A DNA stretch of 64,000 nucleotides from Pseudomonadota bacterium (lineage in GTDB: Bacteria > Pseudomonadota > Gammaproteobacteria > Burkholderiales > JABEVD01), in assembly GCA_021802545.1 (NCBI GenBank), contig JAJZRS010000014.1:1-64000 (forward strand). The letters run 5' to 3'. The position numbers and the translations under genes are program-made. Positions within the stretch are counted from its first letter, which is position 1. Each line of letters starts with the position of its first letter. Of the stretch, positions 1 to 64,000 are shown piece after piece. Under the pieces are notes generated by a model. That model did not search any database. It saw only the letters and a program-made list of their open reading frames with translations, and was not told where the DNA came from.

Positions 1-17
1 TGTGCAATAATCAAAAA

Positions 18-575
18 ATGAAGGAAGCGATCAAATCAGGGCGAGGCGGCCATCGGACGGGGGCGGGCAGGAAGCCGGGTTCCGGGACATACAGCGAACC
101 CACCAAGCCGATCAGGGTTCCATTGAGCCAGGTCGAAAAAATTCTCGTCTACCTTTCAGATTGCAGACAGGCTTCGCTCGATGTCCCGAGCAGGACGATC
201 CCGGTCATGTCCCACTGCATTCCTGCGGGGTTTCCGAGCCCCGCGGAAGATCATGTCGAAGACAGGGTGGACCTCAACGAGCATTTGATCCTGCACCGGG
301 AGGCCTCCTTCATCCTGAGGGTTTCCGGATGGTCTATGGTCGGGGCGGGCATCCATGACGGGGACGAAATCATCGTCGACCGCGCGATCGAGCCGAATGA
401 CGGGCATGTCGTCGTGGCCGTGGTCGACGGGGAGCTCACGGTGAAGCGATTAAGGAAATCAGGCAAGACCGTCAGGCTTGTCGCCGAAAATCCCGAATAT
501 CCCGACATCGAATTCATTGAAGGGGAAGAGCTCGTCGTCTGGGGCGTTGTCACGCGCGTGTTGCACAAGCTATGA
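18..575 (+). CDS. umuD: UmuD-like LexA-family autoprotease (Pol V subunit)
   Basis: S24/LexA-type serine protease whose self-cleavage licenses error-prone polymerase V in the SOS response. The cleavage site is Ala70-Gly71 (IPAGFPSP), the nucleophile Ser106 (GWSM) and the general base Lys143 (LTVKRL). The spacings Gly-Ser 35 and Ser-Lys 37 equal those of E. coli UmuD. The protein carries about 46 more N-terminal residues than E. coli UmuD, including a basic GAGRKPGSG stretch that resembles an AT-hook-like DNA-binding tail (inference). Its stop overlaps the umuC start (ATGA). Only 17 bases precede the start, so a LexA box cannot be judged. Confidence 0.93.
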
Positions 576-1840
576 AGATCGCGCTGGTGGACGTCAACAA
601 CTGCTTCGTCAGCTGCGAAAGGGTCTTTGCGCCCAACCTGGAGGGAAGGCCGGTGGTGGTGCTTTCCAGCAACGACGGCTGCGTGGTGGCGAGATCGAAC
701 GAGGCGAAGGCGCTCGGCATCCCCATGGGAATACCCTGGTTCAAGGCGAAGGGCATCGCACAAGGCGTCGTTCCGCTTTCAAGCAATTTTGCGCTCTACG
801 CGGACATGTCGAACCGGTTCATGTCCATCCTCTCGACCTTTTCTCCGAATATCGAAACCTATTCGATAGACGAATGTTTCCTCGATTTTTCCGGTTTTTC
901 CTTCGATCTTTCAGGATATGCGCAGCAGATCAGGAAAAGGGTGAAGCAATGGATAGGACTTCCGGTCTGCGTCGGGATCGGTTCCACCAAGACGCTCGCC
1001 AAGCTCGCCAACCATGTCGCGAAGAAGCGGAGCGAATGGCAAGGGGTGTGCGATTTCACTTCCATGGAAGAGGCAAGACTCGACAGGCTGTTTTCCGAAA
1101 TCGACGTCGGAGAAGTGTGGGGGGTTGGAAAAAAACTGAAAGAAGGGCTGGATTCGATCGGCATCGGATCGGTGTTCGAGCTCAAATCTGCAGACCAGGC
1201 CAGGATGAAGGCGCTTTTCGGCATCAACCTCGGTCGAATGGTTTCGGAATTGAATGGGAATGCCTGCCGCGACCTCGAGATAGTCTCCCCGAACCAGCAT
1301 GGCATCATGTCGAGCCGCTCATTCGGAAGGGGCGTTTTCGCCTGCGAGGAGCTTGAGGAAGCGGCCTCTCTCCATGTCTCGATCGCAGCGCAAAAGCTGA
1401 GAGCCCAGGGATCGGTATGCGGCGCCGTCCAGGTTTATATCAGGACAAGCCCGTTCTCGCTTGATGCCTATGCCATGGGATCGACAGTACCTTTGATGGA
1501 CTCCACGGACGATACCCTCCTCCTGATCAAAGCCGCGTTGTCCGGATTGCGGCGGATATATCGCCCCGGATATGCCTACGCCAAGGCGGGCATCGTGTTG
1601 ATCGAGCTGTCGGACAAGCGCCGACAGACAGCGGATCTCTTCGCCGACAGGGAAGAGGCCTCGAAGCGGTCAAGGCTGATGAAAACGCTGGATGAAATCA
1701 ATCTCCGCCATGGGCGGAACAAGGTCGGCCCCGGGATTTCCGGCATTTCGGCAGACCGGTCATGGTCGACGAAGAAGGGAAACAGAACGCCTGCCTATAC
1801 CACTGACTGGAAAGCGCTTCCGGTCGCGCTTGCACTGTAA
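572..1840 (+). CDS. umuC: UmuC, DNA polymerase V catalytic subunit
   Basis: Y-family translesion DNA polymerase of 422 aa, the usual UmuC length. The N-terminal palm motif [14 protein letters not shown] and the catalytic [10 protein letters not shown] (Asp-Glu pair) are intact. The helix-hairpin-helix thumb region follows ([16 protein letters not shown]), and the C-terminal little-finger and UmuC-specific tail are present. It starts by ATGA overlap with umuD, so translation is probably coupled. It acts with the cleaved UmuD' dimer and RecA in SOS mutagenesis. Nothing suggests truncation. Confidence 0.95.
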
Positions 1841-1884
1841 CCATACTGTCATGATATCCTATAGATATTTTCTTTCGGCATGCC

Positions 1885-1921
1885 TATAATGCAAGCCTTT
1901 TCATATCGATGCGGAAGGCTT
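1885..1921 (+). promoter_or_regulatory. -10 box and hairpin masking a ribosome site
   Basis: A perfect TATAAT at 1885-1890 would start transcription near 1897; no good -35 box is visible. The leader contains inverted arms AAGCCTT (1893-1899) and AAGGCTT (1915-1921), plus two possible G-U pairs. The second arm includes most of the Shine-Dalgarno GGAAGG (1913-1918) of the ORF at 1923. If transcription starts at about 1897 the first arm would be only partly transcribed, so the switch idea needs an upstream start. Confidence 0.35.
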
Positions 1922-1922
1922 C

Positions 1923-2075
1923 ATGGGGCAAGTCATAGACGACAGGAGCGAAGACTGGTTCAGGCTCATCATGGATGCAGTGAAAAAAGGCACTGGGGGA
2001 GAATCGATCGCGGAATTGATTTCCGCCGAGATCGAAGGCAGAAAGCCTGAAGAAAAGGACGCTGCCCAGCGCTGA
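1923..2075 (+). CDS. Small hypothetical protein, 50 aa
   Basis: Too short for the ORF track. It begins MGQVIDDRSEDWFRLIMDAV and ends KPEEKDAAQR. The SD GGAAGG lies 4 bases upstream of ATG and a TATAAT is 33 bases upstream. The product is acidic and helical-looking, with no signal peptide or membrane segment. No function is recognised. The ribosome site, promoter-like box and codon use resembling the neighbours support a real gene, but it could be non-coding. Confidence 0.5.
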   Translation: MGQVIDDRSEDWFRLIMDAVKKGTGGESIAELISAEIEGRKPEEKDAAQR

Positions 2076-2167
2076 GATGTTCGGTCTTCTGTCCTGAAAG
2101 GCGAAAAGGTGAGGGTGAATGAAGCCCTGAACCCTGTTATCATCGCCTAAAAAGAACGGGAGGCTTC

Positions 2168-3526
2168 ATGAGAATTTCCTTTCACGGCGCGGACCGCGGC
2201 GTCACCGGATCCTGCCACATGGTGGAATGCTGCGGGAAAAAAATCCTGATAGACTGCGGCCTCTACCAGGGAGGCAGGGAACTCGAGGAAGAGAATGCGG
2301 AGCCTTTCGGCTTCGAGCCTGCGGAAATCGATTACGTTCTGCTCACCCATGCCCATCTCGACCATTGCGGCAGGCTGCCGCTGCTCGTGAAGCGGGGTTT
2401 CAGGGGGGAGATCGTGACGACTGCTGCAACAAGGGAACTTGCGCGTCTCGTCATGATCGATTCGGCCCATCTTCAGGAAGAAGAGGTCCGCCACCATCGC
2501 AATCATTCGACACCGCTTTACACCATCCTGGACGCCTTTTACGTGCTGGATTTTTTCGGACGCATTGCAAGCTACGGCAGGCCTGTGGATATTGCGCCGA
2601 ACCTGCGCGCGACCTTTTTCGATGCGGGCCATATCCTGGGGTCGGCCAGCATCCTGCTCGAGATGCAGGAAAAGGGGGAAAAGCGGTCCGTCCTTTTTTC
2701 GGGAGACATCGGCAATACGGGAAGGCCCATATTGAGAAGCCCGGCAACCCCTGATGCGGCCGACTACGTCGTCATGGAAACCACCTATGGAGACCGCCTG
2801 CACAAGCCGTTCGAGCCGTCCGTCGAGGAGCTCTATGAAGTCGTCGAGGATACCTTCAGGCGGGGCGGGAACGTGGTCATCCCGACATTCGCCCTGGAGC
2901 GCGCGCAGGAGCTTCTGTATTTCCTGAGGGACGGCGTGGATAAGGGCAGGCTTTCCAGAACCACCCAGGTTTACCTGGATTCGCCGATGGCCATTTCGGC
3001 AACCCAGATTTTCGAGAAGCATCCCGAATGCTACGAGGAGAGGACGGCGGCGATGTTCCGCAAGGGGCGCGATCCCTTCCATCTCCAGGGCCTGCATTTC
3101 ACGCGCGAGACGGCGGAATCGATTGCCATCAACGGGATCAACGGCGGGGCAGTGATCATGGCCGGGGCAGGCATGTGCACAGGGGGGAGAATCAGGCATC
3201 ACCTCCAGAACAATCTGTGGAAGGAAAACTGCGCGGTCGTCTTCGTGGGCTATGCGGCAACCGGAACGCTGGCCAGGAAAATCATCGACGGCGCGGACGA
3301 AGTGCACATCTACGGCAGGGAAGTGCCGGTTCGCGCCCGCATCAGAACCATCAACGGCTTCTCGGCCCATGCCGATCAGGCCGAACTGCTCTCCTGGCAC
3401 GACGGCATAGGGGGGGTGAAGGCCACTTTCCTGGTCCATGGAGAGGAAGAATGCATGAGCCGTTTTGCTTCCCTCCTGAAAGGCAAGACCGTGATGCCCG
3501 CCTTGGGCAGCAGTTTCGAACTCTGA
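2168..3526 (+). CDS. Beta-CASP metallo-beta-lactamase RNA-processing nuclease
   Basis: A 452-aa MBL-fold protein of the CPSF/beta-CASP exonuclease type. The zinc motif is HAHLDH (His61, His63, Asp65, His66). Further metal-ligand regions are GHILGSAS and FSGDIG, the beta-CASP region follows (VIPTFALERAQELLYFL), and the C-terminal RMMBL-type part contains HIYGREVPV and FSAHADQ. Such proteins act as 5' or 3' RNA or DNA nucleases; the exact substrate in proteobacteria is unclear. A strong SD (GGGAGG) precedes the ATG. It is probably transcribed alone. Confidence 0.88.
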   Translation: MRISFHGADRGVTGSCHMVECCGKKILIDCGLYQGGRELEEENAEPFGFEPAEIDYVLLTHAHLDHCGRLPLLVKRGFRGEIVTTAATRELARLVMIDSAHLQEEEVRHHRNHSTPLYTILDAFYVLDFFGRIASYGRPVDIAPNLRATFFDAGHILGSASILLEMQEKGEKRSVLFSGDIGNTGRPILRSPATPDAADYVVMETTYGDRLHKPFEPSVEELYEVVEDTFRRGGNVVIPTFALERAQELLYFLRDGVDKGRLSRTTQVYLDSPMAISATQIFEKHPECYEERTAAMFRKGRDPFHLQGLHFTRETAESIAINGINGGAVIMAGAGMCTGGRIRHHLQNNLWKENCAVVFVGYAATGTLARKIIDGADEVHIYGREVPVRARIRTINGFSAHADQAELLSWHDGIGGVKATFLVHGEEECMSRFASLLKGKTVMPALGSSFEL

Positions 3527-3536
3527 GCAAAAAAAA

Positions 3537-3557
3537 CCCGCCAAGGGGAAAGGCGGG
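3537..3557 (-). terminator. Rho-independent terminator facing the minus strand
   Basis: The stem is CCCGCC (3537-3542) paired with GGCGGG (3552-3557). A run of A (3529-3536) lies on the left side only, which is a U-tract only for minus-strand RNA. On the plus strand the stem is followed by CGCCG, not T. Both flanking genes are plus-strand, so this would stop antisense transcription entering the MBL gene, or act on the plus strand as a plain hairpin. Confidence 0.55.
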
Positions 3558-3610
3558 CGCCGAATGATTCAATATAGACCACGGAAAATATTTTTCAAAT
3601 CGGAGATGAC

Positions 3611-3955
3611 ATGCCGAAAATAGGGCTGGGTTTGCTTTTGCTATTTTATGCCGCTGCCGCTTGCGCCGGCGGCTATCTCGACGGGAAGACGCTGCTCGAA
3701 AGATTTGATGCCAGGCAAAGGATGATCGGGGATACCGGGAATCTCGGCTCGGATGCGATCGATGCGGGCTTTTACATCGGCTACGTGCAGGGCGCGGTCG
3801 AGAGCATGGCGCTGTGCATTCCGGACAAGCTTGCAGCCTCCCGTGCGGAGGAGATCGTCGGAAAATACCTGAAATCCCATGCCAAGGAACTCGACAGGCC
3901 TGCAAGCCTCTTGGTGAAGAAGGCGATCGAGGAGACCTATCCGTGCAAGCGCTGA
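3611..3955 (+). CDS. Secreted Rap1a/Tai immunity-domain-like protein
   Basis: 114 aa with an N-terminal signal peptide (LGLLLLFYAAAACAGG). The mature part reads FYIGYVQGAVESMALCIP, then AEEIVGKYLKSHAKELDRPASLLVKKAIEETYPCKR. This layout (a GYxxG segment, two cysteines, helix pair ending in PC-basic) matches the Rap1a/Tai family, first named for T6SS immunity proteins but often found as orphan periplasmic proteins. No T6SS gene or toxin is nearby, so an immunity role is not supported here. SD GGAG is upstream of ATG. Confidence 0.65.
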   Translation: MPKIGLGLLLLFYAAAACAGGYLDGKTLLERFDARQRMIGDTGNLGSDAIDAGFYIGYVQGAVESMALCIPDKLAASRAEEIVGKYLKSHAKELDRPASLLVKKAIEETYPCKR

Positions 3956-4572
3956 GGTGTGACATGGCCAGGTCCTCCATGAGCCTTGTCGAACTTGGAC
4001 TCAACAGGGGATCTTCGGGCAATCTTTCCGCGAGGTGCGAAGGCGGTTTTCTCGTCACCCCTTCAGCCATGCCGCCTGAGGCGATGAAGCCTGAAGACAT
4101 GGTGTTCATGGATTTCGAGGGCCATGTCTTATCGGGAGAGCGGCCATCCAGCGAATGGCGCTTTCACAAGGATATCCTGAAGGGCAGGCCTGAATTCGGC
4201 GCGGTCGTTCATGTCCATTCGCCATTCGCCACGACGCTTGCCTGCCTGGGGATGGAAATACCGCCTTTCCACTACATGATCGCCGCAGCAGGCGGCCATA
4301 CCATACGCTGCGCACCCTATGCGCTGTTCGGCACGCAGGCGCTTTCCGATCATGCCTTGTGCGCTCTGGAAGACAGGCGCGCCTGCCTGCTCGGCAACCA
4401 TGGCATGATCGCCTGCGGACGGGATCTGCCTGAAGCATTGGGGCTTGCCGTGGAGGTGGAATCTCTCTGCGAGCAGTACTGGAGAGCCAAGCAGATCGGC
4501 GAGCCGCGTCTCCTGACTGAAGCGGAAATGGATGAAGTGATGGAAAAATTCAGGGGATACTGGCGGCGTTAG
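3943..4572 (+). CDS. Class II aldolase/adducin family protein
   Basis: Zinc-dependent class II aldolase fold (fuculose-phosphate aldolase/ribulose-phosphate epimerase type), 209 aa. It has the family opener NRGSSGNLSAR, the catalytic Glu in SSEWRFH, the zinc pair HVHS and a later metal His in NHGMIACG. I chose GTG at 3943 (SD GGAG 8 bases upstream), because it restores the leading helix MQALRCDMARSS; ATG at 3964 is the alternative. It overlaps the preceding gene by 13 nt. The substrate is unknown. Its 3' end overlaps the convergent kinase gene by 23 nt. Confidence 0.85.
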   Translation: MQALRCDMARSSMSLVELGLNRGSSGNLSARCEGGFLVTPSAMPPEAMKPEDMVFMDFEGHVLSGERPSSEWRFHKDILKGRPEFGAVVHVHSPFATTLACLGMEIPPFHYMIAAAGGHTIRCAPYALFGTQALSDHALCALEDRRACLLGNHGMIACGRDLPEALGLAVEVESLCEQYWRAKQIGEPRLLTEAEMDEVMEKFRGYWRR

Positions 4573-5668
4573 TTCTGGCGGACGTCCTTCTTTCAAGCGG
4601 GATGGAAAGCGTCACGCGCGTTCCTCTCGGTTTTGCCGCCTGCACCGAAAGGGCGCCGCCCAGGGCCTGGGCGCGCTCGATCATGCCGAGGATGCCGAGG
4701 GACTTGGATGCTGCGGATTTTTTCGGGTCGATTCCCTTGCCGTCGTCGCTGACCGTCAGCACGATGTCCCGTTCGTTGGCCTTGAATTCCACTTTCACGT
4801 TCGCCGCTTCCGCATGACGTGCGATGTTCGTGAGCGTTTCCTGGAAGATGCGGAAAATGCCGGTCGCGACATCCTGGGGCACGGCAGGCTCATTGCCTTT
4901 CGTCTCGATCTTGCAGCGGATTCCGGATTTTTTTCCGAATTGCCCGAGCTGCCATTCGAGCGCGGCGAGCAATCCCAGATCGTCCAGGACGGCTGGCCTC
5001 AAAGACGTGCAGATCCGCTTGACGCTCTGGATGGCCGAATCCAGACCTTTGAAGATGTCTTCGAACTGTGCCCGGTTTCCCGATTTTTCTGCAGACCAGC
5101 TGAGATCGAATTTGATCGAGGTGAGCGTCGAGCCGAGTTCGTCGTGGATTTCCCTGGCAATGCTCGCCCTTTCCACTTCACGCGCATGCTGCAGCCTGAA
5201 GGAGAGTTCGCGCAATGCGCTGTAGGATTGCTGGAGCGCTTCCTGCTGCCGTTTGTGCTCGCTGATGTCGGAAAAGGAGAACATGACGGCGAAGGGCTGT
5301 AATTCGCTCGCAAGGACTTCCGAACTGACTTTAATCCAGGTGATGTTCCCCGCTTGCCTGGAAATCCCCATGATCACGTCCTTGCATGGTTCTCCGGTGC
5401 GCAGGGTGACGGATGGAGGGAGGTTTTTCTCGGGGAGGCGCGATCCATTTTCCCTGAAAAAATGCCAGCCCATTTCGTTCAGCTTCTTGCCGCGCATCAG
5501 ATCGCAGGGCAAGCCGAGGATGCGTTCAGCGCTGGGATTGCATCCGATAAACATGCCCGAATGGTCGAACAGCAGGATGCCGTCAGCTACGGCATCGATC
5601 ACGGACATGCATTTCTCTGCGCTGCCGAGAAATGACTGGAGTTGTCGATCGGTCATTTTCATGGACAT
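4550..5668 (-). CDS. Orphan PAS-domain NarL-type sensor histidine kinase
   Basis: About 372 aa, predicted cytoplasmic. An N-terminal PAS domain (AVADGILLFDHSGMFIGCNP) and PAC segment (FSDISEHK) are followed by HisKA_3 with the phospho-accepting His in REIHDELGSTLTS, then a HATPase_c domain (RHAEAANV, DDGKGID). No transmembrane segment or response regulator gene is adjacent, so its partner is elsewhere. The start is set at MSMKMTDRQ: longer ORF starts lie at or upstream of a TATAAT box on the minus strand. The signal sensed is unknown. Confidence 0.85.
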   Translation of the reverse strand: MSMKMTDRQLQSFLGSAEKCMSVIDAVADGILLFDHSGMFIGCNPSAERILGLPCDLMRGKKLNEMGWHFFRENGSRLPEKNLPPSVTLRTGEPCKDVIMGISRQAGNITWIKVSSEVLASELQPFAVMFSFSDISEHKRQQEALQQSYSALRELSFRLQHAREVERASIAREIHDELGSTLTSIKFDLSWSAEKSGNRAQFEDIFKGLDSAIQSVKRICTSLRPAVLDDLGLLAALEWQLGQFGKKSGIRCKIETKGNEPAVPQDVATGIFRIFQETLTNIARHAEAANVKVEFKANERDIVLTVSDDGKGIDPKKSAASKSLGILGMIERAQALGGALSVQAAKPRGTRVTLSIPLERRTSARTNAASIP

Positions 5669-5684
5669 GGCATAAAATAAAATC

Positions 5685-5690
5685 ATTATA
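5685..5690 (-). promoter_or_regulatory. -10 box for the histidine kinase
   Basis: A perfect TATAAT on the minus strand, about 16 bases upstream of the chosen kinase ATG. No convincing -35 hexamer is visible at 16-18 bases. It lies in the 42-bp divergent gap with the AsmA gene. Confidence 0.4.
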
Positions 5691-5710
5691 GGCAGACAAG
5701 GGGCGGGGAA

Positions 5711-7399
5711 ATGAAAAAAATTCTCAAATATGCCGCGCTCTCTATTGCTGCGCTGCTGGCCATTTTCGTTGCGCTTGTCGCCTATGTCGCCATCACGGTC
5801 AATCCGAACGAATACAAGCCGCATATCGTCGATTTCGTCAGGCAGGAGACGCACCGCTCCCTGAATCTGGAAGGAAACATCGGCCTCGAGTTTTTCCCGA
5901 GGCTGGCGCTAGATCTCGGCAAGGCTTCCATGAGCGGATCAGGTGGACAGGGAGAGTTCGCGTCCGTCAACAATGCCGTCCTCGATGTCGCATGGCTTCC
6001 CCTGCTCCACGGTGCATTGCAGATCGACAAGATAGACATCGACGGGTTGCGCATCGGACTGGTCCGTCACAAGGACGGCACGACGAATTACGATGATCTT
6101 TCCGGCGGCGGAAAGGGAAAAACAGAATTCGACATCGGCGGAATCGAAGTGAAGAACGGCGCGATTTCATACGAAGACCAGAAATCGGGGAGCAAGCTCA
6201 CGCTGGACAATATCGCTCTCAAAACGGGCAGGCTGAAATCAGGGGTGCATACCGGCATTGCCCTCAAGATGGACATCGATCGGGGCGGAGAGAAATCGCA
6301 TCTCGATTTCTCGAGCGGCCTTCTCATGGAGCAGGAAAAATACAAGTTCGACAATATCGATTTGAGTTACAAGAGCGGAAAGCTTGCGGCAGCCGTCAAG
6401 GGATCTGCCGATGTCGATACGAAAGAGGAAACCGCATCGGCCGATCTTTCTTCGAGTTTCGACGCAAGCCATGTCGATGCGAAGCTCACTATGCAAGGCT
6501 TTTCTTCCCCCTTCTACCGTTTCGATGTCAGTGTCGACAAGCTTGATGCGGACAGGTATGTGTCTAAAGAGAAGGGGCCGGCCAAGCCGTTCGATCTTTC
6601 CTTTTTGAAGAAATTGAATGGGGAGGGCAAGCTTGCTGTCGGTGCGCTGAAGGTACATGGTCTCACGATTTCCAATTTGGGCGTTTCGGCGAAGGCTGCC
6701 GACGGGAGACTCGATCTCGATCCTCTCAAAGCCGACCTTTACCAGGGGAAAGCGTCAGGAAAAATCGGCATCCAGGCGATATCCTTCCCGAGATTTTCGG
6801 TCAAGGAAACGCTTTCCGGGATCAGTATCGCTCCGCTCATCAAGGATCTTGCGAACAAGGACATTGTCGAAGGCAGGGGCAATGTTTCCGTCGACTTGGC
6901 TGCGACAGGGAATGATGTCGGCGTGCTGAAGAAAACGCTGAATGGCAAGGCTGCGGTGCGTCTTGCCGACGGCGCGGTGAAGGGATTCGACATTGCCGCC
7001 ATGCTGAGAGGCTTGAAAGCGAAGGCGGGGTCTGCAAATGTGTCAGAGAAAACCGATTTCTCGGAGCTTTCGGCCACCTTCGACATCAGGAACGGCATCG
7101 CCCACAACAGCGACCTTTCCGGCAAATCTCCCCTGCTGCGCGTGGGCGGGGCAGGCGATATCGATATCGGCAGGAGCGCCATGAATTATGTCGCGAAGGT
7201 ATCGGTCGTCGGGACGCTCGAAGGACAGGGCGGGGCGGAGCTTTCATCCCTCAAGGGGCTGACCTTCCCAGTGCGCATCTCGGGTCCGTTCGATGCGCTG
7301 CATTATTCGCTCGATATGGGCGCCATGGCATCCAATGTCCTGAAATCGAAGATCGAGCAGAAGCGGAACGACCTCCTCAAAGGTCTGTTCGGACATTAA
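5711..7399 (+). CDS. AsmA family protein
   Basis: 562 aa with an N-terminal membrane anchor (YAALSIAALLAIFVALVAYVAI) and a long beta-rich periplasmic body. The C-terminal AsmA_2 signature NGKAAVRLADGAVKGFDIAAMLRG is present. Family members (AsmA, TamB, YhdP) are bridge-like proteins linked to outer-membrane phospholipid transport and assembly. Purine-rich SD (GGGGCGGGGAA) precedes the ATG. Transcribed divergently from the histidine kinase. Confidence 0.9.
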   Translation: MKKILKYAALSIAALLAIFVALVAYVAITVNPNEYKPHIVDFVRQETHRSLNLEGNIGLEFFPRLALDLGKASMSGSGGQGEFASVNNAVLDVAWLPLLHGALQIDKIDIDGLRIGLVRHKDGTTNYDDLSGGGKGKTEFDIGGIEVKNGAISYEDQKSGSKLTLDNIALKTGRLKSGVHTGIALKMDIDRGGEKSHLDFSSGLLMEQEKYKFDNIDLSYKSGKLAAAVKGSADVDTKEETASADLSSSFDASHVDAKLTMQGFSSPFYRFDVSVDKLDADRYVSKEKGPAKPFDLSFLKKLNGEGKLAVGALKVHGLTISNLGVSAKAADGRLDLDPLKADLYQGKASGKIGIQAISFPRFSVKETLSGISIAPLIKDLANKDIVEGRGNVSVDLAATGNDVGVLKKTLNGKAAVRLADGAVKGFDIAAMLRGLKAKAGSANVSEKTDFSELSATFDIRNGIAHNSDLSGKSPLLRVGGAGDIDIGRSAMNYVAKVSVVGTLEGQGGAELSSLKGLTFPVRISGPFDALHYSLDMGAMASNVLKSKIEQKRNDLLKGLFGH

Positions 7400-7415
7400 C
7401 CGCCAATTTTCGCGC

Positions 7416-7444
7416 TTGTCAAAATATGCGCTTTTGGCTATATT
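7416..7444 (+). promoter_or_regulatory. Sigma-70 promoter of oxyR
   Basis: TTGTCA (7416-7421), a 17-bp spacer and TATATT (7439-7444), each one mismatch or two from consensus. The predicted transcription start is about 24 bases before the oxyR ATG. Confidence 0.65.
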
Positions 7445-7474
7445 GATTATCTCTATCGACAGCCGAAAATTTCC

Positions 7475-8419
7475 ATGACACTCACCGAGTTCAAGTACAT
7501 CGTGGCCCTGGCCAGGGAGAGGCATTTCGGCCGGGCGGCCAAGGCCTGTTTTGTCAGCCAGCCGACGCTGAGCGTTGCGGTCAGGAAGCTCGAAGACGAA
7601 CTCGGCGTCACGCTGTTCGAACGCGGCATGAGCGATGTTTCCGTGACGCCGATCGGGGAGATGATCGTCGTTCAGGCAAAGCGCGTGCTGGAGGAAACGA
7701 CTGCGATCAGGCAGATGGCGCACAAGGGCAAGGACCAGCTGAACGGCTCGCTCAGGATAGGCGCGATCTACACCATCGCCCCGTATCTTTTTCCGAAGCT
7801 GATCCCGATTCTGCACGAGCGCGCGCCGCTCATGCCGCTTCTGATCCAGGAGAATTTCACAAGCCGTCTTTCCGATCTTTTGAAGCGCGGAGAACTGGAC
7901 ATTGCAGTCATTTCCGCTCCCTTTTCAGAACCAGGCATCCTGACCCAGGAGCTTTACGCGGAGCCTTTCAGGGTCGCGCTGCCGGCGAACCACAAATGGG
8001 TTTCGAAGCCGTCCATCTCTGCATCGCAACTCGCCCAGGACAATCTTTTCCTGCTCGCCGCAGGAAACTGTTTCAGGGATCAGGTCCTGCAGGCGAGCCC
8101 CGCGCTCAGCAAGACCATCGCCACGACTTCGGGTCTGCAGAAGACCGTGGAAGGCAGTTCCCTGGAGACGATACGCTATATGGTCGCCTCCGGATCGGGG
8201 ATCACCGTGCTGCCGTCTACCGCGGCGGATGCCGAAGAATCGAAGAGCCCGCTGATCGAAATCAGACCGTTCGCGTCCCCTGTGCCTACGCGCCGTGTCC
8301 TGCTCGCATGGCGAAAGAGTTTCTACAGACCGCAGGCCGTGGACATGATCAGGCAGGGCATCCTGGACTGCAACCTTCCGGGCGTGACATGGCTTGAAGG
8401 CGCTATCAAAGATTCATAG
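7475..8419 (+). CDS. oxyR: OxyR-like LysR-type regulator lacking the resolving Cys
   Basis: 314-aa LysR regulator with an N-terminal winged helix (FGRAAKACFVSQPTLSVAVRKLE) and an OxyR-type sensor domain. Numbering matches E. coli OxyR without gaps up to this point: Thr100 and the peroxidatic Cys199 are kept (GNCFRDQ), but His198 is Asn and the resolving Cys208 is Ser (LQASPAL). The later ETIRYMVASGSGITVLP is typical OxyR. A reversible Cys199-Cys208 disulfide therefore cannot form; sensing could use Cys sulfenic acid or thiolation (inference). It is followed by a rubrerythrin operon with an OxyR-like operator. Confidence 0.88.
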   Translation: MTLTEFKYIVALARERHFGRAAKACFVSQPTLSVAVRKLEDELGVTLFERGMSDVSVTPIGEMIVVQAKRVLEETTAIRQMAHKGKDQLNGSLRIGAIYTIAPYLFPKLIPILHERAPLMPLLIQENFTSRLSDLLKRGELDIAVISAPFSEPGILTQELYAEPFRVALPANHKWVSKPSISASQLAQDNLFLLAAGNCFRDQVLQASPALSKTIATTSGLQKTVEGSSLETIRYMVASGSGITVLPSTAADAEESKSPLIEIRPFASPVPTRRVLLAWRKSFYRPQAVDMIRQGILDCNLPGVTWLEGAIKDS

Positions 8420-8430
8420 CAAAGAGCTAT
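8416..8430 (+). promoter_or_regulatory. OxyR-like inverted repeat upstream of rubrerythrin
   Basis: ATAGC-AAAGA-GCTAT: perfect 5-bp arms and the ATAG-N7-CTAT pattern of one OxyR dimer half-site. It overlaps the oxyR stop codon. GCTATCAAA also occurs as a direct repeat at 8402 and 8426. The centre is about 32 bp upstream of the -35 box at 8452. A full four-element OxyR site is not present. Confidence 0.5.
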
Positions 8431-8451
8431 CAAAAGCAGGGAAACAATCAA

Positions 8452-8481
8452 TTGGACGGGCGGTTTCTCCATCCGTAACAT
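8452..8481 (+). promoter_or_regulatory. Candidate promoter of the rubrerythrin operon
   Basis: TTGGAC (8452-8457), 18-bp spacer, TAACAT (8476-8481). A moderate match, as expected for an activator-dependent promoter, with the OxyR-like repeat just upstream. Confidence 0.4.
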
Positions 8482-8488
8482 GGTACTT

Positions 8489-8500
8489 GAGCATATGCTC
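8489..8500. promoter_or_regulatory. 12-bp perfect palindrome in rubrerythrin leader
   Basis: GAGCATATGCTC is self-complementary across all 12 bases. It sits close to the predicted transcription start and 25 bases before the rubrerythrin ATG. It could be a repressor operator; no specific regulator is recognised. Confidence 0.35.
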
Positions 8501-8525
8501 TTGACCATGCAAAGGAGAACAGGAA

Positions 8526-8999
8526 ATGAAACCATCGCCTACCCTGAGGAACGTCGAATCCGCCTTCGCCGGCGAATCGATGGCCCACATCAAATACCTC
8601 TATTTCGCCATGCAGTGCCGACGTTCGGGTGATGCCGAGACAGCGAAAGTGTTCGAGGGAACCGCAGCGCAGGAAATACGCCATGCCTTCGGCCACCTCG
8701 ATCTGCTCTATCCTCAATTGTCCCCGGCAGCCTGCCTGGAAATGGCGATAGAGGGAGAAACCTACGAGTACACCGAGATGTATCCTTCGTTCAGGCGGAT
8801 CGCCGAGGAAGAAGGAAGGCTGGACGCAGTGTCCGAGATCGACGAGCAGATCGCCGAATCGAAGGATCATGCGCAGCGATTCAGTTCGACGCTGAAGATG
8901 GCGGAAAAACGCTTTTCCGCCTTGGCGAAGGTCGAGGAGCGTCACGCTGCCCATTATCGGGCGACGCTCGACAAGATTTCAACCGGGAGAGCATCATGA
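8526..8999 (+). CDS. Rubrerythrin (diiron peroxidase domain only)
   Basis: Ferritin-like diiron protein of 157 aa that reduces hydrogen peroxide. Iron-ligand helices include [39 protein letters not shown] and [10 protein letters not shown], with the paired Glu/His ligands visible. The C-terminal rubredoxin domain of classical rubrerythrin is absent; rubredoxin is instead encoded by the next gene, overlapping by ATGA. SD AAAGGAGAACAGGAA precedes the ATG. Likely part of an OxyR-controlled peroxide-reduction chain. Confidence 0.93.
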
Positions 9000-9160
9000 A
9001 GAAATGGCAATGCGTGGTATGCGGCTTCGTTTACGACGAGGCGATGGGAATGCCCGAAGAGGGGATCAGCCCCGGGACGCGTTGGGACGACATTCCGGAG
9101 GGCTGGAATTGTCCGGACTGCGGCGTGGCGAAATCTGATTTCGAAATGGCCGAAATCTGA
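8996..9160 (+). CDS. Rubredoxin
   Basis: 54 aa, too short for the ORF track. The two CxxCG knuckles that bind one iron are [13 protein letters not shown] and [14 protein letters not shown]. It overlaps the rubrerythrin stop (ATGA) and lies 3 nt before the reductase gene. It should carry single electrons from the FAD reductase to rubrerythrin, replacing the fused rubredoxin domain of classical rubrerythrins. Confidence 0.96.
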
Positions 9161-9163
9161 ACC

Positions 9164-10270
9164 ATGGAACCCATCGTGATCGTGGGGGCGGGTCTCGCCG
9201 GCTACCAGTGCGCCAAGGAGGTCAGGCGCCTTGACGAGACCGTTCCCCTCCTCATCGTCGCATCGGATTCCGGAAATTACTATTCCAAGCCCATGCTTTC
9301 GAATGCGTTCGCATCGCAAAAGACGCCGGATGCCCTCGTTCTCAAGGGATCGGTGAAGATGGGGGAGGAACTTGGCGCCCAGATTCTGCCCTATGCCGAG
9401 GTGGATGCGATTTTTCCGGAGGATCGCGAGATTTCTGTCCGAGGGAGGAGAATCGGCTATTCGAAGCTGGTCTTGGCCCTGGGGGCCGACCCGATCATGC
9501 TTCATGAAGGCGCCTTTTCAATCAACGATCTTGCCGATTATGCGAAATTCAGGCAGGCGCTCGATGGGAAGAACAAGGTGGCCATTCTCGGGGCGGGTCT
9601 GGTCGGCTGCGAGTTCGCCGATGATCTGAGCAGAGCGGGATTTGTCGTCGATGTGTTCGATATCGCGGACCGTCCCCTGGGACGCCTCGTTCCGCCCGAA
9701 TGCGGGCACTGGATCGAGCGTTCATTGAAAGTGAACTGGCATTTCAATGCGAAAATCTCGAAGATCGAAAAGGGGAATATCCATCTCGAAGACGGGTCGG
9801 TCATTGAAGCCGAAATCGTTCTTTCCGCAGTCGGACTGAAGCCCAGGACGAAGCTCGCCATCGATGCGGGAATCGAAGTGGGTCGTGGCATCCGCGTCGA
9901 CCGTCATCTCGAGACGAGCGCGAAAGAGGTTTATGCGATCGGCGACTGCATGGAAGTGGAAGGGACGGTGCTGCCTTTCGTGATGCCCATCATGCATGCT
10001 TCCAAGATTCTCGCGGCGAATCTTCTCGGGAAGCGGGAGAAGCTTGTCTATCCCGCCATGCCCGTGGTCGTCAAAACGCCTTCATGCCCGCTCGTGGTTT
10101 CTCCCCCGAAACCGGGGGCAAAGGGGCAATGGCAGTCCGAATCCGGTCAGGACGGCGTGAAGTCCGTGTTTGTCGGGGATGACGGGAAAATGCTCGGCTT
10201 TGCGCTTTGCGGCAAGGCCGTGTCCGAAAAGAACGCACTGGCCAAGGAGCTGCCGGGAATCCTTTCCTGA
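9164..10270 (+). CDS. NAD(P)H:rubredoxin reductase-like FAD oxidoreductase
   Basis: 368-aa two-dinucleotide-domain flavoprotein. The FAD-binding Rossmann motif is at the N-terminus (IVIVGAGLAGYQCAKEVRR), the NAD(P)H-binding motif is in the middle (VAILGAGLVGCEFADDL), and the second FAD motif is EVYAIGDCMEV. Length and layout match rubredoxin-NAD+ reductases (RubB/AlkT type). Placed directly after rubredoxin, it completes an NAD(P)H to rubredoxin to rubrerythrin to peroxide chain. Confidence 0.9.
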   Translation: MEPIVIVGAGLAGYQCAKEVRRLDETVPLLIVASDSGNYYSKPMLSNAFASQKTPDALVLKGSVKMGEELGAQILPYAEVDAIFPEDREISVRGRRIGYSKLVLALGADPIMLHEGAFSINDLADYAKFRQALDGKNKVAILGAGLVGCEFADDLSRAGFVVDVFDIADRPLGRLVPPECGHWIERSLKVNWHFNAKISKIEKGNIHLEDGSVIEAEIVLSAVGLKPRTKLAIDAGIEVGRGIRVDRHLETSAKEVYAIGDCMEVEGTVLPFVMPIMHASKILAANLLGKREKLVYPAMPVVVKTPSCPLVVSPPKPGAKGQWQSESGQDGVKSVFVGDDGKMLGFALCGKAVSEKNALAKELPGILS

Positions 10271-10295
10271 GCTATGCTGTAGGAAAGGAGGGCCT

Positions 10296-10928
10296 ATGTT
10301 CTCAGACAGATCCGATGCGGCAAGAAAGCTCGCAAAAGCGCTGGTGAAATACAAGGGAAAGCACCCCCTCGTGCTCGCCATACCCAGAGGCGCCGTTCCC
10401 ATGGGACAAATCATCGCTGAAGAGCTTCAAGGGGAGCTCGACGTCGTTCTGGTCAGAAAGCTGAGATCCCCTTACAGCCCGGAATTCGCAGTGGGATCCG
10501 TGGACGAGACGGGCTGGAGTTATGTCGCCGACTATGCGGCAAGGGAAGGGGCGGGCCCTGAATACATCGAGCGGGAAAAGCAGATTCAGCTCGAGATTCT
10601 TGCGCAAAGGCGCGCGAAATACACTCCGCCTGTGGACCCGGAGGGGCGCATCGCCATCGTCGTCGACGATGGACTCGCCACCGGCTCGACCATGATTTCT
10701 GCGCTGCATGCGCTGCGCTCGAAGCATCCCGCTGTCCTGGTCTGCGCTGTGCCTGTCTCGCCGCCTGACACGCTGGAAAAAGTGAAAAAGCTTGCGGATG
10801 AAACCGTTTGCCTCGAAACTCCGGAATATTTCCAGGCGGTCGGGCAATTCTACGGCAGCTTCCCTCAGGTGGAAGACGAGGAAGTGATGACGATATTGAA
10901 GAAATTTCATGAAAAACAGCTACGCTGA
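10296..10928 (+). CDS. Phosphoribosyltransferase family protein
   Basis: 210 aa with the PRPP-binding loop IAIVVDDGLATGSTM and an early LAIPRGAVPMG segment. This is the type I PRTase family of putative phosphoribosyltransferases found near stress genes, not a known purine or pyrimidine salvage enzyme. Start ATG 10296 has a strong SD (GGAAAGGAGG); the longer ORF-track start lies inside the reductase gene. The substrate base is unknown. It is the fourth gene of the rubrerythrin operon and overlaps the cupin gene by 20 nt. Confidence 0.82.
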   Translation: MFSDRSDAARKLAKALVKYKGKHPLVLAIPRGAVPMGQIIAEELQGELDVVLVRKLRSPYSPEFAVGSVDETGWSYVADYAAREGAGPEYIEREKQIQLEILAQRRAKYTPPVDPEGRIAIVVDDGLATGSTMISALHALRSKHPAVLVCAVPVSPPDTLEKVKKLADETVCLETPEYFQAVGQFYGSFPQVEDEEVMTILKKFHEKQLR

Positions 10929-11265
10929 CATCCCCGCCTACGTCACCCGTGACGGCTCGCTGATCCGGGAACTGATGCACCCGCAAAGCCATGGAAACCT
11001 GAATCAGAGCCTGGCGGAGGCAAGCGTTTCAGTCGGCATGGAAACGCTGCTGCACAGGCATCTGAAGAGCGAGGAGCTCTACCATGTCACCCAGGGAGAA
11101 GGGGAGATGACGCTGGGGCAATCGGTTTTCCTCGTTGCAGAGGGCGACACCGTCTGCATTTTTCCGGGGAATCCCCACAAGATCAGAAATACCGGAAAGG
11201 TCGAACTCAAGATTCTCTGCGCATCGTCGCCGTCTTATTCACACGAGGACACCGAGCTGCTCTAG
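10909..11265 (+). CDS. Cupin-domain protein
   Basis: 118-aa single cupin barrel. Cupin motif 1 is LLHRHLKSEELYHVTQGEGEM (metal-ligand His, His, Glu) and motif 2 is DTVCIFPGNPHKIRN. Related to mannose-6-phosphate isomerase-like cupins; the ligand is unknown. It overlaps the phosphoribosyltransferase gene by 20 nt. Its stop shares the four bases CTAG with the stop of the convergent GNAT gene. Confidence 0.82.
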   Translation: MKNSYADIPAYVTRDGSLIRELMHPQSHGNLNQSLAEASVSVGMETLLHRHLKSEELYHVTQGEGEMTLGQSVFLVAEGDTVCIFPGNPHKIRNTGKVELKILCASSPSYSHEDTELL

Positions 11266-11780
11266 TAGCGCCAATCGCGCCGCAACAGGGCATGCAGCGA
11301 CATGTCGCGGAAGCATCCCTTCCAGAAGCCGAATTCGCGCATGACGCCTTCCGTTCTGAAGCCGAGCTTCGTAAGCACCCTGATCGATGCAGCATTGTCC
11401 GGATAGGTGAGGGCGTTGATCCGGTTGAGTCCCATCGAGAGAAAGCCGTATCCGAGCAGCGCTATCAAGGCTTCGGTCATGATGCCGCGTCCCCAGTATT
11501 CATGGGCGAGGTCGTATCCCAGCGAAGCAGAATAGTGCTCCTGGTTGATCGAGAAAATCCCGCAGCTTCCGATGATTTTTTCGCTTCCTTTCGGCACGAT
11601 GCCGAGCCGGCCGATGGCGATGAATTGATCGAGCAGCTTTTCGGCCTGCGCCGGCTCGGTCATGGTTTCGACTTCGTAATATCGCGTCACTTCGGGATTC
11701 GAAAAGATCGCAAGGAAAGTCTCCAGATCGTCCTTCTGCAGCGGTCTCAGCACCAGCCTTTCCGTCGTAAGGGTGATCAT
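11262..11780 (-). CDS. RimJ/RimL-type GNAT N-acetyltransferase
   Basis: 172 aa. The opening TERLVLRPLQKDDLETFLAI is typical of RimJ/RimL/SpeG-like GNATs. The acetyl-CoA loop region is EYWGRGIMTEALIALLGYGF and the end is NAASIRVLTKLGFRTEGVMRE. It would acetylate a protein N-terminus or small amine; the acceptor is not evident. Its start overlaps the stop of the upstream GGDEF-EAL gene by 4 nt, so the two are probably co-transcribed. Confidence 0.85.
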   Translation of the reverse strand: MITLTTERLVLRPLQKDDLETFLAIFSNPEVTRYYEVETMTEPAQAEKLLDQFIAIGRLGIVPKGSEKIIGSCGIFSINQEHYSASLGYDLAHEYWGRGIMTEALIALLGYGFLSMGLNRINALTYPDNAASIRVLTKLGFRTEGVMREFGFWKGCFRDMSLHALLRRDWRY

Positions 11781-14700
11781 TTCCAGCGCTTTCCGGAAAG
11801 CACGAGCTTCTCGAGGTCCTCTGCCGGGACGGGTTTAGAGAAAAGATAGCCTTGCGCGTAATCGCATCCCATGGCATCCAGCAGATCAAGCTGATCGGGC
11901 GTCTCCACGCCTTCTGCGACGACCTTCATTCTGAGCTTGTGCGCCATGACAACGATCGCTTCGCAGAGCGTCGCATCGTTCGGATCCGATGTCATGTCCC
12001 GGACGAAGGACTGGTCGATCTTGATGTAATCGATGCTGTAGCGCTTGAGGTAGGAGAGGGATGAATAGCCCGTCCCGAAGTCGTCGAGGGAGATCTGCAG
12101 CCCGGCTTGACGCATTGCAAGCAGGCGTTCCATCGTGCTGCTTTCGGTATCGAGGAGCAGCCCTTCGGTGATTTCGATGGCGATGCGATTTCCTTCCAGA
12201 TCGATCGCTTTCAGGTAATCCGTCCAGGAACCGAAATGGTCGGCGACGCTGTGGAACTGGGCCGGAGATGCATTGATGCTGATCTGGAAATCCAGGGAAT
12301 CGAGACGCTTGGCAAGATTCGCCGCTTCGCGGAATACCCAGTTGCCTATTTCGACGATCATGCCTGTTTCTTCGGCGAGCGGAATGAAATCCAACGGGCT
12401 GATCATGCCGCGCTCGGGATGCTCCCAGCGCAGCAGGGCTTCCGCCTTGTAGGCGAGGCCCGAGGCAAGATCGACGATGGGCTGGTAATGGATCCTGAAC
12501 TGACCTTCGACGAGTGCAATGCGCATGTCGCTGGCCATCCTGAGACGCTTGAGCGCTTCTTCCTGGAGTGCGGGCGTGAAATAGCTGAAGCGGTTGCGTC
12601 CCTTGTTTTTTGCGACATACATGGCCTGATCTGCATTCTTGATCATGCTGTGCGCATCCGATGCGTCGTTCGGATAGAAGGTGATGCCGATGCTGGCGGA
12701 AATGTAGGCGGTTTCTCCTTCGAGATGGAAGGGATTTGCTATCTTATGAATGATTTCCTGGGCCACGCGCTCGATTCTCGTCTCGTCGGTCAATCCTTCG
12801 AGAATCACGGTGAATTCGTCGCCGCCCAGGCGCGCCACGGTATCCGATTCCCTCACGCAGGAAATGATGCGGCGGGCCGCCTCGACGAGCAGCTCGTCGC
12901 CGACATGGTGGCCAAGCGTGTCGTTGACCTCCTTGAAGCGGTCGAGATCGATGAAGAACAATCCAAGCGCAGTATTGTTTCTTTGGGCTTTCTTGATTTC
13001 ACGCTCAAGCTGCTCACGGAACATGTTGCGGTTGGGCAGCTCCGTGAGGGGGTCGAAATTGGCCTGCCGCCAGATCATTTCCTCGGATTGCTTTTTCTTG
13101 GTGATGTCTGAAAAAAGCGCAACGCGCTGGCGCACCTGGCCTTCTTCGTCGTATATGGTGCTGATGGTCATCCATTCTGCGATCAGTTCGCCGTCCTTGC
13201 GCCTGTCCCATATCTCGCCTTGCCATTCGCCCGTGTCGGAAAGAGATTGCCACATTTCCCTGTAGAATTCGCTGTCGTGGCGGCCGGAGCTCAGGATGTT
13301 CGGGTTCCTGCCGAGCACTTCCTCTGCCGTGTAGCCGGTGAGCCTGATGAAAGCGGGGTTGACTGCGATGATGCGGTGCTGGGCGTCGGTCACTGTCAGG
13401 GCTTCGTTGATATTCTGGAACACAGTCATCGCCAGCTTCTTTTCCTCGTCCTGGCGCTTGTGCTCGGTGATGTCCCTGCAGAAGACGAAGAAGCGCCCCC
13501 CTTCCATCGGCCAGAAGCTGGCGACGACTTCGACCGGCCAGACCGTGCCGTCCTTTTTTCTGTGCAAGGATTCGAAGCGATCGTAACCGTTTTTCATCAC
13601 GGTTTCCATGTGCACCGCAGTGTCTTCGGGGCTTTCCTTCGCCTCCAGGTCTGGAATGCGCATGGCAAGCAGCTCTTCATGGCTGTATCCTGAAATCTTC
13701 GCATAGGTGTCGTTGGCTTCCAGGAGCTGTCCGTTCATGTCGACCACCCAGAATCCCTCGGCCGAGGTTTCGATAACGCCCCTGTAGCGCGCTTCCCTTG
13801 TGGCAAGCTGGCCTTCCATGCGTTTCCTGTCGGTAATATCGCGAACAACGCTGAGGATGCGCACATCTTCCCCGATTTCGATGATCCTGGCATTGACCTC
13901 GACCGGGATGATGGTGCCGTTCTTGTGCGCATGGGCCGATTCGAAGATGGCGTGGCCGTTTCTTTTGACTTGGGTAACGCGTTCAGACACCCTTCCAGCG
14001 TATTCCGGCGAATCGAATTCGGAGATGCTCCTGCCAGTCATTTCATCCTTCCTGTAACCCAGCTTCTCGTGCCAGGTTCGGTTGATGTCCATGATCTGGC
14101 CGCTTTCAGCGAGCAGCAGCATGCCGTCGCTGGCTTCGTCGAAAAGAATCTGAAGCTTGCGCTCGCTTTCCGCAAGACCCCTGGCGTATGCTTCGCTCTT
14201 TTTGAATTCGGAAAGGATTTTTCGGGTGACCGATGCGACGAACAGGGAGATCAGGGCAGCAAGACCGCCGATCAGCCACCAGATGCTGTAGATGCTGGAA
14301 GCCGATTTGTTGGCTGCTTTTCTGGCAAAGAACGCGGCTTTTTCTCCAGCAAAGGCGACGACGTAATCGGTGTCGCCGTTGACCGCCAGAAAGATGCGCT
14401 CTCCTTCGTCAGCGACAAGCTGCTTTGCTTCGTTTCGTTGGCCGTGCGAAATGAGGGAAATGATCCGTGCCCTCATGAGTCGCCACTTGCCGAGTTCCCC
14501 GTCGATCTGGTCGAGGCGGTTCATGTCGCCGAGAAAGGCTGAGCGCACCGTTTTGAAGTCGTTTGTGATCTTGTCGTCGAGAGCGACCGTCTCGGAGGCG
14601 ATCTGTGCATGCTTCTCAGGGTCTTCGTAAAGGAGGAGACCCATCATGTGATTGCGCATCTTGTAGATATTGGTCTGCGCATCCCTTGCGGCGTTGCTGA

Positions 14701-14848
14701 CCAGGAAGGGGTGGTTGTAGAGATCGTTCGAGATCGACTGGAGGCCATCAATGGTCGAGACGATCGCCCATCCCAGCCCGACGATGAGCGTCAGGATGAC
14801 GGCATAGGTCAGGGATATCAGAAGACTGAGGTTACCCGCCTTGGGCAT
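11777..14848 (-). CDS. Membrane PAS-GGDEF-EAL c-di-GMP signalling protein
   Basis: 1023 aa. An N-terminal TM helix, a periplasmic helical sensor and a second TM (YSIWWLIGGLAALISLFVA) precede three PAS/PAC units (PAC ends near DITDRKR, DITEHKR, DITKKKQ). GGDEF follows with an intact RLGGDEF and an upstream RxxD inhibitory site (RESD). The EAL domain keeps EALLRW, EITEG, DDFGTGYSSL, KIDQSF, AEGVET and AQGYLFSKP, so both cyclase and phosphodiesterase sites look complete. Net activity cannot be told from sequence. Confidence 0.93.
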   Translation of the reverse strand: MPKAGNLSLLISLTYAVILTLIVGLGWAIVSTIDGLQSISNDLYNHPFLVSNAARDAQTNIYKMRNHMMGLLLYEDPEKHAQIASETVALDDKITNDFKTVRSAFLGDMNRLDQIDGELGKWRLMRARIISLISHGQRNEAKQLVADEGERIFLAVNGDTDYVVAFAGEKAAFFARKAANKSASSIYSIWWLIGGLAALISLFVASVTRKILSEFKKSEAYARGLAESERKLQILFDEASDGMLLLAESGQIMDINRTWHEKLGYRKDEMTGRSISEFDSPEYAGRVSERVTQVKRNGHAIFESAHAHKNGTIIPVEVNARIIEIGEDVRILSVVRDITDRKRMEGQLATREARYRGVIETSAEGFWVVDMNGQLLEANDTYAKISGYSHEELLAMRIPDLEAKESPEDTAVHMETVMKNGYDRFESLHRKKDGTVWPVEVVASFWPMEGGRFFVFCRDITEHKRQDEEKKLAMTVFQNINEALTVTDAQHRIIAVNPAFIRLTGYTAEEVLGRNPNILSSGRHDSEFYREMWQSLSDTGEWQGEIWDRRKDGELIAEWMTISTIYDEEGQVRQRVALFSDITKKKQSEEMIWRQANFDPLTELPNRNMFREQLEREIKKAQRNNTALGLFFIDLDRFKEVNDTLGHHVGDELLVEAARRIISCVRESDTVARLGGDEFTVILEGLTDETRIERVAQEIIHKIANPFHLEGETAYISASIGITFYPNDASDAHSMIKNADQAMYVAKNKGRNRFSYFTPALQEEALKRLRMASDMRIALVEGQFRIHYQPIVDLASGLAYKAEALLRWEHPERGMISPLDFIPLAEETGMIVEIGNWVFREAANLAKRLDSLDFQISINASPAQFHSVADHFGSWTDYLKAIDLEGNRIAIEITEGLLLDTESSTMERLLAMRQAGLQISLDDFGTGYSSLSYLKRYSIDYIKIDQSFVRDMTSDPNDATLCEAIVVMAHKLRMKVVAEGVETPDQLDLLDAMGCDYAQGYLFSKPVPAEDLEKLVLSGKRWK

Positions 14849-14906
14849 GGATTCGCGAAACCCGCTTTAAATTATGAAATAATTATGAAAGATTGCGGCT
14901 CCCTGT

Positions 14907-16163
14907 TCAAGGCTGTCTTCTTTCCATGGCTGCTGCGAAGAAGCCGTCCGTGCCGTGCCTGTCCGGCCTCAGCTCGAGATATTTTCCCGTGTCGAGTTCG
15001 ATGTGCTGGCCTTTCAGTATCTCGGATGCGTCGAGCAGCCTGAAATCGGGATGGGATTCGAGAAAATGGGAAACGATGGCCTGGTTTTCTTCCTGCAAGA
15101 TGCTGCACGTCGCATACACGATCCTCCCGCCGGGCTTGACCAGAACGGACGCGCCTTCGAGTATGGAAGACTGCTTTTTCCTGAGTTCGTCCAGGGAATC
15201 TTCCGACTGGCGCCATTTCAGGTCGGGATTGCGGCGCAATGTGCCCATGCCGCTGCAGGGCGCATCGACCAGCACCCTGTCGATCTTTCCGGAGAGCCTT
15301 TTCACCCGGATGTCGTTTTCGTTCTGTATCCATTGCGGGGTGACGTTTGAAAGTCCGGAGCGCTTGAGGCGGGGAGAAAGCTTTTCCAGCCTTTTCTCGG
15401 AGACATCGAAGGCATAAAGCCTGCCCGTGGAGCCCATCAGCGCACCGAGCATCAATGTCTTGCCGCCGGCTCCGGCGCAGAAATCGACGACCATTTCCCG
15501 CCTTTTCGGCGAAAGCAGGAAACCGAGGAGCTGGCTCCCCTCGTCCTGGACTTCCACCTTGCCTTCCAGGAAGAGCGGATTCTCGTTGAGCGGGAACTTG
15601 TCCTTGATGCGTATGCCTATCGGGGAATACGGGGTCGCTTCTCCGCCGATTATCGCTATCGCTTCTTCACGTTTTGTCTTGATCGTGTTCACCCTGAGAT
15701 CCATGGGCGCTTTCTGCTGCATGGCACGGCCCAGGGAAAGGATATCCTCGGTGCTCATGTGCTGCTTCAGCTTCGCGACGACCCATTCCGGCAGATCCGC
15801 TCTTGCCTCGAAGGGGAGCGCGTCAAGCGCGATCGCCTTGATCGACGCAAGCCATTTTTCCTCCGGCTCGGAAAGATAGGGATGGAGTTCCTTGAGGTTC
15901 ATGCCCTCTATCCTGGACAGCCAGGCGAGAACCAGTTTCCTGGGGGTGCCCTGCTCTCCGGATTTTTCGATCAGGTGATCGATCATCATTTTCCTGCGCA
16001 GGATGGAGAAGGCGGCTTCAGCTGCAAAAGCGCGCTCCGATTTGCCTGCCCTGGTTTCCTGGAAGAAGCGGCGCAAGGCCACGTCAGCAGGCTCCTTCAT
16101 CGGGAGCAGCCTGCGCAAGGCCTCGACGGTCAGGTCGATGCGCATTCCGTTCAGTTTTTTCAT
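14907..16163 (-). CDS. rsmB: RsmB-family rRNA (cytosine-C5) methyltransferase
   Basis: About 418 aa. The N-terminal NusB-like helical domain (VALRRFFQETRAGKSERAF) is followed by a NOP2/Sun SAM methyltransferase domain: SAM motif VVDFCAGAGGKTLML, catalytic PCSGMGTLRRNPD and the second Cys in YATCSILQEEN. This fits Sun/RsmB, which makes m5C967 in 16S rRNA, but RsmF-like activity cannot be excluded. Start taken at MKKLNGMRIDL; the longer ORF-track start has no family support. Confidence 0.85.
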   Translation of the reverse strand: MKKLNGMRIDLTVEALRRLLPMKEPADVALRRFFQETRAGKSERAFAAEAAFSILRRKMMIDHLIEKSGEQGTPRKLVLAWLSRIEGMNLKELHPYLSEPEEKWLASIKAIALDALPFEARADLPEWVVAKLKQHMSTEDILSLGRAMQQKAPMDLRVNTIKTKREEAIAIIGGEATPYSPIGIRIKDKFPLNENPLFLEGKVEVQDEGSQLLGFLLSPKRREMVVDFCAGAGGKTLMLGALMGSTGRLYAFDVSEKRLEKLSPRLKRSGLSNVTPQWIQNENDIRVKRLSGKIDRVLVDAPCSGMGTLRRNPDLKWRQSEDSLDELRKKQSSILEGASVLVKPGGRIVYATCSILQEENQAIVSHFLESHPDFRLLDASEILKGQHIELDTGKYLELRPDRHGTDGFFAAAMERRQP

Positions 16164-16288
16164 TGGATTCGATATCAGAATAATTGGAGGATTGTACCCC
16201 ATTCGGCTTGCCGGATTGAACGCGCGCAGCAGCTTGGGGTCAAACAGGTAAATGCCGAACGACCTGTATGTGAAGGGAGGTGAGAATA

Positions 16289-16687
16289 ATGAGAAGAATG
16301 ATTGCCTTAGTTTTCTTGCTGGTTTCGCTTGTGCCGTCTGCCTTTGCTAGCGTGGGTGAGGTGAGGATAATCTCTCCCGCCAACGGGGCTTCGGTGGATT
16401 CTGATGCCCAGTTTCACGTCGTTTTTATGGCCAAATTCGACGGCACAGGAGACCATGTCCATTTGTATGTGGACGGGAAGGGACATGAAACCTTGCGCAA
16501 TCGGGCCATCAGCCGGACGGTGGATACCTATAGCGGCGGGAAATGGAAAGAAGTCAGCCGCGAAATCGATGGGAGGAAAGCTATGGGCCCGCTTGCGCCC
16601 GGCAAACACCGGCTGTGCATTGGCGTCGTCGACAGTTCGCACAAGCCTACCGGTCTTGAAAAGTGCATCAACGTCGTTTCGAAATGA
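16289..16687 (+). CDS. Secreted small beta-sandwich protein, unknown function
   Basis: 132 aa. A clear Sec signal peptide (IALVFLLVSLVPSAFA) precedes a compact domain with strands EVRIISPANGASVDS, HVHLYVDGKGHE and PGKHRLCIGVVDSS. This looks like a bacterial Ig-like/cadherin-like periplasmic domain. The start ATG 16289 is favoured by GGGAGG 8 bases upstream over GTG 16280. Transcribed divergently from rsmB. No specific function is recognised. Confidence 0.72.
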   Translation: MRRMIALVFLLVSLVPSAFASVGEVRIISPANGASVDSDAQFHVVFMAKFDGTGDHVHLYVDGKGHETLRNRAISRTVDTYSGGKWKEVSREIDGRKAMGPLAPGKHRLCIGVVDSSHKPTGLEKCINVVSK

Positions 16688-16693
16688 ATGGAC

Positions 16694-17962
16694 TCATTTC
16701 TTTGCGCTGAAAAGCCGGCCTGCGACAGGGTGCGCATTTTCCAGGCGAATGGGCGCATCCATGGTGCGGATGAGGGTGAGTCCGGTGCTCGCCAATAACT
16801 TTGCTACGTAATCGTTCTCATGGCGATACCGGCCAGTGATGTCCAGAAAGAAGTCCTTTTCTCCTGTTTCGGTGGTGAATACGAAAAATCCGCCTGGTTT
16901 CAGCGTGTCATGGGCTTTGCGAAATACCGCTTCGAGATTTCCGAAATAGATCAGCGTGTCGATGCAGGTGATCAGGTCGAAGCGAGCGCTTTCCTGATCC
17001 AGATACGCGCAGATTTCCGATTTGAAGAGAAAGTCGTAGCAGTTTCTTTCCTTCGCCTTGTCCAGCATCGCCCGGCTGAGATCGACTCCGGTGAGGGTTT
17101 TTGATACCGGCTTCAGAACGAGGCCGTTCAACCCAGTGCCGCAACCCAAATCCAGAGCGTTCAGGCTGCTTGCCCTGAAATCCAGGCGGCCAAGCTCCTC
17201 TTTCAGCAGCTGCGGTCCGGCATAATCCAGCCTGGCAAGAACTGCATCGAAATCATGGGCGAAATTGTCGAAAGTTGCCTCGACATACCGGTCGGCGCAG
17301 CGTTCTGGCGGCTCCATCCCGCTGAATGCGGCGAGCATGTGCAAGGCAACCGGATTTTCGGGTTCGGCATCACGCCAGCTTTTCATGAGCCCAATCGCGT
17401 CATCTTGCCGCCCTGTTTCGCAAAGGGCGAGACCGAGCTTGATTTTTGACTTGTTCTCAGCTGGGTCCACCACGATGCCCATGCAATTGCAGTATCTGGC
17501 TTCTTCGAATCTGCCCTGGGAGGCGAGCAGGGAAGCGAGCAGATAATAGGCGTCCATGCATTGCGGGTTCAGCATGGCAGCTTCCCGGTAGGCCTTTTCG
17601 GCAAGATCGGGAGCGTCGGTTTTTTCGAACACGGCGCCCAGGTTCGTCCAGCAGAAGTAATTGTTTCGGTTCAGCTCCAGGGAGCGTGAGAACGCTTTGG
17701 CGGCATCTTCGCACCTTCCGAGTTTGTCGAGCACGATGCCGTGATTGTAATGCCACTCGGCATGCGCGTTGTCGATGGAGAGGGAGCGTTCGATGAAATC
17801 GAGCGATTCTTCGAGACGGCCTGTCTGCTGCAGCAGGAAACTCAGGCAATGCATGATCTTGGCTGAATCGGGATGCTCATCGAGCAGTTGCCTGTAGAGC
17901 GCTTCGCTTTCGGCGTACCGTCCTGCGAGATGAAGCTGCATTGCCTGATCCAGGTCGGTCAT
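16694..17962 (-). CDS. TPR protein fused to a SAM-dependent methyltransferase
   Basis: 422 aa. Residues about 1-210 form five to six TPR repeats (AGRYAESEALYRQLLDEHPD and following). Residues about 250-420 form a class I methyltransferase with SAM motif ALDLGCGTGLNG, then TGVDLSRAMLDKAKE and FDLITCIDTLIYF. Such fusions may methylate a TPR-bound protein or a metabolite; no substrate is evident. The gene converges on the secreted protein with a 6-nt gap. Confidence 0.85.
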   Translation of the reverse strand: MTDLDQAMQLHLAGRYAESEALYRQLLDEHPDSAKIMHCLSFLLQQTGRLEESLDFIERSLSIDNAHAEWHYNHGIVLDKLGRCEDAAKAFSRSLELNRNNYFCWTNLGAVFEKTDAPDLAEKAYREAAMLNPQCMDAYYLLASLLASQGRFEEARYCNCMGIVVDPAENKSKIKLGLALCETGRQDDAIGLMKSWRDAEPENPVALHMLAAFSGMEPPERCADRYVEATFDNFAHDFDAVLARLDYAGPQLLKEELGRLDFRASSLNALDLGCGTGLNGLVLKPVSKTLTGVDLSRAMLDKAKERNCYDFLFKSEICAYLDQESARFDLITCIDTLIYFGNLEAVFRKAHDTLKPGGFFVFTTETGEKDFFLDITGRYRHENDYVAKLLASTGLTLIRTMDAPIRLENAHPVAGRLFSAKK

Positions 17963-18033
17963 GTCTCAAGGCTCGTGTAGGGCGTTGGTTGAAATCTACT
18001 TCAGCAATCCGATAGGCGTCAAGATCCGAGAGT

Positions 18034-18996
18034 ATGGTAACCTTGGAATGGAATTGCACAAATGAATTCGGACTGCATATGACGCAAGACGATTCCCTGT
18101 TCAGGCAGATGTTCGAGCGGCATGCCGCGGTCATGCTGTTGATCGACCCCGAGGCGCGCATCATCGTCGACGCCAATTTCGCGGCTGCGCATTTCTACGG
18201 CTATCCGCGTGAAGTGATGCGCGGCATGCCAGTGAGCCGGATCAATGCGCAACCTGAATCCGAAATTTCCTCTCAAAGAGAACTGGCAATGCGGGGAGAA
18301 AAATCCAGCTTCGTTTTCAGCCACCGGTTGGCGGACGACGCAATCCGCATCGTCGAGGTCCAGATCTCGACGATCAATTACAAGGGCAAGAAACTGTTCT
18401 TTTCGATTGTCCACGACATCACGGAACGAAAGCGGGCAGAGGAGCTTATCCGCGAGCTGGCTTTCCACGATGCCTTGACGGAACTGCCCAATCGCCGTCT
18501 TCTGAATGACCGTCTGTTGCAGACGATGGCAGCCAGCAAGCGCAGCGGCAGTTATGCAGCGCTGATGCTGCTCGATCTGGATAGCTTCAAGCCGTTCAAC
18601 GACAAGTATGGGCATGCGTTTGGCGACAGGGTGCTGGTGGCATTCGCGAAACGGCTGAAAAGCTGCATGCGCGAGATCGACACTTTGGCAAGATTCGGCG
18701 GCGACGAGTTCGTCGTGATCCTTGGACAGCTGGCAGAGGACAGGGATGATTCATTGTCGCTGGTCAAGGCTATTGCCGAAAAAATTCGGGCCAGAATGGC
18801 TGAGCCCTATGTTCTAGAGGTCGACGAGGGAGAGCGCGGCCCGGTCGAATATGCCTGCGCAACGAGCATAGGCGTGGTGGTTTTCCATGGTTGCGAAATC
18901 GCCGCAGAGGTCATTCTCAGGCGGGCTGACGAGGCCATGTATAGCGCGAAAACGTCGGGCGGCAACCAGGTCAGGTTCCATCAGGAAGAGGCATGA
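18034..18996 (+). CDS. PAS-GGDEF diguanylate cyclase
   Basis: 320 aa, soluble. An N-terminal PAS domain (FERHAAVMLLIDPEARIIVDAN) with PAC end HDITERKR is followed by a GGDEF domain (FHDALTELPNRRLLNDR, RFGGDEFVVIL). The product-inhibition I-site RxxD is present (REID). It should make c-di-GMP from GTP in response to a cytoplasmic signal. ATG 18079 (MTQDDSLF) is an alternative start. It converges on the DUF3108 gene with a 4-nt gap. Confidence 0.9.
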   Translation: MVTLEWNCTNEFGLHMTQDDSLFRQMFERHAAVMLLIDPEARIIVDANFAAAHFYGYPREVMRGMPVSRINAQPESEISSQRELAMRGEKSSFVFSHRLADDAIRIVEVQISTINYKGKKLFFSIVHDITERKRAEELIRELAFHDALTELPNRRLLNDRLLQTMAASKRSGSYAALMLLDLDSFKPFNDKYGHAFGDRVLVAFAKRLKSCMREIDTLARFGGDEFVVILGQLAEDRDDSLSLVKAIAEKIRARMAEPYVLEVDEGERGPVEYACATSIGVVVFHGCEIAAEVILRRADEAMYSAKTSGGNQVRFHQEEA

Positions 18997-19000
18997 CGCA

Positions 19001-19951
19001 TCAATTTCTTTCCTCGATCGACGTGATCAGCTGCCTCATCGAGTTGCCCTGTTTGTCCGTCATCAGAACCTGCACCGGCCAGTAGTAATGATCCTCGTCG
19101 AGCCAGATTTCGGTCCCCTCGACCCCGGACTGATGCAGTTTCTTGAGGTGTATCGTCCTGAGTTTCATGGTGCCTGAGAGGATTTCCTCCTCCCCGATGA
19201 TCTGGTAATCGTAAATATCGAGTTTCCTGCCGTCGGTCGCGTGGAAGCTGAAAATGCCCTCCTTAGGCGGCGTATAGGCGAACTGGTAGAGAAAGCTCAG
19301 CTGGTCCTGGGTCATGGGCAGGAGTATGACCTGCTTTTTGGTTCCGTTCGAGAGGAGATCGAGCTTCATGTCCGGCCAGTCGAAATCGGCTTCCTGCCTG
19401 TTCGATTCGCTTCCACGGGTAATGGTGTAGCGGTCGGGCCGCAGGCCCCGGTCGGTCACGCGCCCCTCGCTTGTCTGGATTATTTCGCCCTTGACGAAAA
19501 GCGAGAAAATGCCGATCGCGCCTACCGTGCTCGTGATCTTGTAATGACTGTCGTCCAAGATGTCCCAGGTCTGCACGCCTCTGCCCACGATTGCGTTATC
19601 CTTGATGACGTTGAACACGAGCTTCGCGTGCGCCGGCACTTCGGGTCCTTTCTTGGCCGGCTTCTCAGTGCCGGGCGCGCTTTGCGCAATCGGGGTGCTC
19701 GCTGCAACCGGGGCACTTGCGGCCTCTTTAAGTCTGGCCGGCGCTTCTGGCGCACGCTTCGCTTTCGGCCTGGGCGGAGTGAGCGGCTTGAACTTGACGG
19801 GTTTTTCAGGCGGGACGATGCGCGCTTGCAGCGTGATCGTCTTCTTTGAGAAATCGGGCCATGAGATCTTCGGGATGAGGCCGAGCAGGAAGATGTGGAT
19901 CAGGAACGAAACCAGCAGCGCATAAATCAGGATCCTGGGGATGCGGCTCAT
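19001..19951 (-). CDS. DUF3108 inner-membrane-anchored periplasmic protein
   Basis: 316 aa. The N-terminal TM anchor (ILIYALLVSFLIHIFLLGLI) is followed by a Pro/Ala/Lys-rich linker (PPRPKAKRAPEAPARLKEAA), reminiscent of TonB-like spacers. The DUF3108 domain then runs to the end (SHYKITSTVGAIGIFSLFVKG). The start overlaps purN by 4 nt, a purM-purN-DUF3108 order common in betaproteobacteria. Function is unknown. Confidence 0.82.
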   Translation of the reverse strand: MSRIPRILIYALLVSFLIHIFLLGLIPKISWPDFSKKTITLQARIVPPEKPVKFKPLTPPRPKAKRAPEAPARLKEAASAPVAASTPIAQSAPGTEKPAKKGPEVPAHAKLVFNVIKDNAIVGRGVQTWDILDDSHYKITSTVGAIGIFSLFVKGEIIQTSEGRVTDRGLRPDRYTITRGSESNRQEADFDWPDMKLDLLSNGTKKQVILLPMTQDQLSFLYQFAYTPPKEGIFSFHATDGRKLDIYDYQIIGEEEILSGTMKLRTIHLKKLHQSGVEGTEIWLDEDHYYWPVQVLMTDKQGNSMRQLITSIEERN

Positions 19952-20586
19952 CGCTCATCGGCTATGTCCGGCGAAGCCAGGATGCCGCGTCCGGGCGGGC
20001 CGCCGAAAACCCGTCCGCCTGCCATCCTCAACCTGCCTTCGAGCAGCCATCGGATTGCCGCCGGGTAGATTCTGTGTTCCTGCGCAAGCACACGTGCGGC
20101 GAGATCATCTTCCGTGTCACTGTCTAGAACGGGAACGGCCGCCTGGACGATGATGGCGCCATGGTCGAGCTGGTCGGTGACGAAATGAACCGTGCAGCCA
20201 TGGATCTTGACCCCTTCCTCGAGCGCCCTTTTGTGGGTGTTCGTGCCGGGAAAGGCGGGGAGGAGCGAGGGATGGATGTTGATGAGCCTGCCCGAATAGC
20301 GCGCTACGAAGGCATTTCCCAGGATGCGCATGAAGCCCGCGAGGACGACGTAATCAGGGGAAAGAGCATCTATTTTCTCGGCGAGCGCATCGTCGAATGC
20401 TTCGCGCGAAGGGTAATTCGCGTGTTCGACGGTGCAGGTTTCGATGCCTCGCTCGCGAGCGAGGTGCAGGCCTTCGGAATCGCGCCTGTTGCTGATGACG
20501 GCGGACACCTCTAGAGGCAGACCCGCTTCCAGGATGGAAAGCATGTTGCTTCCCCGTCCGGAAATCAGGATGACGATGCGCTTCAT
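19948..20586 (-). CDS. purN: Phosphoribosylglycinamide formyltransferase
   Basis: Third step of IMP synthesis: transfers formyl from 10-formyl-THF to GAR. 212 aa from [15 protein letters not shown], with the folate/catalytic region [16 protein letters not shown] and the Asp-containing [11 protein letters not shown]. The ATG overlaps the purM stop by 4 nt; the longer track ORF start lies inside purM. About 15 residues longer than typical at the C-terminus. Confidence 0.96.
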
Positions 20587-21617
20587 TCGACGAAAGTCTG
20601 GGCCTGGCCGGGTTCCCTGCGCCTGATTTCGCCGATCTTCCATACGCTCTCTCCCGATTCCTTCAGGAGACGCATGGATGTTTCAGCATTTTCCCTGGAC
20701 GTCACGACGATCATGCCGATGCCGCAATTGAACACCCGGTGCATTTCGGAATCGAGAACGTTGCCACGCTCCTGAAGCCAGGAGAAAAGCGGGGGCATGG
20801 GCCAGGCATCCTTTTGCAGGGCGGCGGTCATGTTTTCCGGCAGGATGCGCGGGATGTTTTCGATGAGCCCGCCTCCGGTGATGTGGGCGAGTCCCTTCGG
20901 CGCGCATTTTTCGAAAAGCTGAAGGATTGATTTCACGTAAATCCTGGTCGGGGCCATGATGGCTTCCGCAAGCGGTCTCGATTCTCCGGGCAGGACCATG
21001 GAAAGGTCGGTATGGTCCCGTTCGAGTATCTTCCTGATCAGCGAATAGCCGTTCGAGTGCGCGCCGCTGGAAGCGAGCCCGAGGACGACGTCGCCTTCGG
21101 CGATGTCTTTGCCGTCGATGATTTCGGATTTTTCCACTGCGCCCACCGCGAAACCGGCAAGATCGTATTCCCCATCGGGATACATACCGGGCATTTCCGC
21201 GGTCTCTCCTCCGATCAGCGCGCAGCCCGACATTTCACAGCCCCTGGCGATGCCCTTGATGACGTCGGTCGCAGCAGCGACGTCGAGCTTCCCGCATGCG
21301 AAATAATCGAGGAAGAAGAGGGGCTCTGCTCCCTGGACAAGAATGTCGTTGACGCTCATCGCGACGAGATCGATGCCGACCGTGTCGTGCTTTTCCAGCA
21401 TGAAGGCGAGCCTGAGTTTGGTGCCCACGCCGTCCGTGCCGGATACCAGAACGGGTTCCTTGTATTTCTTGGAAATCTCGAAAAGCGCGCCGAATCCGCC
21501 TATGCCGGCAAGCACGCCTTCCCGCATGGTTTTCAAGGCATGAGGCTTGATGTTTTCGATCAGTTTGTCGCCTGCATCGATGTCTACGCCTGCGTCTTTG
21601 TATGATAGGTGGCTCAC
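20583..21617 (-). CDS. purM: Phosphoribosylformylglycinamidine cyclo-ligase (AIR synthase)
   Basis: 344 aa, the family length. It forms AIR from FGAM with ATP in purine synthesis. Key segments are [44 protein letters not shown] and the late [16 protein letters not shown]. First gene of purM-purN-DUF3108, divergent from hda. Confidence 0.97.
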
Positions 21618-21696
21618 TTGGGTTCTTTCGAAGTCGAGGATGCACTAGAATAGGGACTTTGTCTTGCCCCCAATTTTACCGCAAGCCCGACGTCTA

Positions 21697-22353
21697 ATGA
21701 AACAGTTGCTCCTTGATTTTCCATCCCAAAGCCCCACGCTTGCCAATTTTGTTCCCGGGGAAAACGGCGAGCTGCTTTACCAGTTGCGCGAACTGGCTGC
21801 GGGGCGATCGAAAGAGCGCATGGTCTATCTTTGGGGTGAGGCGGGGTGCGGCAGGACGCATCTTCTTCGCGCATGCGCCGAAGAGGCGCATGGCATCTAT
21901 GTCTCGTGCGGCAGCGCAAGCACATTCGATTGCGAATCAGGATTCGTCGCGGTCGACGATGCGGGCGCCCTGAATGAGGCGGGGCAGATCGCGCTTTTCC
22001 ACCTGTACAACAGGCTGAAGGAGGCAGGCGGCGCGCTGCTTGTTTCCGGGGATGCCCCGCCTGCACGAATGGGCCTCAGGGAAGATCTCGCCACGAGGCT
22101 GGGATGGGGGCTCGTCTACCAGGTCCGTTCCCTGCTCGACGAGGAAAAACGCTCTGCCCTGAGCGCCCATGCCAAGGCCATGGGATTCGAAATATCGGTG
22201 GAAGTGGTCGATTATTTGATGCATCATATCCGCCGCGACCTGCACACGCTCATGAAGATGCTCGATGCGCTCGACGAATTTTCGCGAGAGGCCAAGCGCC
22301 CGATCACGATACCCCTGCTGAAAGAAGTCATTGAAAGGATGAAATGCGCCTGA
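21697..22353 (+). CDS. hda: Hda, DnaA-homologous regulatory inactivator
   Basis: 218 aa from MKQLLLDF; this N-terminus (QLLLDF) carries the beta-clamp-binding motif of Hda. A DnaA-like AAA+ core follows with a degenerate Walker A (GEAGCGRTHLL) and FVAVDDAG. Hda bound to the clamp stimulates DnaA-ATP hydrolysis to prevent re-initiation. Placed next to purMN in the order seen in many proteobacteria. Overlaps the HAD gene by 10 nt. Confidence 0.93.
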   Translation: MKQLLLDFPSQSPTLANFVPGENGELLYQLRELAAGRSKERMVYLWGEAGCGRTHLLRACAEEAHGIYVSCGSASTFDCESGFVAVDDAGALNEAGQIALFHLYNRLKEAGGALLVSGDAPPARMGLREDLATRLGWGLVYQVRSLLDEEKRSALSAHAKAMGFEISVEVVDYLMHHIRRDLHTLMKMLDALDEFSREAKRPITIPLLKEVIERMKCA

Positions 22354-23000
22354 CCCTGTTCGACCTCGACAATACCCTGCTTGGCGGGGACAGCGACTTC
22401 GAATGGGCACAATTCCTGATCGAAAAGGGGGTGCTCGACCGCGAGGTCTTTGAAGCGAGAAACCGCAAATTCTACGAGGATTACAAGGCTGGAACGCTCG
22501 ATATCAACGAATTTCTCGCCTTTCAGCTGAACCCCTTGTCCAGGCACAAGCGAACCCAGCTGGACGCCTGGCATGCAGAATTCATGGAAAACAAGGTCAG
22601 GCCGATGATGCTGGAGGCCGCATTCAGGCTGGTCGAATCGCACAAAGGAGACCTCTGCGCCATCGTGACGGCGACCAACAGCTTCGTCACGGGGCCGATC
22701 GCCACGGCTTTCGGCATAGAAAACCTGCTGGCCACAGAACCGGAGGAGGACGGGGGCGAATTCACTGGTGGGGTGAAGGGCGTGCCCTGCTTCAGGGAAG
22801 GCAAGGTCACCCGCCTTGAAGCATGGCTCGCTTCAAGAGGCGAAAGCCTGGAATCCTTTGCCGAAACCCGTTTCTACAGCGATTCGCTCAACGACCTGCC
22901 GCTCCTCGAAAAAGTGAGCCATCCGGTCGCCGTCGACCCCGATCCCACCCTGATGCGCCATGCCGAAAGAATGGGTTGGCAAATCATGAGCTTGCGCTAG
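22344..23000 (+). CDS. HAD-IB family phosphatase (SerB-like)
   Basis: 218 aa. The nucleophile motif is DLDNTLLGGDSDFEW, motif II is IVTATNSFVTGP, and the acidic motif region is FYSDSLNDLPLLEKV. This is the HAD-IB subfamily found directly after hda in many betaproteobacteria. It may be a histidinol- or serine-phosphate-type phosphatase, but the substrate is not established. Confidence 0.88.
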   Translation: MRLTLFDLDNTLLGGDSDFEWAQFLIEKGVLDREVFEARNRKFYEDYKAGTLDINEFLAFQLNPLSRHKRTQLDAWHAEFMENKVRPMMLEAAFRLVESHKGDLCAIVTATNSFVTGPIATAFGIENLLATEPEEDGGEFTGGVKGVPCFREGKVTRLEAWLASRGESLESFAETRFYSDSLNDLPLLEKVSHPVAVDPDPTLMRHAERMGWQIMSLR

Positions 23001-23010
23001 GTTTTTCGGC

Positions 23011-23016
23011 TATAAT
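23011..23016 (+). promoter_or_regulatory. -10 box upstream of pcnB
   Basis: TATAAT lies 36 bases before the pcnB ATG in the only gap between the hda-HAD pair and the pcnB-pan cluster. No clear -35 is visible. Confidence 0.4.
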
Positions 23017-23051
23017 CCGCGGATGCATTTCGATTACTTTCCTGCGCCAGA

Positions 23052-24350
23052 ATGATCCGCAAATTCCTTAAACGCGTTTTTGACAAGCCGAAGCGCGTCG
23101 TCATACCGCTTTCCCAGCACGGCATCCACAAGGAGGGCGTGAGTTCATGCGCCAGGAAGGTCACCTCCAGCCTTCAGGAAGCGGGGTTTTCGGCTTTCAT
23201 CGTGGGCGGCGCGGTCAGGGATCTCCTGCTCGGCAAGAGGCCCAAGGATTTCGACGTGGCGACCGATGCCGATCCTGACGAGGTCAGGGCGATCTTCAGG
23301 CGGTCGAGGATCATAGGCAGGCGCTTCAGGCTTGTCCACGTGATGTGCGGCGCGGACATGATCGAAGTCTCGACTTTCAGGCGCGGACATTCCCCGGAGG
23401 AAGAGGAAGACGGAAGGACGGACGCCCACGGGCGCGTGCTCGCTGACAACGTTTTCGGCAACCAGGAGGAGGATGCGCAGCGGCGGGATTTCACGGTCAA
23501 TGCCCTGTTCTACGATCCCTCTACCCAGGAAATCCTGGATTATCACGGCGGTTTTTCCGATCTGAAGGCGGGCAAGCTGAGGATGATCGGGGATCCTGCA
23601 ACCCGCTACCGGGAAGATCCCGTGCGCATGCTGCGCGCAGTGCGCTTCGCAGCGAAACTCGGATTGAAGCTCGACAGGCATACGGAAGCGCCCATCAAAA
23701 CCATGGGGGAGTTGCTGCAGCATGTTCCCGCTGCGCGGCTTTTCGAGGAAATGCTGAAGCTGCTGCTTTCGGGCCATTCGGTCGAGTGCATCCTGGAATT
23801 GAGGCGCGCAGGCCTTCACCATGGCCTGCTGCCCATGCTGGATGTGATTCTGGAGCAGCCGATGGGCGAGCGCTTCGTCATGGCGGCGCTCAAGAATACC
23901 GACGAGCGCATCGCCCAGGACAAGCCTGTTTCCCCCTCCTTCCTGTTCGCATCCTTGCTCTGGCACGAGGTGCTGTCCGTCTGGAAGGCGGCCAAGGACA
24001 AGGGAGGGAAGCCCTATCCTGCGCTTTTCCAGGCGATGGACCAAGTGCTCGACGCCCAGCAGGAGAAGCTCGCCATTCCGCGAAGATATACGGCGACCAT
24101 GAAGGAGATCTGGTCCTTGCAGCTGCGCTTCATGCAGCGTTCCGGAAGAAGGCCGTATCTGCTCCTGGAGCATCCCAGGTTCCGCGCGGCCTACGATTTC
24201 CTCCTGCTGCGCTGCGAGAGCGGCGAAATTGAGCAGGAAGTCGGAGCATGGTGGGAAGCATTCCAGAATGCTGAAAGCGGCGCGCGGGAAGGCATGCTGA
24301 TCGCAGACGAAGCGCCGAAGCGCCGCCGCAGGCGGCGGCCAAGGGCCTGA
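23052..24350 (+). CDS. pcnB: Poly(A) polymerase I
   Basis: 432 aa. The nucleotidyltransferase signature is FIVGGAVRDLLLGKRPKDFDVAT, with catalytic DFD; the RNA/tNT neck region contains RREDPVRMLRAVRFAAKL-like sequence (YREDPVRMLRAVRF). The tail is strongly basic ([12 protein letters not shown]), as expected for PcnB rather than tRNA CCA enzyme. It polyadenylates RNA to promote decay. First of pcnB-folK-dNK-panBC, with a 1-nt gap to folK. Confidence 0.95.
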   Translation: MIRKFLKRVFDKPKRVVIPLSQHGIHKEGVSSCARKVTSSLQEAGFSAFIVGGAVRDLLLGKRPKDFDVATDADPDEVRAIFRRSRIIGRRFRLVHVMCGADMIEVSTFRRGHSPEEEEDGRTDAHGRVLADNVFGNQEEDAQRRDFTVNALFYDPSTQEILDYHGGFSDLKAGKLRMIGDPATRYREDPVRMLRAVRFAAKLGLKLDRHTEAPIKTMGELLQHVPAARLFEEMLKLLLSGHSVECILELRRAGLHHGLLPMLDVILEQPMGERFVMAALKNTDERIAQDKPVSPSFLFASLLWHEVLSVWKAAKDKGGKPYPALFQAMDQVLDAQQEKLAIPRRYTATMKEIWSLQLRFMQRSGRRPYLLLEHPRFRAAYDFLLLRCESGEIEQEVGAWWEAFQNAESGAREGMLIADEAPKRRRRRRPRA

Positions 24351-24351
24351 C

Positions 24352-24834
24352 ATGGCCAGGGCCTACATTGCCTTGGGCAGCAATCTCGATACGCCGAAAT
24401 GCCAGATCGATTCTGCCTTTTTCGAGCTCGGAAAATTGCCGGAAACGCATCTTCTCGCATGCTCCAGTCTCTATCTCAGCGCGCCGATATCCGACATCGT
24501 CCAGCCTGATTACGTCAATGCCGTTGCGCTTGTCGAGACGCAGCTCGACCCGCATCGGCTGCTCGAATACCTGCTCGAGATAGAGCGTTCGCACGGCAGG
24601 GTGAGGGAAGCGCAAAACGCCCCGAGAACGCTCGATCTCGACATCCTGTTGTATAATGACCTCGTCCTGTCGGACGAGCACCTGATCATCCCGCATCCCC
24701 GCATGCATGAACGCAGGTTCGTGCTCTGTCCTCTTCTCGAGATCGAGCCTTCCTGCACCATTCCGGGGATAGGCAGGGCGCAGGATTTGCTGCCCGGACT
24801 CGCTGGCCAAGTTCTGCAGAAAATGACGGAGTAG
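24352..24834 (+). CDS. folK: HPPK, 6-hydroxymethyldihydropterin pyrophosphokinase
   Basis: 160 aa. It transfers pyrophosphate from ATP to hydroxymethyl-dihydropterin in folate synthesis. The opening YIALGSNLD and the signature PRTLDLDILLYND, followed by IPHPRMHERRFVLCPLLEI, are diagnostic. Between pcnB and the kinase gene with 1- and 3-nt gaps, as in the conserved pcnB-folK-pan order. Confidence 0.97.
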   Translation: MARAYIALGSNLDTPKCQIDSAFFELGKLPETHLLACSSLYLSAPISDIVQPDYVNAVALVETQLDPHRLLEYLLEIERSHGRVREAQNAPRTLDLDILLYNDLVLSDEHLIIPHPRMHERRFVLCPLLEIEPSCTIPGIGRAQDLLPGLAGQVLQKMTE

Positions 24835-24837
24835 CGC

Positions 24838-25485
24838 ATGCTTTTCGAGAAATACAGTTACATCGCTGTCGAGGGACCGATCGGCGTCGGAAAGACGAGT
24901 CTCGCCAGGCGTCTTGCCTCCCATTTCGGCGATTTTTCCAGGCTTCTCCTGGAAAAACCTGAAAGGAACCCTTTTCTCGCCAGGTTCTACGAGGACCCGC
25001 AGCGTTACGCGCTCTCCACCCAGCTGTTCTTTCTCTTCCAGCGCATGCAGGATCTTCAGGACCTGGTGCAGCCCGACATGTTCAGCCGGGCGACCGTGAC
25101 CGATTTCTTGATCGAGAAGGACCCGCTGTTCGCAAGGCTCAATCTGAGCGACGAAGAATTCCATTTGTACCAGCAGATGTACAGGCATCTGCAGCCCCAG
25201 GTCCCCGTTCCGGATCTCGTGATCTATCTTCAGGCCTCCCCGGACAAGCTCGTCGAGCGCGTGAGAAGGCGCGGGACGGCTTACGAGAAGGGCATCACGG
25301 AGGAATACCTCGCCGGGCTGGTGGAGAGCTACAGCCGCTTCTTTCTGCATTACGAGGCGGCGCCGGTGTTCATGGTCAACAGCGACAATTTCAATTTCGT
25401 CGAGGAGAGCGGGGATTTCGAACTGCTTCTCGAGCGCATCGAGCAGATGCGCGGCGGGAGAGAATTCTTCAGCAGGGGAGCATGA
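24838..25485 (+). CDS. Deoxynucleoside kinase
   Basis: 215 aa of the dNK family (dAK/dGK/dCK/TK2). P-loop [16 protein letters not shown], substrate-region [21 protein letters not shown], and the LID Arg-rich [13 protein letters not shown] are present. It phosphorylates deoxynucleosides for salvage; base preference is not clear. Inserted between folK and panB, as in many betaproteobacteria. Overlaps panB by 4 nt. Confidence 0.88.
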
Positions 25486-26273
25486 TGCTGACCTTGAACG
25501 ATCTCCTTAAAATGCGCGAGGAAGGCATGCCGATCGCGGCGCTCACCTGCTACGACGCGAGCTTCGCCGCCCTGCTCGAGGGAGCCGGCGTCGACATCCT
25601 GCTGGTCGGCGATTCGCTCGGCATGGTGATCCAGGGAAAAGGCACGACCCTTTCCGTTTCCATGGAAGAGATGGTCTACCATACGCGTTGCGTTGCGGAA
25701 GGCGCCTCGCGGGCTTTCATCATGGCCGACATGCCCTTCGGCAGCTACCAGGAAAATCCGGAGAAGGCTTTTTCCAACGCGGCGCAGCTGCTTGCGGCAG
25801 GCGCGCACATGGTCAAGATCGAAGGGGGGCTGCCCATGGTCGAGACGGTCCGATTCCTGGCCGACCGCGGGGTTCCCGTCTGCGCCCACATCGGCTTGAC
25901 GCCCCAATCCGTGCACAGGCTCGGCGGATACAGGGTGCAAGGGAAAACGGAAGTGGAGGCAAGCCGGCTGCTCAATGACGCCGCAGCCCTCGAGGCGGCC
26001 GGCGCATCCTTCCTGCTGATGGAGGCGATTCCAGGGGAACTCGCAGGGGAGATCACGGAAAGCCTTTCGATTCCCACCATCGGCATCGGCGCAGGGCGTG
26101 CCTGCTCCGGCCAGGTGCTCGTATTGCACGACATGCTGGGGATTTATCCGGGCAAGCAGGCGAAGTTCGTGAAGAATTTCATGATTGGGGCAGGCAGTAT
26201 CCAGGATGCGGTCAGGCATTATGTCGACGAAGTGAAAAGCGGCGATTTTCCCGGCATAGAGCATACCTTCTGA
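25482..26273 (+). CDS. panB: Ketopantoate hydroxymethyltransferase
   Basis: 263 aa. First committed step of pantothenate synthesis, adding a hydroxymethyl group to 2-oxoisovalerate. Motifs include [35 protein letters not shown] and [17 protein letters not shown]. Overlaps the dNK gene by 4 nt and shares one base with panC. ATG 25485 is an equally good start. Confidence 0.97.
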
Positions 26274-27097
26274 TGGAAGTGGCAAGCACCATTGCGGATT
26301 TTCGCAATTCCCTGAAAGGCGACATCGCATTCGTGCCGACCATGGGCAATCTGCACGACGGGCATCTGGAACTCGTGCGCATCGCGAAAAGGAATGCTTC
26401 CTGCGTGGCGGCAAGCATTTTCGTCAACCGCCTGCAGTTCGGGGAAGGCGAGGATTTCGAACGCTATCCGAGGACGTTCGAGCAGGACTGCGAAAAACTG
26501 GAAGCGGAAGGCGTGGACGTTCTTTTCGCGCCGATTGAGGCTGAACTCTATCCGGTTCCACAGGAAGTCACGGTGAATCTTCCCAAAATCGCAGCCGAAC
26601 TGTGCGGGGCGAGCAGGCCCGGACATTTCAACGGCATGGCGACCGTCGTGCTCAAGCTTTTCAACATCGCAAGACCTGCTTATGCCGTTTTCGGCAGGAA
26701 GGACTACCAGCAGCTCCATCTCGTCAAGCAGATGGTTTCCCAGTTCAATCTTTCCGTCGCCATACTCGAAGGGGAGACGGTGCGTGAGGAGGACGGTCTC
26801 GCCATGAGCTCAAGAAACCGCTATCTTTCTGAAATCGAAAGGAGAGAGGCGCCCAGGCTCTATCACCGTCTGCAGGAGATCGCCCAAGCCATCACCATGG
26901 GCAGCAGGGATTTTTCGGTTTTGGAGAAACAGGCGACAGCCGATCTTGAAAGCCGAGGCTGGCAGGTCGATTATGTCGAGATCAGGCATGCCGATACGCT
27001 CGAGACGCCGCATGAAACGGACGCGAGGCTGATTGTACTCGGCGCGGCAAGACTGGGGAAGACCCGTCTCATAGACAACATTTGTCTCGAAGGTTGA
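26273..27097 (+). CDS. panC: Pantothenate synthetase
   Basis: 274 aa. ATP-dependent condensation of pantoate with beta-alanine. Signature motifs are VPTMGNLHDGHLELVRIA, SIFVNRLQFGEGEDFERYPRT (family has NPxQF), FGRKDYQQL and glycine-rich MSSRNRYLS. TGATG overlap with panB. Its 3' end contains the panD promoter. Confidence 0.97.
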   Translation: MEVASTIADFRNSLKGDIAFVPTMGNLHDGHLELVRIAKRNASCVAASIFVNRLQFGEGEDFERYPRTFEQDCEKLEAEGVDVLFAPIEAELYPVPQEVTVNLPKIAAELCGASRPGHFNGMATVVLKLFNIARPAYAVFGRKDYQQLHLVKQMVSQFNLSVAILEGETVREEDGLAMSSRNRYLSEIERREAPRLYHRLQEIAQAITMGSRDFSVLEKQATADLESRGWQVDYVEIRHADTLETPHETDARLIVLGAARLGKTRLIDNICLEG

Positions 27098-27110
27098 GTC
27101 GCTTTATACT
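27082..27110 (+). promoter_or_regulatory. panD promoter inside panC
   Basis: TTGTCT (27082-27087), 17-bp spacer, TATACT (27105-27110). The -35 lies in the last codons of panC and transcription would start about 23 bases before the panD ATG, so panD can be expressed apart from panBC. Confidence 0.6.
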
Positions 27111-27139
27111 GTAGCGCTTTTTCTCAACCAGAGGCTCCC

Positions 27140-27520
27140 ATGCAAAGAACGATGCTGAGTTCGAAGCTCCACAGGGTCACGGTCACGCATTCCGAACTGC
27201 ATTATGAAGGCTCATGCGCGATCGACGAGAACCTGATGGACGCGGCCGACATCCGCGAGTATCAGCAAATCGATATCTACAACGTGACGAACGGAGAGCG
27301 CTTCACGACCTATGCGATCAGGGCTGAAAGGGGATCGGGCATCATTTCCGTGAACGGCGCGGCCGCTCACAAGGCATCCCCTGGAGATATCGTGATCATC
27401 GCCGCCTATGCCGCCTATGGGGAAGCGGAGCTCCCCCTGTATGCGCCGAGACTGGTTTACGTAGACGGATCCAACCGCATCATCGACGAGCGCAGCAGCA
27501 TTCCCCTTCAGGCAGCTTAG
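27140..27520 (+). CDS. panD: Aspartate 1-decarboxylase proenzyme
   Basis: 126 aa. Makes beta-alanine for PanC using a pyruvoyl group formed by self-cleavage at Gly-Ser in HYEGSCAID. Other motifs: [12 protein letters not shown] and [20 protein letters not shown]. Length is normal. It has its own promoter-like site. Its stop shares TTAG with the stop of the convergent SlyD-like gene. Confidence 0.96.
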
Positions 27521-27993
27521 TGATGGTGCCCGTCGTCGTGGGTATGGCCGTGCGCGATTTCCTCTGACGTGGCGGGACGAACGGCGGTGACCGTGCAGCT
27601 GAACGTGAGCTTCATCCCGGCAAGAGGGTGGTTTCCGTCGACCACTACCTTTTCAGGGGTCACGTCGGTTACCGTATAGATCATCACGTCTTCAGTGCCT
27701 TCTTCTCCGCCTTCGAAGCGCATGCCGACTTCGACTTCTGCGGGAAAAAGGTTCCTCGGCTCCACGCGGATCAGGTTCGGGTCGATTTCCCCGAAAGCAT
27801 TTTCCGGTTCCATGTCGACCGAACAGGAAAAACCCACCATCTGCTCGTGCAGCGTTTCCTCGACCTGGGGGAAGATGCCATCGTAGCCGCCATGAAGATA
27901 GCTGACCGGGGAATCCGTTTTTTCGAGCAGGTTGCCGGATTCGTCCTTCAGTTCAAAATCGAGGGATACGACAGTGTTTTTTTCGATGCGCAT
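27517..27993 (-). CDS. SlyD-like FKBP-type peptidyl-prolyl isomerase
   Basis: 158 aa from [15 protein letters not shown]. The FKBP core is split by an insert-in-flap domain ([19 protein letters not shown]), and the tail is His-rich ([11 protein letters not shown]), typical of metal-binding SlyD. It acts as a prolyl isomerase/chaperone and possibly in nickel handling. The track ORF begins 12 codons upstream (MVDPHIITDGLS); neither start has a clear SD, and the family N-terminus favours the shorter one. Confidence 0.87.
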
Positions 27994-28058
27994 TGAGAGG
28001 CCGTCCGTGATAATGTGTGGATCAACCATTCTAACCGATTTTGTTCAGGATTTTTAGA

Positions 28059-28064
28059 TATAAT
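28059..28064 (+). promoter_or_regulatory. -10 box abutting the roxA-like start codon
   Basis: TATAAT ends 6 bases before the ATG at 28071. If used, the transcript would begin at or next to the ATG and be leaderless. No good -35 at 17 bp; TTGTTC is present but too close. Confidence 0.35.
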
Positions 28065-28070
28065 TGGCAA

Positions 28071-29186
28071 ATGCTGGGAGATATTACGCCACGCGATTTC
28101 CTGCGCGATTACTGGCACAAGAAGCCGCTCATTATCCGAAAGGCCTTTCCGGGCTTCACGGGGCTCATGACCCCAAGTGAGCTGATCGAGCTTTCCCTGA
28201 GCGAGGATGCGCAATCCAGGCTCGTGACCTTCGACAAGGAAAAATGGTCGCTCAAGGAAGGCCCTTTTGAAAAAAGGCATTTCAAGAAGCTGCCGAAAAG
28301 CTGGACCCTGCTCGTCCAGGGTGTCAATCACCATCTAGCCTCGGGCGGGAGGCTTCTCAAAGAATTCGACTTCGTCCCCCATGCGCGGCTCGACGATCTC
28401 ATGGTCAGTTATGCGCCGGATGGTGGGGGAGTGGGTCCTCACTACGACTCATACGACGTCTTCCTGCTGCAGGGGATGGGAAAGAGGCGCTGGCAGATTT
28501 CATCGAGCGCCGACCGGACGCTGGTGCCGGATGCGCCGCTCAGGATCCTCTCGAGCTTCGAGCCCGAAGAGGAATGGGTGCTGGAATCCGGCGACATGCT
28601 GTATCTTCCTCCGAAGTACGCGCACAACGGCATCGCTGTGGGCGATTCGATGACCTATTCGATCGGCTTCAGGGCGCCCTCCAATATCGAACTGGCGAGG
28701 GAATTCCTGGTGTACCTCCAGGACCATATCGAGATGGAAGGCATGTACGAGGACCCGGACCTCGCCCTGCAGGATCATCCTGCCGAAATAGGCGAATCCA
28801 TGCTGGAGAAAGTATCCGAAGTGCTTTTGCGCATCCGGTGGGGAAAAAGCGATGTGGAGCGCTTTCTAGGCATCTATCTTTCCGAGCCCAAGCCACACCT
28901 CTTTTTCGATCCGCCGGACCGCCCCATTTCGGAGAAGCGCTTTGTCGAAGCAATGGGGAAGCGTGGCGTCCGTCTCGATCCCAAGTCCCAGATGCTTTTC
29001 ACTCAGGATCATCTTTTCATCAACGGCGAAGCGCTGTCTTTCGTTGGGCTGGATGAGGAATACCTGAAATCCTTCGCCGATGCGCGCTCGTCGCCTGCGG
29101 CTTCAACCGATCCTGAAACCATGTCCCTGCTTTACCAGTGGTACAGGGACGGCTATATTGAAATCGGAGAGGAGGGCGATGACTGA
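28071..29186 (+). CDS. RoxA/YcfD-like JmjC cupin ribosomal oxygenase
   Basis: 371 aa from MLGDITPRDFLRDYWHKKPL, the standard N-terminus of the YcfD/RoxA family. The Fe(II) triad is HYDSYDVF (His, Asp) and the distal His in PPKYAHNGIAVG; FLLQGMGKRRWQI is also typical. E. coli RoxA hydroxylates an Arg of ribosomal protein uL16 using 2-oxoglutarate and oxygen. The track start 28041 (TTG) is unlikely. Overlaps the next gene by 8 nt. Confidence 0.9.
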   Translation: MLGDITPRDFLRDYWHKKPLIIRKAFPGFTGLMTPSELIELSLSEDAQSRLVTFDKEKWSLKEGPFEKRHFKKLPKSWTLLVQGVNHHLASGGRLLKEFDFVPHARLDDLMVSYAPDGGGVGPHYDSYDVFLLQGMGKRRWQISSSADRTLVPDAPLRILSSFEPEEEWVLESGDMLYLPPKYAHNGIAVGDSMTYSIGFRAPSNIELAREFLVYLQDHIEMEGMYEDPDLALQDHPAEIGESMLEKVSEVLLRIRWGKSDVERFLGIYLSEPKPHLFFDPPDRPISEKRFVEAMGKRGVRLDPKSQMLFTQDHLFINGEALSFVGLDEEYLKSFADARSSPAASTDPETMSLLYQWYRDGYIEIGEEGDD

Positions 29187-29664
29187 ACCTGCGCACAGGA
29201 AACTCGACGGGCTTGCCGAATATGCCGATGCCATCGACGAAATCATCGGGCTCGCCAAGCGTCATATCCACATTTTCGACTACAGTCTCGAGAACATGGC
29301 ATTCAACAGCGTGGCCCGGTACGATGCGTTGCATGCCTTCCTGATCGCCAATGCGCAGAACCGCCTGTCCATTGTCGTAAAGGACTCGGATTATCTGGAC
29401 AGGCATTGTCCGCGCATGATCACGCTGCTCAAGCGCTTCGGCCACAACATGGCGATCAACAGGACGCGCAATGAGGCGGCCGATGCCTGCGATCCCTTCT
29501 GCGTCGTCGACGGGGAGCATTTCGTGCGCCGTTTTCATTTCGACGATTCGAGAGGGATTTTCGCCATGTGCGATCCGCATGAAGCCAGGATGCTTGAAAT
29601 GCGTTTCGAGCAGATATGGGAAGCTTCCGAGACGGCTATTTATGGGGACTTGGCGGGGTTATGA
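29179..29664 (+). CDS. Conserved protein, PLD-like fold (DUF7931-type)
   Basis: 161 aa. Start at MTEPAHRK with a strong SD (GGAGAGGAGGG); the track start is inside the oxygenase gene. The sequence (AKRHIHIFDYSLENMAFNS, VVKDSDYLDRHCPRM, ADACDPFCVVDGEHFVRRF) resembles one half of a phospholipase D-like fold without the HKD residues. It follows the RoxA-like gene with 8-nt overlap and is probably co-transcribed. Function unknown. Confidence 0.72.
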   Translation: MTEPAHRKLDGLAEYADAIDEIIGLAKRHIHIFDYSLENMAFNSVARYDALHAFLIANAQNRLSIVVKDSDYLDRHCPRMITLLKRFGHNMAINRTRNEAADACDPFCVVDGEHFVRRFHFDDSRGIFAMCDPHEARMLEMRFEQIWEASETAIYGDLAGL

Positions 29665-29776
29665 GAAAATTCTAATGGATACTGGAAAATTCCATTAAAC
29701 CTGCTAAAATCGCAAGGTCGGTCCGTGCTATAAATTCGGCCGCAATTTCGTGTCAACTAAACTAGGGAATAATATA

Positions 29777-29998
29777 ATGAATCGCTCGCTCCTCCTCGCC
29801 GCTCTGCTCGGCATCGCTCTGACTGCTTGTGGTGAAAAGCCCGCTCCTGCTCCTGAGTCCGCTCCTGCTCCTGCAGAAGCTCCTGCTGCGCCTGCCGCTC
29901 CTGCTGCGCCTGCCGCTCCCGCAGCAAGCGACGCATCTGCTGCCGCTCCTGCAGCTGCTGCTCCTGCTGCAAGCGACGCCGCTCCCGCAGCCAACTAA
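29777..29998 (+). CDS. Ala/Pro-rich small lipoprotein
   Basis: 73 aa. The lipobox LTACG at residues 16-20 predicts a diacylated Cys. The mature chain is almost only Ala, Pro, Ser and Asp/Glu (APAAPAAPAAPAASDAS), an extended low-complexity spacer reminiscent of Neisseria H.8-type lipoproteins, though without the exact AAEAP repeat. SD AGGGA is upstream; a strong bidirectional terminator follows. Likely tethers or extends from a membrane; role unknown. Confidence 0.82.
   Translation: MNRSLLLAALLGIALTACGEKPAPAPESAPAPAEAPAAPAAPAAPAAPAASDASAAAPAAAAPAASDAAPAAN
29879..29914 (+). repeat. Exact 18-bp tandem duplication in lipoprotein gene
   Basis: The unit GCTCCTGCTGCGCCTGCC occurs twice in a row, coding APAAPA each time. 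A further imperfect copy begins after it. Slippage here would change spacer length in frame. Confidence 0.9.
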
Positions 29999-30012
29999 GC
30001 TCTAGGGCTGTA

Positions 30013-30040
30013 AAAAAAGCCGGCTCACGCCGGCTTTTTT
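30013..30040. terminator. Bidirectional rho-independent terminator
   Basis: AAAAAAGCCGGC-TCAC-GCCGGCTTTTTT: a perfect 6-bp GC stem flanked by A6 and T6, working for the lipoprotein (plus) and for the convergent MBL gene (minus), whose stop codon begins in the T-run. Confidence 0.95.
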
Positions 30041-30807
30041 CATGCCACTACCTGCCGCCAGCTGAACCCTTCCTTCTGGCAGGCGATCCCTATCCATTCC
30101 CCATTGCAGTTCATTGCCCTGGCCAGCGCGCTTCTTGCGAGATCAGGCGTGTTGTTTTTCTGGCTGAGATGGGCAGCGACGACATGCTGCAACCTGCGCT
30201 GATCGATTCTTGAGAGCAAGGAGGCTGCTGCCTCGTTGTCGAGATGGCCGAATCGCCCCGAGATTCTCTGGACGAGCTTGGGGGGATAGCTGCTGTTGGC
30301 CAGCATTTCGGTATCGTGGTTGCACTCCAGAACCAGTGCATGGCATCCGCTCAGGGTGGCCTCGATGTGCGGCGTGGACGAACCCGTGTCGGTGAGCACG
30401 CCGATGCGAATCGACCCGTCGCCGAACACGAATTGAACCGGTTCTCGCGCATCGTGCGGGACAGGATAGGGTTCTACTTCGATGTTCCCGATGGAGAACC
30501 GCTGGTATCCTTCTATCAGGCCGATATTCAGGTCATCGTAGGCTGTCTTGTGCGCCCTGAAGGTGCCGTGGGTCAGCCAGACGGGCAGGCCGTACTTCCT
30601 GGCGAAGCGAAAAACGCCGCTCGCATGGTCCTCGTGCTCGTGCGTGACGAGAATGGCCGACAGATCTTCGGGAAGGAGCGAGAGGCGGGAAAGCCTCGAG
30701 ACCGTATCCTTCAGGCCGAGCCCGCAGTCGAGCATGATGCGCGTTCTGCCGGACTCGACGATGAGCGCATTGCCTTCGCTGCCGCTGGCCAGCGATGCGA
30801 AGCGCAT
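30040..30807 (-). CDS. MBL-fold metallohydrolase (WalJ/YycJ-like)
   Basis: 255 aa. Zinc motif THEHEDHASG, N-terminal SLASGSEGNALIVESGRTRIMLDCG, and later TDTGSSTPH and LECNHDTEML. This matches the YycJ/WalJ group, implicated as nucleases in Gram-positives; in betaproteobacteria it follows bamC. Its start is 3 nt from the bamC stop, so the order dapA-bamC-MBL forms one operon. Confidence 0.85.
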   Translation of the reverse strand: MRFASLASGSEGNALIVESGRTRIMLDCGLGLKDTVSRLSRLSLLPEDLSAILVTHEHEDHASGVFRFARKYGLPVWLTHGTFRAHKTAYDDLNIGLIEGYQRFSIGNIEVEPYPVPHDAREPVQFVFGDGSIRIGVLTDTGSSTPHIEATLSGCHALVLECNHDTEMLANSSYPPKLVQRISGRFGHLDNEAAASLLSRIDQRRLQHVVAAHLSQKNNTPDLARSALARAMNCNGEWIGIACQKEGFSWRQVVA

Positions 30808-30810
30808 GGC

Positions 30811-31941
30811 TTACTTGAGTTGTTCGAAAATCAGCCGCAGTATCTTCGCCGAGGTTTCGGTGTGTACATGGAAGCCGTCCCTGTCGAGCACGGAAACGAT
30901 GCTTCCGTTGCCTGATGTGCCGACCTGGATCTGGAATTTCTGGGGCTCAAGCGGTTTCTTGTCCTTCCAGAATTCGAGGTTCGAGAGGAATCCCTCATCC
31001 GCCTTCTTTGCATCCGGATCGGCATAACTCACGAAATAAGTGCCTTTCGCCCTGTTCTGGTCGTCGACGGTGAAACCGACCTTGTCCAGTGCAAGACCGA
31101 CTCGCCGCCATGCGCGATCGACGGGCAGGTCGAGCGTGATGTCGTTGTCCTGTTCGGAAAGTTTCGCATGAGTCGGTTCGGAAGGCGTGCTTTCGGCTTC
31201 GGCCGCAGGCGCTGCGTTAGCCGATGCGGTTTCGATTTTCTTGGCTGCCTTTTCAGTGCTGCCGATACTGACCATGAGTCTTTGCAGCATTTCAGCCTGA
31301 AGCTCGGGGTCCGACTTGACGGGTTCCCATACCGACGTGCTTTCATCGCTGAAGTCGTCCTTCTTCGTGACTTGCTGCATGCCTTTCTGGCTGATGTAGA
31401 CTCGGGTCGATGTGCCTGCGCGCTCGAGCCTCGCGGTGAATTGATTGCGAACGCCGCTCGAGTAATTGATGCCCAGGTGCTTGTGGAGGAAGCTGTGCAT
31501 GCCGTTTGAATCGACGTCGGGATGGTATTCCTGCCAGTCCGTTTGCATCACGCCGATCTTCGGGTCTTCGCTTTTGATCTTGTAGCCCAGGCTCAGCCAG
31601 AACGCCTTCACCATGGGCCATACTATTTCGGGCGCCTCATAGACGACAAGCCGTTTGCCGCCAACCGCATCCTCGATTTTGACCGAAGTGAATTGAGGCA
31701 GGACGGCCACTTTTTCCTGGTGAACGGCGGGTGCGCTTTCCTGGGAAGGTGCGGCGTTCTCACCCGCTTGCGGGACGTCGTAGCGGTCGCTCACCGAAGG
31801 GTGGGTGAGATCGGGCGGAATCTGGAGCTGGGTGCCAGGCTTCGCGGCGGAATAATCGTCCTTGTGCGAGAAAGGCCAGTGACTGCAGCCCGTGAGCAAA
31901 CATGCCGAGGCGATCATGACGTGCAAGCGGTATCTTTTCAT
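30811..31941 (-). CDS. bamC: BamC/NlpB outer membrane assembly lipoprotein
   Basis: 376 aa from MKRYRLHVMIASACLLTGCSHW, with lipobox LTGCS. The N-terminal unstructured segment (YDVPQAGENAAP) and two helix-grip domains (RLVVYEAPEIVWPMVKAFW; LDLPVDRAWRRVGLALDKVGF) match BamC. It is a lipoprotein partner in the BAM complex inserting outer-membrane proteins. The start [13 protein letters not shown] 9 codons upstream would overlap the dapA stop (ATGA) and is also possible. Confidence 0.9.
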   Translation of the reverse strand: MKRYRLHVMIASACLLTGCSHWPFSHKDDYSAAKPGTQLQIPPDLTHPSVSDRYDVPQAGENAAPSQESAPAVHQEKVAVLPQFTSVKIEDAVGGKRLVVYEAPEIVWPMVKAFWLSLGYKIKSEDPKIGVMQTDWQEYHPDVDSNGMHSFLHKHLGINYSSGVRNQFTARLERAGTSTRVYISQKGMQQVTKKDDFSDESTSVWEPVKSDPELQAEMLQRLMVSIGSTEKAAKKIETASANAAPAAEAESTPSEPTHAKLSEQDNDITLDLPVDRAWRRVGLALDKVGFTVDDQNRAKGTYFVSYADPDAKKADEGFLSNLEFWKDKKPLEPQKFQIQVGTSGNGSIVSVLDRDGFHVHTETSAKILRLIFEQLK

Positions 31942-31964
31942 AATTCCGTTCCGAATCATACGGT

Positions 31965-32849
31965 TCATAAGTTTATCCCGGCGCTTCTCATTGCGGCGAG
32001 TACTGTTTCGTGGTAGCAAGGCTGCAGCTCTGTCAGGGGCAGCCTCAAGGCGGGACCGATCAGCCCCATTTTCGATACGGCCCATTTTACAGGAATCGGA
32101 TTGGCTTCGACGAAAAGCCTGCGGTGCAGCGGCAACAGCTTTTCATTGATGACGCGCGCATGCTCCACTTCCCCGGAGAATGCGGCTTCGCACAGTTCGT
32201 GCATCAGCCTGGGCGCCACGTTGGCCGTGACGGAAATGACTCCCTTGCCGCCGAGCAGCATCAGGGCAAGCGCGCTCGCGTCGTCCCCGCTGTAGATTGC
32301 AAAATCTTCGGGGGCGTTCCTGATGAGGTCGGAGCCGCGTTCGATGTTCGCCGTCGCATCCTTGATGCCGACGATGTTGCTGATTTCGGCGAGCCTCAAC
32401 ACGATTTCGTTGGACATGTCGGCAACCGTCCTGCCGGGCACGTTGTAGAGGATCATCGGGATGTCGACGGCTTCCGCGATCGCCTTGAAATGCAGAAAAA
32501 GCCCTTCCTGGGTGGGCTTGTTGTAATAGGGGACGACGGACAGGGTGGCATCTGCCCCGGCTTCCTTGGCGAAGCGGGAAAGCTCGATCGCCTCCTTGGT
32601 CGAGTTTGCACCTGTTCCGGCAATCACCGGGATTCTGCCTGCGGCATGTTCGACGACCGTGGCGATCAGACGGTGATGCTCATCGAAGTCTACGGTAGGG
32701 GATTCGCCTGTCGTGCCGACGACGACGATGCCGTCAGAGCCTTCCTGGACATGGAAATCTACGAGCGCCCTGAGCCCCGCAAAATCGAGGGACCCATCGT
32801 TGTGCATGGGTGTGACTATCGCAACCAGACTGCCTTTTAACATATTCAA
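31965..32849 (-). CDS. dapA: 4-hydroxy-tetrahydrodipicolinate synthase
   Basis: 294 aa. It condenses pyruvate with aspartate semialdehyde in lysine/DAP synthesis. Motifs: [44 protein letters not shown] and the Schiff-base Lys in [13 protein letters not shown]. First gene of the dapA-bamC-MBL operon, an arrangement also known from E. coli (dapA-bamC). Confidence 0.97.
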
Positions 32850-32880
32850 GCGGCTGATGAAAATTGATTATTCTACCCGA

Positions 32881-34638
32881 TTATTCACGTGACCCGTAAT
32901 CTTTTTCCTGCTGCTGCAGCATCCACATGTGGGCGTATGCGCCGTTTGCATCGAGCAATTCCCGGTGCGTTCCCCGTTCGATGATCCGCCCCTTTTCCAT
33001 GACGAGGATCTGGTCCGAATCGACTATGGTGGACAGCCTGTGCGCGATGACAAGGGTGGTCCTGTTCCTGGCGATTTTCTTGAGTTCGTTCTGGATGGCC
33101 TTTTCGGATTTCGAGTCGAGCGCGGATGTCGCCTCGTCGAAGATCAGGATGGAAGGGCGCTTCAAGATCGTCCTGGCGATGGCGACGCGCTGCTTTTCTC
33201 CTCCGGAAAGCTTGAGTCCGCGTTCTCCGACCAGCGTTTCGTAGCCTTGCGGCAGCGAGGAGATGAAATCATGGATGTGCGCCATTTTTGCGGCCTCGAT
33301 GACTTCGTCATGGCTCGCTGATAGGCGTCCGTATGCGATGTTGTAATAGATGCTGTCGTTGAACAGCACGGTGTCCTGAGGCACGATGCCGATGGCGGCG
33401 CGAAGCGACTGCTGAGTGACTTCCCGGACATCCTGTCCGCCGATCAGGATCTTGCCTCGGTCGGTCTCGTAGAATCTGAACAGGAGTCGTGAAAGCGTCG
33501 ATTTTCCGGATCCGCTGTGCCCGACCACGGCGACCGTCTTGCCGGGCGGTATTTCGAAATTGATGTCGTAAAGGATCTGCCTGTCCTTCCCATAGCCGAA
33601 ATCGACATGCTCGAAGCGCACGGACGTATCGCCTTGGACAAGATCCGTGGCGCCTTCCCTGTCTCTGATCTCGGGGAACTGGTCCATCAGGCTGAACATT
33701 CTTTCCATGTCGGCGAGCGAATGCCTGATTTCCCTGTACACGAAGCCCAGGAAATTGAGCGGCATGTAGAGCTGGAGCATGTAGGCGTTCACCAGGACGA
33801 GGTCGCCGAGCGTCATTTTTTTCTCGACCACGCCCTTTGACGCCAGCCACATGAGTATCGTGATGCCGATCGCGATGATCGCGCTTTGTCCGGCATTGAG
33901 CCAGGCGAGCGAAGTCTGGTTGCGCACCGCTGCCTTTTCCCAGCTTTCCAGGCTTTCGTCGTAGCGCTTCGCTTCGAACGATTCGTTGGAGAAATACTTC
34001 ACCGTTTCGTAATTGAGCAGGCTGTCGATGGCGCGGGTATTGGCCTTCGAATCCATGTCGTTCATCGTCCTGCGAAAGATCATGCGCCATTCGGTGATGG
34101 CCAGCGTGAACCCGATGTAGACGATCAGCGTGACGGAGATGATGATCGCGAACCATGCGTCGTATTTCGAAAGCAGGATGATCGCGACGAGCAGTATCTC
34201 GACCAGGGTCGGGATGATGTTGAACAGCATGAAATTGAGCAGGAAGCTGATGCCCTTCGTTCCGCGCTCGATGTCCCTCGACATGCCGCCTGTTTGGCGT
34301 TCGAGGTGGAAGCGCAGGCCGAGCGAATGCAGATGAAGGAAAACCTTGAGCGCGACGCGACGGATCGCGCGCTGGGTTACCTTGGCGAAAACGGCATCCC
34401 GCAGTTCGCCGAAAAGCGTGTTGAAGAATCTCAGGATGCCGTATGCGAGTAGCATGAGCACTGGAAAGAAAACGAGTTTTCCATCGAGCGCGTCGACCAC
34501 ATGCTTGAACACGATGGGAACAGTGACGCCTGCTGCCTTGGCCAGGACCAGGCAGCACATCGCGAGCAGCACCCTTCCCCTGAATTCCATGAGATAGGGA
34601 ATCAGCGTCTTGACGGTCTTCCAGTCACCTGAATTCAT
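32881..34638 (-). CDS. Atm1/HMT1-type ABC exporter (fused TMD-NBD)
   Basis: 585 aa half-transporter: six TM helices (LLAMCCLVLAKAAGVTVPIVFKH and following) then an ATPase with Walker A VGHSGSGKSTLSRLL, signature LSGGEKQRVAIAR, Walker B ILIFDEATSALD and H-loop IAHRLSTI. NTETV/NYETVKYFSNE is typical of Atm1/ABCB7-like exporters, which move glutathione-linked sulfur or metal species. Overlaps clsB by 14 nt. Confidence 0.9.
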   Translation of the reverse strand: MNSGDWKTVKTLIPYLMEFRGRVLLAMCCLVLAKAAGVTVPIVFKHVVDALDGKLVFFPVLMLLAYGILRFFNTLFGELRDAVFAKVTQRAIRRVALKVFLHLHSLGLRFHLERQTGGMSRDIERGTKGISFLLNFMLFNIIPTLVEILLVAIILLSKYDAWFAIIISVTLIVYIGFTLAITEWRMIFRRTMNDMDSKANTRAIDSLLNYETVKYFSNESFEAKRYDESLESWEKAAVRNQTSLAWLNAGQSAIIAIGITILMWLASKGVVEKKMTLGDLVLVNAYMLQLYMPLNFLGFVYREIRHSLADMERMFSLMDQFPEIRDREGATDLVQGDTSVRFEHVDFGYGKDRQILYDINFEIPPGKTVAVVGHSGSGKSTLSRLLFRFYETDRGKILIGGQDVREVTQQSLRAAIGIVPQDTVLFNDSIYYNIAYGRLSASHDEVIEAAKMAHIHDFISSLPQGYETLVGERGLKLSGGEKQRVAIARTILKRPSILIFDEATSALDSKSEKAIQNELKKIARNRTTLVIAHRLSTIVDSDQILVMEKGRIIERGTHRELLDANGAYAHMWMLQQQEKDYGSRE

Positions 34639-35812
34639 GTTCCCTTCCGTAGCCGGCCATGCCCGTCATGAACCTGACGAGGCCGTAACTCAGCCATGTC
34701 TTGAAGCGGATGGAGAGAGGCTGCTTGGCCCAGCTGTCGGGGTACAGCCTGCTTGAATCCTGGTCGATTGCGGCGAACAGGTCTTCCCGCAGCTGTTCGG
34801 CGAAGGCTTCGTCGCGGATGAAGACATTCGCCTCCCTGGCGAGAAGCAGGCTGAACGGATCGATGTTGGACGAACCTACCGTGGTCCATGATCTGTCGAT
34901 CACCGCCACCTTGGCGTGCAGAAGACTCTTGTGATATTCGTGGATTTCTATGCCTGAATCGAGGAATTTTCCGTAAAGCGCGCGGGTTGCATAATGGAGC
35001 AGCATGTATTCGACTCTTCCCTGCAGGAGCAGCACCACCCTGACGCCCCGGGTGGCTGCATCGACCAGCGCATGACGGAAGCCGAGCCCAGGAAAGAAAT
35101 AGGCGTTTGCGATGATGATCTCATCCTTGGCCGACTGGATCGCGCGCAGGTAGGCGAGTTCAATGTCGCGGCGATGGCGCAGGTTGTCCCGCACCAGAAA
35201 GGCTGCGAACTGGTTTCCGGGCCGGTCGTGGTTTTTCGGGAAGCTGCCTTCTTCCTTCCAGGGTCTCTGGAAATGCATCCAGGCGCGCATGATCCACAGG
35301 TTTCTGACGGAATGATGGATTTCCGAAACCAGGGGGCCGGCGACCTCCACGGCGTAATCGAAGCGCGGCGGAATGCTTTCCCCCTTGATCGGTATGCCGG
35401 GGATGTTCCTGTCGTCGATGATGTTGATGCCGCCGACGTAGGCGAGCCTGGCATCGATCACGGCAAGCTTCCTGTGCAGCCGTCTCAACCTGCTCCGCCT
35501 CAAGGTCCAGGGAGATGTCCGCTGCCCGAAGAAAAGCACGTTCACACCGTCCTGCTCAAGCTGTTCGACGAATGCTTCGGGGAGCTTTCTCGAGCCGAAA
35601 CCGTCGATCATGAGATGCACCATCACCCCTCTTTTCGCGGCATTCGAAAGCGCAGCGCCTATCCTGATGCCGGCCTTGTCATGCTCGAAAATATAGGTTT
35701 CAAGGAAAATTTCGCGGGTTGCCTGCTCGATTGCTTCTTCCAGCACGGGAAAATATTCGTCGCCGTTCTTCAGCAGACGGATGGCGTTTCCCGAAAAGAA
35801 GTGCTCTTTCAT
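34625..35812 (-). CDS. clsB: Cardiolipin synthase B-like phospholipase D protein
   Basis: 395 aa from MKEHFFSGNAIRLLKNGDEYFP. Two HKD motifs are present: HRKLAVIDARLAYVGGINI and HAKVAVIDRSWTTVGSSNID. No N-terminal TM helices, as in ClsB. It forms cardiolipin from phospholipid donors. It overlaps the upstream EEP-phosphatase gene by ATGA, a conserved ybhP-clsB-like pairing. Confidence 0.9.
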   Translation of the reverse strand: MKEHFFSGNAIRLLKNGDEYFPVLEEAIEQATREIFLETYIFEHDKAGIRIGAALSNAAKRGVMVHLMIDGFGSRKLPEAFVEQLEQDGVNVLFFGQRTSPWTLRRSRLRRLHRKLAVIDARLAYVGGINIIDDRNIPGIPIKGESIPPRFDYAVEVAGPLVSEIHHSVRNLWIMRAWMHFQRPWKEEGSFPKNHDRPGNQFAAFLVRDNLRHRRDIELAYLRAIQSAKDEIIIANAYFFPGLGFRHALVDAATRGVRVVLLLQGRVEYMLLHYATRALYGKFLDSGIEIHEYHKSLLHAKVAVIDRSWTTVGSSNIDPFSLLLAREANVFIRDEAFAEQLREDLFAAIDQDSSRLYPDSWAKQPLSIRFKTWLSYGLVRFMTGMAGYGREHEFR

Positions 35813-36561
35813 TTGAGGACGAGGGTGGTCGAGAGCGGCGCATGATCGGAGATCTTCGACCATGGGCGCCCTTGGTGGACTGCGGCTTCCCGGATGTTGA
35901 AGCCCCTCACGTAAATCCTGTCGAGACGGAAAAGCGGGACTGAGGAGGGAAAGGTCTTGGCCACCTTGCCCTGGGTTGTCTCGAACACTTCATTCAACAT
36001 GCGGCCGTCCACCATGATTTTTTCGGCGCGGCAGGACCAGTCGTTGAAATCGCCTGCCACGATGAGAGGCGCGTGCTCGGGGACGAGCTCCTCGATTTTC
36101 TTCTGGAGCGCGGCAACCTGCTTTCTCCTCACCCTGGAGGAGAGGCCCATGTGGATGCAGATGCAGTGCAGCGGGATTTCCCAGTTGGGAATTTCGATTT
36201 CGCAGTGGAGCAGCCCGCGGCTTTCGAATCGGTGGCCGGAAATGTCGTAATTGTCCCATTTCAGGATGGGGAAGCGGCTCAGGATCGCATTCCCGTGATG
36301 CCCTTCCTCGTAGACGGCGTTCTTGCCGTAGGCGAATTCGGGCCACATCGATTCGGCCAGGAATTCGTACTGGGGGGCAATCGGCCAGTTCTCGTGAGTG
36401 AGCGCATGCTCCTGGTGTGATCCAAGAACTTCCTGGAGGAATAGAAGGTCGGCCCCCATGCCGTGAAGGCTTTCGCGCAATTCGTGCACCATCAGGCGCC
36501 TGTTGAAATGGGAGAATCCCTTGTGGATGTTGTAGGTCGCGATGCGCAGCGTTTTCGCCAT
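35809..36561 (-). CDS. Endonuclease/exonuclease/phosphatase family protein (YbhP-like)
   Basis: 250 aa. EEP fold with RIATYNIHKGFSHFN, catalytic Glu in LLFLQEV, and VAGDFNDW plus SDHAPLSTTL at the end. Pairing with clsB (4-nt overlap) matches E. coli ybhP-clsB, suggesting a phospholipid-linked phosphodiesterase role. Its stop is 1-2 nt from the nadA stop region's start side, with nadA transcribed just upstream on the same strand. Confidence 0.88.
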   Translation of the reverse strand: MAKTLRIATYNIHKGFSHFNRRLMVHELRESLHGMGADLLFLQEVLGSHQEHALTHENWPIAPQYEFLAESMWPEFAYGKNAVYEEGHHGNAILSRFPILKWDNYDISGHRFESRGLLHCEIEIPNWEIPLHCICIHMGLSSRVRRKQVAALQKKIEELVPEHAPLIVAGDFNDWSCRAEKIMVDGRMLNEVFETTQGKVAKTFPSSVPLFRLDRIYVRGFNIREAAVHQGRPWSKISDHAPLSTTLVLK

Positions 36562-36562
36562 T

Positions 36563-37666
36563 TCAGGAGACTTCGAGCATGCGCGACAAGGCCAGCCTCG
36601 CGAGCTCGGCCTCGTCCTGCGGCACCGTGATGCGGTTGACTACGTGGCCTGCGACGAGGTTTTCCAGCGTCCAGGCAAGATGCTGGGGATCGATCCTGGC
36701 CATGGTCGAGCACATGCACACGGTAGGCGACATGAACTGGACGGTTTTTCCCTGGGAGGCGAATTCGTTCGCCAGCCGCTCCACCAGATTGAGCTCCGTT
36801 CCGACCAGCCAGTGCGTGCCTTCGGGCGCATCATGTATGGTCTTGATGATGGTTTCGGTCGATCCGACGTAATCGGAAAGCCTGCATACATCGAAATTGC
36901 ACTCGGGGTGGGAGATCACGATGCCGTCAGGATGCTGGCTCCTGAAGCGCTCGACATGCTGCGGCTGGAACATCTGATGCACAGAACAATGTCCTTTCCA
37001 GAGGATCATTTTGGCCGCCTTGATGGCCTCGATGCTGTGTCCGCCCATGGGCTGATCGTAATCCCATACCAGCATGTCGTCCAGCGGCACCCCCATCTTG
37101 TGTGCGGACCATCGCCCGAGATGCTGGTCGGGGAAGAACAGCACCTTTTCCCGCCTGGAGAAGGACCAGTCCAGGATTTTTCCTGCATTGCTGGACGTGC
37201 AGACGATGCCGCCGTGCTCGCCGCAGAAAGCCTTAAGATCGGCTGCCGAATTGATGTAGGTCACGGGGGTGACGACTTCATCCGGGTCGAAGACCGTGGA
37301 GAGTTCATGCCATGCGCGTTCGACCTTGGCCAGGTTCGCCATGTCGGCCATGGAGCAGCCGGCCGAAAGATCGGGCAGGATCGAGACCTGCTCGGGTCCG
37401 GTCAGGACGTCGGCCACTTCGGCCATGAAGTGCACGCCGCAGAAAACGATGTATTTCGCTTCCGATTGAGCGGCCAGGCGGGAGAGTTTGAGCGAGTCTC
37501 CGGTCAGGTCGGCATGGCGATAGACGTCTTCCCGCTGGTAATGATGGCCGAGAATGACCGCGTTCTTTCCCAGCTCGGATTTGGCCTCGAGGATGCGCGC
37601 CTGGCATGCGGCGTCGTCCAGGCTGCGGTAAGAATCGAAGGCAATCGCCATGTTCGCTCCATTCAT
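36563..37666 (-). CDS. nadA: Quinolinate synthase A
   Basis: 367 aa. It condenses iminoaspartate with DHAP to quinolinate for NAD synthesis and carries a [4Fe-4S] cluster. Likely cluster cysteines are in VFCGVHFMAEVADV, HPECNFDVCR and TVCMCSTMARI. The opening AVILGHHYQREDVYRHADLTGDS is diagnostic. ATGA overlap with nudB; ATG 37651 (MAIAF) is an alternative. Confidence 0.97.
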   Translation of the reverse strand: MNGANMAIAFDSYRSLDDAACQARILEAKSELGKNAVILGHHYQREDVYRHADLTGDSLKLSRLAAQSEAKYIVFCGVHFMAEVADVLTGPEQVSILPDLSAGCSMADMANLAKVERAWHELSTVFDPDEVVTPVTYINSAADLKAFCGEHGGIVCTSSNAGKILDWSFSRREKVLFFPDQHLGRWSAHKMGVPLDDMLVWDYDQPMGGHSIEAIKAAKMILWKGHCSVHQMFQPQHVERFRSQHPDGIVISHPECNFDVCRLSDYVGSTETIIKTIHDAPEGTHWLVGTELNLVERLANEFASQGKTVQFMSPTVCMCSTMARIDPQHLAWTLENLVAGHVVNRITVPQDEAELARLALSRMLEVS

Positions 37667-38106
37667 TTGTTCAGCATCTCCGGCAATTTCATTATGGCCG
37701 ATGCATTGCTCGAAGAGAAAACCTTGGGTGCTGCATCCCTGTAGGGAAGCCAGACGTAGTTCAAGTGCTCTCTCGGGGAAAGCCGGACGTTAACCCGCTC
37801 ATTTACCGTGAAGCCGAAGACATGCTCGAGGTTGCGGGTGACGCCTGGGGCATAGCGATGCCGCCATTCAGGATAGATCACGTATTCGCTTTCCATCTTC
37901 CAATCGAGGAGTTTACCTTCTTCGAGCCCCGTTTCCTCAAGGAGTTCTCGCATCGCGGCGGCTCCGAGGCTTTCGTCCTGCTCCAGGCTTCCGGTCACGG
38001 ATTGCCAGTAGCCGGGGTGGTCGGCGCGTTCGAGGAGCAGCACGTCGAGGTCGGTGGTGTGCACGACGACGAGAACGGATTCCGGGCGCTTGTAGTGCTC
38101 AGCCAA
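37663..38106 (-). CDS. nudB: Dihydroneopterin triphosphate diphosphatase
   Basis: 147-aa Nudix hydrolase with Nudix box GSLEQDESLGAAAMRELLEETGL. The YKRPESVLVVVHT opening and NLEHVFGF segment match NudB/FolQ, which removes pyrophosphate from dihydroneopterin triphosphate in folate synthesis. Overlaps nadA by 4 nt and the rhodanese gene by 8 nt. Confidence 0.9.
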   Translation of the reverse strand: MAEHYKRPESVLVVVHTTDLDVLLLERADHPGYWQSVTGSLEQDESLGAAAMRELLEETGLEEGKLLDWKMESEYVIYPEWRHRYAPGVTRNLEHVFGFTVNERVNVRLSPREHLNYVWLPYRDAAPKVFSSSNASAIMKLPEMLNK

Positions 38107-38422
38107 GTTGGACCAGCGGGTTGCCGGATGCGATCCAGCCGAGGATCCCGCCCTGAAGATTGGCCAGGTCGCTCCAGCCTTTGGCCGAAAGAAAACCGCA
38201 TGCCTGCCCGGAGCGCCCGCCCGACTGACAGTAGATGACGGTCGATAAGTTGCCGTCCATTTCGCTCATCTTCACGGGAATGAGATGCAGTGGTATGTGG
38301 ATGGCGCCCGGGATGACTCCTCTCGCCACTTCGGCGTCCGTCCTCACATCGATCAGTCTGATCTGGCCGGATTTCTGCAGCTCGACAAGGCCGGCTGCAT
38401 CGACGTTCTTGAAACTCATCAT
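38099..38422 (-). CDS. Single-domain rhodanese-like sulfurtransferase
   Basis: 107 aa from MMSFKNVDAAGLVEL. The active-site loop is YCQSGGRSGQ with the Cys nucleophile, and IRLIDVRTDAEVARGVIPGAIHIPL is the rhodanese signature. Small cytosolic sulfurtransferase (GlpE/YgaP-like). The track ORF begins 16 codons earlier without support. First gene of rhodanese-nudB-nadA. Confidence 0.87.
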   Translation of the reverse strand: MMSFKNVDAAGLVELQKSGQIRLIDVRTDAEVARGVIPGAIHIPLHLIPVKMSEMDGNLSTVIYCQSGGRSGQACGFLSAKGWSDLANLQGGILGWIASGNPLVQLG

Positions 38423-38553
38423 GATGTCTTGAAAATTCGATATGCTAATTACGGTTTGCCGATATGGCAAGCGCCTCTGCGCTAGATAGGGGTGGTTTTC
38501 CGGTTTTCAAGCACTTGTAGGAACTATATCGCAAAAGAATTATCATAGAGGCC

Positions 38554-39990
38554 ATGAAATTGGCCATTACCTTATTCCTCCTGCTTTTTTCCCTTTCCGG
38601 GCATGCCGAAGGGTTGCCGGACATCGCCGACGCTTCACAGGCCGCGGTTTCCCCGGAACAGGAAAAGGAGCTCGGCGAGCAGGTCATGCGAAACATCAGG
38701 AGCGATCCGTCCTACCTGGACGATCCTCAGCTTTCGCAATATCTGGACGGCATCGGGCAGCGGCTCATCATCAACAGTTCCATGCCCGGCATGAAGCTGC
38801 ATTTCTTCATGATGCAGGACAATACGATCAATGCATTCGCGCTTCCCGGCGGCTTCATCGGCGTCAACACGGGGCTGCTCCTGGCTGCTGAAAGCGAGTC
38901 GGAACTGGCGAGCGTGCTTTCCCACGAAATCGGCCATATCACCCAGGGGCATTATGCACGGATGATGACCGAAACGAAGGGAAGCTCGATCGAATCGCTC
39001 GCAGCGCTTGCGCTCGCCATCCTGACCGCTAGAGGCGGGAGCCAGGTGAGCCAGGCTGCGCTTGCCGCGGCTCAGGCCAATTCCATCCAGTCCCAGATCG
39101 ACGTGACCCGGGAGCACGAGGAGGAAGCGGACAGGGTCGGGCTTGCCGTGCTCTCCAGATCCGGGTTCGACCCGCGTGCGATGGCTTCCTTCTTCGAGCG
39201 GCTGCAGAAGGCGACGCGCCTGTACGACAACAACGCGCCGGTTTATCTGCACGACCACCCGCTCACCAGTCAGCGTATCGCCGCAATCGAGAACAGGGTG
39301 CAGAACTACCCGTACAGGCAGGTCCTCGACAGTCCGGATTTCTGGCTGCTCAGGGAAAAACTGGCTGCCGACCAGGGCAATGCGGAGGACGCCTTGTCTT
39401 TTTTCCAGACGTCCTTGAAGCTCGGCAAATACGAGAACGAAGCGGCCTATCGATTCGGCCTTGCCGAAGCGCTGATCCGCCTCGGACAATACAGGCGGGC
39501 GAATCAGGCGCTAGACAAGGTCGAAAAGGCCGTCGGGCAGGATCCCGTCATTGCGATCATGCGCGGCAAGCTGTTGCTCGCGCTGGGTCAAAACAGGGCT
39601 GCGCTCGACTATTACAGGAATGCGCTTTCAAACTACCCGGACTACAGGGCATTGAACTACGATTATGTGGGTGCACTGATCGACAACGGCAGAGCCGGTC
39701 AGGCGCTCGATCTCATCGCCTCCCGCCTGCAGATGGATCCCAAGGATATCCATCTTTTCCAGTTGCGCGCGAGAAGCTATGCGTCGTTGGGCAAGAATCT
39801 CCTGCAGCATCAGGCGCAGGCCGAAGTCTATTATCTTTCGGGCAATCTTCCGGGCGCCATCGAGCAGCTCCAGCTTGCCGACAAATCCGACGACGGCGAC
39901 TTTTACGCACGCTCCATGGTCGAGGCGAGGCTGAGGGAGCTCAAGAAGATGGCAGCAAGCTTGCCCGCCAAGAAGAAGCGCAGATTCTAG
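38554..39990 (+). CDS. bepA: Periplasmic M48 metalloprotease, BepA-like
   Basis: 478 aa. Signal peptide ([16 protein letters not shown]), zinc motif SHEIGHIT, and third ligand Glu in [12 protein letters not shown]; the C-terminal half is a TPR array ([16 protein letters not shown] and on). This matches BepA/YfgC, an outer-membrane protein quality-control protease and chaperone working near LptD and BAM. Its stop shares CTAG with the ubiD stop. Confidence 0.92.
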
Positions 39991-41450
39991 AGCCCGAGGT
40001 CTTTCCAGATCGCATCGATGCGGTCTTTCACTTCCCTGCTCATCGCAATGGGCTTGCCCCACTCCCTGGTCGTTTCCCCCGTCCATTTGTTGGTCGCATC
40101 CATGCCCATCTTGCTCCCGAGCCCCGACACGGGACTCGCGAAATCCAGGTAGTCGATCGGCGTATTCTCCACCAGCAGGGTGTCGCGCGCAGGATCCATC
40201 CTGGTCGTGATCGCCCAGATCACTTCCTTCCAGTCGCGGATGTCGATATCGTCGTCGACGACCACGATAAATTTCGTGTACATGAATTGCCTGAGGTAAG
40301 ACCAGACGCCGAACATCACCCTTTTGGCGTGTCCCGGATACTGCTTTTTGATTGAGACGACCGCCAGCCTGTAGGAGCAGCCTTCGGGCGGGAGATAGAA
40401 GTCTTTGATTTCAGGAAACTGCTTCTGCAGAAGCGGGACGAACACTTCGTTGAGGGCGACCCCCAGGACTGCAGGTTCGTCCGGGGGTTTTCCGGTATAG
40501 GTGCTGTGGTAGATCGGATCCTTGCGCATCGTGATGCGCTCGATCGTGAATACAGGGAATCTGTCCTGCTCGTTGTAATAGCCGGTATGGTCGCCGAAAG
40601 GCCCTTCGACGGCAGTGTCTTCCGGATGGATCACGCCTTCGAGGACGATTTCGGCGCTCGCCGGGACTTCCAGGCTCGAACCCAGGCATTTCACGAGCTC
40701 GGTCTTCGATCCTCTCAAGAGTCCGGCGAACTGGTATTCGCTCAGGCTGTCCGGGACGGGGGTGACCGCGCCCAATATGGTTGCGGGATCTGCGCCGAGT
40801 GCGACCGCGACCGGGAAGGGTTTTCCCGGATTTTCAAGGCTGTGGTCCCTGAAATCCAGGGCTCCTCCCCTGTGGGCGAGCCAGCGCATGATCACCTTGT
40901 TCTTGCCGATCACCTGCTGCCGGTAGATGCCAAGGTTCTGGCGGGGCTTGGCAGGGCCGCGGGTCACCACGAGTCCCCAGGTGATGAGCGGCGCTGCATC
41001 ATCCGGCCAGCAGGTCTGGATGGGCAGTCTTGAAAGATCGACGTCTTCGCCTTCCCAGACGATTTCCTGGCAGGGCGCGTTCTTGACGATTTTTGGGGCC
41101 ATGTTGAGCACCTGCTTGAGGACCGGCCATTTTTCCCAGGCATCCTTCAGTCCCCTGGGCGGCTCAGGCTCCTTGAGGTAGGCGAGCAGCTTGCCTATCT
41201 CGCGCAACGCGCCGATGCTTTCTTCCCCCATGCCGAGCGCAACGCGTTCGGGCGTGCCGAACAGGTTGGCGAGTACCGGGAACGCGGAATCCTTGGGGTG
41301 CTCGAAAAGGATGGCCGGGCCATTCGACCGCAATACCCTGTCGCAGATTTCGGTCATTTCGAGATTCGGGTCGATTTCGAGCGAGATGCGCTTCAATTCG
41401 CCGCGCGCTTCGAGCTGCGCGATGAAGTCCCTGAGGTCCTTGTATTTCAT
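39987..41450 (-). CDS. ubiD: UbiD prFMN-dependent decarboxylase
   Basis: 487 aa. It decarboxylates 3-octaprenyl-4-hydroxybenzoate in ubiquinone synthesis using prenylated [25 protein letters not shown] opens the family; [26 protein letters not shown] and the catalytic Glu region [26 protein letters not shown] are intact. ubiX is not in the window. Downstream of the small membrane protein genes on the same strand. Confidence 0.96.
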
Positions 41451-41460
41451 TTGACTGCCT

Positions 41461-41778
41461 TCAACTGTACATTTCCTTTCCGTCGCTGAAATAGAGCCAG
41501 CCCTTGGTGATGCGGTAAATGACCCAGATCGCGTCGATGCCCAGGATGACCCACCCGATCAGAAGAAAATAGGTGATCGATCCGATGAGCGCCCATAATA
41601 TGCTGTACCAGAATGTCCTGATCTGCCATCTGAAATGCGATTCCAGCCAGGTTCCCCTGACATCGGGGAGCTTGACGTAGTTGATGATGACGGCGATCAG
41701 GTAGGTGATGCCGAAAAAGAAGGAGGCCGCTTGCAGCGCATAGACCGCAGGCGTGATGGTCTGTGCCGAATCACGCAA
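41461..41778 (-). CDS. DUF4870-like small membrane protein
   Basis: 105 aa with about three TM segments ([58 protein letters not shown]). The layout, a membrane pair ending in IYRITKGW, matches DUF4870/TM2-like proteins of unknown function. Its start overlaps the YqjK-like gene by 8 nt. Confidence 0.75.
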
Positions 41779-42046
41779 GGAGTTTTTCCCGTGCGTTCTT
41801 ATACACGCCCCACAGGAACCAGCCGCGCTTCAGCCATTTGAATGCCCTTGCAGGTTTCCATAGCGCGAACGCGAATGCGGCAAGCGCAGGGATCAAGGGA
41901 TGCGCGCCAAGATAGCGGCCGAGCGCGATGCCTTTGTCGGCTTTGGCAAGCGGCGCCTTCAGGATCTGCGCGCCAGCCGCAAGATCGAGACGCTGCCTCG
42001 CGATTTTGGCCACAAGCGCCTTTTTTCTGCGTTCGAGCGGGCTCAT
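41771..42046 (-). CDS. YqjK-like protein
   Basis: 91 aa from MSPLERRKKALVAKIARQRLDLA; the longer track ORF is out of family upstream. YqjK-like proteins begin with this basic helix and end with a weak membrane segment (HPLIPALAAFAFALWKP). It overlaps the YqjE-like gene by ATGA, reproducing the yqjD-yqjE-yqjK order of E. coli. Function unknown. Confidence 0.8.
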   Translation of the reverse strand: MSPLERRKKALVAKIARQRLDLAAGAQILKAPLAKADKGIALGRYLGAHPLIPALAAFAFALWKPARAFKWLKRGWFLWGVYKNAREKLLA

Positions 42047-42411
42047 TCCAGTTCGCTCAGGTCTTTGGAGAATTCGGCGAGGCTCTGGGAAAAGAGCCTG
42101 GACCGGGATTTTGCTTTTTTCAGGAAGAGGGCGCCGGAATAGAGGCCGATGATCGAGAAGAAGGCGGCGAGGAGGGAAAGGGCGAGCAGCTTGTCGTTTT
42201 CCCAGAAAGCCACCACGATCAGGATGGCGACGAGGACGACGGCCACCCCCAGGAAGAACAGGGAAAGAATGGCGCAAAGCGCAAGCTTCGCAAACCGCTC
42301 GACTTCTTCCTCGACCTCCAGAGACAAGAGCTCGGCACGGGTTCTTGCTATGCCGATCAGGCTCGCCAGAAGTTGCTTCAGCGAATGGAACAGCCCTTGC
42401 CCTTCACCCAT
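42043..42411 (-). CDS. YqjE-like phage-holin-family membrane protein
   Basis: 122 aa. An amphipathic N-terminus (SLKQLLASLIGIARTRAELLSLEVEEEVERF) and two TM helices (LALCAILSLFFLGVAVVLVAILIVVAF; ALSLLAAFFSIIGLYSGALFL) match the YqjE/phage holin superfamily (Phage_holin_3_6). Despite the name it is a chromosomal stress-associated membrane protein. Six nt after the YqjD-like gene. Confidence 0.85.
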   Translation of the reverse strand: MGEGQGLFHSLKQLLASLIGIARTRAELLSLEVEEEVERFAKLALCAILSLFFLGVAVVLVAILIVVAFWENDKLLALSLLAAFFSIIGLYSGALFLKKAKSRSRLFSQSLAEFSKDLSELE

Positions 42412-42417
42412 GAAGCT

Positions 42418-42723
42418 TCAACGGCGGCCGATCAGCATGCCGATGACGAGACCGACGCCTGCGGCGATGCCGACGGATTTCCATGGATTTTCCTGGACAT
42501 AATTGTCTGCGACCTCGGCCGCTTCCTTGCCCTTGCCGACCAGAATGTTCTCGGCATCTTTCAGCTTTGCCTTGGCGTCAACGATTTTCTTCTCGAGCTT
42601 TACGCGGCTGGCCGCGAATTTCTCGCCCGCTTCGTTCGCGGTTGCATGGAGAAGTTCTTCTGCATCGGCAATGACGACCTTGAAATCGGCGATCAGCTTG
42701 TCTTTTGATTCGATTGTGCTCAT
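42418..42723 (-). CDS. YqjD/ElaB/DUF883 ribosome-associated membrane protein
   Basis: 101 aa. Long Lys/Glu-rich helix (ELLHATANEAGEKFAASRVKLEKKIVDAKAKL) and a C-terminal TM (GIAAGVGLVIGMLIGRR), the DUF883 hallmark. In E. coli, YqjD and ElaB bind stationary-phase ribosomes at the membrane. First gene of the yqjD-E-K-DUF4870 cluster, with its own promoter-like site. Confidence 0.88.
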   Translation of the reverse strand: MSTIESKDKLIADFKVVIADAEELLHATANEAGEKFAASRVKLEKKIVDAKAKLKDAENILVGKGKEAAEVADNYVQENPWKSVGIAAGVGLVIGMLIGRR

Positions 42724-42758
42724 GAGAACCCCTTTATGTAACTGGTTGTCTTGCTTTC

Positions 42759-42764
42759 ATTATA
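42759..42764 (-). promoter_or_regulatory. -10 box for the yqjD-like cluster
   Basis: TATAAT on the minus strand, 36 bases upstream of the YqjD-like ATG. The -35 region reads TGGCAA and is weak. SD AAGGGG follows before ATG. Confidence 0.45.
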
Positions 42765-42793
42765 GGCACGAAGATGGGGGTTTGCCAGCCCAT

Positions 42794-43717
42794 TCAGCCT
42801 GTCAGCGGTTTGGGAATGGGGAATGAAACATTCTCGATCATGCCTTGCTGTTCCGAGACCTCTTCCGCGCCAAGCGCCTTCAGTTTTTCGATCACTTCCC
42901 TGACCAGCGCTTCGGGAGCCGATGCGCCTGCGGTGACGCCCACCGTGTTCTTTCCGAGGAGCCAGGATTCCTGCAGTTCGCCGGCATTGTCGATCATGTG
43001 CGATTCGACATTCCTGGATTGGGCGACTTCCCTCAGCCTGTTGGAATTGGAGCTGTTGGGGGAACCGACAACGATGACCAGATCGCATTTTTCCGAAAGC
43101 GCCTTGACCGCATCCTGGCGATTCTGCGTGGCATAGCAGATGTCGTCCTTTTTCGGGCCGACGATATTGGGAAAGCGGGCCTTGAGGGCTGCGACGGTTT
43201 TCGATGCGTCGTCCATCGAAAGGGTGGTCTGGGTCACGAAGGCGAGACGCTCTGGATCATTCACACGGAGACCCGGCACGTCTTCGGGGCCCTCGACGAG
43301 ATACATGCCGCCCACCGACTGGCCCATGGTGCCTTCGACTTCCGGATGTCCGGCATGGCCGATCATGATCACTTCGCGGCCGCTCTCCCGCATCCGGGTC
43401 ACCTCGACATGGACTTTCGTGACGAGCGGGCAGGTGGCGTCGAAAAGCCTGAATCCGGCCTCCTCAGCCTGCCTGCGCACGGAAAGCGGCACGCCGTGCG
43501 CGCTGAATACCAGGGTCGCGCCCTGCGGGACGTCGGCAAGATCCTCGACGAATACCGCCCCCTTCTTCTTGAGATCGTCGACCACGAACTTGTTGTGGAC
43601 GACCTCGTGGCGCACGTAGATGGGCGCGCCGAAACTGGCGAGCGCCCGTTCTACAATCTCGATGGCGCGGTCGACGCCGGCGCAGAAGCCCCTCGGGTTG
43701 GCGAGCAGCACTTTCAT
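42794..43717 (-). CDS. ispH: 4-hydroxy-3-methylbut-2-enyl diphosphate reductase
   Basis: 307 aa from [26 protein letters not shown]. Last MEP-pathway step, forming IPP and DMAPP with a [4Fe-4S] cluster held by Cys in [14 protein letters not shown] and [14 protein letters not shown] and HEVVHN active-site histidines are present. Overlaps lspA by ATGA; the fkpB gene usually lying between lspA and ispH is absent. Confidence 0.97.
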
Positions 43718-44181
43718 GATTTTCCCTTCTTCATGCTGTCCAGGATCAGAAGGGCCGCGCCCAGCGTGATGGCCGAGTCGGCCAGGTTGAAGGCGGGAAA
43801 ATGATGGTTCGCGAGATGGAAATCCAGGAAATCGACGACATGGCCGATCCTGATCCTGTCGACGAGGTTCCCCAGTGCGCCGCCCAGGACCATGCTCAGG
43901 GCAAAGCTGAACAGCATCTCTTTCCTGTGTTTTCTGAGCAGGTGGAGGATGAAAAGGGATGCGGCGAGCGCAATGGCGATGAAGAAGCCGCGCTGCCATC
44001 CGCTCGCGTCGTTCAGCATGCTGAACGCAGCGCCCTTGTTGTAGAGCAGGACGAGGCTGAAGACGGGCGCGACAACGATTTCACCCTTGTCGGCCAGCAA
44101 TGACACGATTTCGAATTTGCTCGCCTGGTCGATGATGACGATCAGGATGCTCAGGAGGAGCCAGCGCGTCCAATCAGGCAT
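43714..44181 (-). CDS. lspA: Lipoprotein signal peptidase (SPase II)
   Basis: 155 aa from [22 protein letters not shown]. Four TM helices; the catalytic aspartates are in [22 protein letters not shown] and [11 protein letters not shown]. It removes signal peptides from diacylated prolipoproteins, of which the window holds several. Overlaps ileS by 8 nt. Confidence 0.96.
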
Positions 44182-46936
44182 GGTGCCGCTCCTCTCCTTT
44201 GCCGTAGAGATTCTGAGTGCAGCGGCCGCAGATCGACGGGTGATCCGGGTCGATTCCGACATCCTCGCGGTAATGCCAGCAGCGTTCGCATTTGGCGTGC
44301 GTGCTGGCTTTCACTGTCACGTATTCATCCTCGGTCTTTTTCAGAACCGCTTTCGAGGTCACCAGAACGAAGCGCAAATCGTCTCCGAGCGAAAACAGCA
44401 GATCGTATTTCTCGCCGCTTGCCCCGATTTCGATTTCGGCGGCAAGGGACGAGCCGATGAGTCCGGATTGCCTCGTCTCTTCCAGGTGTTTCTGCGCCTC
44501 CGACCGGTATTCGCGAAGCTTCGCCCATTTCGAAAGGAGGGCGTCTGCATCTTCGAATATGGGAAATTCGTGCCATGTCTGATAAAAGACGCTTTGCTCG
44601 GCATTCGACGTGAAATGCTCCCAGGCTTCTTCGGCGGTGAAGGAGAGGATCGGGGCGAGGAGCTTCACGAGGCTCTGCAGAAGATGGTGAAGCGCGCTCT
44701 GCGCCGAGCGGCGCGCGGCCGATTGCTCGCCGGACGTGTACAGCCTGTCCTTCAGAATGTCTAGATAGAAGCCGCCCAGATCTTCAGAGCAGAAATGATG
44801 CAGGCGCTGGGCGACGACGTGGAACTCGTATTGGGCGTAATGGCCGTCCAGTTCCTTTTGCAGGCTCGCTGCAAGCGCCACGGCATAGCGGTCTATTTCA
44901 AGCCAGTGCGAAGGCGGCAGGCCGTCTTTTTCCATGTCGAAATCGGCGAGGTTGGCGAGCAGGAAGCGGATCGTGTTTCTGATCCTCCTGTAGCTTTCCG
45001 TGACCCGCTTCAATATTTCGTCGGAGATCGACAACTCGCCCGAGTAATCGGTCGATGCGACCCAGAGCCTCAGTATATCGGCGCCCAGTGTATCCATCAC
45101 CTTCTGGGGGCTGACGACGTTGCCCTTCGATTTGCTCATCTTGTGGCCCTGGGCGTCGACGACGAAACCATGGGTGAGGAGCGCTGCGTAGGGCGCCTGG
45201 GAATCGATCGCGCAACCCGAAAGGAGCGAAGACTGGAACCATCCCCTGTGCTGATCCGACCCTTCGAGATAGAGGTCGGCGGGGTAGGCGAGGGCTTCCC
45301 TTTTTCTCAGCACGGAAAAATGCGTGGTGCCCGAGTCGAACCAGACGTCCAGCGTGTCGCTCAGTTTCTCGTATGCAGGATCGATCCCGAGATCCATGGG
45401 ATTCAGGGAGAACCAGGCCTCGATCCCCGATTGCTCGATTTTTTTCGCGACTTGCTCGAGGATCGCAGGCGTATCGGGATGAAGTTCGCCTGTTTCCTTG
45501 TGGACGAAGAAGGGAATGGGCACGCCCCAGTTCCGCTGCCTGGAAATGCACCAGTCCGGCCGTTTGGCGATCATGCCTTCCAGCCTCGCCCTTCCCCAAG
45601 AGGGGAAGAATTCCGTTTTTTCGACTGCTCTTTCAGCGATCTCCCTGAGGTTCTTCGAATCCATGCCGATGAACCATTGGGCGGTGGCGCGGAAAATGAT
45701 CGGGCTTTTGTGCCGCCAGCAATGGGGATAGCTGTGCCGGATCTGCTCGGCTTTCAGCAGATGGCCGCTTTTCTCGAGGAGTTCGATGACGGCCGGATTC
45801 GCCTTCCATACGGAGAGCCCGCCGAAAAGCGGCACGCTCGTGAAGAATTTTCCGTCTCCCCCGACCGGATTGTCGACCTTCAGCCTGTAGGTCAGGCCGA
45901 CGAGATAGTCGTCGAGGCCGTGCGCAGGTGCGGTGTGGACGGCGCCCGTTCCGGCGTCCAGCGTGACATGCTCGCCGAGAATGACAGGCACCTGCCTGTC
46001 GTAGAAGGGATGCTTCAGCAATACATGCTCGAGGCGGCTTCCCGAAGCGCCTCCCGAGATGATTGCCTGATCGATCCCGTAGCGCTTCAAGGCGTCCTCG
46101 CGCAGCTCATCGGCGAGCACCAGATATTCGCGGCCTGTGTCGATGACGTCGTAATGGAAATGGGGATTCAGGCAGACCGCTTCGTTTGCGGGCAGCGTCC
46201 ATGGGGTCGTGGTCCAGATCACGAAGTGCACGGGTTTGTCGCGATCGAAGGCATGGGCGCCTTCGATCCTGCCCCAGAAACCTGCCCTGTCGATGACCTC
46301 GAATTTCACGTCGATCGCAGGAGAAGTCTTGTCCTCGTACTCGACTTCGGCTTCAGCCAGGGCGGAGCCGCAATCGGTGCACCAGTTGACGGGCTTCTGC
46401 CCCCTGTAGACATGCCCGTTTTCGAGTATTTTGCCGAGCGCCCTCACGATGTCTGCTTCTGTTGCGAAATTCATGGTGAGATAGGGATTGTCCCAGTCGC
46501 CCAGGACGCCGAGACGGATGAAGTCGCGCTTCTGGTTCTCGACCTGGGTTGCCGCGTAATCCCTGCACAGCCGTCTGAATTCTTCGGGAGAGACCTCTTT
46601 GTCGCCGAGCTGCTTCTCCACCATCAGTTCGATGGGCAGGCCGTGGCAATCCCATCCCGGCACGTAGGGGGCGTCAAATCCCGAGAGTGTCTTGGACTTG
46701 ACGATGATGTCCTTCAGGATCTTGTTGACTGCATGACCGATGTGGATGTCGCCGTTGGCATAGGGCGGGCCGTCGTGGAGGACGAATTTCTTCCTGCCTG
46801 ACGAAGCTGCCCTGATTTTTTCATAGCGATTCTGTTTGCGCCATGCATCGAGCATGCCCGGCTCGCGCTTCGCGAGATCGCCGCGCATCGGAAAAAGCGT
46901 GTCGGGGAGATTCAGTGTCTTCTTGTAGTCTGTCAT
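44174..46936 (-). CDS. ileS: Isoleucyl-tRNA synthetase
   Basis: 920 aa from [17 protein letters not shown]. Class I signatures [13 protein letters not shown] (HIGH) and [10 protein letters not shown] (KMSKS) are intact; the CP1 editing domain is present ([14 protein letters not shown]) and the C-terminal zinc knuckles are CERCWHY and CGRC. ATG lies one base after the ribF stop. Part of ribF-ileS-lspA-ispH. Confidence 0.98.
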
Positions 46937-46937
46937 A

Positions 46938-47858
46938 TCATTTTTCAAAATATCGCCTGGCATCGAGAACGTCCTGCCCGATCCTTGCCTTCAACGTTTC
47001 GAGGTCGGGAAATTTCTCTTCCTCGCGCAATTTGAACAGAAAATCGACCTGTACGCGAGTGCCATAGATATTCCCTGCGAAATCGAAAAGATGCACCTCG
47101 AGCACCGGCTTTCCTTCGCGCACGACGGTGGGGCGGACGCCCAGGCTCGCCACGCCCCTGACCGGCGCATCATGGATGCCGCGAACTTCGACCACGTGGA
47201 TGCCGGAAAGGGGAGGCTTGTTGTGCTTGAGCCTGATGTTCGCGGTCGGAAAGCCGAGCGTATGGCCGAGCTTGTTGCCGTGGATGACGCGTCCGACGAT
47301 GCTGTAGTTTCGCCCCAGGAAGCGTTTCGCCAATTCGAAGTTTCCCGACCCTACAGCCTCCCTGACGAGGGTGCTGGAAATCCTCTGGTTTTCCGCCTTC
47401 ACGCTGTGCATCGCCTCGACTTCGAATCCCAGTTTTTTCCCGGCTGCCAGTATCGAAGCGAAATTGCCGGTTCGATTCGCGCCGTAGCGGAAATCGTCGC
47501 CGATCAGCACCCATTTCGCATTCAGGTGCGAATGGATCTTGGTTTCGAATTCGGAGGCTTTCATTTCGGCGAAATGCGCATTAAATCTGCAAATATGCAC
47601 GCGTTTTATGCCGAGTTTCGCGAAGATGGACAGCTTTTCGCGTATGTCCGTCAGCCTGGCGGGCGCATGTTCCGGATCGAAGAATTCGCGCGGATGCGGT
47701 TCGAAAGTCATGACGCAGGGTGGGATCCCGAGGCGCCCCGCCTGCTCGACAAGCCGCCCGAGTACGGCCTGATGGCCGATGTGGACGCCGTCGAAATTGC
47801 CTATCGTGAGCGCGACGGGTGGTCCGGATTGTTCGGGGATTCCTCGGAAAACCAGCAT
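46938..47858 (-). CDS. ribF: Bifunctional riboflavin kinase/FAD synthetase
   Basis: 306 aa. The N-terminal FMN adenylyltransferase domain has [18 protein letters not shown] and SSTLVREAV; the C-terminal flavokinase domain has [18 protein letters not shown] (PTAN motif). Makes FMN then FAD from riboflavin. First of ribF-ileS-lspA-ispH. Start ATG 47858 precedes the usual ribF N-terminus. Confidence 0.97.
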
Positions 47859-47903
47859 GACTTCAAGATGAAATGAATGATTTTACTGCTTGTTCCCGCG
47901 AAT

Positions 47904-49031
47904 TCAAAGCATGGCCTTGAGGGCATTCCACCAGTGGGTCAGCCACCCCGCCTTTTCCACAGGGGTCAATGCGACCAGCGGCGCTTGAACGATTTCGCGG
48001 TTTCCGTCGCCCAATGTCAGCTTGCCGACGATCTGGCCCTTCTGCAATGGGAGGGGAGCGTTCTTCTGGAGGTCCATGACGGGCTTCAGCCCGGCATAGC
48101 CGCCCCTGGGCACGGTCACCCAGACGTCTTTTGCAGGGCCAACCGGGATTTGCGCAGGGTTTGCCGCAAAATCCTTCATCCGTCCGATTTCCTGCCCTGC
48201 GCTGTAGGCCTTGTGCGTCTCGAAAAAGCGATAGCCGTAATCCAGCAGCGCTTCGGCCGCCTTCGCGCTCGCTTCCCGCGTCGAAGAGCCGAGCACGACT
48301 GCGATCAGCCTGTGTCCGTCGCGCACTGCCGTGGCGTCCAGGCAGAAACCGGCCTCGTCGGTATGCCCTGTTTTCATTCCAGTCACGGTCGCATCGCTGA
48401 ACACCAGCGGGTTCCAGTTCTTTTGGGTGATGCGGTTGTAGGTGAAGGTTTTTTCTCCGAAATAGTGCAGGTACTGGGGATAGCTTCCGATGATGGCTTC
48501 GGTCAAAAGGCCGATATCCCTTGCACTGGTCAGATGATCGGGAGAAGGCAGTCCGTTCACGTCGACGAAATGCGTTTCCGTCATGCCGAGCTTCTGCGCC
48601 GTGGCATTCATCATCTGCACGAAGCTTGTCGCATTGCCTGCAATGGCCTCAGCGATCGCGATCGCTGCATCGTTTCCCGATACCACCACCATGCCCTGCA
48701 GCGCTTCTTCAACCGTGACCGGCAGTCCTGGCTGAAGAAACATGGTCGAGCCGCCGGCCTTCCATGCTGCCACGCTGACATTCAGGTTCTGGTCGAGCTT
48801 GAGGCTGCCGCTCGATAAAGCCTGGAAGGCGAGATAGGCCGTCATCAGCTTCGTCAGGCTTGCAGGCGGAACACGTTTGTCGGCATCGTGCGCTGCCAGC
48901 AGCTGTCCCGATGCGGGGTCGAATAGCGCGTAATTGCGCGCGTCAACCATTGGTGCGCCCGGGACGGGCAGGGGGTCGGCGAGCGCATTGAGCGCAACGA
49001 AGAGCATTGCGCCGGGGATGAGTCGTTTCAT
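47904..49031 (-). CDS. dacC: D-alanyl-D-alanine carboxypeptidase (PBP5/6-like)
   Basis: 375 aa. Signal peptide (GAMLFVALNALADPLP), then penicillin-binding motifs SLTKLM (SxxK), SGN in VVSGNDAAIAIA, and KTGH. The C-terminal PBP5-like beta domain and amphipathic anchor (VEKAGWLTHWWNALKAML) are present. Trims the peptidoglycan stem terminal D-Ala. It could equally be named dacA. Confidence 0.92.
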   Translation of the reverse strand: MKRLIPGAMLFVALNALADPLPVPGAPMVDARNYALFDPASGQLLAAHDADKRVPPASLTKLMTAYLAFQALSSGSLKLDQNLNVSVAAWKAGGSTMFLQPGLPVTVEEALQGMVVVSGNDAAIAIAEAIAGNATSFVQMMNATAQKLGMTETHFVDVNGLPSPDHLTSARDIGLLTEAIIGSYPQYLHYFGEKTFTYNRITQKNWNPLVFSDATVTGMKTGHTDEAGFCLDATAVRDGHRLIAVVLGSSTREASAKAAEALLDYGYRFFETHKAYSAGQEIGRMKDFAANPAQIPVGPAKDVWVTVPRGGYAGLKPVMDLQKNAPLPLQKGQIVGKLTLGDGNREIVQAPLVALTPVEKAGWLTHWWNALKAML

Positions 49032-49076
49032 GGGGTTTCCTATGCAGTCGAGGATCCAGGCAAGTCAGATCGAAGA

Positions 49077-49097
49077 CGGGGGGAGAAGTTCCCCCCG
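49077..49097 (-). terminator. GC hairpin after cysN
   Basis: CGGGGGG (49077-49083), 7-nt loop, CCCCCCG (49091-49097): a perfect all-GC 7-bp stem 29 nt after the cysN stop. No U-run follows on either strand, so it may be an RNA 3' barrier or a weak terminator between cysN and dacC. Confidence 0.5.
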
Positions 49098-49125
49098 ATT
49101 CTGCAATTATACGGAAACCTGAAAT

Positions 49126-50361
49126 TCAGGTCATCATGCCTGCAGCGACCGTGTTGTTGGTCGCCTCGTCGATCAGGATGAAGCTTCCCGTCGCCCGGTT
49201 CTTCGCATAGCTGTCAGAGGCGAGCGCCTGCTGGACCTTGAAGCCGATTTTCGCGATGTCGTTCATGGAAAGTGCATCCTGCCCCGTTTCCTTTTCCAGG
49301 GTGTTGACGTTCACCCTGTAATCGATGCTGCTGAAGGCTATCCTTGCCGTTTTCGTCGCATGCTTGATCAGGTATCTGCGCTGCATGTCTAGCGGCTCGT
49401 CCGCGAGCCAGCAGAGCATCGCCTCGAACTGCTTGTCGAGCTGGGGAAGATTGCCCGCTTTGACGATCATGTCGCCCCGGGAGATGTCGATCTCGTCTTC
49501 GAGCAGCAGGGTGACCGACTGGGGTGCGACGGCTTCGATGAGCGGGCCGTCATAGGTCGATATTTCCCTGATTTTAGTCGTTCTCCCGGAAGGCAGGATC
49601 GCGACTTCGTCTCCGACCATGATGCTGCCCGATTCGATCCGGCCCATGTATCCTCTGAAATCGCCCCATTTGCATACCCACTGCACGGGGAAACGGAAGT
49701 CTTCGGTATTGATGTCGTGGTCGATCTCGATATTCTCGAGTACCGACATCAGCGTTTCTCCTTCGTACCACGGCATGCTGTTTCCGCGCTCGACGACATT
49801 GTCTCCGACCAGCGCCGACATCGGGATGGGAATGATGTTCGCGAGGCCGAGCTTTGCCGCGAAATCGTGAAATTCGGCCATGATGGATTCGAACACTTCC
49901 CTGGAATACCCGACGAGGTCCATCTTGTTGACTGCGACGACGAGATGCGGGATGCCGACCAGGCTGGCGAGATAGGCGTGGCGTTTCGTCTGGGTGAGCA
50001 CTCCGCGTCTTGCGTCGATCAGGATGATGGCGAGATTCGCGGTGGATGCGCCGGTCACCATGTTCCGGGTGTACTGTTCGTGCCCAGGGGTGTCGGCAAT
50101 GATGAATTTCCGCTTGGGGGTCGCGAAATAGCGGTAGGCGACATCGATCGTGATGCCCTGTTCCCGCTCGGCCTGCAGCCCGTCGGTGAGGAGCGAGAGA
50201 TCGATGCCTTCGATGCCGCGGCGTCTCGTGGTGTGCTCGATTGCATTGAGCTGGTCTTCGAAGATCGACTTGGAGTCGTGCAGCAGCCTGCCGATCAGGG
50301 TGCTCTTCCCGTCGTCCACGCTCCCCGAGGTGATGAAGCGCAAGAGTTCGATATGTTCCAT
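49126..50361 (-). CDS. cysN: Sulfate adenylyltransferase subunit 1 (GTPase)
   Basis: 411 aa, without a fused APS kinase. EF-Tu-like GTPase with P-loop GSVDDGKSTLIGRLL, DTPGHEQY and NKMDLVGY. With CysD it makes APS from sulfate and ATP, driven by GTP. Shares one base with cysD. Last gene of the sulfate operon. A little shorter than the E. coli protein. Confidence 0.96.
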   Translation of the reverse strand: MEHIELLRFITSGSVDDGKSTLIGRLLHDSKSIFEDQLNAIEHTTRRRGIEGIDLSLLTDGLQAEREQGITIDVAYRYFATPKRKFIIADTPGHEQYTRNMVTGASTANLAIILIDARRGVLTQTKRHAYLASLVGIPHLVVAVNKMDLVGYSREVFESIMAEFHDFAAKLGLANIIPIPMSALVGDNVVERGNSMPWYEGETLMSVLENIEIDHDINTEDFRFPVQWVCKWGDFRGYMGRIESGSIMVGDEVAILPSGRTTKIREISTYDGPLIEAVAPQSVTLLLEDEIDISRGDMIVKAGNLPQLDKQFEAMLCWLADEPLDMQRRYLIKHATKTARIAFSSIDYRVNVNTLEKETGQDALSMNDIAKIGFKVQQALASDSYAKNRATGSFILIDEATNNTVAAGMMT

Positions 50362-51281
50362 CAGAAATATCCTTCCTTTTTCCTGAGTTCCATGGAAGCT
50401 TCGGAGGTCTGGTCGTCCATCCTGGTTGCTCCCCGTTCGGTGATTCTCGTCACCGCCGTCTCATTGATGATCTCGTCATAGGTGGAGGCGCTCGATTCGA
50501 CAGGGCAGGTGCAGGTCATGTCGCCGACCGTCCTGAAGCGCACCGAGATTTCCTCGACCTTTTCTCCGTCGAGCGGCGCAACGAGATCGGAGACGGGGAC
50601 GAGGCTGTTTCCTCTTCTGATCACCTGTCTCTTGTGGGCGAAATAAATATTCGGGATTTCGAGCTGCTCCCTGGCGATGTACTGCCAGACATCCATTTCC
50701 GTCCAGTTGCTGATGGGAAAGACGCGGATGTTTTCTCCGGGATGAACCCTTGCGTTGTAGAGGTCCCACAATTCCGGTCGCTGGTTCTTGGGATCCCACT
50801 GGCCGAATTCGTCCCTGAAGGAGAAGATGCGCTCCTTGGCCCTCGCCTTTTCCTCGTCCCGCCTGGCACCGCCTATGCAGGCATCGAACCTGTGTTCGGC
50901 GATCGCATCGAGCAGGGTGATTGACTGGAAGGCGTTTCTGCTCTGTCCCGGGTGCTTCAGGATGACGCGCTTTTGCCTGATCGAATCTTCCATGGAGCTC
51001 ACGACCAACCGCTCCCCGAGCTCGAGCGCACGCTTGTTCCTGAAGTAGATCACCTCCGGAAAATTGTGCCCCGTATCGATGTGCAGCAGCGGGAATGGAA
51101 ATTTCGCAGGCCTGAACGCCTTTTCGGCCAGGCGCAAGAGGACGATGGAATCCTTGCCTCCGGAAAAGAGCAAGGCAGGGTTGCTGCATTCTGCGGCAAC
51201 TTCGCGCATGATGTGGATCGCTTCGCTCTCGAGTATGTCGAGGTGGTCGAGCTTTTTGTGGAATGCCTGAAGGTTCCCCAT
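50361..51281 (-). CDS. cysD: Sulfate adenylyltransferase subunit 2
   Basis: 306 aa PP-loop ATP sulfurylase. PP-loop LLFSGGKDSIVLLRL, DTGHNFPEVI, and CIGGARRDEEKARAKERIFSFRD are diagnostic. Works with CysN. One nt after cysH. Confidence 0.97.
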   Translation of the reverse strand: MGNLQAFHKKLDHLDILESEAIHIMREVAAECSNPALLFSGGKDSIVLLRLAEKAFRPAKFPFPLLHIDTGHNFPEVIYFRNKRALELGERLVVSSMEDSIRQKRVILKHPGQSRNAFQSITLLDAIAEHRFDACIGGARRDEEKARAKERIFSFRDEFGQWDPKNQRPELWDLYNARVHPGENIRVFPISNWTEMDVWQYIAREQLEIPNIYFAHKRQVIRRGNSLVPVSDLVAPLDGEKVEEISVRFRTVGDMTCTCPVESSASTYDEIINETAVTRITERGATRMDDQTSEASMELRKKEGYF

Positions 51282-51282
51282 G

Positions 51283-51957
51283 TTATGCCTTTTTCCTGTG
51301 TAGTCCGCATTCTTTGCTTGAGGTGTCTTCCCACCACCAGCGCCCTGCGCGAATGTCCTCGCCTTTTGTGATGGCGCGCGTGCAGGGGGAGCAGCCTATG
51401 CTGGGATATCCCCGGTCGTGCAGTGCATTGTAGGGAACGCCTTGCAATTGGATGTAATTCCATATTTCAGCTTCGCTCCATTCGAGGAGCGGGTTGAACT
51501 TGTAAAGGCCGTTGCCCGAATCAAACTCGGATGCATTGAGGCCGGTCCTGGTTTGCGACTGCTGACGACGCATGCCGGTGATCCACGAGCCATGGCCTTC
51601 GAGCGCTCTTGAGAGCGGCTCGACCTTCCTGATCTCGCAGCAGGAACGCCTCAGCTCGACCGAATCGTAGAAGGCGTTCGGCCCGTGCGTCTCGAGATAG
51701 GCTTCGACCGCCTGCGCCTTCGGGAAATAGACGGAAAGGTCGATCCGGTAGTGCTCCTTCGTCTTTTGCATGAGCGCATAGGTTTCCTCGGGAAGGCGCC
51801 CCGTGTCGATCGTGAAGACCGAGACGGGAATGCCGTGCCTTGCGATCATGTCGGTCAGCACCATGTCCTCCAGGCTGAAACTGCTCGCGAAGCATGCCTT
51901 TGCATGGTTTGCGGCAATGAATTCCAGATCGATGCGCAGTTTTTCGATTTTTTCCAT
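51283..51957 (-). CDS. cysH: APS reductase (assimilatory, [4Fe-4S] type)
   Basis: 224 aa. It reduces adenylylsulfate to sulfite and AMP with thioredoxin. Beside the catalytic Cys near the end (ECGLH), it has the paired Cys of RRSCCEIRK and the CxxC of GCSPCTRA, the four cluster ligands that mark APS reductases rather than PAPS reductases. Consistent with no APS kinase in the operon. Confidence 0.93.
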   Translation of the reverse strand: MEKIEKLRIDLEFIAANHAKACFASSFSLEDMVLTDMIARHGIPVSVFTIDTGRLPEETYALMQKTKEHYRIDLSVYFPKAQAVEAYLETHGPNAFYDSVELRRSCCEIRKVEPLSRALEGHGSWITGMRRQQSQTRTGLNASEFDSGNGLYKFNPLLEWSEAEIWNYIQLQGVPYNALHDRGYPSIGCSPCTRAITKGEDIRAGRWWWEDTSSKECGLHRKKA

Positions 51958-53964
51958 TTAGGCTGCCCTCGGCAATGCTTCTGAAAGATCGAGCTGCCTG
52001 TCGTGCAGCAGGCAGTATTCGGCAGCGTCGTGCGTCCAGGCGTCGAGCGATTTGAACAGGCAGGAGAGCGACTCGGACTCGGCGCCGAGCAGCCTGTTCA
52101 CGATGTCCTCGTACAGATCGCTCAATTCCCCGGGCACCAGGGACTTGAGGCTGTCTGAGATCTCGGGCAGGGTGTCTCCGGAATTGCCGTTGTTGAGGTG
52201 CACGATGCCCTGCCCAATCAGGGTGAGGATGGATTCGGCGCATCTTGCCGCCTCGCCGTACTTGCGCTGCATGAAGAGCGCATCGCGGTGACGGCGCTCG
52301 TGGGCCGCCTCGAAGAAGCTCGATCCGATTCTGACCTGGGACGCGCCGGCGCATTCTCCTCCGCCCAACTGGAGGACCTTGAATTCCCTCGACTCGCCAT
52401 GGTCGTGCAGCACCGAGAGAATTTCCTCAGGCTTGACCTCGACAAGATCCTGCAGCAGTTCGCCGACGAAATCCTGTTCCTGGCTTCTCACCCAGGAATG
52501 GAATGTCCCTTTGCCGTCGTGGGCCGTTTTCAGGCGAGCAATTGCTTCTTCTATCCTCGCTGCGGGAACGGAAGGTCCCTTGATCGCGAGACCGCCTTCT
52601 CCGGTGCCGTCCCCGCCGAGATAGATCTGGTAATGCGGGATCAGCTTTCCGTGAAGACGTCTGCCTTCTCCATAGATGCCGATGTCGCCCGTCTCCGGCT
52701 GGGCGCAGCCGTTGTGGCACCCTGACACCCTGATGCGCAGATCGCTTCTTCCGCCGTCGAGCTTTGTGGCTGCGATCATGCTGGAGGTGATTCCCAGCCT
52801 GCAGGTGGACGTTCCGGGGCAGGCCGTCACGTTGTCGCCCTGCGCGGGAACGTCGAGGCCGATCGCCGACAATGCGTTGCGCAGATCGGGCAAAATGGTT
52901 TTGGGGACGTTCAGAATCATCAGGTTCTGATCCTGTGTCGTGCGCAGGTCCTGCAGGCCGTATCGATTCACGATCGCTGCAAGTTGCCGCAGCTGGATCG
53001 AGGAAATATGGCCGAGAGGGAGCGCAATCGGGAAAACATAAAGCCCTTCCTGTTTCTGCTGTGCGACCGTTCTCGGCGCGCCCTGTCCGCAGGGGAGGCC
53101 TGTTTCTCCTTTCTTCCAGTCAGCTTGCGGATAGGGATGCTTGGCGAGCGCGCTCCTGGTGATATCGAGTTCTTCGCGGTATTTCATGACGAATCCTTCC
53201 TGACCGAAACGTTCGACCAGGAACTTGATCCTGGATTTCGCGCGCTTGGTCCTGTCGGAATAGCGATTGTGCAGCGACACCAGCGCCTCCATCACGATGA
53301 GCAGATCTTTTTCCTCGATGAAGGGTTCGACCACGATGGCTTCGCGCGGCTTGTGGCCGAGGCCGCCCCCTGCGGTCACCCTGAATCCGAATTTACCTTC
53401 CCGGTGCACGGCAGTGACCCCCAGATCGTGGATCATGGACTGGGCGCAATCCGATTCGCATCCGGAGAAGCTGATCTTGAATTTCCTGGGCATCTGCTGA
53501 TTGAGCGGATTCCTCAGAAAATGCATCACCGCGCCTTCGAGATGGGTTGACACGTCGGCGTGCTCTTTGGGGCAGACGCCGGCCATCGGGCAGAGGGTGA
53601 TGTTGCGCACTGTGTTGCCGCACGCTTCGCGCGTGGTGAGATTCGCCGCATCCAGGATGCGCAGGGCGCTGGACGTTTGTTCGAGAGGCACCGAATGCAC
53701 CTGGATGTCCTGGCGGGTCGTGACATGAGCCGTATCCAGCTGAGAGTGCGCGTCGACCACCTCTGCGATGGCCTCGAGCTGGGCAGGATTGATCGAGCCG
53801 CCGGGGATCTTCACGCGCAGCATGTTGATGCCTTCCTGGCGCTGACCGTAGACGCCCTGCTGCAGTCTGATCGCCGTGAAGCGTTCAGCGTCGATTTGCA
53901 GATTGAGGTAGCCTTTGAGGGCTTCCTCGAAGCGATCAATTTCTTCTGAATTGGTCGGGTTCAT
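51958..53964 (-). CDS. Tandem-domain siroheme sulfite (nitrite) reductase
   Basis: 668 aa with two ferredoxin-like/siroheme repeats. The second repeat has the standard ligands C382-x5-C388 (ACPGTSTC) and C416-x3-C420 (GCHNGC). The first also has a full set, C125-x5-C131 (CPMAGVC) and C169-x3-C173 (GCESDC), unlike usual CysI/NirA where the first half has lost them. About 140 residues of unclear C-terminal domain follow. Reduces sulfite to sulfide for cysteine. SD AAGGAAAAGCC; 13 nt after tauE. Confidence 0.9.
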   Translation of the reverse strand: MNPTNSEEIDRFEEALKGYLNLQIDAERFTAIRLQQGVYGQRQEGINMLRVKIPGGSINPAQLEAIAEVVDAHSQLDTAHVTTRQDIQVHSVPLEQTSSALRILDAANLTTREACGNTVRNITLCPMAGVCPKEHADVSTHLEGAVMHFLRNPLNQQMPRKFKISFSGCESDCAQSMIHDLGVTAVHREGKFGFRVTAGGGLGHKPREAIVVEPFIEEKDLLIVMEALVSLHNRYSDRTKRAKSRIKFLVERFGQEGFVMKYREELDITRSALAKHPYPQADWKKGETGLPCGQGAPRTVAQQKQEGLYVFPIALPLGHISSIQLRQLAAIVNRYGLQDLRTTQDQNLMILNVPKTILPDLRNALSAIGLDVPAQGDNVTACPGTSTCRLGITSSMIAATKLDGGRSDLRIRVSGCHNGCAQPETGDIGIYGEGRRLHGKLIPHYQIYLGGDGTGEGGLAIKGPSVPAARIEEAIARLKTAHDGKGTFHSWVRSQEQDFVGELLQDLVEVKPEEILSVLHDHGESREFKVLQLGGGECAGASQVRIGSSFFEAAHERRHRDALFMQRKYGEAARCAESILTLIGQGIVHLNNGNSGDTLPEISDSLKSLVPGELSDLYEDIVNRLLGAESESLSCLFKSLDAWTHDAAEYCLLHDRQLDLSEALPRAA

Positions 53965-53977
53965 GGCTTTTCCTTTG

Positions 53978-54727
53978 TCAAAATATCAATTTGCCGCCAA
54001 CGAGGATCAGCATGCATGCCAGAATTCCTCTCAGCATTTTTTCGGGGATTTTCGATCCGATCCGGCTGCCGAAAAAGATGCCGGGCAGGGAGCCGATCAG
54101 CAGGCTTTCCAGCAAATGGAAGTCGACCGTGCCGATGGACGCATGTCCGATGCCCGCAATCAGGGTCAGCGGCACGGCATGCGCAATGTCAGTTCCGATC
54201 ACCCTGATGGTGGACAGGCGCGGATACAGATAAAAAAGGGCGACCGTGCCCAGCGCGCCGGCACCCACTGATGAGACGGTGACGAGGATGCCGAGCATGG
54301 CGCCCGTGACCACGGTTGCGAGGCGAAGTCTGTTTTCCGGGAGAGGGCTCAAGCGCCTGATCTTTTCCCTGTAGAGGAGCGCAATGGACGTGAGAATGAG
54401 CGCGATGCCCAGTGTGGTCGTGATGACGGAAACCATGGCATACTTGTCCACGGCCTTCAGGAAGGCGACGCCGAGAAGCGAAGCGGGCACGCTGCCCGAA
54501 GCCAAGAGGCCTGCGATCTTCCAGTCGACATGCCCGCTTCTTCCATGCACCCATGCGCCGCCGGCCTTGGTGATCGCGGCATAGAGGAGGTCTGTACCGA
54601 CCGCAACCGGCGCCTGTATTCCGAAGGCGATCACCAGCAGGGGCGTCATCAGGGAGCCGCCGCCGACCCCGGTCATGCCGACGATCGTGCCTATTAGCAG
54701 CCCGGACAGGACGTATCCGAAGTCCAT
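53978..54727 (-). CDS. TauE/SafE-family sulfite/anion exporter
   Basis: About 249 aa, 7-8 TM helices. Two TauE half-repeats are seen: LSGLLIGTIVGMTGVGGGSLMTP and TGAMLGILVTVSSVGAGALGTVA. As first gene of the cys operon it likely moves sulfite or sulfate. Start MDFGYVL has SD GAGG 6 bases upstream and lies after the mapped -10; the track start (54760) lies inside that promoter. Confidence 0.88.
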   Translation of the reverse strand: MDFGYVLSGLLIGTIVGMTGVGGGSLMTPLLVIAFGIQAPVAVGTDLLYAAITKAGGAWVHGRSGHVDWKIAGLLASGSVPASLLGVAFLKAVDKYAMVSVITTTLGIALILTSIALLYREKIRRLSPLPENRLRLATVVTGAMLGILVTVSSVGAGALGTVALFYLYPRLSTIRVIGTDIAHAVPLTLIAGIGHASIGTVDFHLLESLLIGSLPGIFFGSRIGSKIPEKMLRGILACMLILVGGKLIF

Positions 54728-54755
54728 TGTCATCCTCAAAAATTCGAGATGACCC

Positions 54756-54764
54756 ATCATAGCA
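54756..54764 (-). promoter_or_regulatory. Extended -10 promoter of the sulfate operon
   Basis: TGC-TATGAT on the minus strand, an extended -10 that can work with a poor -35 (TTAGTA). Predicted start near 54749, about 20 bases before the tauE start. It lies in the divergent region with cysB. Confidence 0.5.
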
Positions 54765-54805
54765 AGCGCCCTATATATTACTAAATAATTTTGTGTTAGA
54801 GTTTT

Positions 54806-54820
54806 ATTCCAATATGGAAT
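54806..54820. promoter_or_regulatory. Candidate CysB operator
   Basis: ATTCCA-ATA-TGGAAT: perfect 6-bp arms and the T-N11-A pattern of LysR-type regulators. It sits 13 bp before the cysB ATG and in the divergent cysB/sulfate-operon gap, so it may serve autoregulation. CysB sites in E. coli are longer and less symmetric, so this is inference. Confidence 0.5.
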
Positions 54821-54833
54821 TAAGAGGGCGGGA

Positions 54834-55748
54834 ATGAAACTCCAGCAATTGCGCTATCTCTGCGAAATCGTGAAGCAGGAACTGAATGTTTCCAATGCGG
54901 CCGATTCGCTTTATACTTCGCAGCCGGGCATCAGCAAGCAGATCAAGCAGCTCGAGGAAGAGCTTGGCATCGATATTTTCGTGAGAAATGGAAAGCGCCT
55001 CGTTGCCGTCACCGAACCGGGGCTGGCGGTGGTTTCGATCGCGCAGCGGATGCTGCAGGATGCGGAGAATCTGAAGCGGGTCGGAGACGAGTTCGGAAGC
55101 CAGCCTGAGGGCAGCCTCAGTCTGGCCACGACGCATACGCAGGCACGCTACGTGCTGCCCACCGTGGTGAAACGCTTCATTGCATTGTATCCGAAGGTCA
55201 CGCTAAACCTGCATCAGGGCAGCCCGTTGCAGATCGCGGAAATGGTCAGATCGGGCGAGGTCGATATCGGGATCGCCACGGAGGCACTCGAACTGTTCGA
55301 GGATCTGGCGATGCTGCCATGTTACGAATGGAACCGTTGCGTCGTGACGCCGCCCGGACATCCTTTGCTCGAAAAGCAAACGATTCGGATCGAGGACATC
55401 GCGCAATTTCCCATCATCACCTACGACTTTGCTTTCACCGGGCGTTCGAAGATCAACAAGGCGTTCGAGGAGAAAGGGCTGAGTCCGAATGTGGTGCTGA
55501 CCGCGATCGACTCGGACATCATCAAGACCTATGTCGAAATGGGGCTGGGGATAGGGATACTCGCCAAGATGGCTTTCGATCCGCAGCGGGACACGAATCT
55601 TCGGGCGATCGATGCTGCGCATCTGTTCGAGCCCAGCACGACAAGGATAGCGATCAGGAAAAACAGTTATCTGAGAGGATACATGTACGACTTCATTCAC
55701 CTTTTCGCGCCGCACCTGGATCGCGCAAAGGTGAACGAACTACTCTGA
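54834..55748 (+). CDS. cysB: CysB-type LysR regulator
   Basis: 304 aa. MKLQQLRYLCEIVKQELNVSNAAD is the CysB N-terminus; the sensor domain has TTHTQARYVLP and ITYDFAFTGRSKINKAF typical of CysB/Cbl. In relatives it activates sulfate-assimilation genes with N-acetylserine. Transcribed away from the operon it likely controls. Its 3' end overlaps fapA by 9 nt. Confidence 0.93.
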   Translation: MKLQQLRYLCEIVKQELNVSNAADSLYTSQPGISKQIKQLEEELGIDIFVRNGKRLVAVTEPGLAVVSIAQRMLQDAENLKRVGDEFGSQPEGSLSLATTHTQARYVLPTVVKRFIALYPKVTLNLHQGSPLQIAEMVRSGEVDIGIATEALELFEDLAMLPCYEWNRCVVTPPGHPLLEKQTIRIEDIAQFPIITYDFAFTGRSKINKAFEEKGLSPNVVLTAIDSDIIKTYVEMGLGIGILAKMAFDPQRDTNLRAIDAAHLFEPSTTRIAIRKNSYLRGYMYDFIHLFAPHLDRAKVNELL

Positions 55749-57668
55749 GGCGTAGGTCCAGGAAATCTTGCCGTCCAGCAGGCGGATCCGGTCTTCGATC
55801 CGGCCCGGTCTGCGCAACAGGACGATCAGCTCTTTCGGGGGCGTGCTGAGGAGCGCATCCGGGTCCCCCTGCTTTCTCCACACCAGCGTGTCCTTGGAGC
55901 CTATCTTGATTTCACAGGAAATTCCGTGTTCTGCATCCTTCTTGGTCTGCTCGACGGATTCGCGTTCTTCTTCGAGCGTTTTCTGCTCCTCCTGAAGCGC
56001 CTTGACCCTTGCGTTGTTGGCTGAGACGGCTTTCAGGGCAGGCGCGATCTTCACGCCAAGCTTTTGCAGGTTCGATTTCTGTTCGTCGGTCAGGACGATT
56101 TCCTTTCGCTGGGCCTTGCCGGAAATGATCAGGTAGTTCCTGAGCTCGGGCTGTTGCATGAAATCCTTCGATTCCTGGCGCTTTGTTTCGATTTCGAGAT
56201 TGATTCCCTCGATCTGCTTGTCTATTGTGCTGACCCGCTCATTGAAAACGGAAAAGTCCGGGACGAGAATGGACAGTATGGTCTGGTTTTCCTTGCGGGA
56301 ATAAGCGTTGGCCACGCTGATCGACTTGGCTGATATGGCGCATCCTTCGGACGTTTCGATTTCGGCGCTTTCGGCGACGACCGTGCAGTTCACCATGGAT
56401 TCCGCGACCACATGCTTGCCGAGGATGATGGAATTTTCTGCGCGCCTGATCGTGATCTCGCCGTGCTTGGAAACCAGCAGCGCATTGGAAGCCAGGCCTT
56501 CCACGGCGATATTGCCTTCATGGTTGATGGCCGCCCCGCCGACAAGGTTGAGCTTGATGAGAATGTTTCCGCCGTTCGAGACGACCTTGCCGAAGACGTT
56601 GGCCAGAATGGTGATGTTCCTGCCTTCGACGACCCGGTTTTCCTGGACGTCGCCATGCTCTTCGAAATTTTCGCCATCCAGCGAAATGTCGCCCGTCGTC
56701 CTGATGCTGACGCCGGTGTAATTGACGATCTTTTCCATGACGGCGATGCAGTTCGTCGTGGTATCGATGTTGAGAAACCCATCGATGGCCGAGACGATGC
56801 ATTCGCCCTGGGCGGAATTTTCGATGCGCGTTCCTTCGCCCGCCAGGCTGGCCAGATCGAAGTCCTGCGGCATGGGCGCCTCGATCGCTTTGCCATGGAT
56901 GTCCATGCCTGGAATGCCCAGGATTCTGGGTGTTTTCTTGAGCAGGCGCTCTCCGTTCCTCACCTGGGGGAAACGGTTCCTGAATTGCCTGAGGTCGATT
57001 TTTCCGTTCGGAAGTTCACGCGGCGCATTGTCCCTGTGCAGCCTGTCGGTTTCTTCCTTCAGCTCGGCGTCTTTGCCGTTCTTTGGCGGCACCGGCCTTG
57101 CGATGGTGATCCTGCCGGTTTTTCCGGTTTCGATCATGCCCCTTATCGCATCCGCATCCAGGCCGAAGCGTACCCCTTGCAGCCACATGTTGGCGACGAA
57201 TTCGTCGAAAATCAGCGCATCCTTGACGAAAGTCGATCTTTTCTCCGTCCCGACGACTTCGAGCTCGCCTTCGGCGTTTTCCGCGTAAAGGGGTTCTTCC
57301 GTTATTTTCTCGATAGAGACGGTTTCGAAGAGATATTCCGCTTTTCCCGAAGAGATTCTCGGCGCCTTGTAGAGACGAATTCTTTCTTCCGGCATGACCA
57401 GAATGTCAGAGGCAAACCTGATCTTGCCCGTTTTTTCCACATTCTTCGCTGCCATCATCTCGGGGGTGAATTCGCCGAGCAACTTGAGGAAGGCCGCATA
57501 ATCCAGACCGGCGAAATAGTAGCCGGACGTGAACACCCGTTCCGCGAAAAGCGCGAATTGTTCGGATGATTCGAGCTTGTCGAGATGGACGTGGACGCCG
57601 TCCCCGCTCTTGATGACGAAGCTGGAAGCGCCGAACTGGATCAGATTGTTTGATGGTTTTTCTGGCAT
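55740..57668 (-). CDS. FapA family polymer-like protein (DUF342)
   Basis: 642 aa. Central DUF342 right-handed beta-helix (GRNITILANVFGKVVSNGGNILIKLNLVGG) with an upstream FapA N-terminal domain and a C-terminal coiled coil (LQEEQKTLEEERESVEQTKK). DUF342/FapA proteins affect polar flagellar assembly in Vibrio and endospore or stress functions elsewhere. No SD before ATG 57668; a sigma-28-like promoter abuts it. Overlaps cysB by 9 nt. Confidence 0.85.
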   Translation of the reverse strand: MPEKPSNNLIQFGASSFVIKSGDGVHVHLDKLESSEQFALFAERVFTSGYYFAGLDYAAFLKLLGEFTPEMMAAKNVEKTGKIRFASDILVMPEERIRLYKAPRISSGKAEYLFETVSIEKITEEPLYAENAEGELEVVGTEKRSTFVKDALIFDEFVANMWLQGVRFGLDADAIRGMIETGKTGRITIARPVPPKNGKDAELKEETDRLHRDNAPRELPNGKIDLRQFRNRFPQVRNGERLLKKTPRILGIPGMDIHGKAIEAPMPQDFDLASLAGEGTRIENSAQGECIVSAIDGFLNIDTTTNCIAVMEKIVNYTGVSIRTTGDISLDGENFEEHGDVQENRVVEGRNITILANVFGKVVSNGGNILIKLNLVGGAAINHEGNIAVEGLASNALLVSKHGEITIRRAENSIILGKHVVAESMVNCTVVAESAEIETSEGCAISAKSISVANAYSRKENQTILSILVPDFSVFNERVSTIDKQIEGINLEIETKRQESKDFMQQPELRNYLIISGKAQRKEIVLTDEQKSNLQKLGVKIAPALKAVSANNARVKALQEEQKTLEEERESVEQTKKDAEHGISCEIKIGSKDTLVWRKQGDPDALLSTPPKELIVLLRRPGRIEDRIRLLDGKISWTYASE

Positions 57669-57677
57669 ATTGCATGG

Positions 57678-57705
57678 TTATCGGCTGCCTGACCCCCGAA
57701 GTTTA
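57678..57705 (-). promoter_or_regulatory. Sigma-28 (FliA)-like promoter of fapA
   Basis: On the minus strand TAAACTTC, 12-bp spacer, GCCGATAA. The -10 matches the FliA consensus in all 8 bases; the -35 matches TAAAGTTT in 6 of 8; the spacer is one base longer than usual. It ends about 9 bases before the fapA ATG, giving a very short or no leader. Confidence 0.5.
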
Positions 57706-57763
57706 GAAGTTTTACTCTATGTTTACAACAAATCTGTTTGGTTTTGAAGGTATTTTTGCCATT

Positions 57764-57850
57764 TCAGACCGCGTCTTCCCGTTTGCGGCCCATGAGTGAG
57801 GTGTTCAAATGCTCGCGAATCGCCTGTTCCGCCGCAGCGTGGTGTTTCAT
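57764..57850 (-). CDS. Possible 28-aa ORF
   Basis: MKHHAAAEQAIREHLNTSLM then GRKREDAV, basic and helical. It lies in the 294-bp gap between fapA and the crp-like gene. TATACT lies just upstream, but spacing to the ATG is short and the SD (AGG) is weak. May be chance. Confidence 0.25.
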   Translation of the reverse strand: MKHHAAAEQAIREHLNTSLMGRKREDAV

Positions 57851-57962
57851 GCCTGAAGTATATCAATTCGATGTGTTCTATGTGTGAGATAGCGTACATA
57901 CCGGACAGGTGGGCGGCTATATAATTAGCTGAGGAGATACTCTGGCCAAATCGGAGCTGATA
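57851..57962. other. Rest of fapA-crp intergenic region
   Basis: The only clear signal is TATAAT at 57920-57925, with poor -35 CATACC 17 bp upstream, serving the crp-like gene. SD GGAG is 8 bases before its ATG. A TGTGA half-site at 57882 region (TGTGTGAGATAGCGTACA) weakly resembles a Crp/Fnr site. Nothing else is seen. Confidence 0.4.
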
Positions 57963-58670
57963 ATGAAAAAAAATATGATTGATCCATGCCAGAACCATCT
58001 TTTGGCGAGGCTGCATGCGGACGAACGGGAGCGGCTCTTCTCGGAACTTGAGCAGGTGGACCTCAAGGACGGGGATATTCTTTCAGAGCCGAACAAGATA
58101 TCGCGTTACGTCTATTTTCCCGTAGCCAGTACGGTTTCACTCTACTACCCGATGGACCACGGGATCTCGTCGGAAATCGCTCTCATCGGCAACGAAGGCA
58201 TGTTCAGCATCGTGCCTGTCCTGGGCGGCGAGACGCTTCCCTATATGGCCATGGTTGAGACGCCGGGATTTGCCTATCGCATGGAATGGAAGGCGTTCAA
58301 GCGCGAGCTGGACCGGTCCAGGAACCTGAGGGAGGTCATTCTCCTGTATACCCAGGCGCTCTTTACCCAGATGGCGCAACTGTCGATATGCGGCAGGCAT
58401 CATTCGCTTCGCCAGCAGCTTTGCCTGCATTTGCTGCTGCTGCATGACAGGTCCTCTGCCGACAGGTTCGTTCTGACGCAGCAGACCATCGCCCATATGC
58501 TCGGCGTGCGCAGGGAAAGCGTGACCAAGGCTTCAGTCGAATTGCGCGAAAACGGGTTCATAGACTATCGCCGCGGATACCTCACGGTACTCAATCGCAG
58601 CGGTCTCGAAGGCCAGTGCTGCGAGTGCTACGGCGTGGTGAGAGAGGAGTTCTATCGGTTGCTGGGCTGA
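57963..58670 (+). CDS. Crp/Fnr-family transcriptional regulator
   Basis: 235 aa. Cyclic-nucleotide-binding-like beta barrel (SRYVYFPVASTVSLYYPMDHG, GNEGMFSIVPVLGG), long helix (SLRQQLCLHLLLLHDR), then HTH_Crp (LTQQTIAHMLGVRRESVTKASVEL). It lacks the N-terminal Cys cluster of Fnr and the full cAMP pocket. The tail GQCCECYGVV has three Cys close together. This group often senses stress or redox; ligand unknown. Confidence 0.85.
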   Translation: MKKNMIDPCQNHLLARLHADERERLFSELEQVDLKDGDILSEPNKISRYVYFPVASTVSLYYPMDHGISSEIALIGNEGMFSIVPVLGGETLPYMAMVETPGFAYRMEWKAFKRELDRSRNLREVILLYTQALFTQMAQLSICGRHHSLRQQLCLHLLLLHDRSSADRFVLTQQTIAHMLGVRRESVTKASVELRENGFIDYRRGYLTVLNRSGLEGQCCECYGVVREEFYRLLG

Positions 58671-58736
58671 GGTTTTGCACGCCAAATAACCATACTTCTA
58701 GTCGCGTTAATTTTCAAAGAAACGATGCAATAATGT

Positions 58737-58754
58737 CCGTGCCGTAAGGCACGG
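58737..58754 (+). promoter_or_regulatory. 5' leader hairpin of the 34-aa peptide gene
   Basis: CCGTGCC-GTAA-GGCACGG: a perfect 7-bp stem with a GNRA-like GTAA tetraloop, 31 bases before the ATG. It could stabilise the 5' end of a short abundant mRNA. A -10-like AATAAT lies just upstream (58729-58734). Confidence 0.6.
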
Positions 58755-58785
58755 AGCATAAATTAACACGATAAGGAGATACAAT

Positions 58786-58890
58786 ATGGCTGATGCAATC
58801 CACTTCACGAATATGGGCGGTGTATTCGTTTTGCTCGCTTTTGCTGCTGTTTATCTGGGAAGCTGCTTCGCTCACCAGAAAGGCAAGTGA
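58786..58890 (+). CDS. 34-aa single-pass membrane peptide
   Basis: Too short for the ORF track. MADAIHFTNMGG, one hydrophobic helix (VFVLLAFAAVYLGSCF) and a basic tail AHQKGK, predicting N-out/C-in topology. The SD is close to ideal (AAGGAG 9 bases upstream), the leader has a 7-bp hairpin, and two hairpins follow the stop. These together imply a real, well-expressed small protein. I do not recognise the family; it could be a small subunit of a membrane complex or a regulator. Confidence 0.75.
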   Translation: MADAIHFTNMGGVFVLLAFAAVYLGSCFAHQKGK

Positions 58891-58895
58891 GCTGC

Positions 58896-58940
58896 GCCGG
58901 TCTTGACCGGCAGAGCATGACGGGCCGCAAGGCCCGTTTT
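58896..58940 (+). terminator. Tandem hairpins ending the 34-aa gene
   Basis: Hairpin 1: GCCGG-TCTTGA-CCGGC (58896-58911). Hairpin 2: CGGGCC-GCAA-GGCCCG followed by TTTT (58921-58940), an intrinsic terminator for the plus strand. On the minus strand no T-run follows. Confidence 0.85.
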
Positions 58941-59266
58941 CATTTTGAAAGTATCTTCGGGGTGGTCCAAACTCCGCGCGCCCCTGGCGATCTTTCCGGG
59001 CGAACGCGTATCATGCCGCCGTCCACTTCGGCAACCGTCAGGGTGGCCGCCGCCGGCAGAGGCGTGCACAGGCCGCCTCCTTCGAGAAGCATCCCTTTGT
59101 AATCCTTTTCGTCCTTCGCCGTCTCGTATTCCGTGATTTTTTCGAGCATTTCTTTCGTCGGGCAGGTGACGACGGATGGATTGGGGGAAAATACCGTTCC
59201 GACTTTGGGGCCGCCGGCCGAACAGGCAGCAAGGGCTAGCAGCAGAAGAAGCGATGCGGTTCTCAT
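58940..59266 (-). CDS. Small lipoprotein, unknown function
   Basis: 108 aa. Signal peptide with lipobox LAACS. The mature chain has a Cys pair region (SVVTCPTKEMLEKI; GGGLCTPLPAA) and ends in PKILSK. No family recognised. It is 6 nt after the M23 gene, so part of a bactofilin-M23-lipoprotein operon, probably at the cell envelope. Confidence 0.75.
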   Translation of the reverse strand: MRTASLLLLLALAACSAGGPKVGTVFSPNPSVVTCPTKEMLEKITEYETAKDEKDYKGMLLEGGGLCTPLPAAATLTVAEVDGGMIRVRPERSPGARGVWTTPKILSK

Positions 59267-59272
59267 GGAAGG

Positions 59273-60193
59273 CTATTTGCGAGCAAACCTGATCAGCATC
59301 GTTTTCGGATCGATGGCGCGCCCGTTCTTGAGGATTTCGTAGTGGAGATGCGGCCCGGTCGAGCGGCCAGTGCTCCCGGTCAGCCCGATCAGCTTGTGCT
59401 GAACTACCTGCTCTCCCGGCTTGACCATGATGCGGCTGAGATGGGCATACCTCGTCGCGTACCCGTCTCCGTGGTCGATGATGATGTTGTAGCCGTATTG
59501 CGCGTCCCAACCGGCCACTTCCACAGTGCCTTTCGCCGTGGAAAAGACCTGCGTGCCGATCGCTTCCTGGAAATCGAGGCCAGGGTGGAAGCCCAGCCTG
59601 CCCACGATCGGGTCGACCCGCTTGCCGAATGGGCTGGTGATGGCAATGTTTCCCTGCAGCGGGAACAGGATGGGCTTCGTCTCGAGCCAGTTCACCTCGT
59701 TTTTCCAGTATTCGATGGAATCGTCGGCATATTTCAGGAGCAGACTCTCGTTTTCATGGATGTCGTTGAACTGGCCGATCAGGTCCGAGTCGCTCTTTTG
59801 GGAGAGGCTCAACAGCGGCCCTCCCATGGCGTCGGCTGCGCCGCGTTGCGTGATGAAGGGGGGAGGGGTCGCCATGAACTTGAGCTTCTTGTTCAGGCTG
59901 TCCAGCACGGCCAGGCGATTCTGGAAAGCGGAAAGATCCTGTTCGATCTTGTCCATTCGCGTTTCGTAAACATTCTTGAGGTTGTCGAACTCTTCCTCGG
60001 AATAGAAATTGCCCATCTTGTGGGCGAGTTGGGGATCGTACTCGATGGCGAAGCGGAATCCTGCGAATTCGAGGCATACGCCCAGAAAGACCAGGGCGAG
60101 CCCGGTAATTGCGGCAATCACCAGGAGATGGCGCAATGTCAGGTTTATTCTTCTGATTCGGCCTACAGGCCCCGAAACCCAGATGAGCTGCAT
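59273..60193 (-). CDS. M23 (LytM) metallopeptidase, membrane-anchored
   Basis: 306 aa. N-terminal TM (LLVIAAITGLALVFLGVCLEF), coiled coil (FDNLKNVYETRMDKIEQDLSAFQNRL), and a C-terminal LytM domain with HPGLD and HLHYE zinc ligands, so likely an active peptidoglycan endopeptidase. Pairing with bactofilin (4-nt gap) is the common morphogenesis arrangement. Confidence 0.92.
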   Translation of the reverse strand: MQLIWVSGPVGRIRRINLTLRHLLVIAAITGLALVFLGVCLEFAGFRFAIEYDPQLAHKMGNFYSEEEFDNLKNVYETRMDKIEQDLSAFQNRLAVLDSLNKKLKFMATPPPFITQRGAADAMGGPLLSLSQKSDSDLIGQFNDIHENESLLLKYADDSIEYWKNEVNWLETKPILFPLQGNIAITSPFGKRVDPIVGRLGFHPGLDFQEAIGTQVFSTAKGTVEVAGWDAQYGYNIIIDHGDGYATRYAHLSRIMVKPGEQVVQHKLIGLTGSTGRSTGPHLHYEILKNGRAIDPKTMLIRFARK

Positions 60194-60197
60194 GGTC

Positions 60198-60635
60198 TTA
60201 GGAGTGCTGTTTCAGTTTTCCGTCCGATACGAGAAGATTCAGCGGGGCTGCTCTTTCTTCCGCTTTCTCCTCGGTCTGGTTGAGACGGCCGAAGATCTTT
60301 GCGCCGGGCTCGATCCTGATCGATTTGTAGCTCAGGTCGCCCTGGATGTAGGCGGTATGGAGGATCTCGATCCTGTCTGCGAAGATGCATCCGGTGATTT
60401 TTCCTGAGACGATGACGTGTCCCGCCTTGACCGTGCCGTTGATTTTCGCGCCGTCAGCGATGGCGACCGTTGCTGCATGGCCTTCCTGCTGGGTGATGTT
60501 GCCGTCGAGATGACCGTCGATGCGGATGCCGTTGGAAACCATGATGTCGCCTTCCATGCTCACCGACTTGCCGATGATGGTTTCCAGGTTCTTGATCGAA
60601 ATGCCTTGAGTCCCTTTTGCCTTCTTGCCGAACAT
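60198..60635 (-). CDS. Bactofilin
   Basis: 145 aa from MFGKKAKGTQG, SD AAGGG. The core is a polymer-forming beta-helix: SMEGDIMVSNGIRIDGHLDGNI, then KINGTVKAGHVIVSGKITGCI and YIQGDLSYKSIRIEPGAKIFGRL. Forms filaments that localise cell-wall enzymes such as the M23 peptidase next door. Confidence 0.95.
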   Translation of the reverse strand: MFGKKAKGTQGISIKNLETIIGKSVSMEGDIMVSNGIRIDGHLDGNITQQEGHAATVAIADGAKINGTVKAGHVIVSGKITGCIFADRIEILHTAYIQGDLSYKSIRIEPGAKIFGRLNQTEEKAEERAAPLNLLVSDGKLKQHS

Positions 60636-60650
60636 TGAATATCCCTTCAC

Positions 60651-60955
60651 ACAATGACGAGTGATGCGTCAGACGGTTTTTTATCGGACCTGCTTTATAT
60701 TTATGTGAATATTTTCGCGAAAAGCCTATCAACAAAACGCTTGAAGATCAACAGTTAATTGAATTGTTTGGAAAACTTGCATTCGCCTGATTCGATGGAT
60801 TCGGCAGAAAAACAGAAGGAAAAGAAGTTTTCTTGATGTGATTTCTCAGGTTCCGGAGCGGGGGGGACTGCCCTGAGACTGCGAATCGTTTCATCCGTCC
60901 GCTTTTTGGCTATACTTGTATCGCGTACATTTGGCGAACAGCACCTTTTTCAGGC
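60651..60955. other. Intergenic region, bactofilin/metal-efflux
   Basis: About 300 bp without a convincing gene. A 34-codon ORF from 60654 lacks a ribosome site. For the plus strand, TATACT at 60911-60916 with TTTCAT 16 bp upstream is a likely promoter; just after it TGTA-TCGCG-TACA is a short inverted repeat that could bind a metal regulator. No long repeats. Confidence 0.45.
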
Positions 60956-61288
60956 GTGTACAGATTGAAAAATGCACTTGCCATCATCCTGGCCATCTGG
61001 TTGCCGCTTTTCAGCGGCAATGCGGTCTCCGTTTCCTTGTCGATGACAACCTTGTGCCAGGCAGGCTCGGCGCAAAAAGGGATGAAGAGCATGGACAATC
61101 AAGCGCACAAGTATGGATCGTGCGCTGATTGCGGATTCTGCCGCATCGCCGGTAACGGCTTCATGGCATCTTCCGGTTTGTCGCGGGCATGGCTTGCGGA
61201 ATCGCCCTTCGTGCCTTATTTTTACCTGTTCTCGTTCAATTCGGTCACCTCCGCGCCGCTCGATCCGCCGCCCTTAGCCTCCCTCTGA
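60956..61288 (+). CDS. Small periplasmic protein of a metal-efflux operon
   Basis: 110 aa from GTG 60956 (SD AGG). Signal peptide (ALAIILAIWLPLFSGNA), then a short chain with metal-type residues (MDNQAHKYGSCADCGFCR) and a Pro-rich end (LDPPPLA). It resembles the small DUF2946/CzcI-like proteins preceding heavy-metal RND operons. Function in metal binding or sensing is inferred from position. Confidence 0.6.
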   Translation: MYRLKNALAIILAIWLPLFSGNAVSVSLSMTTLCQAGSAQKGMKSMDNQAHKYGSCADCGFCRIAGNGFMASSGLSRAWLAESPFVPYFYLFSFNSVTSAPLDPPPLASL

Positions 61289-61377
61289 CAGGGGCGGTCC
61301 GTCCATCGATTCCGCTCCCCTTATCGCGGCGGCATTTCCATGTCGCCAATCATCAGGCATTGCAGGAGTGATGAATC

Positions 61378-62679
61378 ATGTTTTTCAGAAAAAAATACCC
61401 TGGCTCGGCCGTCCTGCTGTTCGTCTATCTGGCGGCATTCGCGCAGCAGGCGAACGCGGATATCCTAAATCTCGGCCGGGCAGTGGCGATTGCGCTGAAG
61501 GGTAATCCGGGGCTCTCCGAGATCAGGGAAAGGGCGAAAGCGCTGGCGCAGGTTCCGGACCAGGTCGGCACGCTGCCCGATCCCACACTCTCCCTCGGGG
61601 CGCTCAGCCTGCCCACGGACACGTTTTCACAGACCCAGGAAGCGATGACCCAGATGCAGGTGGGCCTGGGCTTGACGCTGCCGTTCCCCGGGAAGCTCGG
61701 GCTGCGCAGGGAAGCCGCCGATTTCGAGGCCAGGGCGGCAGGCTACGACGTGCGGGAAGCGCAGCTGGTCCTCGTCAGGAGCGTGCGCACGACCTGGTGG
61801 AACCTGTTCTTCATCGATCGCGCGATCGGGATCGTGAAGCGCAACCAGGCTCTCTTCCGCGGGCTCGTCAGAATTGCGCAGACGAAATACGAAACGGGGC
61901 AGGGCTTGCAGTCCGACGTGCTGCTCGCCCAGGTCGAGCTTTCCAGGCTGCTCGATGCCGGGCTGAATCTGGATGAGGCTAGGCGCGTCCAGCGCGCAAG
62001 GCTGAATGCATTGCTCGGGAGAATCGCATCGCTTCCTGTCGATTTGCCCGATCATGTTGAAGAAGCGCTTCCGGCCACGCCAGAGGAGGCCGCGCTTGAC
62101 GGGGAAGCGCTCAAGGAAAACCCCGCGCTCGAATCCTTGCGTTCATCCGTCAAGGCGGCGGGCAGCCGGGTCGCGCTCGCCGAAAAGGACTACTATCCCG
62201 ACTTCAAAATCGGGGCGGCCTACGGATCGCGCCGGGGATACAACGCAAACGGCAGTCCCAGGGCCGATCTTGCGAGCTTCACCGTGTCGATGAACCTGCC
62301 GATTTTCACGGGCGCCAAGCAGGACAGGGAACTCGGCCAGCGCAAGATGGAGGCGCTGAAGAAGGAATATGCATTGCAGGACGGCATCGTGCAGGTGAAC
62401 GAGCGGATCGGCGAAGCGCTGGCCGCCTTGAAATCGAGCAGGCAGAGGGCCAGCCTGTTCAAGTCAGGGATCATTCCCCAGGCAAGCCAGACGGTTGCGG
62501 CCATGCTTTCATCCTACCAGGTCGACAAGGCGGATTTCCTGAACCTTGTCCGGTCCGAGGTCACGCTCTACAACTACGAAACAGAATACTGGAAGGCGCT
62601 GAGCGCCGGCTGGCAGGCATGGGCGAAGCTGCAGTCGGAAATCGGCGCGCCCGTCGACAAGGACACGAATCATGAATAG
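61378..62679 (+). CDS. TolC-family outer membrane efflux protein
   Basis: 433 aa. Signal peptide (LLFVYLAAFAQQANA), then the duplicated OMF alpha-hairpin domains (LSEIRERAKALAQVPDQVGTLPDP, LESLRSSVKAAGSRVALAEKDYYPDF). Of the CusC/CzcC type and the outer channel of the tripartite pump encoded with the next two genes. Overlaps the adaptor gene by 8 nt. Confidence 0.9.
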   Translation: MFFRKKYPGSAVLLFVYLAAFAQQANADILNLGRAVAIALKGNPGLSEIRERAKALAQVPDQVGTLPDPTLSLGALSLPTDTFSQTQEAMTQMQVGLGLTLPFPGKLGLRREAADFEARAAGYDVREAQLVLVRSVRTTWWNLFFIDRAIGIVKRNQALFRGLVRIAQTKYETGQGLQSDVLLAQVELSRLLDAGLNLDEARRVQRARLNALLGRIASLPVDLPDHVEEALPATPEEAALDGEALKENPALESLRSSVKAAGSRVALAEKDYYPDFKIGAAYGSRRGYNANGSPRADLASFTVSMNLPIFTGAKQDRELGQRKMEALKKEYALQDGIVQVNERIGEALAALKSSRQRASLFKSGIIPQASQTVAAMLSSYQVDKADFLNLVRSEVTLYNYETEYWKALSAGWQAWAKLQSEIGAPVDKDTNHE

Positions 62680-63943
62680 GCTCGCAATCGCAATCCTGGC
62701 CCTGGCGGTCGGCGCAGGCATCGGCTACCTGGCTTCCCATGAGAAGTCGAAGCAGGCCGCCGTATCCGTGGCGAAAAAGCCGCTCTATTACCGCAATCCC
62801 ATGAATCCGGAAATCACCTCCCCGGTGCCTGCCAGGGACGACATGGGCATGGACTACATCCCTGTCTATGCAGAAAGCGATCAGGGCAAGGCGTCCCCGG
62901 GCGAAGTCAGGATCGACCCGGCCGTCGTCCAGGACATCGGCATCAGGACAGCCCAGGCCAAGCGCGAAGCGATTGCCAGGGAAATCCGCACGGTGGGGCG
63001 CATCGCCTATGACGAGGACAGGCTGATGCGCCTTCATCCGAAATACTCGGGCTGGGTCGACAAGGTTTACGCGGACAAGACGGGCCAGCCCGTTAAAGCC
63101 GGAGAAGCGCTGCTCGCAGTCTATTCGCCGCAGCTCGTCTCTTCCCAGCAGGAGTATCTGCTCGCCCTGGAAAACGAATCGGCTCTGGAAAAGAGCCCAT
63201 TTCCCGACGTGAGAAGCGGGGCGGCCAGCCTCGTTGATTCGGCCAGGCAGCGCCTTGCGCTCTTCGACATGCCGGCGAGCCAGATCAGGCAGATCGAACG
63301 GAACAGGAAGGTGCTGAAGGATGTGATCATTGAATCTCCCATGGCGGGAATCGTGACTGCCATCGGCGCGAGGGAAGGAGACAGGATAGGGCCCGAGACC
63401 GAGATTTATTCGATCGCCGATCTTTCGAGGGTATGGGTGCTGGCCGACCTGTATGAGAACGACATGTCCTGGGTCAGAAAAGGGGACGAGGTAATCATCC
63501 GCCTTGCCGACATTCCGGGGCGCGCCTTCAATGGCAAGGTCGATTACATCTATCCCTATCTCGACGCGAAAACGAGGACGGTCAAGGTCAGGGTCGAGCT
63601 GGCCAATCCCGGTCTTCTCCTCAAGCCGGACATGTATGCGGACGTGGGTCTTCATTCGGACAGGAAGATCGATGCGTTGACGATCCCGCGTGAGGCGGTG
63701 ATCAGGACGGGAACGAGAGACATCGTCTTCATCCAGAAATCCCCCGGCAGGTTCGAGCCCAGGGAAGTTGTTCTCGGCGTCTCTGCACGCGGCCGCGTGC
63801 AGATCGTCGAAGGGCTCAAGGAAGGCGAGCAGGTCGTGACTTCGGCGCAGTTCCTCATCGATTCGGAATCCAATATCAGGGAAGCGGCCGAAAGAATGGC
63901 CTCGGGAAAACATGAAGGCATGAAGATGGGGGGCGGAAAATGA
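62672..63943 (+). CDS. CusB-like RND periplasmic adaptor
   Basis: 423 aa. N-terminal anchor or signal, then a Met-rich metal-binding segment YRNPMNPEITSPVPARDDMG, MDYIPVYAES as in CusB/SilB, and the HlyD barrel-sandwich (MRLHPKYSGWVDKVYADKTG), hairpin and beta-barrel. The Met motif favours copper/silver. ATGA overlap with cusA. Confidence 0.9.
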   Translation: MNRLAIAILALAVGAGIGYLASHEKSKQAAVSVAKKPLYYRNPMNPEITSPVPARDDMGMDYIPVYAESDQGKASPGEVRIDPAVVQDIGIRTAQAKREAIAREIRTVGRIAYDEDRLMRLHPKYSGWVDKVYADKTGQPVKAGEALLAVYSPQLVSSQQEYLLALENESALEKSPFPDVRSGAASLVDSARQRLALFDMPASQIRQIERNRKVLKDVIIESPMAGIVTAIGAREGDRIGPETEIYSIADLSRVWVLADLYENDMSWVRKGDEVIIRLADIPGRAFNGKVDYIYPYLDAKTRTVKVRVELANPGLLLKPDMYADVGLHSDRKIDALTIPREAVIRTGTRDIVFIQKSPGRFEPREVVLGVSARGRVQIVEGLKEGEQVVTSAQFLIDSESNIREAAERMASGKHEGMKMGGGK

Positions 63944-64000
63944 TCCGGAAACTCATCGATCTCTCGATCAGGAACAGGCTTCTCGTCCTGATTGCCGTGA
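63940..64000 (+). CDS. CusA-like heavy-metal RND pump, 5' fragment
   Basis: Only 20 codons are in the window (MIRKLIDLSIRNRLLVLIAV), cut by the edge. The start of an HME-RND inner-membrane pump such as CusA, with the first TM helix. Identity rests on this N-terminus and operon order (OMF-adaptor-pump). Confidence 0.8.
   Translation, partial: MIRKLIDLSIRNRLLVLIAV

Follow-up and report, generated by a model that had tools for sequence, protein, structure and literature searches.

A branch of single-chain assimilatory sulfite reductases with cluster-type cysteine motifs in both repeats

Results and Discussion

The window, a 64,000-nucleotide stretch of DNA, encodes a 668-residue siroheme sulfite reductase with a complete set of four cluster-type cysteines in each of its two repeats. 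This double set is the rule in a broad branch of proteins that has no curated label, rather than an oddity of one gene, and the layout represents a conserved form of the assimilatory enzyme that seems not to have been described. The explanation we favor, and rate as fairly probable, is that of a single-chain, probably ferredoxin-dependent assimilatory enzyme of the cysBDHIN pathway with one siroheme and two [4Fe-4S] clusters. The gene, its domains and the two cysteine motifs are as follows.

51958–53964, minus strand: cysI-type siroheme sulfite reductase gene, 668 residues (PF01077 and PF03460, fold match)
53647–53850, minus strand: ferredoxin-like half domain of repeat 1, residues 39–106 (PF03460)
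53167–53622, minus strand: NIR_SIR 4Fe-4S domain of repeat 1, residues 115–266 (PF01077)
52588–52830, minus strand: NIR_SIR 4Fe-4S domain of repeat 2, a Pfam match that by itself stays under the cut-off
53446–53592, minus strand: repeat 1 cluster motif, C125-x5-C131...C169-x3-C173
52705–52821, minus strand: repeat 2 cluster motif, C382-x5-C388...C416-x3-C420, putative ligands of the catalytic, siroheme-coupled cluster; 100% kept

The PF03460–PF01077 repeat, the CX5C...CX3C motif of repeat 2 and the fold together place the protein in the siroheme nitrite/sulfite reductase superfamily. Its AlphaFold model, which contains the protein without placed cofactors, adopts the sulfite/nitrite reductase fold with a mean pLDDT of 81; the whole chain matches M. 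tuberculosis NirA, plant NiR/SiR and E. coli SiRHP, and the N-terminal and C-terminal halves each match known sulfite/nitrite reductase structures. A sequence-only reading of the same DNA had pointed to four cluster cysteines in both halves, and this is confirmed with exact agreement of the motif coordinates (codon of C125 at 53590–53592, of C173 at 53446–53448); the cysteines of the protein lie at positions 115, 125, 131, 169, 173, 292, 382, 388, 416, 420, 538, 575, 635 and 651. Its companion statement, that usual CysI and NirA proteins have lost the repeat 1 ligands, likewise holds: the equivalent positions read N, L, P, D in E. coli CysI and S, G, L, gap in a Streptomyces NirA-type protein. 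A frameshift, pseudogene or chimera is ruled out by the open reading frame and by full-length orthologs of 53–78% identity. Cys115 (EACG, 53620–53622) corresponds in alignment to the cysteine of the EACG motif in M. tuberculosis NirA, where this residue is covalently linked to a tyrosine close to the siroheme. Tyr39 is invariant among the proteins that keep the cysteines; a corresponding Tyr39–Cys115 bond may form here.

Conservation across the branch

All eight cluster cysteines are kept in 110 of 112 readable Pseudomonadota homologs, a set drawn from named genomes and from the order, the class and the phylum that was not chosen on cysteines and includes some near-duplicates. In a non-redundant set of 80 Pseudomonadota homologs (below 85% mutual identity, median identity to the window protein 45%), Cys125, Cys131, Cys169 and Cys173 are kept in 97.5, 100, 100 and 97.5%, respectively. 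The repeat 1 set is not a product of chance, since it is far better kept than the non-motif cysteines 292, 575, 635 and 651 (16, 48, 3 and 46% in the same 80 proteins). The two exceptions, L038 and L077, have lost C125 and C173 jointly, and L038 is placed by the tree inside the cysteine-keeping clade, as expected if the four cysteines form one unit. A gammaproteobacterial clade (L133–L139) keeps four repeat 1 cysteines with C-x4-C in place of C-x3-C. In one genome of the same class as the window genome, two different branch members on one strand are separated by about 1.5 kb (L131 and L139; G601, contig C148, 545–2224 and 3735–5444), one with C-x3-C and the other with C-x4-C in repeat 1.

Beyond the branch the repeat 1 set is incomplete. 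Bacteroidota homologs have S, H, H, S or S, D, S, S; enzymes encoded next to DUF934 genes in alphaproteobacteria and Pseudomonas have D/E, A, A, R; Thermus oshimai has C, S, C, H; and haloarchaea and one planctomycete (L093, L097, L102, L103) have C, D, C, C. This last set of three cysteines and an aspartate could still ligate a cluster; equally, partial sets of this kind may bind differently, which is a point against our preferred explanation.

The sequence-only reading had allowed that double sets might prove to be the common state of a family with one cluster. They are indeed the common state in this branch; as to cluster number, we found no cofactor count, spectroscopy, iron count or solved structure for its members. 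That repeat 1 holds no iron–sulfur cluster, its cysteines being kept for zinc, disulfides or a redox switch in what would be a single-cluster enzyme, accords with two clusters having been shown in no member and with the persistence of L038 and L077 with a broken set. We nevertheless judge it quite improbable, given the canonical CX5C...CX3C spacing at homologous positions, the flanking SGCxxxCA, which is the same as in repeat 2, and the strict conservation of all four cysteines. In the two-cluster enzyme that we prefer, C125, C131, C169 and C173 would carry a further [4Fe-4S] cluster that has no siroheme attached.

The branch lacks a curated name because no curated CysI, NirA, DsrA or DsrB model reaches its cut-off. 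The window protein scores 102 bits against 757 required for NADPH-dependent CysI (TIGR02041), 206 against 523 for the NirA family (NF007126), 42 against 393 for DsrA (TIGR02064) and 41 against 342 for DsrB (TIGR02066). Ferredoxin-nitrite reductase (NF007125) gives 209 against 594 bits, and the window protein has Lys163 where NiR has Asn.

One siroheme or two

53476–53817, minus strand: sulfite/siroheme residues R50, R84, R120, K161 and K163 of repeat 1, aligned to MjFsr R355, R388, R423, K460 and K462

In Fsr, four of these residues bind sulfite and the fifth, Arg388, marks an assimilatory-type active site (PMC10229431). All five are 100% invariant in the 80 non-redundant homologs. K163 is replaced by Asn in plant NiR and NirA-type proteins, and the lysine points to sulfite as the probable substrate. 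Catalysis would involve a single siroheme bridged to the repeat 2 [4Fe-4S] cluster (C382, C388, C416, C420), with sulfite predicted to be bound by R50, R120, K161 and K163, as is the case elsewhere among sulfite reductases.

The mirror positions in repeat 2, which would serve a siroheme on the repeat 1 cluster, are occupied by P312, Q344, D377, D408 and R410, so that four of the five anchors are lost, and they vary across the branch; by contrast, the DsrB of the window genome, a protein that serves a second siroheme site, has arginines at the first two of them in an alignment judged by eye. These substitutions bear on the possibility, raised in the sequence-only reading, of two full siroheme–[4Fe-4S] centers per chain; one of them would then be catalytic and the other structural, as in a fused DsrAB heterodimer. 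Both ligand sets are complete, the N-terminal half fits DsrA/AsrC profiles and the C-terminal half DsrB, and the corresponding DsrA cluster of DsrAB has a structural siroheme or sirohydrochlorin bound to it (PMC10229431). Against this stand P, Q, D and D at four of the five second-site anchors, unconserved beside an invariant catalytic set, and the double-siroheme arrangement is in our estimation unlikely. Since the second-site anchors are lost or variable, one siroheme with a siroheme-free second [4Fe-4S] cluster is preferred; the other option of that reading, one siroheme plus one structural cluster, would therefore fit the residue pattern better. The second cluster of this preferred arrangement would be the positional match of the DsrA structural center, most likely with a role either in stabilizing the fold or in relaying or storing electrons for the six-electron reduction.

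Operon and genome setting

53978–54760, minus strand: gene for a TauE/SafE-type sulfite exporter, upstream of the reductase gene within the operon (PF01925, synteny)
51283–51957, minus strand: cysH, (P)APS reductase with C-terminus SSKECGLH (domain and profile matches, synteny)
50361–51281, minus strand: cysD, sulfate adenylyltransferase small subunit (profile, synteny)
49126–50361, minus strand: cysN, sulfate adenylyltransferase large subunit (profile, synteny)
54834–55748, plus strand: LysR regulator of the CysB family, transcribed divergently from the operon (profile, synteny)

The order tauE-cysI-cysH-cysD-cysN with divergent cysB is shared by the majority of 30 related loci taken from named genomes. 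With cysH, cysD, cysN and cysB in this order the locus is an assimilatory sulfate reduction operon, and its conservation identifies the reductase as an assimilatory sulfite reductase. The window genome also encodes dsrAB (L002; G000, contig C25) and a NirB-like protein, which likewise leaves the 668-residue enzyme as the assimilatory one; assimilatory and dissimilatory sulfite reductases thus coexist in this genome. No cysJ scores over the cut-off in the window genome, a 49-contig draft of 99.98% completeness, and we infer from this that ferredoxin is probably the electron donor. The ECGLH end of CysH is a typical (P)APS reductase motif and bears a superficial resemblance to the GGGEC loop of the 668-residue enzyme.

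C-terminal extension, Cys538 and TusA fusions

52348–52365, minus strand: GGGECA loop with the near-invariant Cys538, of low confidence (flexible) in both models
52003–52344, minus strand: five-helix HEPN-like bundle, residues 541–654 (model mean pLDDT 86)

The C-terminal extension, previously noted as unexplained, can now be assigned an anatomy, that of a Cys538 loop followed by a HEPN-like bundle. The top fold matches of the bundle are 3c18, 1o3u (HEPN), 2hsb (HEPN) and MntA-HepT, with weak E-values that are not significant; Pfam HEPN (PF05168) leaves the window tail unmatched and gives a Bacteroidota homolog 17.8 bits against a cut-off of 22. The bundle beyond Cys538 might act as a HEPN-like adaptor. 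Cys538 itself is kept in 97.5% of the 80 non-redundant homologs, and a TusA-like C-terminal domain is present in 41 of the proteins compared, from alpha- and gammaproteobacteria-like genomes (L051, L080, L111–L121, L124, L126, L127 and L131 among them; Pfam TusA E-values of 3.7e-18 for L051 and 1.8e-14 for L080, the other fusions being recognized by CPLHY/CPMNF-type motifs). Among the open-licence papers searched, none describes a sulfite reductase with the double-set architecture, a HEPN tail or a TusA fusion.

Taken together, the Cys538 loop, the TusA fusions and a report of S0 production by four assimilatory sulfite reductases (PMC13188885) suggest, as a hypothesis, a built-in sulfur acceptor, with hand-off via Cys538 and TusA. 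In a DsrC-like version of such in-cis transfer, sulfite would be reduced to the S0 level and its sulfur passed to Cys538, and in the fusion proteins also to TusA, with no release of sulfide. The conservation of Cys538 speaks for it, as do the conserved CPxx motif of the TusA-like domains and the chain ends of some relatives, which in Thermus oshimai coincide with the motif (...GRGECAV) and in L132 follow soon after it. The loop, which would need to reach the siroheme, is however of low confidence in the models; the window protein is without a TusA domain, and E. coli CysI is without the Cys538 loop. We treat this transfer as a tentative possibility, somewhat doubtful on present evidence, and one compatible with the single-siroheme, two-cluster explanation, as both can hold. 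In that explanation, too, Cys538 on its loop might accept or retain the sulfur that is produced.

Ancestry and implications

The description of the protein as a fused DsrA/DsrB-like layout gains support from half-wise profiles, in which the N-terminal half scores best with DsrA and AsrC and the C-terminal half with DsrB (all weak and sub-cut-off), and from a match of the N-terminal half alone to Fsr over the cluster region (E 4.7e-12). That this layout is ancestral is plausible, although character mapping does not favor it. Assimilatory sulfite reductases are held to derive from a one-cluster ancestor that was duplicated and fused and then lost one siroheme-cluster site (PMC10229431), and the motifs would fit the branch as a retained intermediate of this path. 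In the tree, the cysteine keepers form one main clade and one outlier, L079. Two-state mapping of each cysteine, with gain and loss left free, tended toward a root devoid of the cysteines (summed log-likelihood −57.9 versus −67.9); its root lies on the very long E. coli branch and its model ignores the presence of the same motif in repeat 2, for which reasons it does not decide between retention and re-acquisition. Asp is common at position 131 in other families, so that C131 may have arisen later, within the branch.

A large living branch whose single chains still bear the two ligand sets would represent the missing intermediate of the duplication–fusion–loss path and would allow testing which cofactor was lost first. 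The Cys loop and TusA fusions bear on the question whether sulfide is released or sulfur is passed directly to a carrier. A more far-reaching picture, that of a widespread, fused DsrA/DsrB-like branch with a second metal center in its "dead" half and its own DsrC/TusA-like acceptor (the Cys538 loop, and TusA in the fusion proteins), from which the sulfur of sulfite leaves as a protein-bound persulfide and not as free sulfide, strikes us as rather unlikely.

Comparison with known systems

The best fold match is the NirA-type (SirA) ferredoxin-dependent sulfite reductase of M. tuberculosis (PDB 1zj8), which at about 25% identity shares the two-repeat chain, the EACG cysteine (Cys115), the repeat 2 motif and a Lys at K163, and differs by having neither the repeat 1 cluster cysteines nor the Cys loop and helical extension. 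E. coli CysI (SiRHP) shares the fold, the repeat 2 cluster motif, the RRRKK residues and the function within a cys operon; it differs at the repeat 1 positions given above and needs CysJ, which was not found over the cut-off in the window genome. The Bacteroidota nitrite/sulfite reductases L091 and L092 are alike in length, GECA loop and helical HEPN-like tail and differ in their replaced repeat 1 cysteines.

DsrAB shares two ligand sets per pseudo-dimer, the N-terminal half of the window protein resembling DsrA (KxK and cluster cysteines) and its C-terminal half DsrB. In contrast to DsrAB, the window protein is one chain, lies in an assimilatory operon and has lost the second siroheme anchors; it carries canonical CX5C...CX3C motifs in both halves, where DsrB has CXnCCX3C, and Pfam finds in it no inserted ferredoxin domain. 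The F420-dependent sulfite reductase Fsr of group I has the CX5C...CX3C motif and all five of the sulfite/siroheme residues in common with the window protein (PMC10229431 and our alignment); it differs in being a single half that acts as a dimer, with an inserted ferredoxin in addition to its F420 domain.
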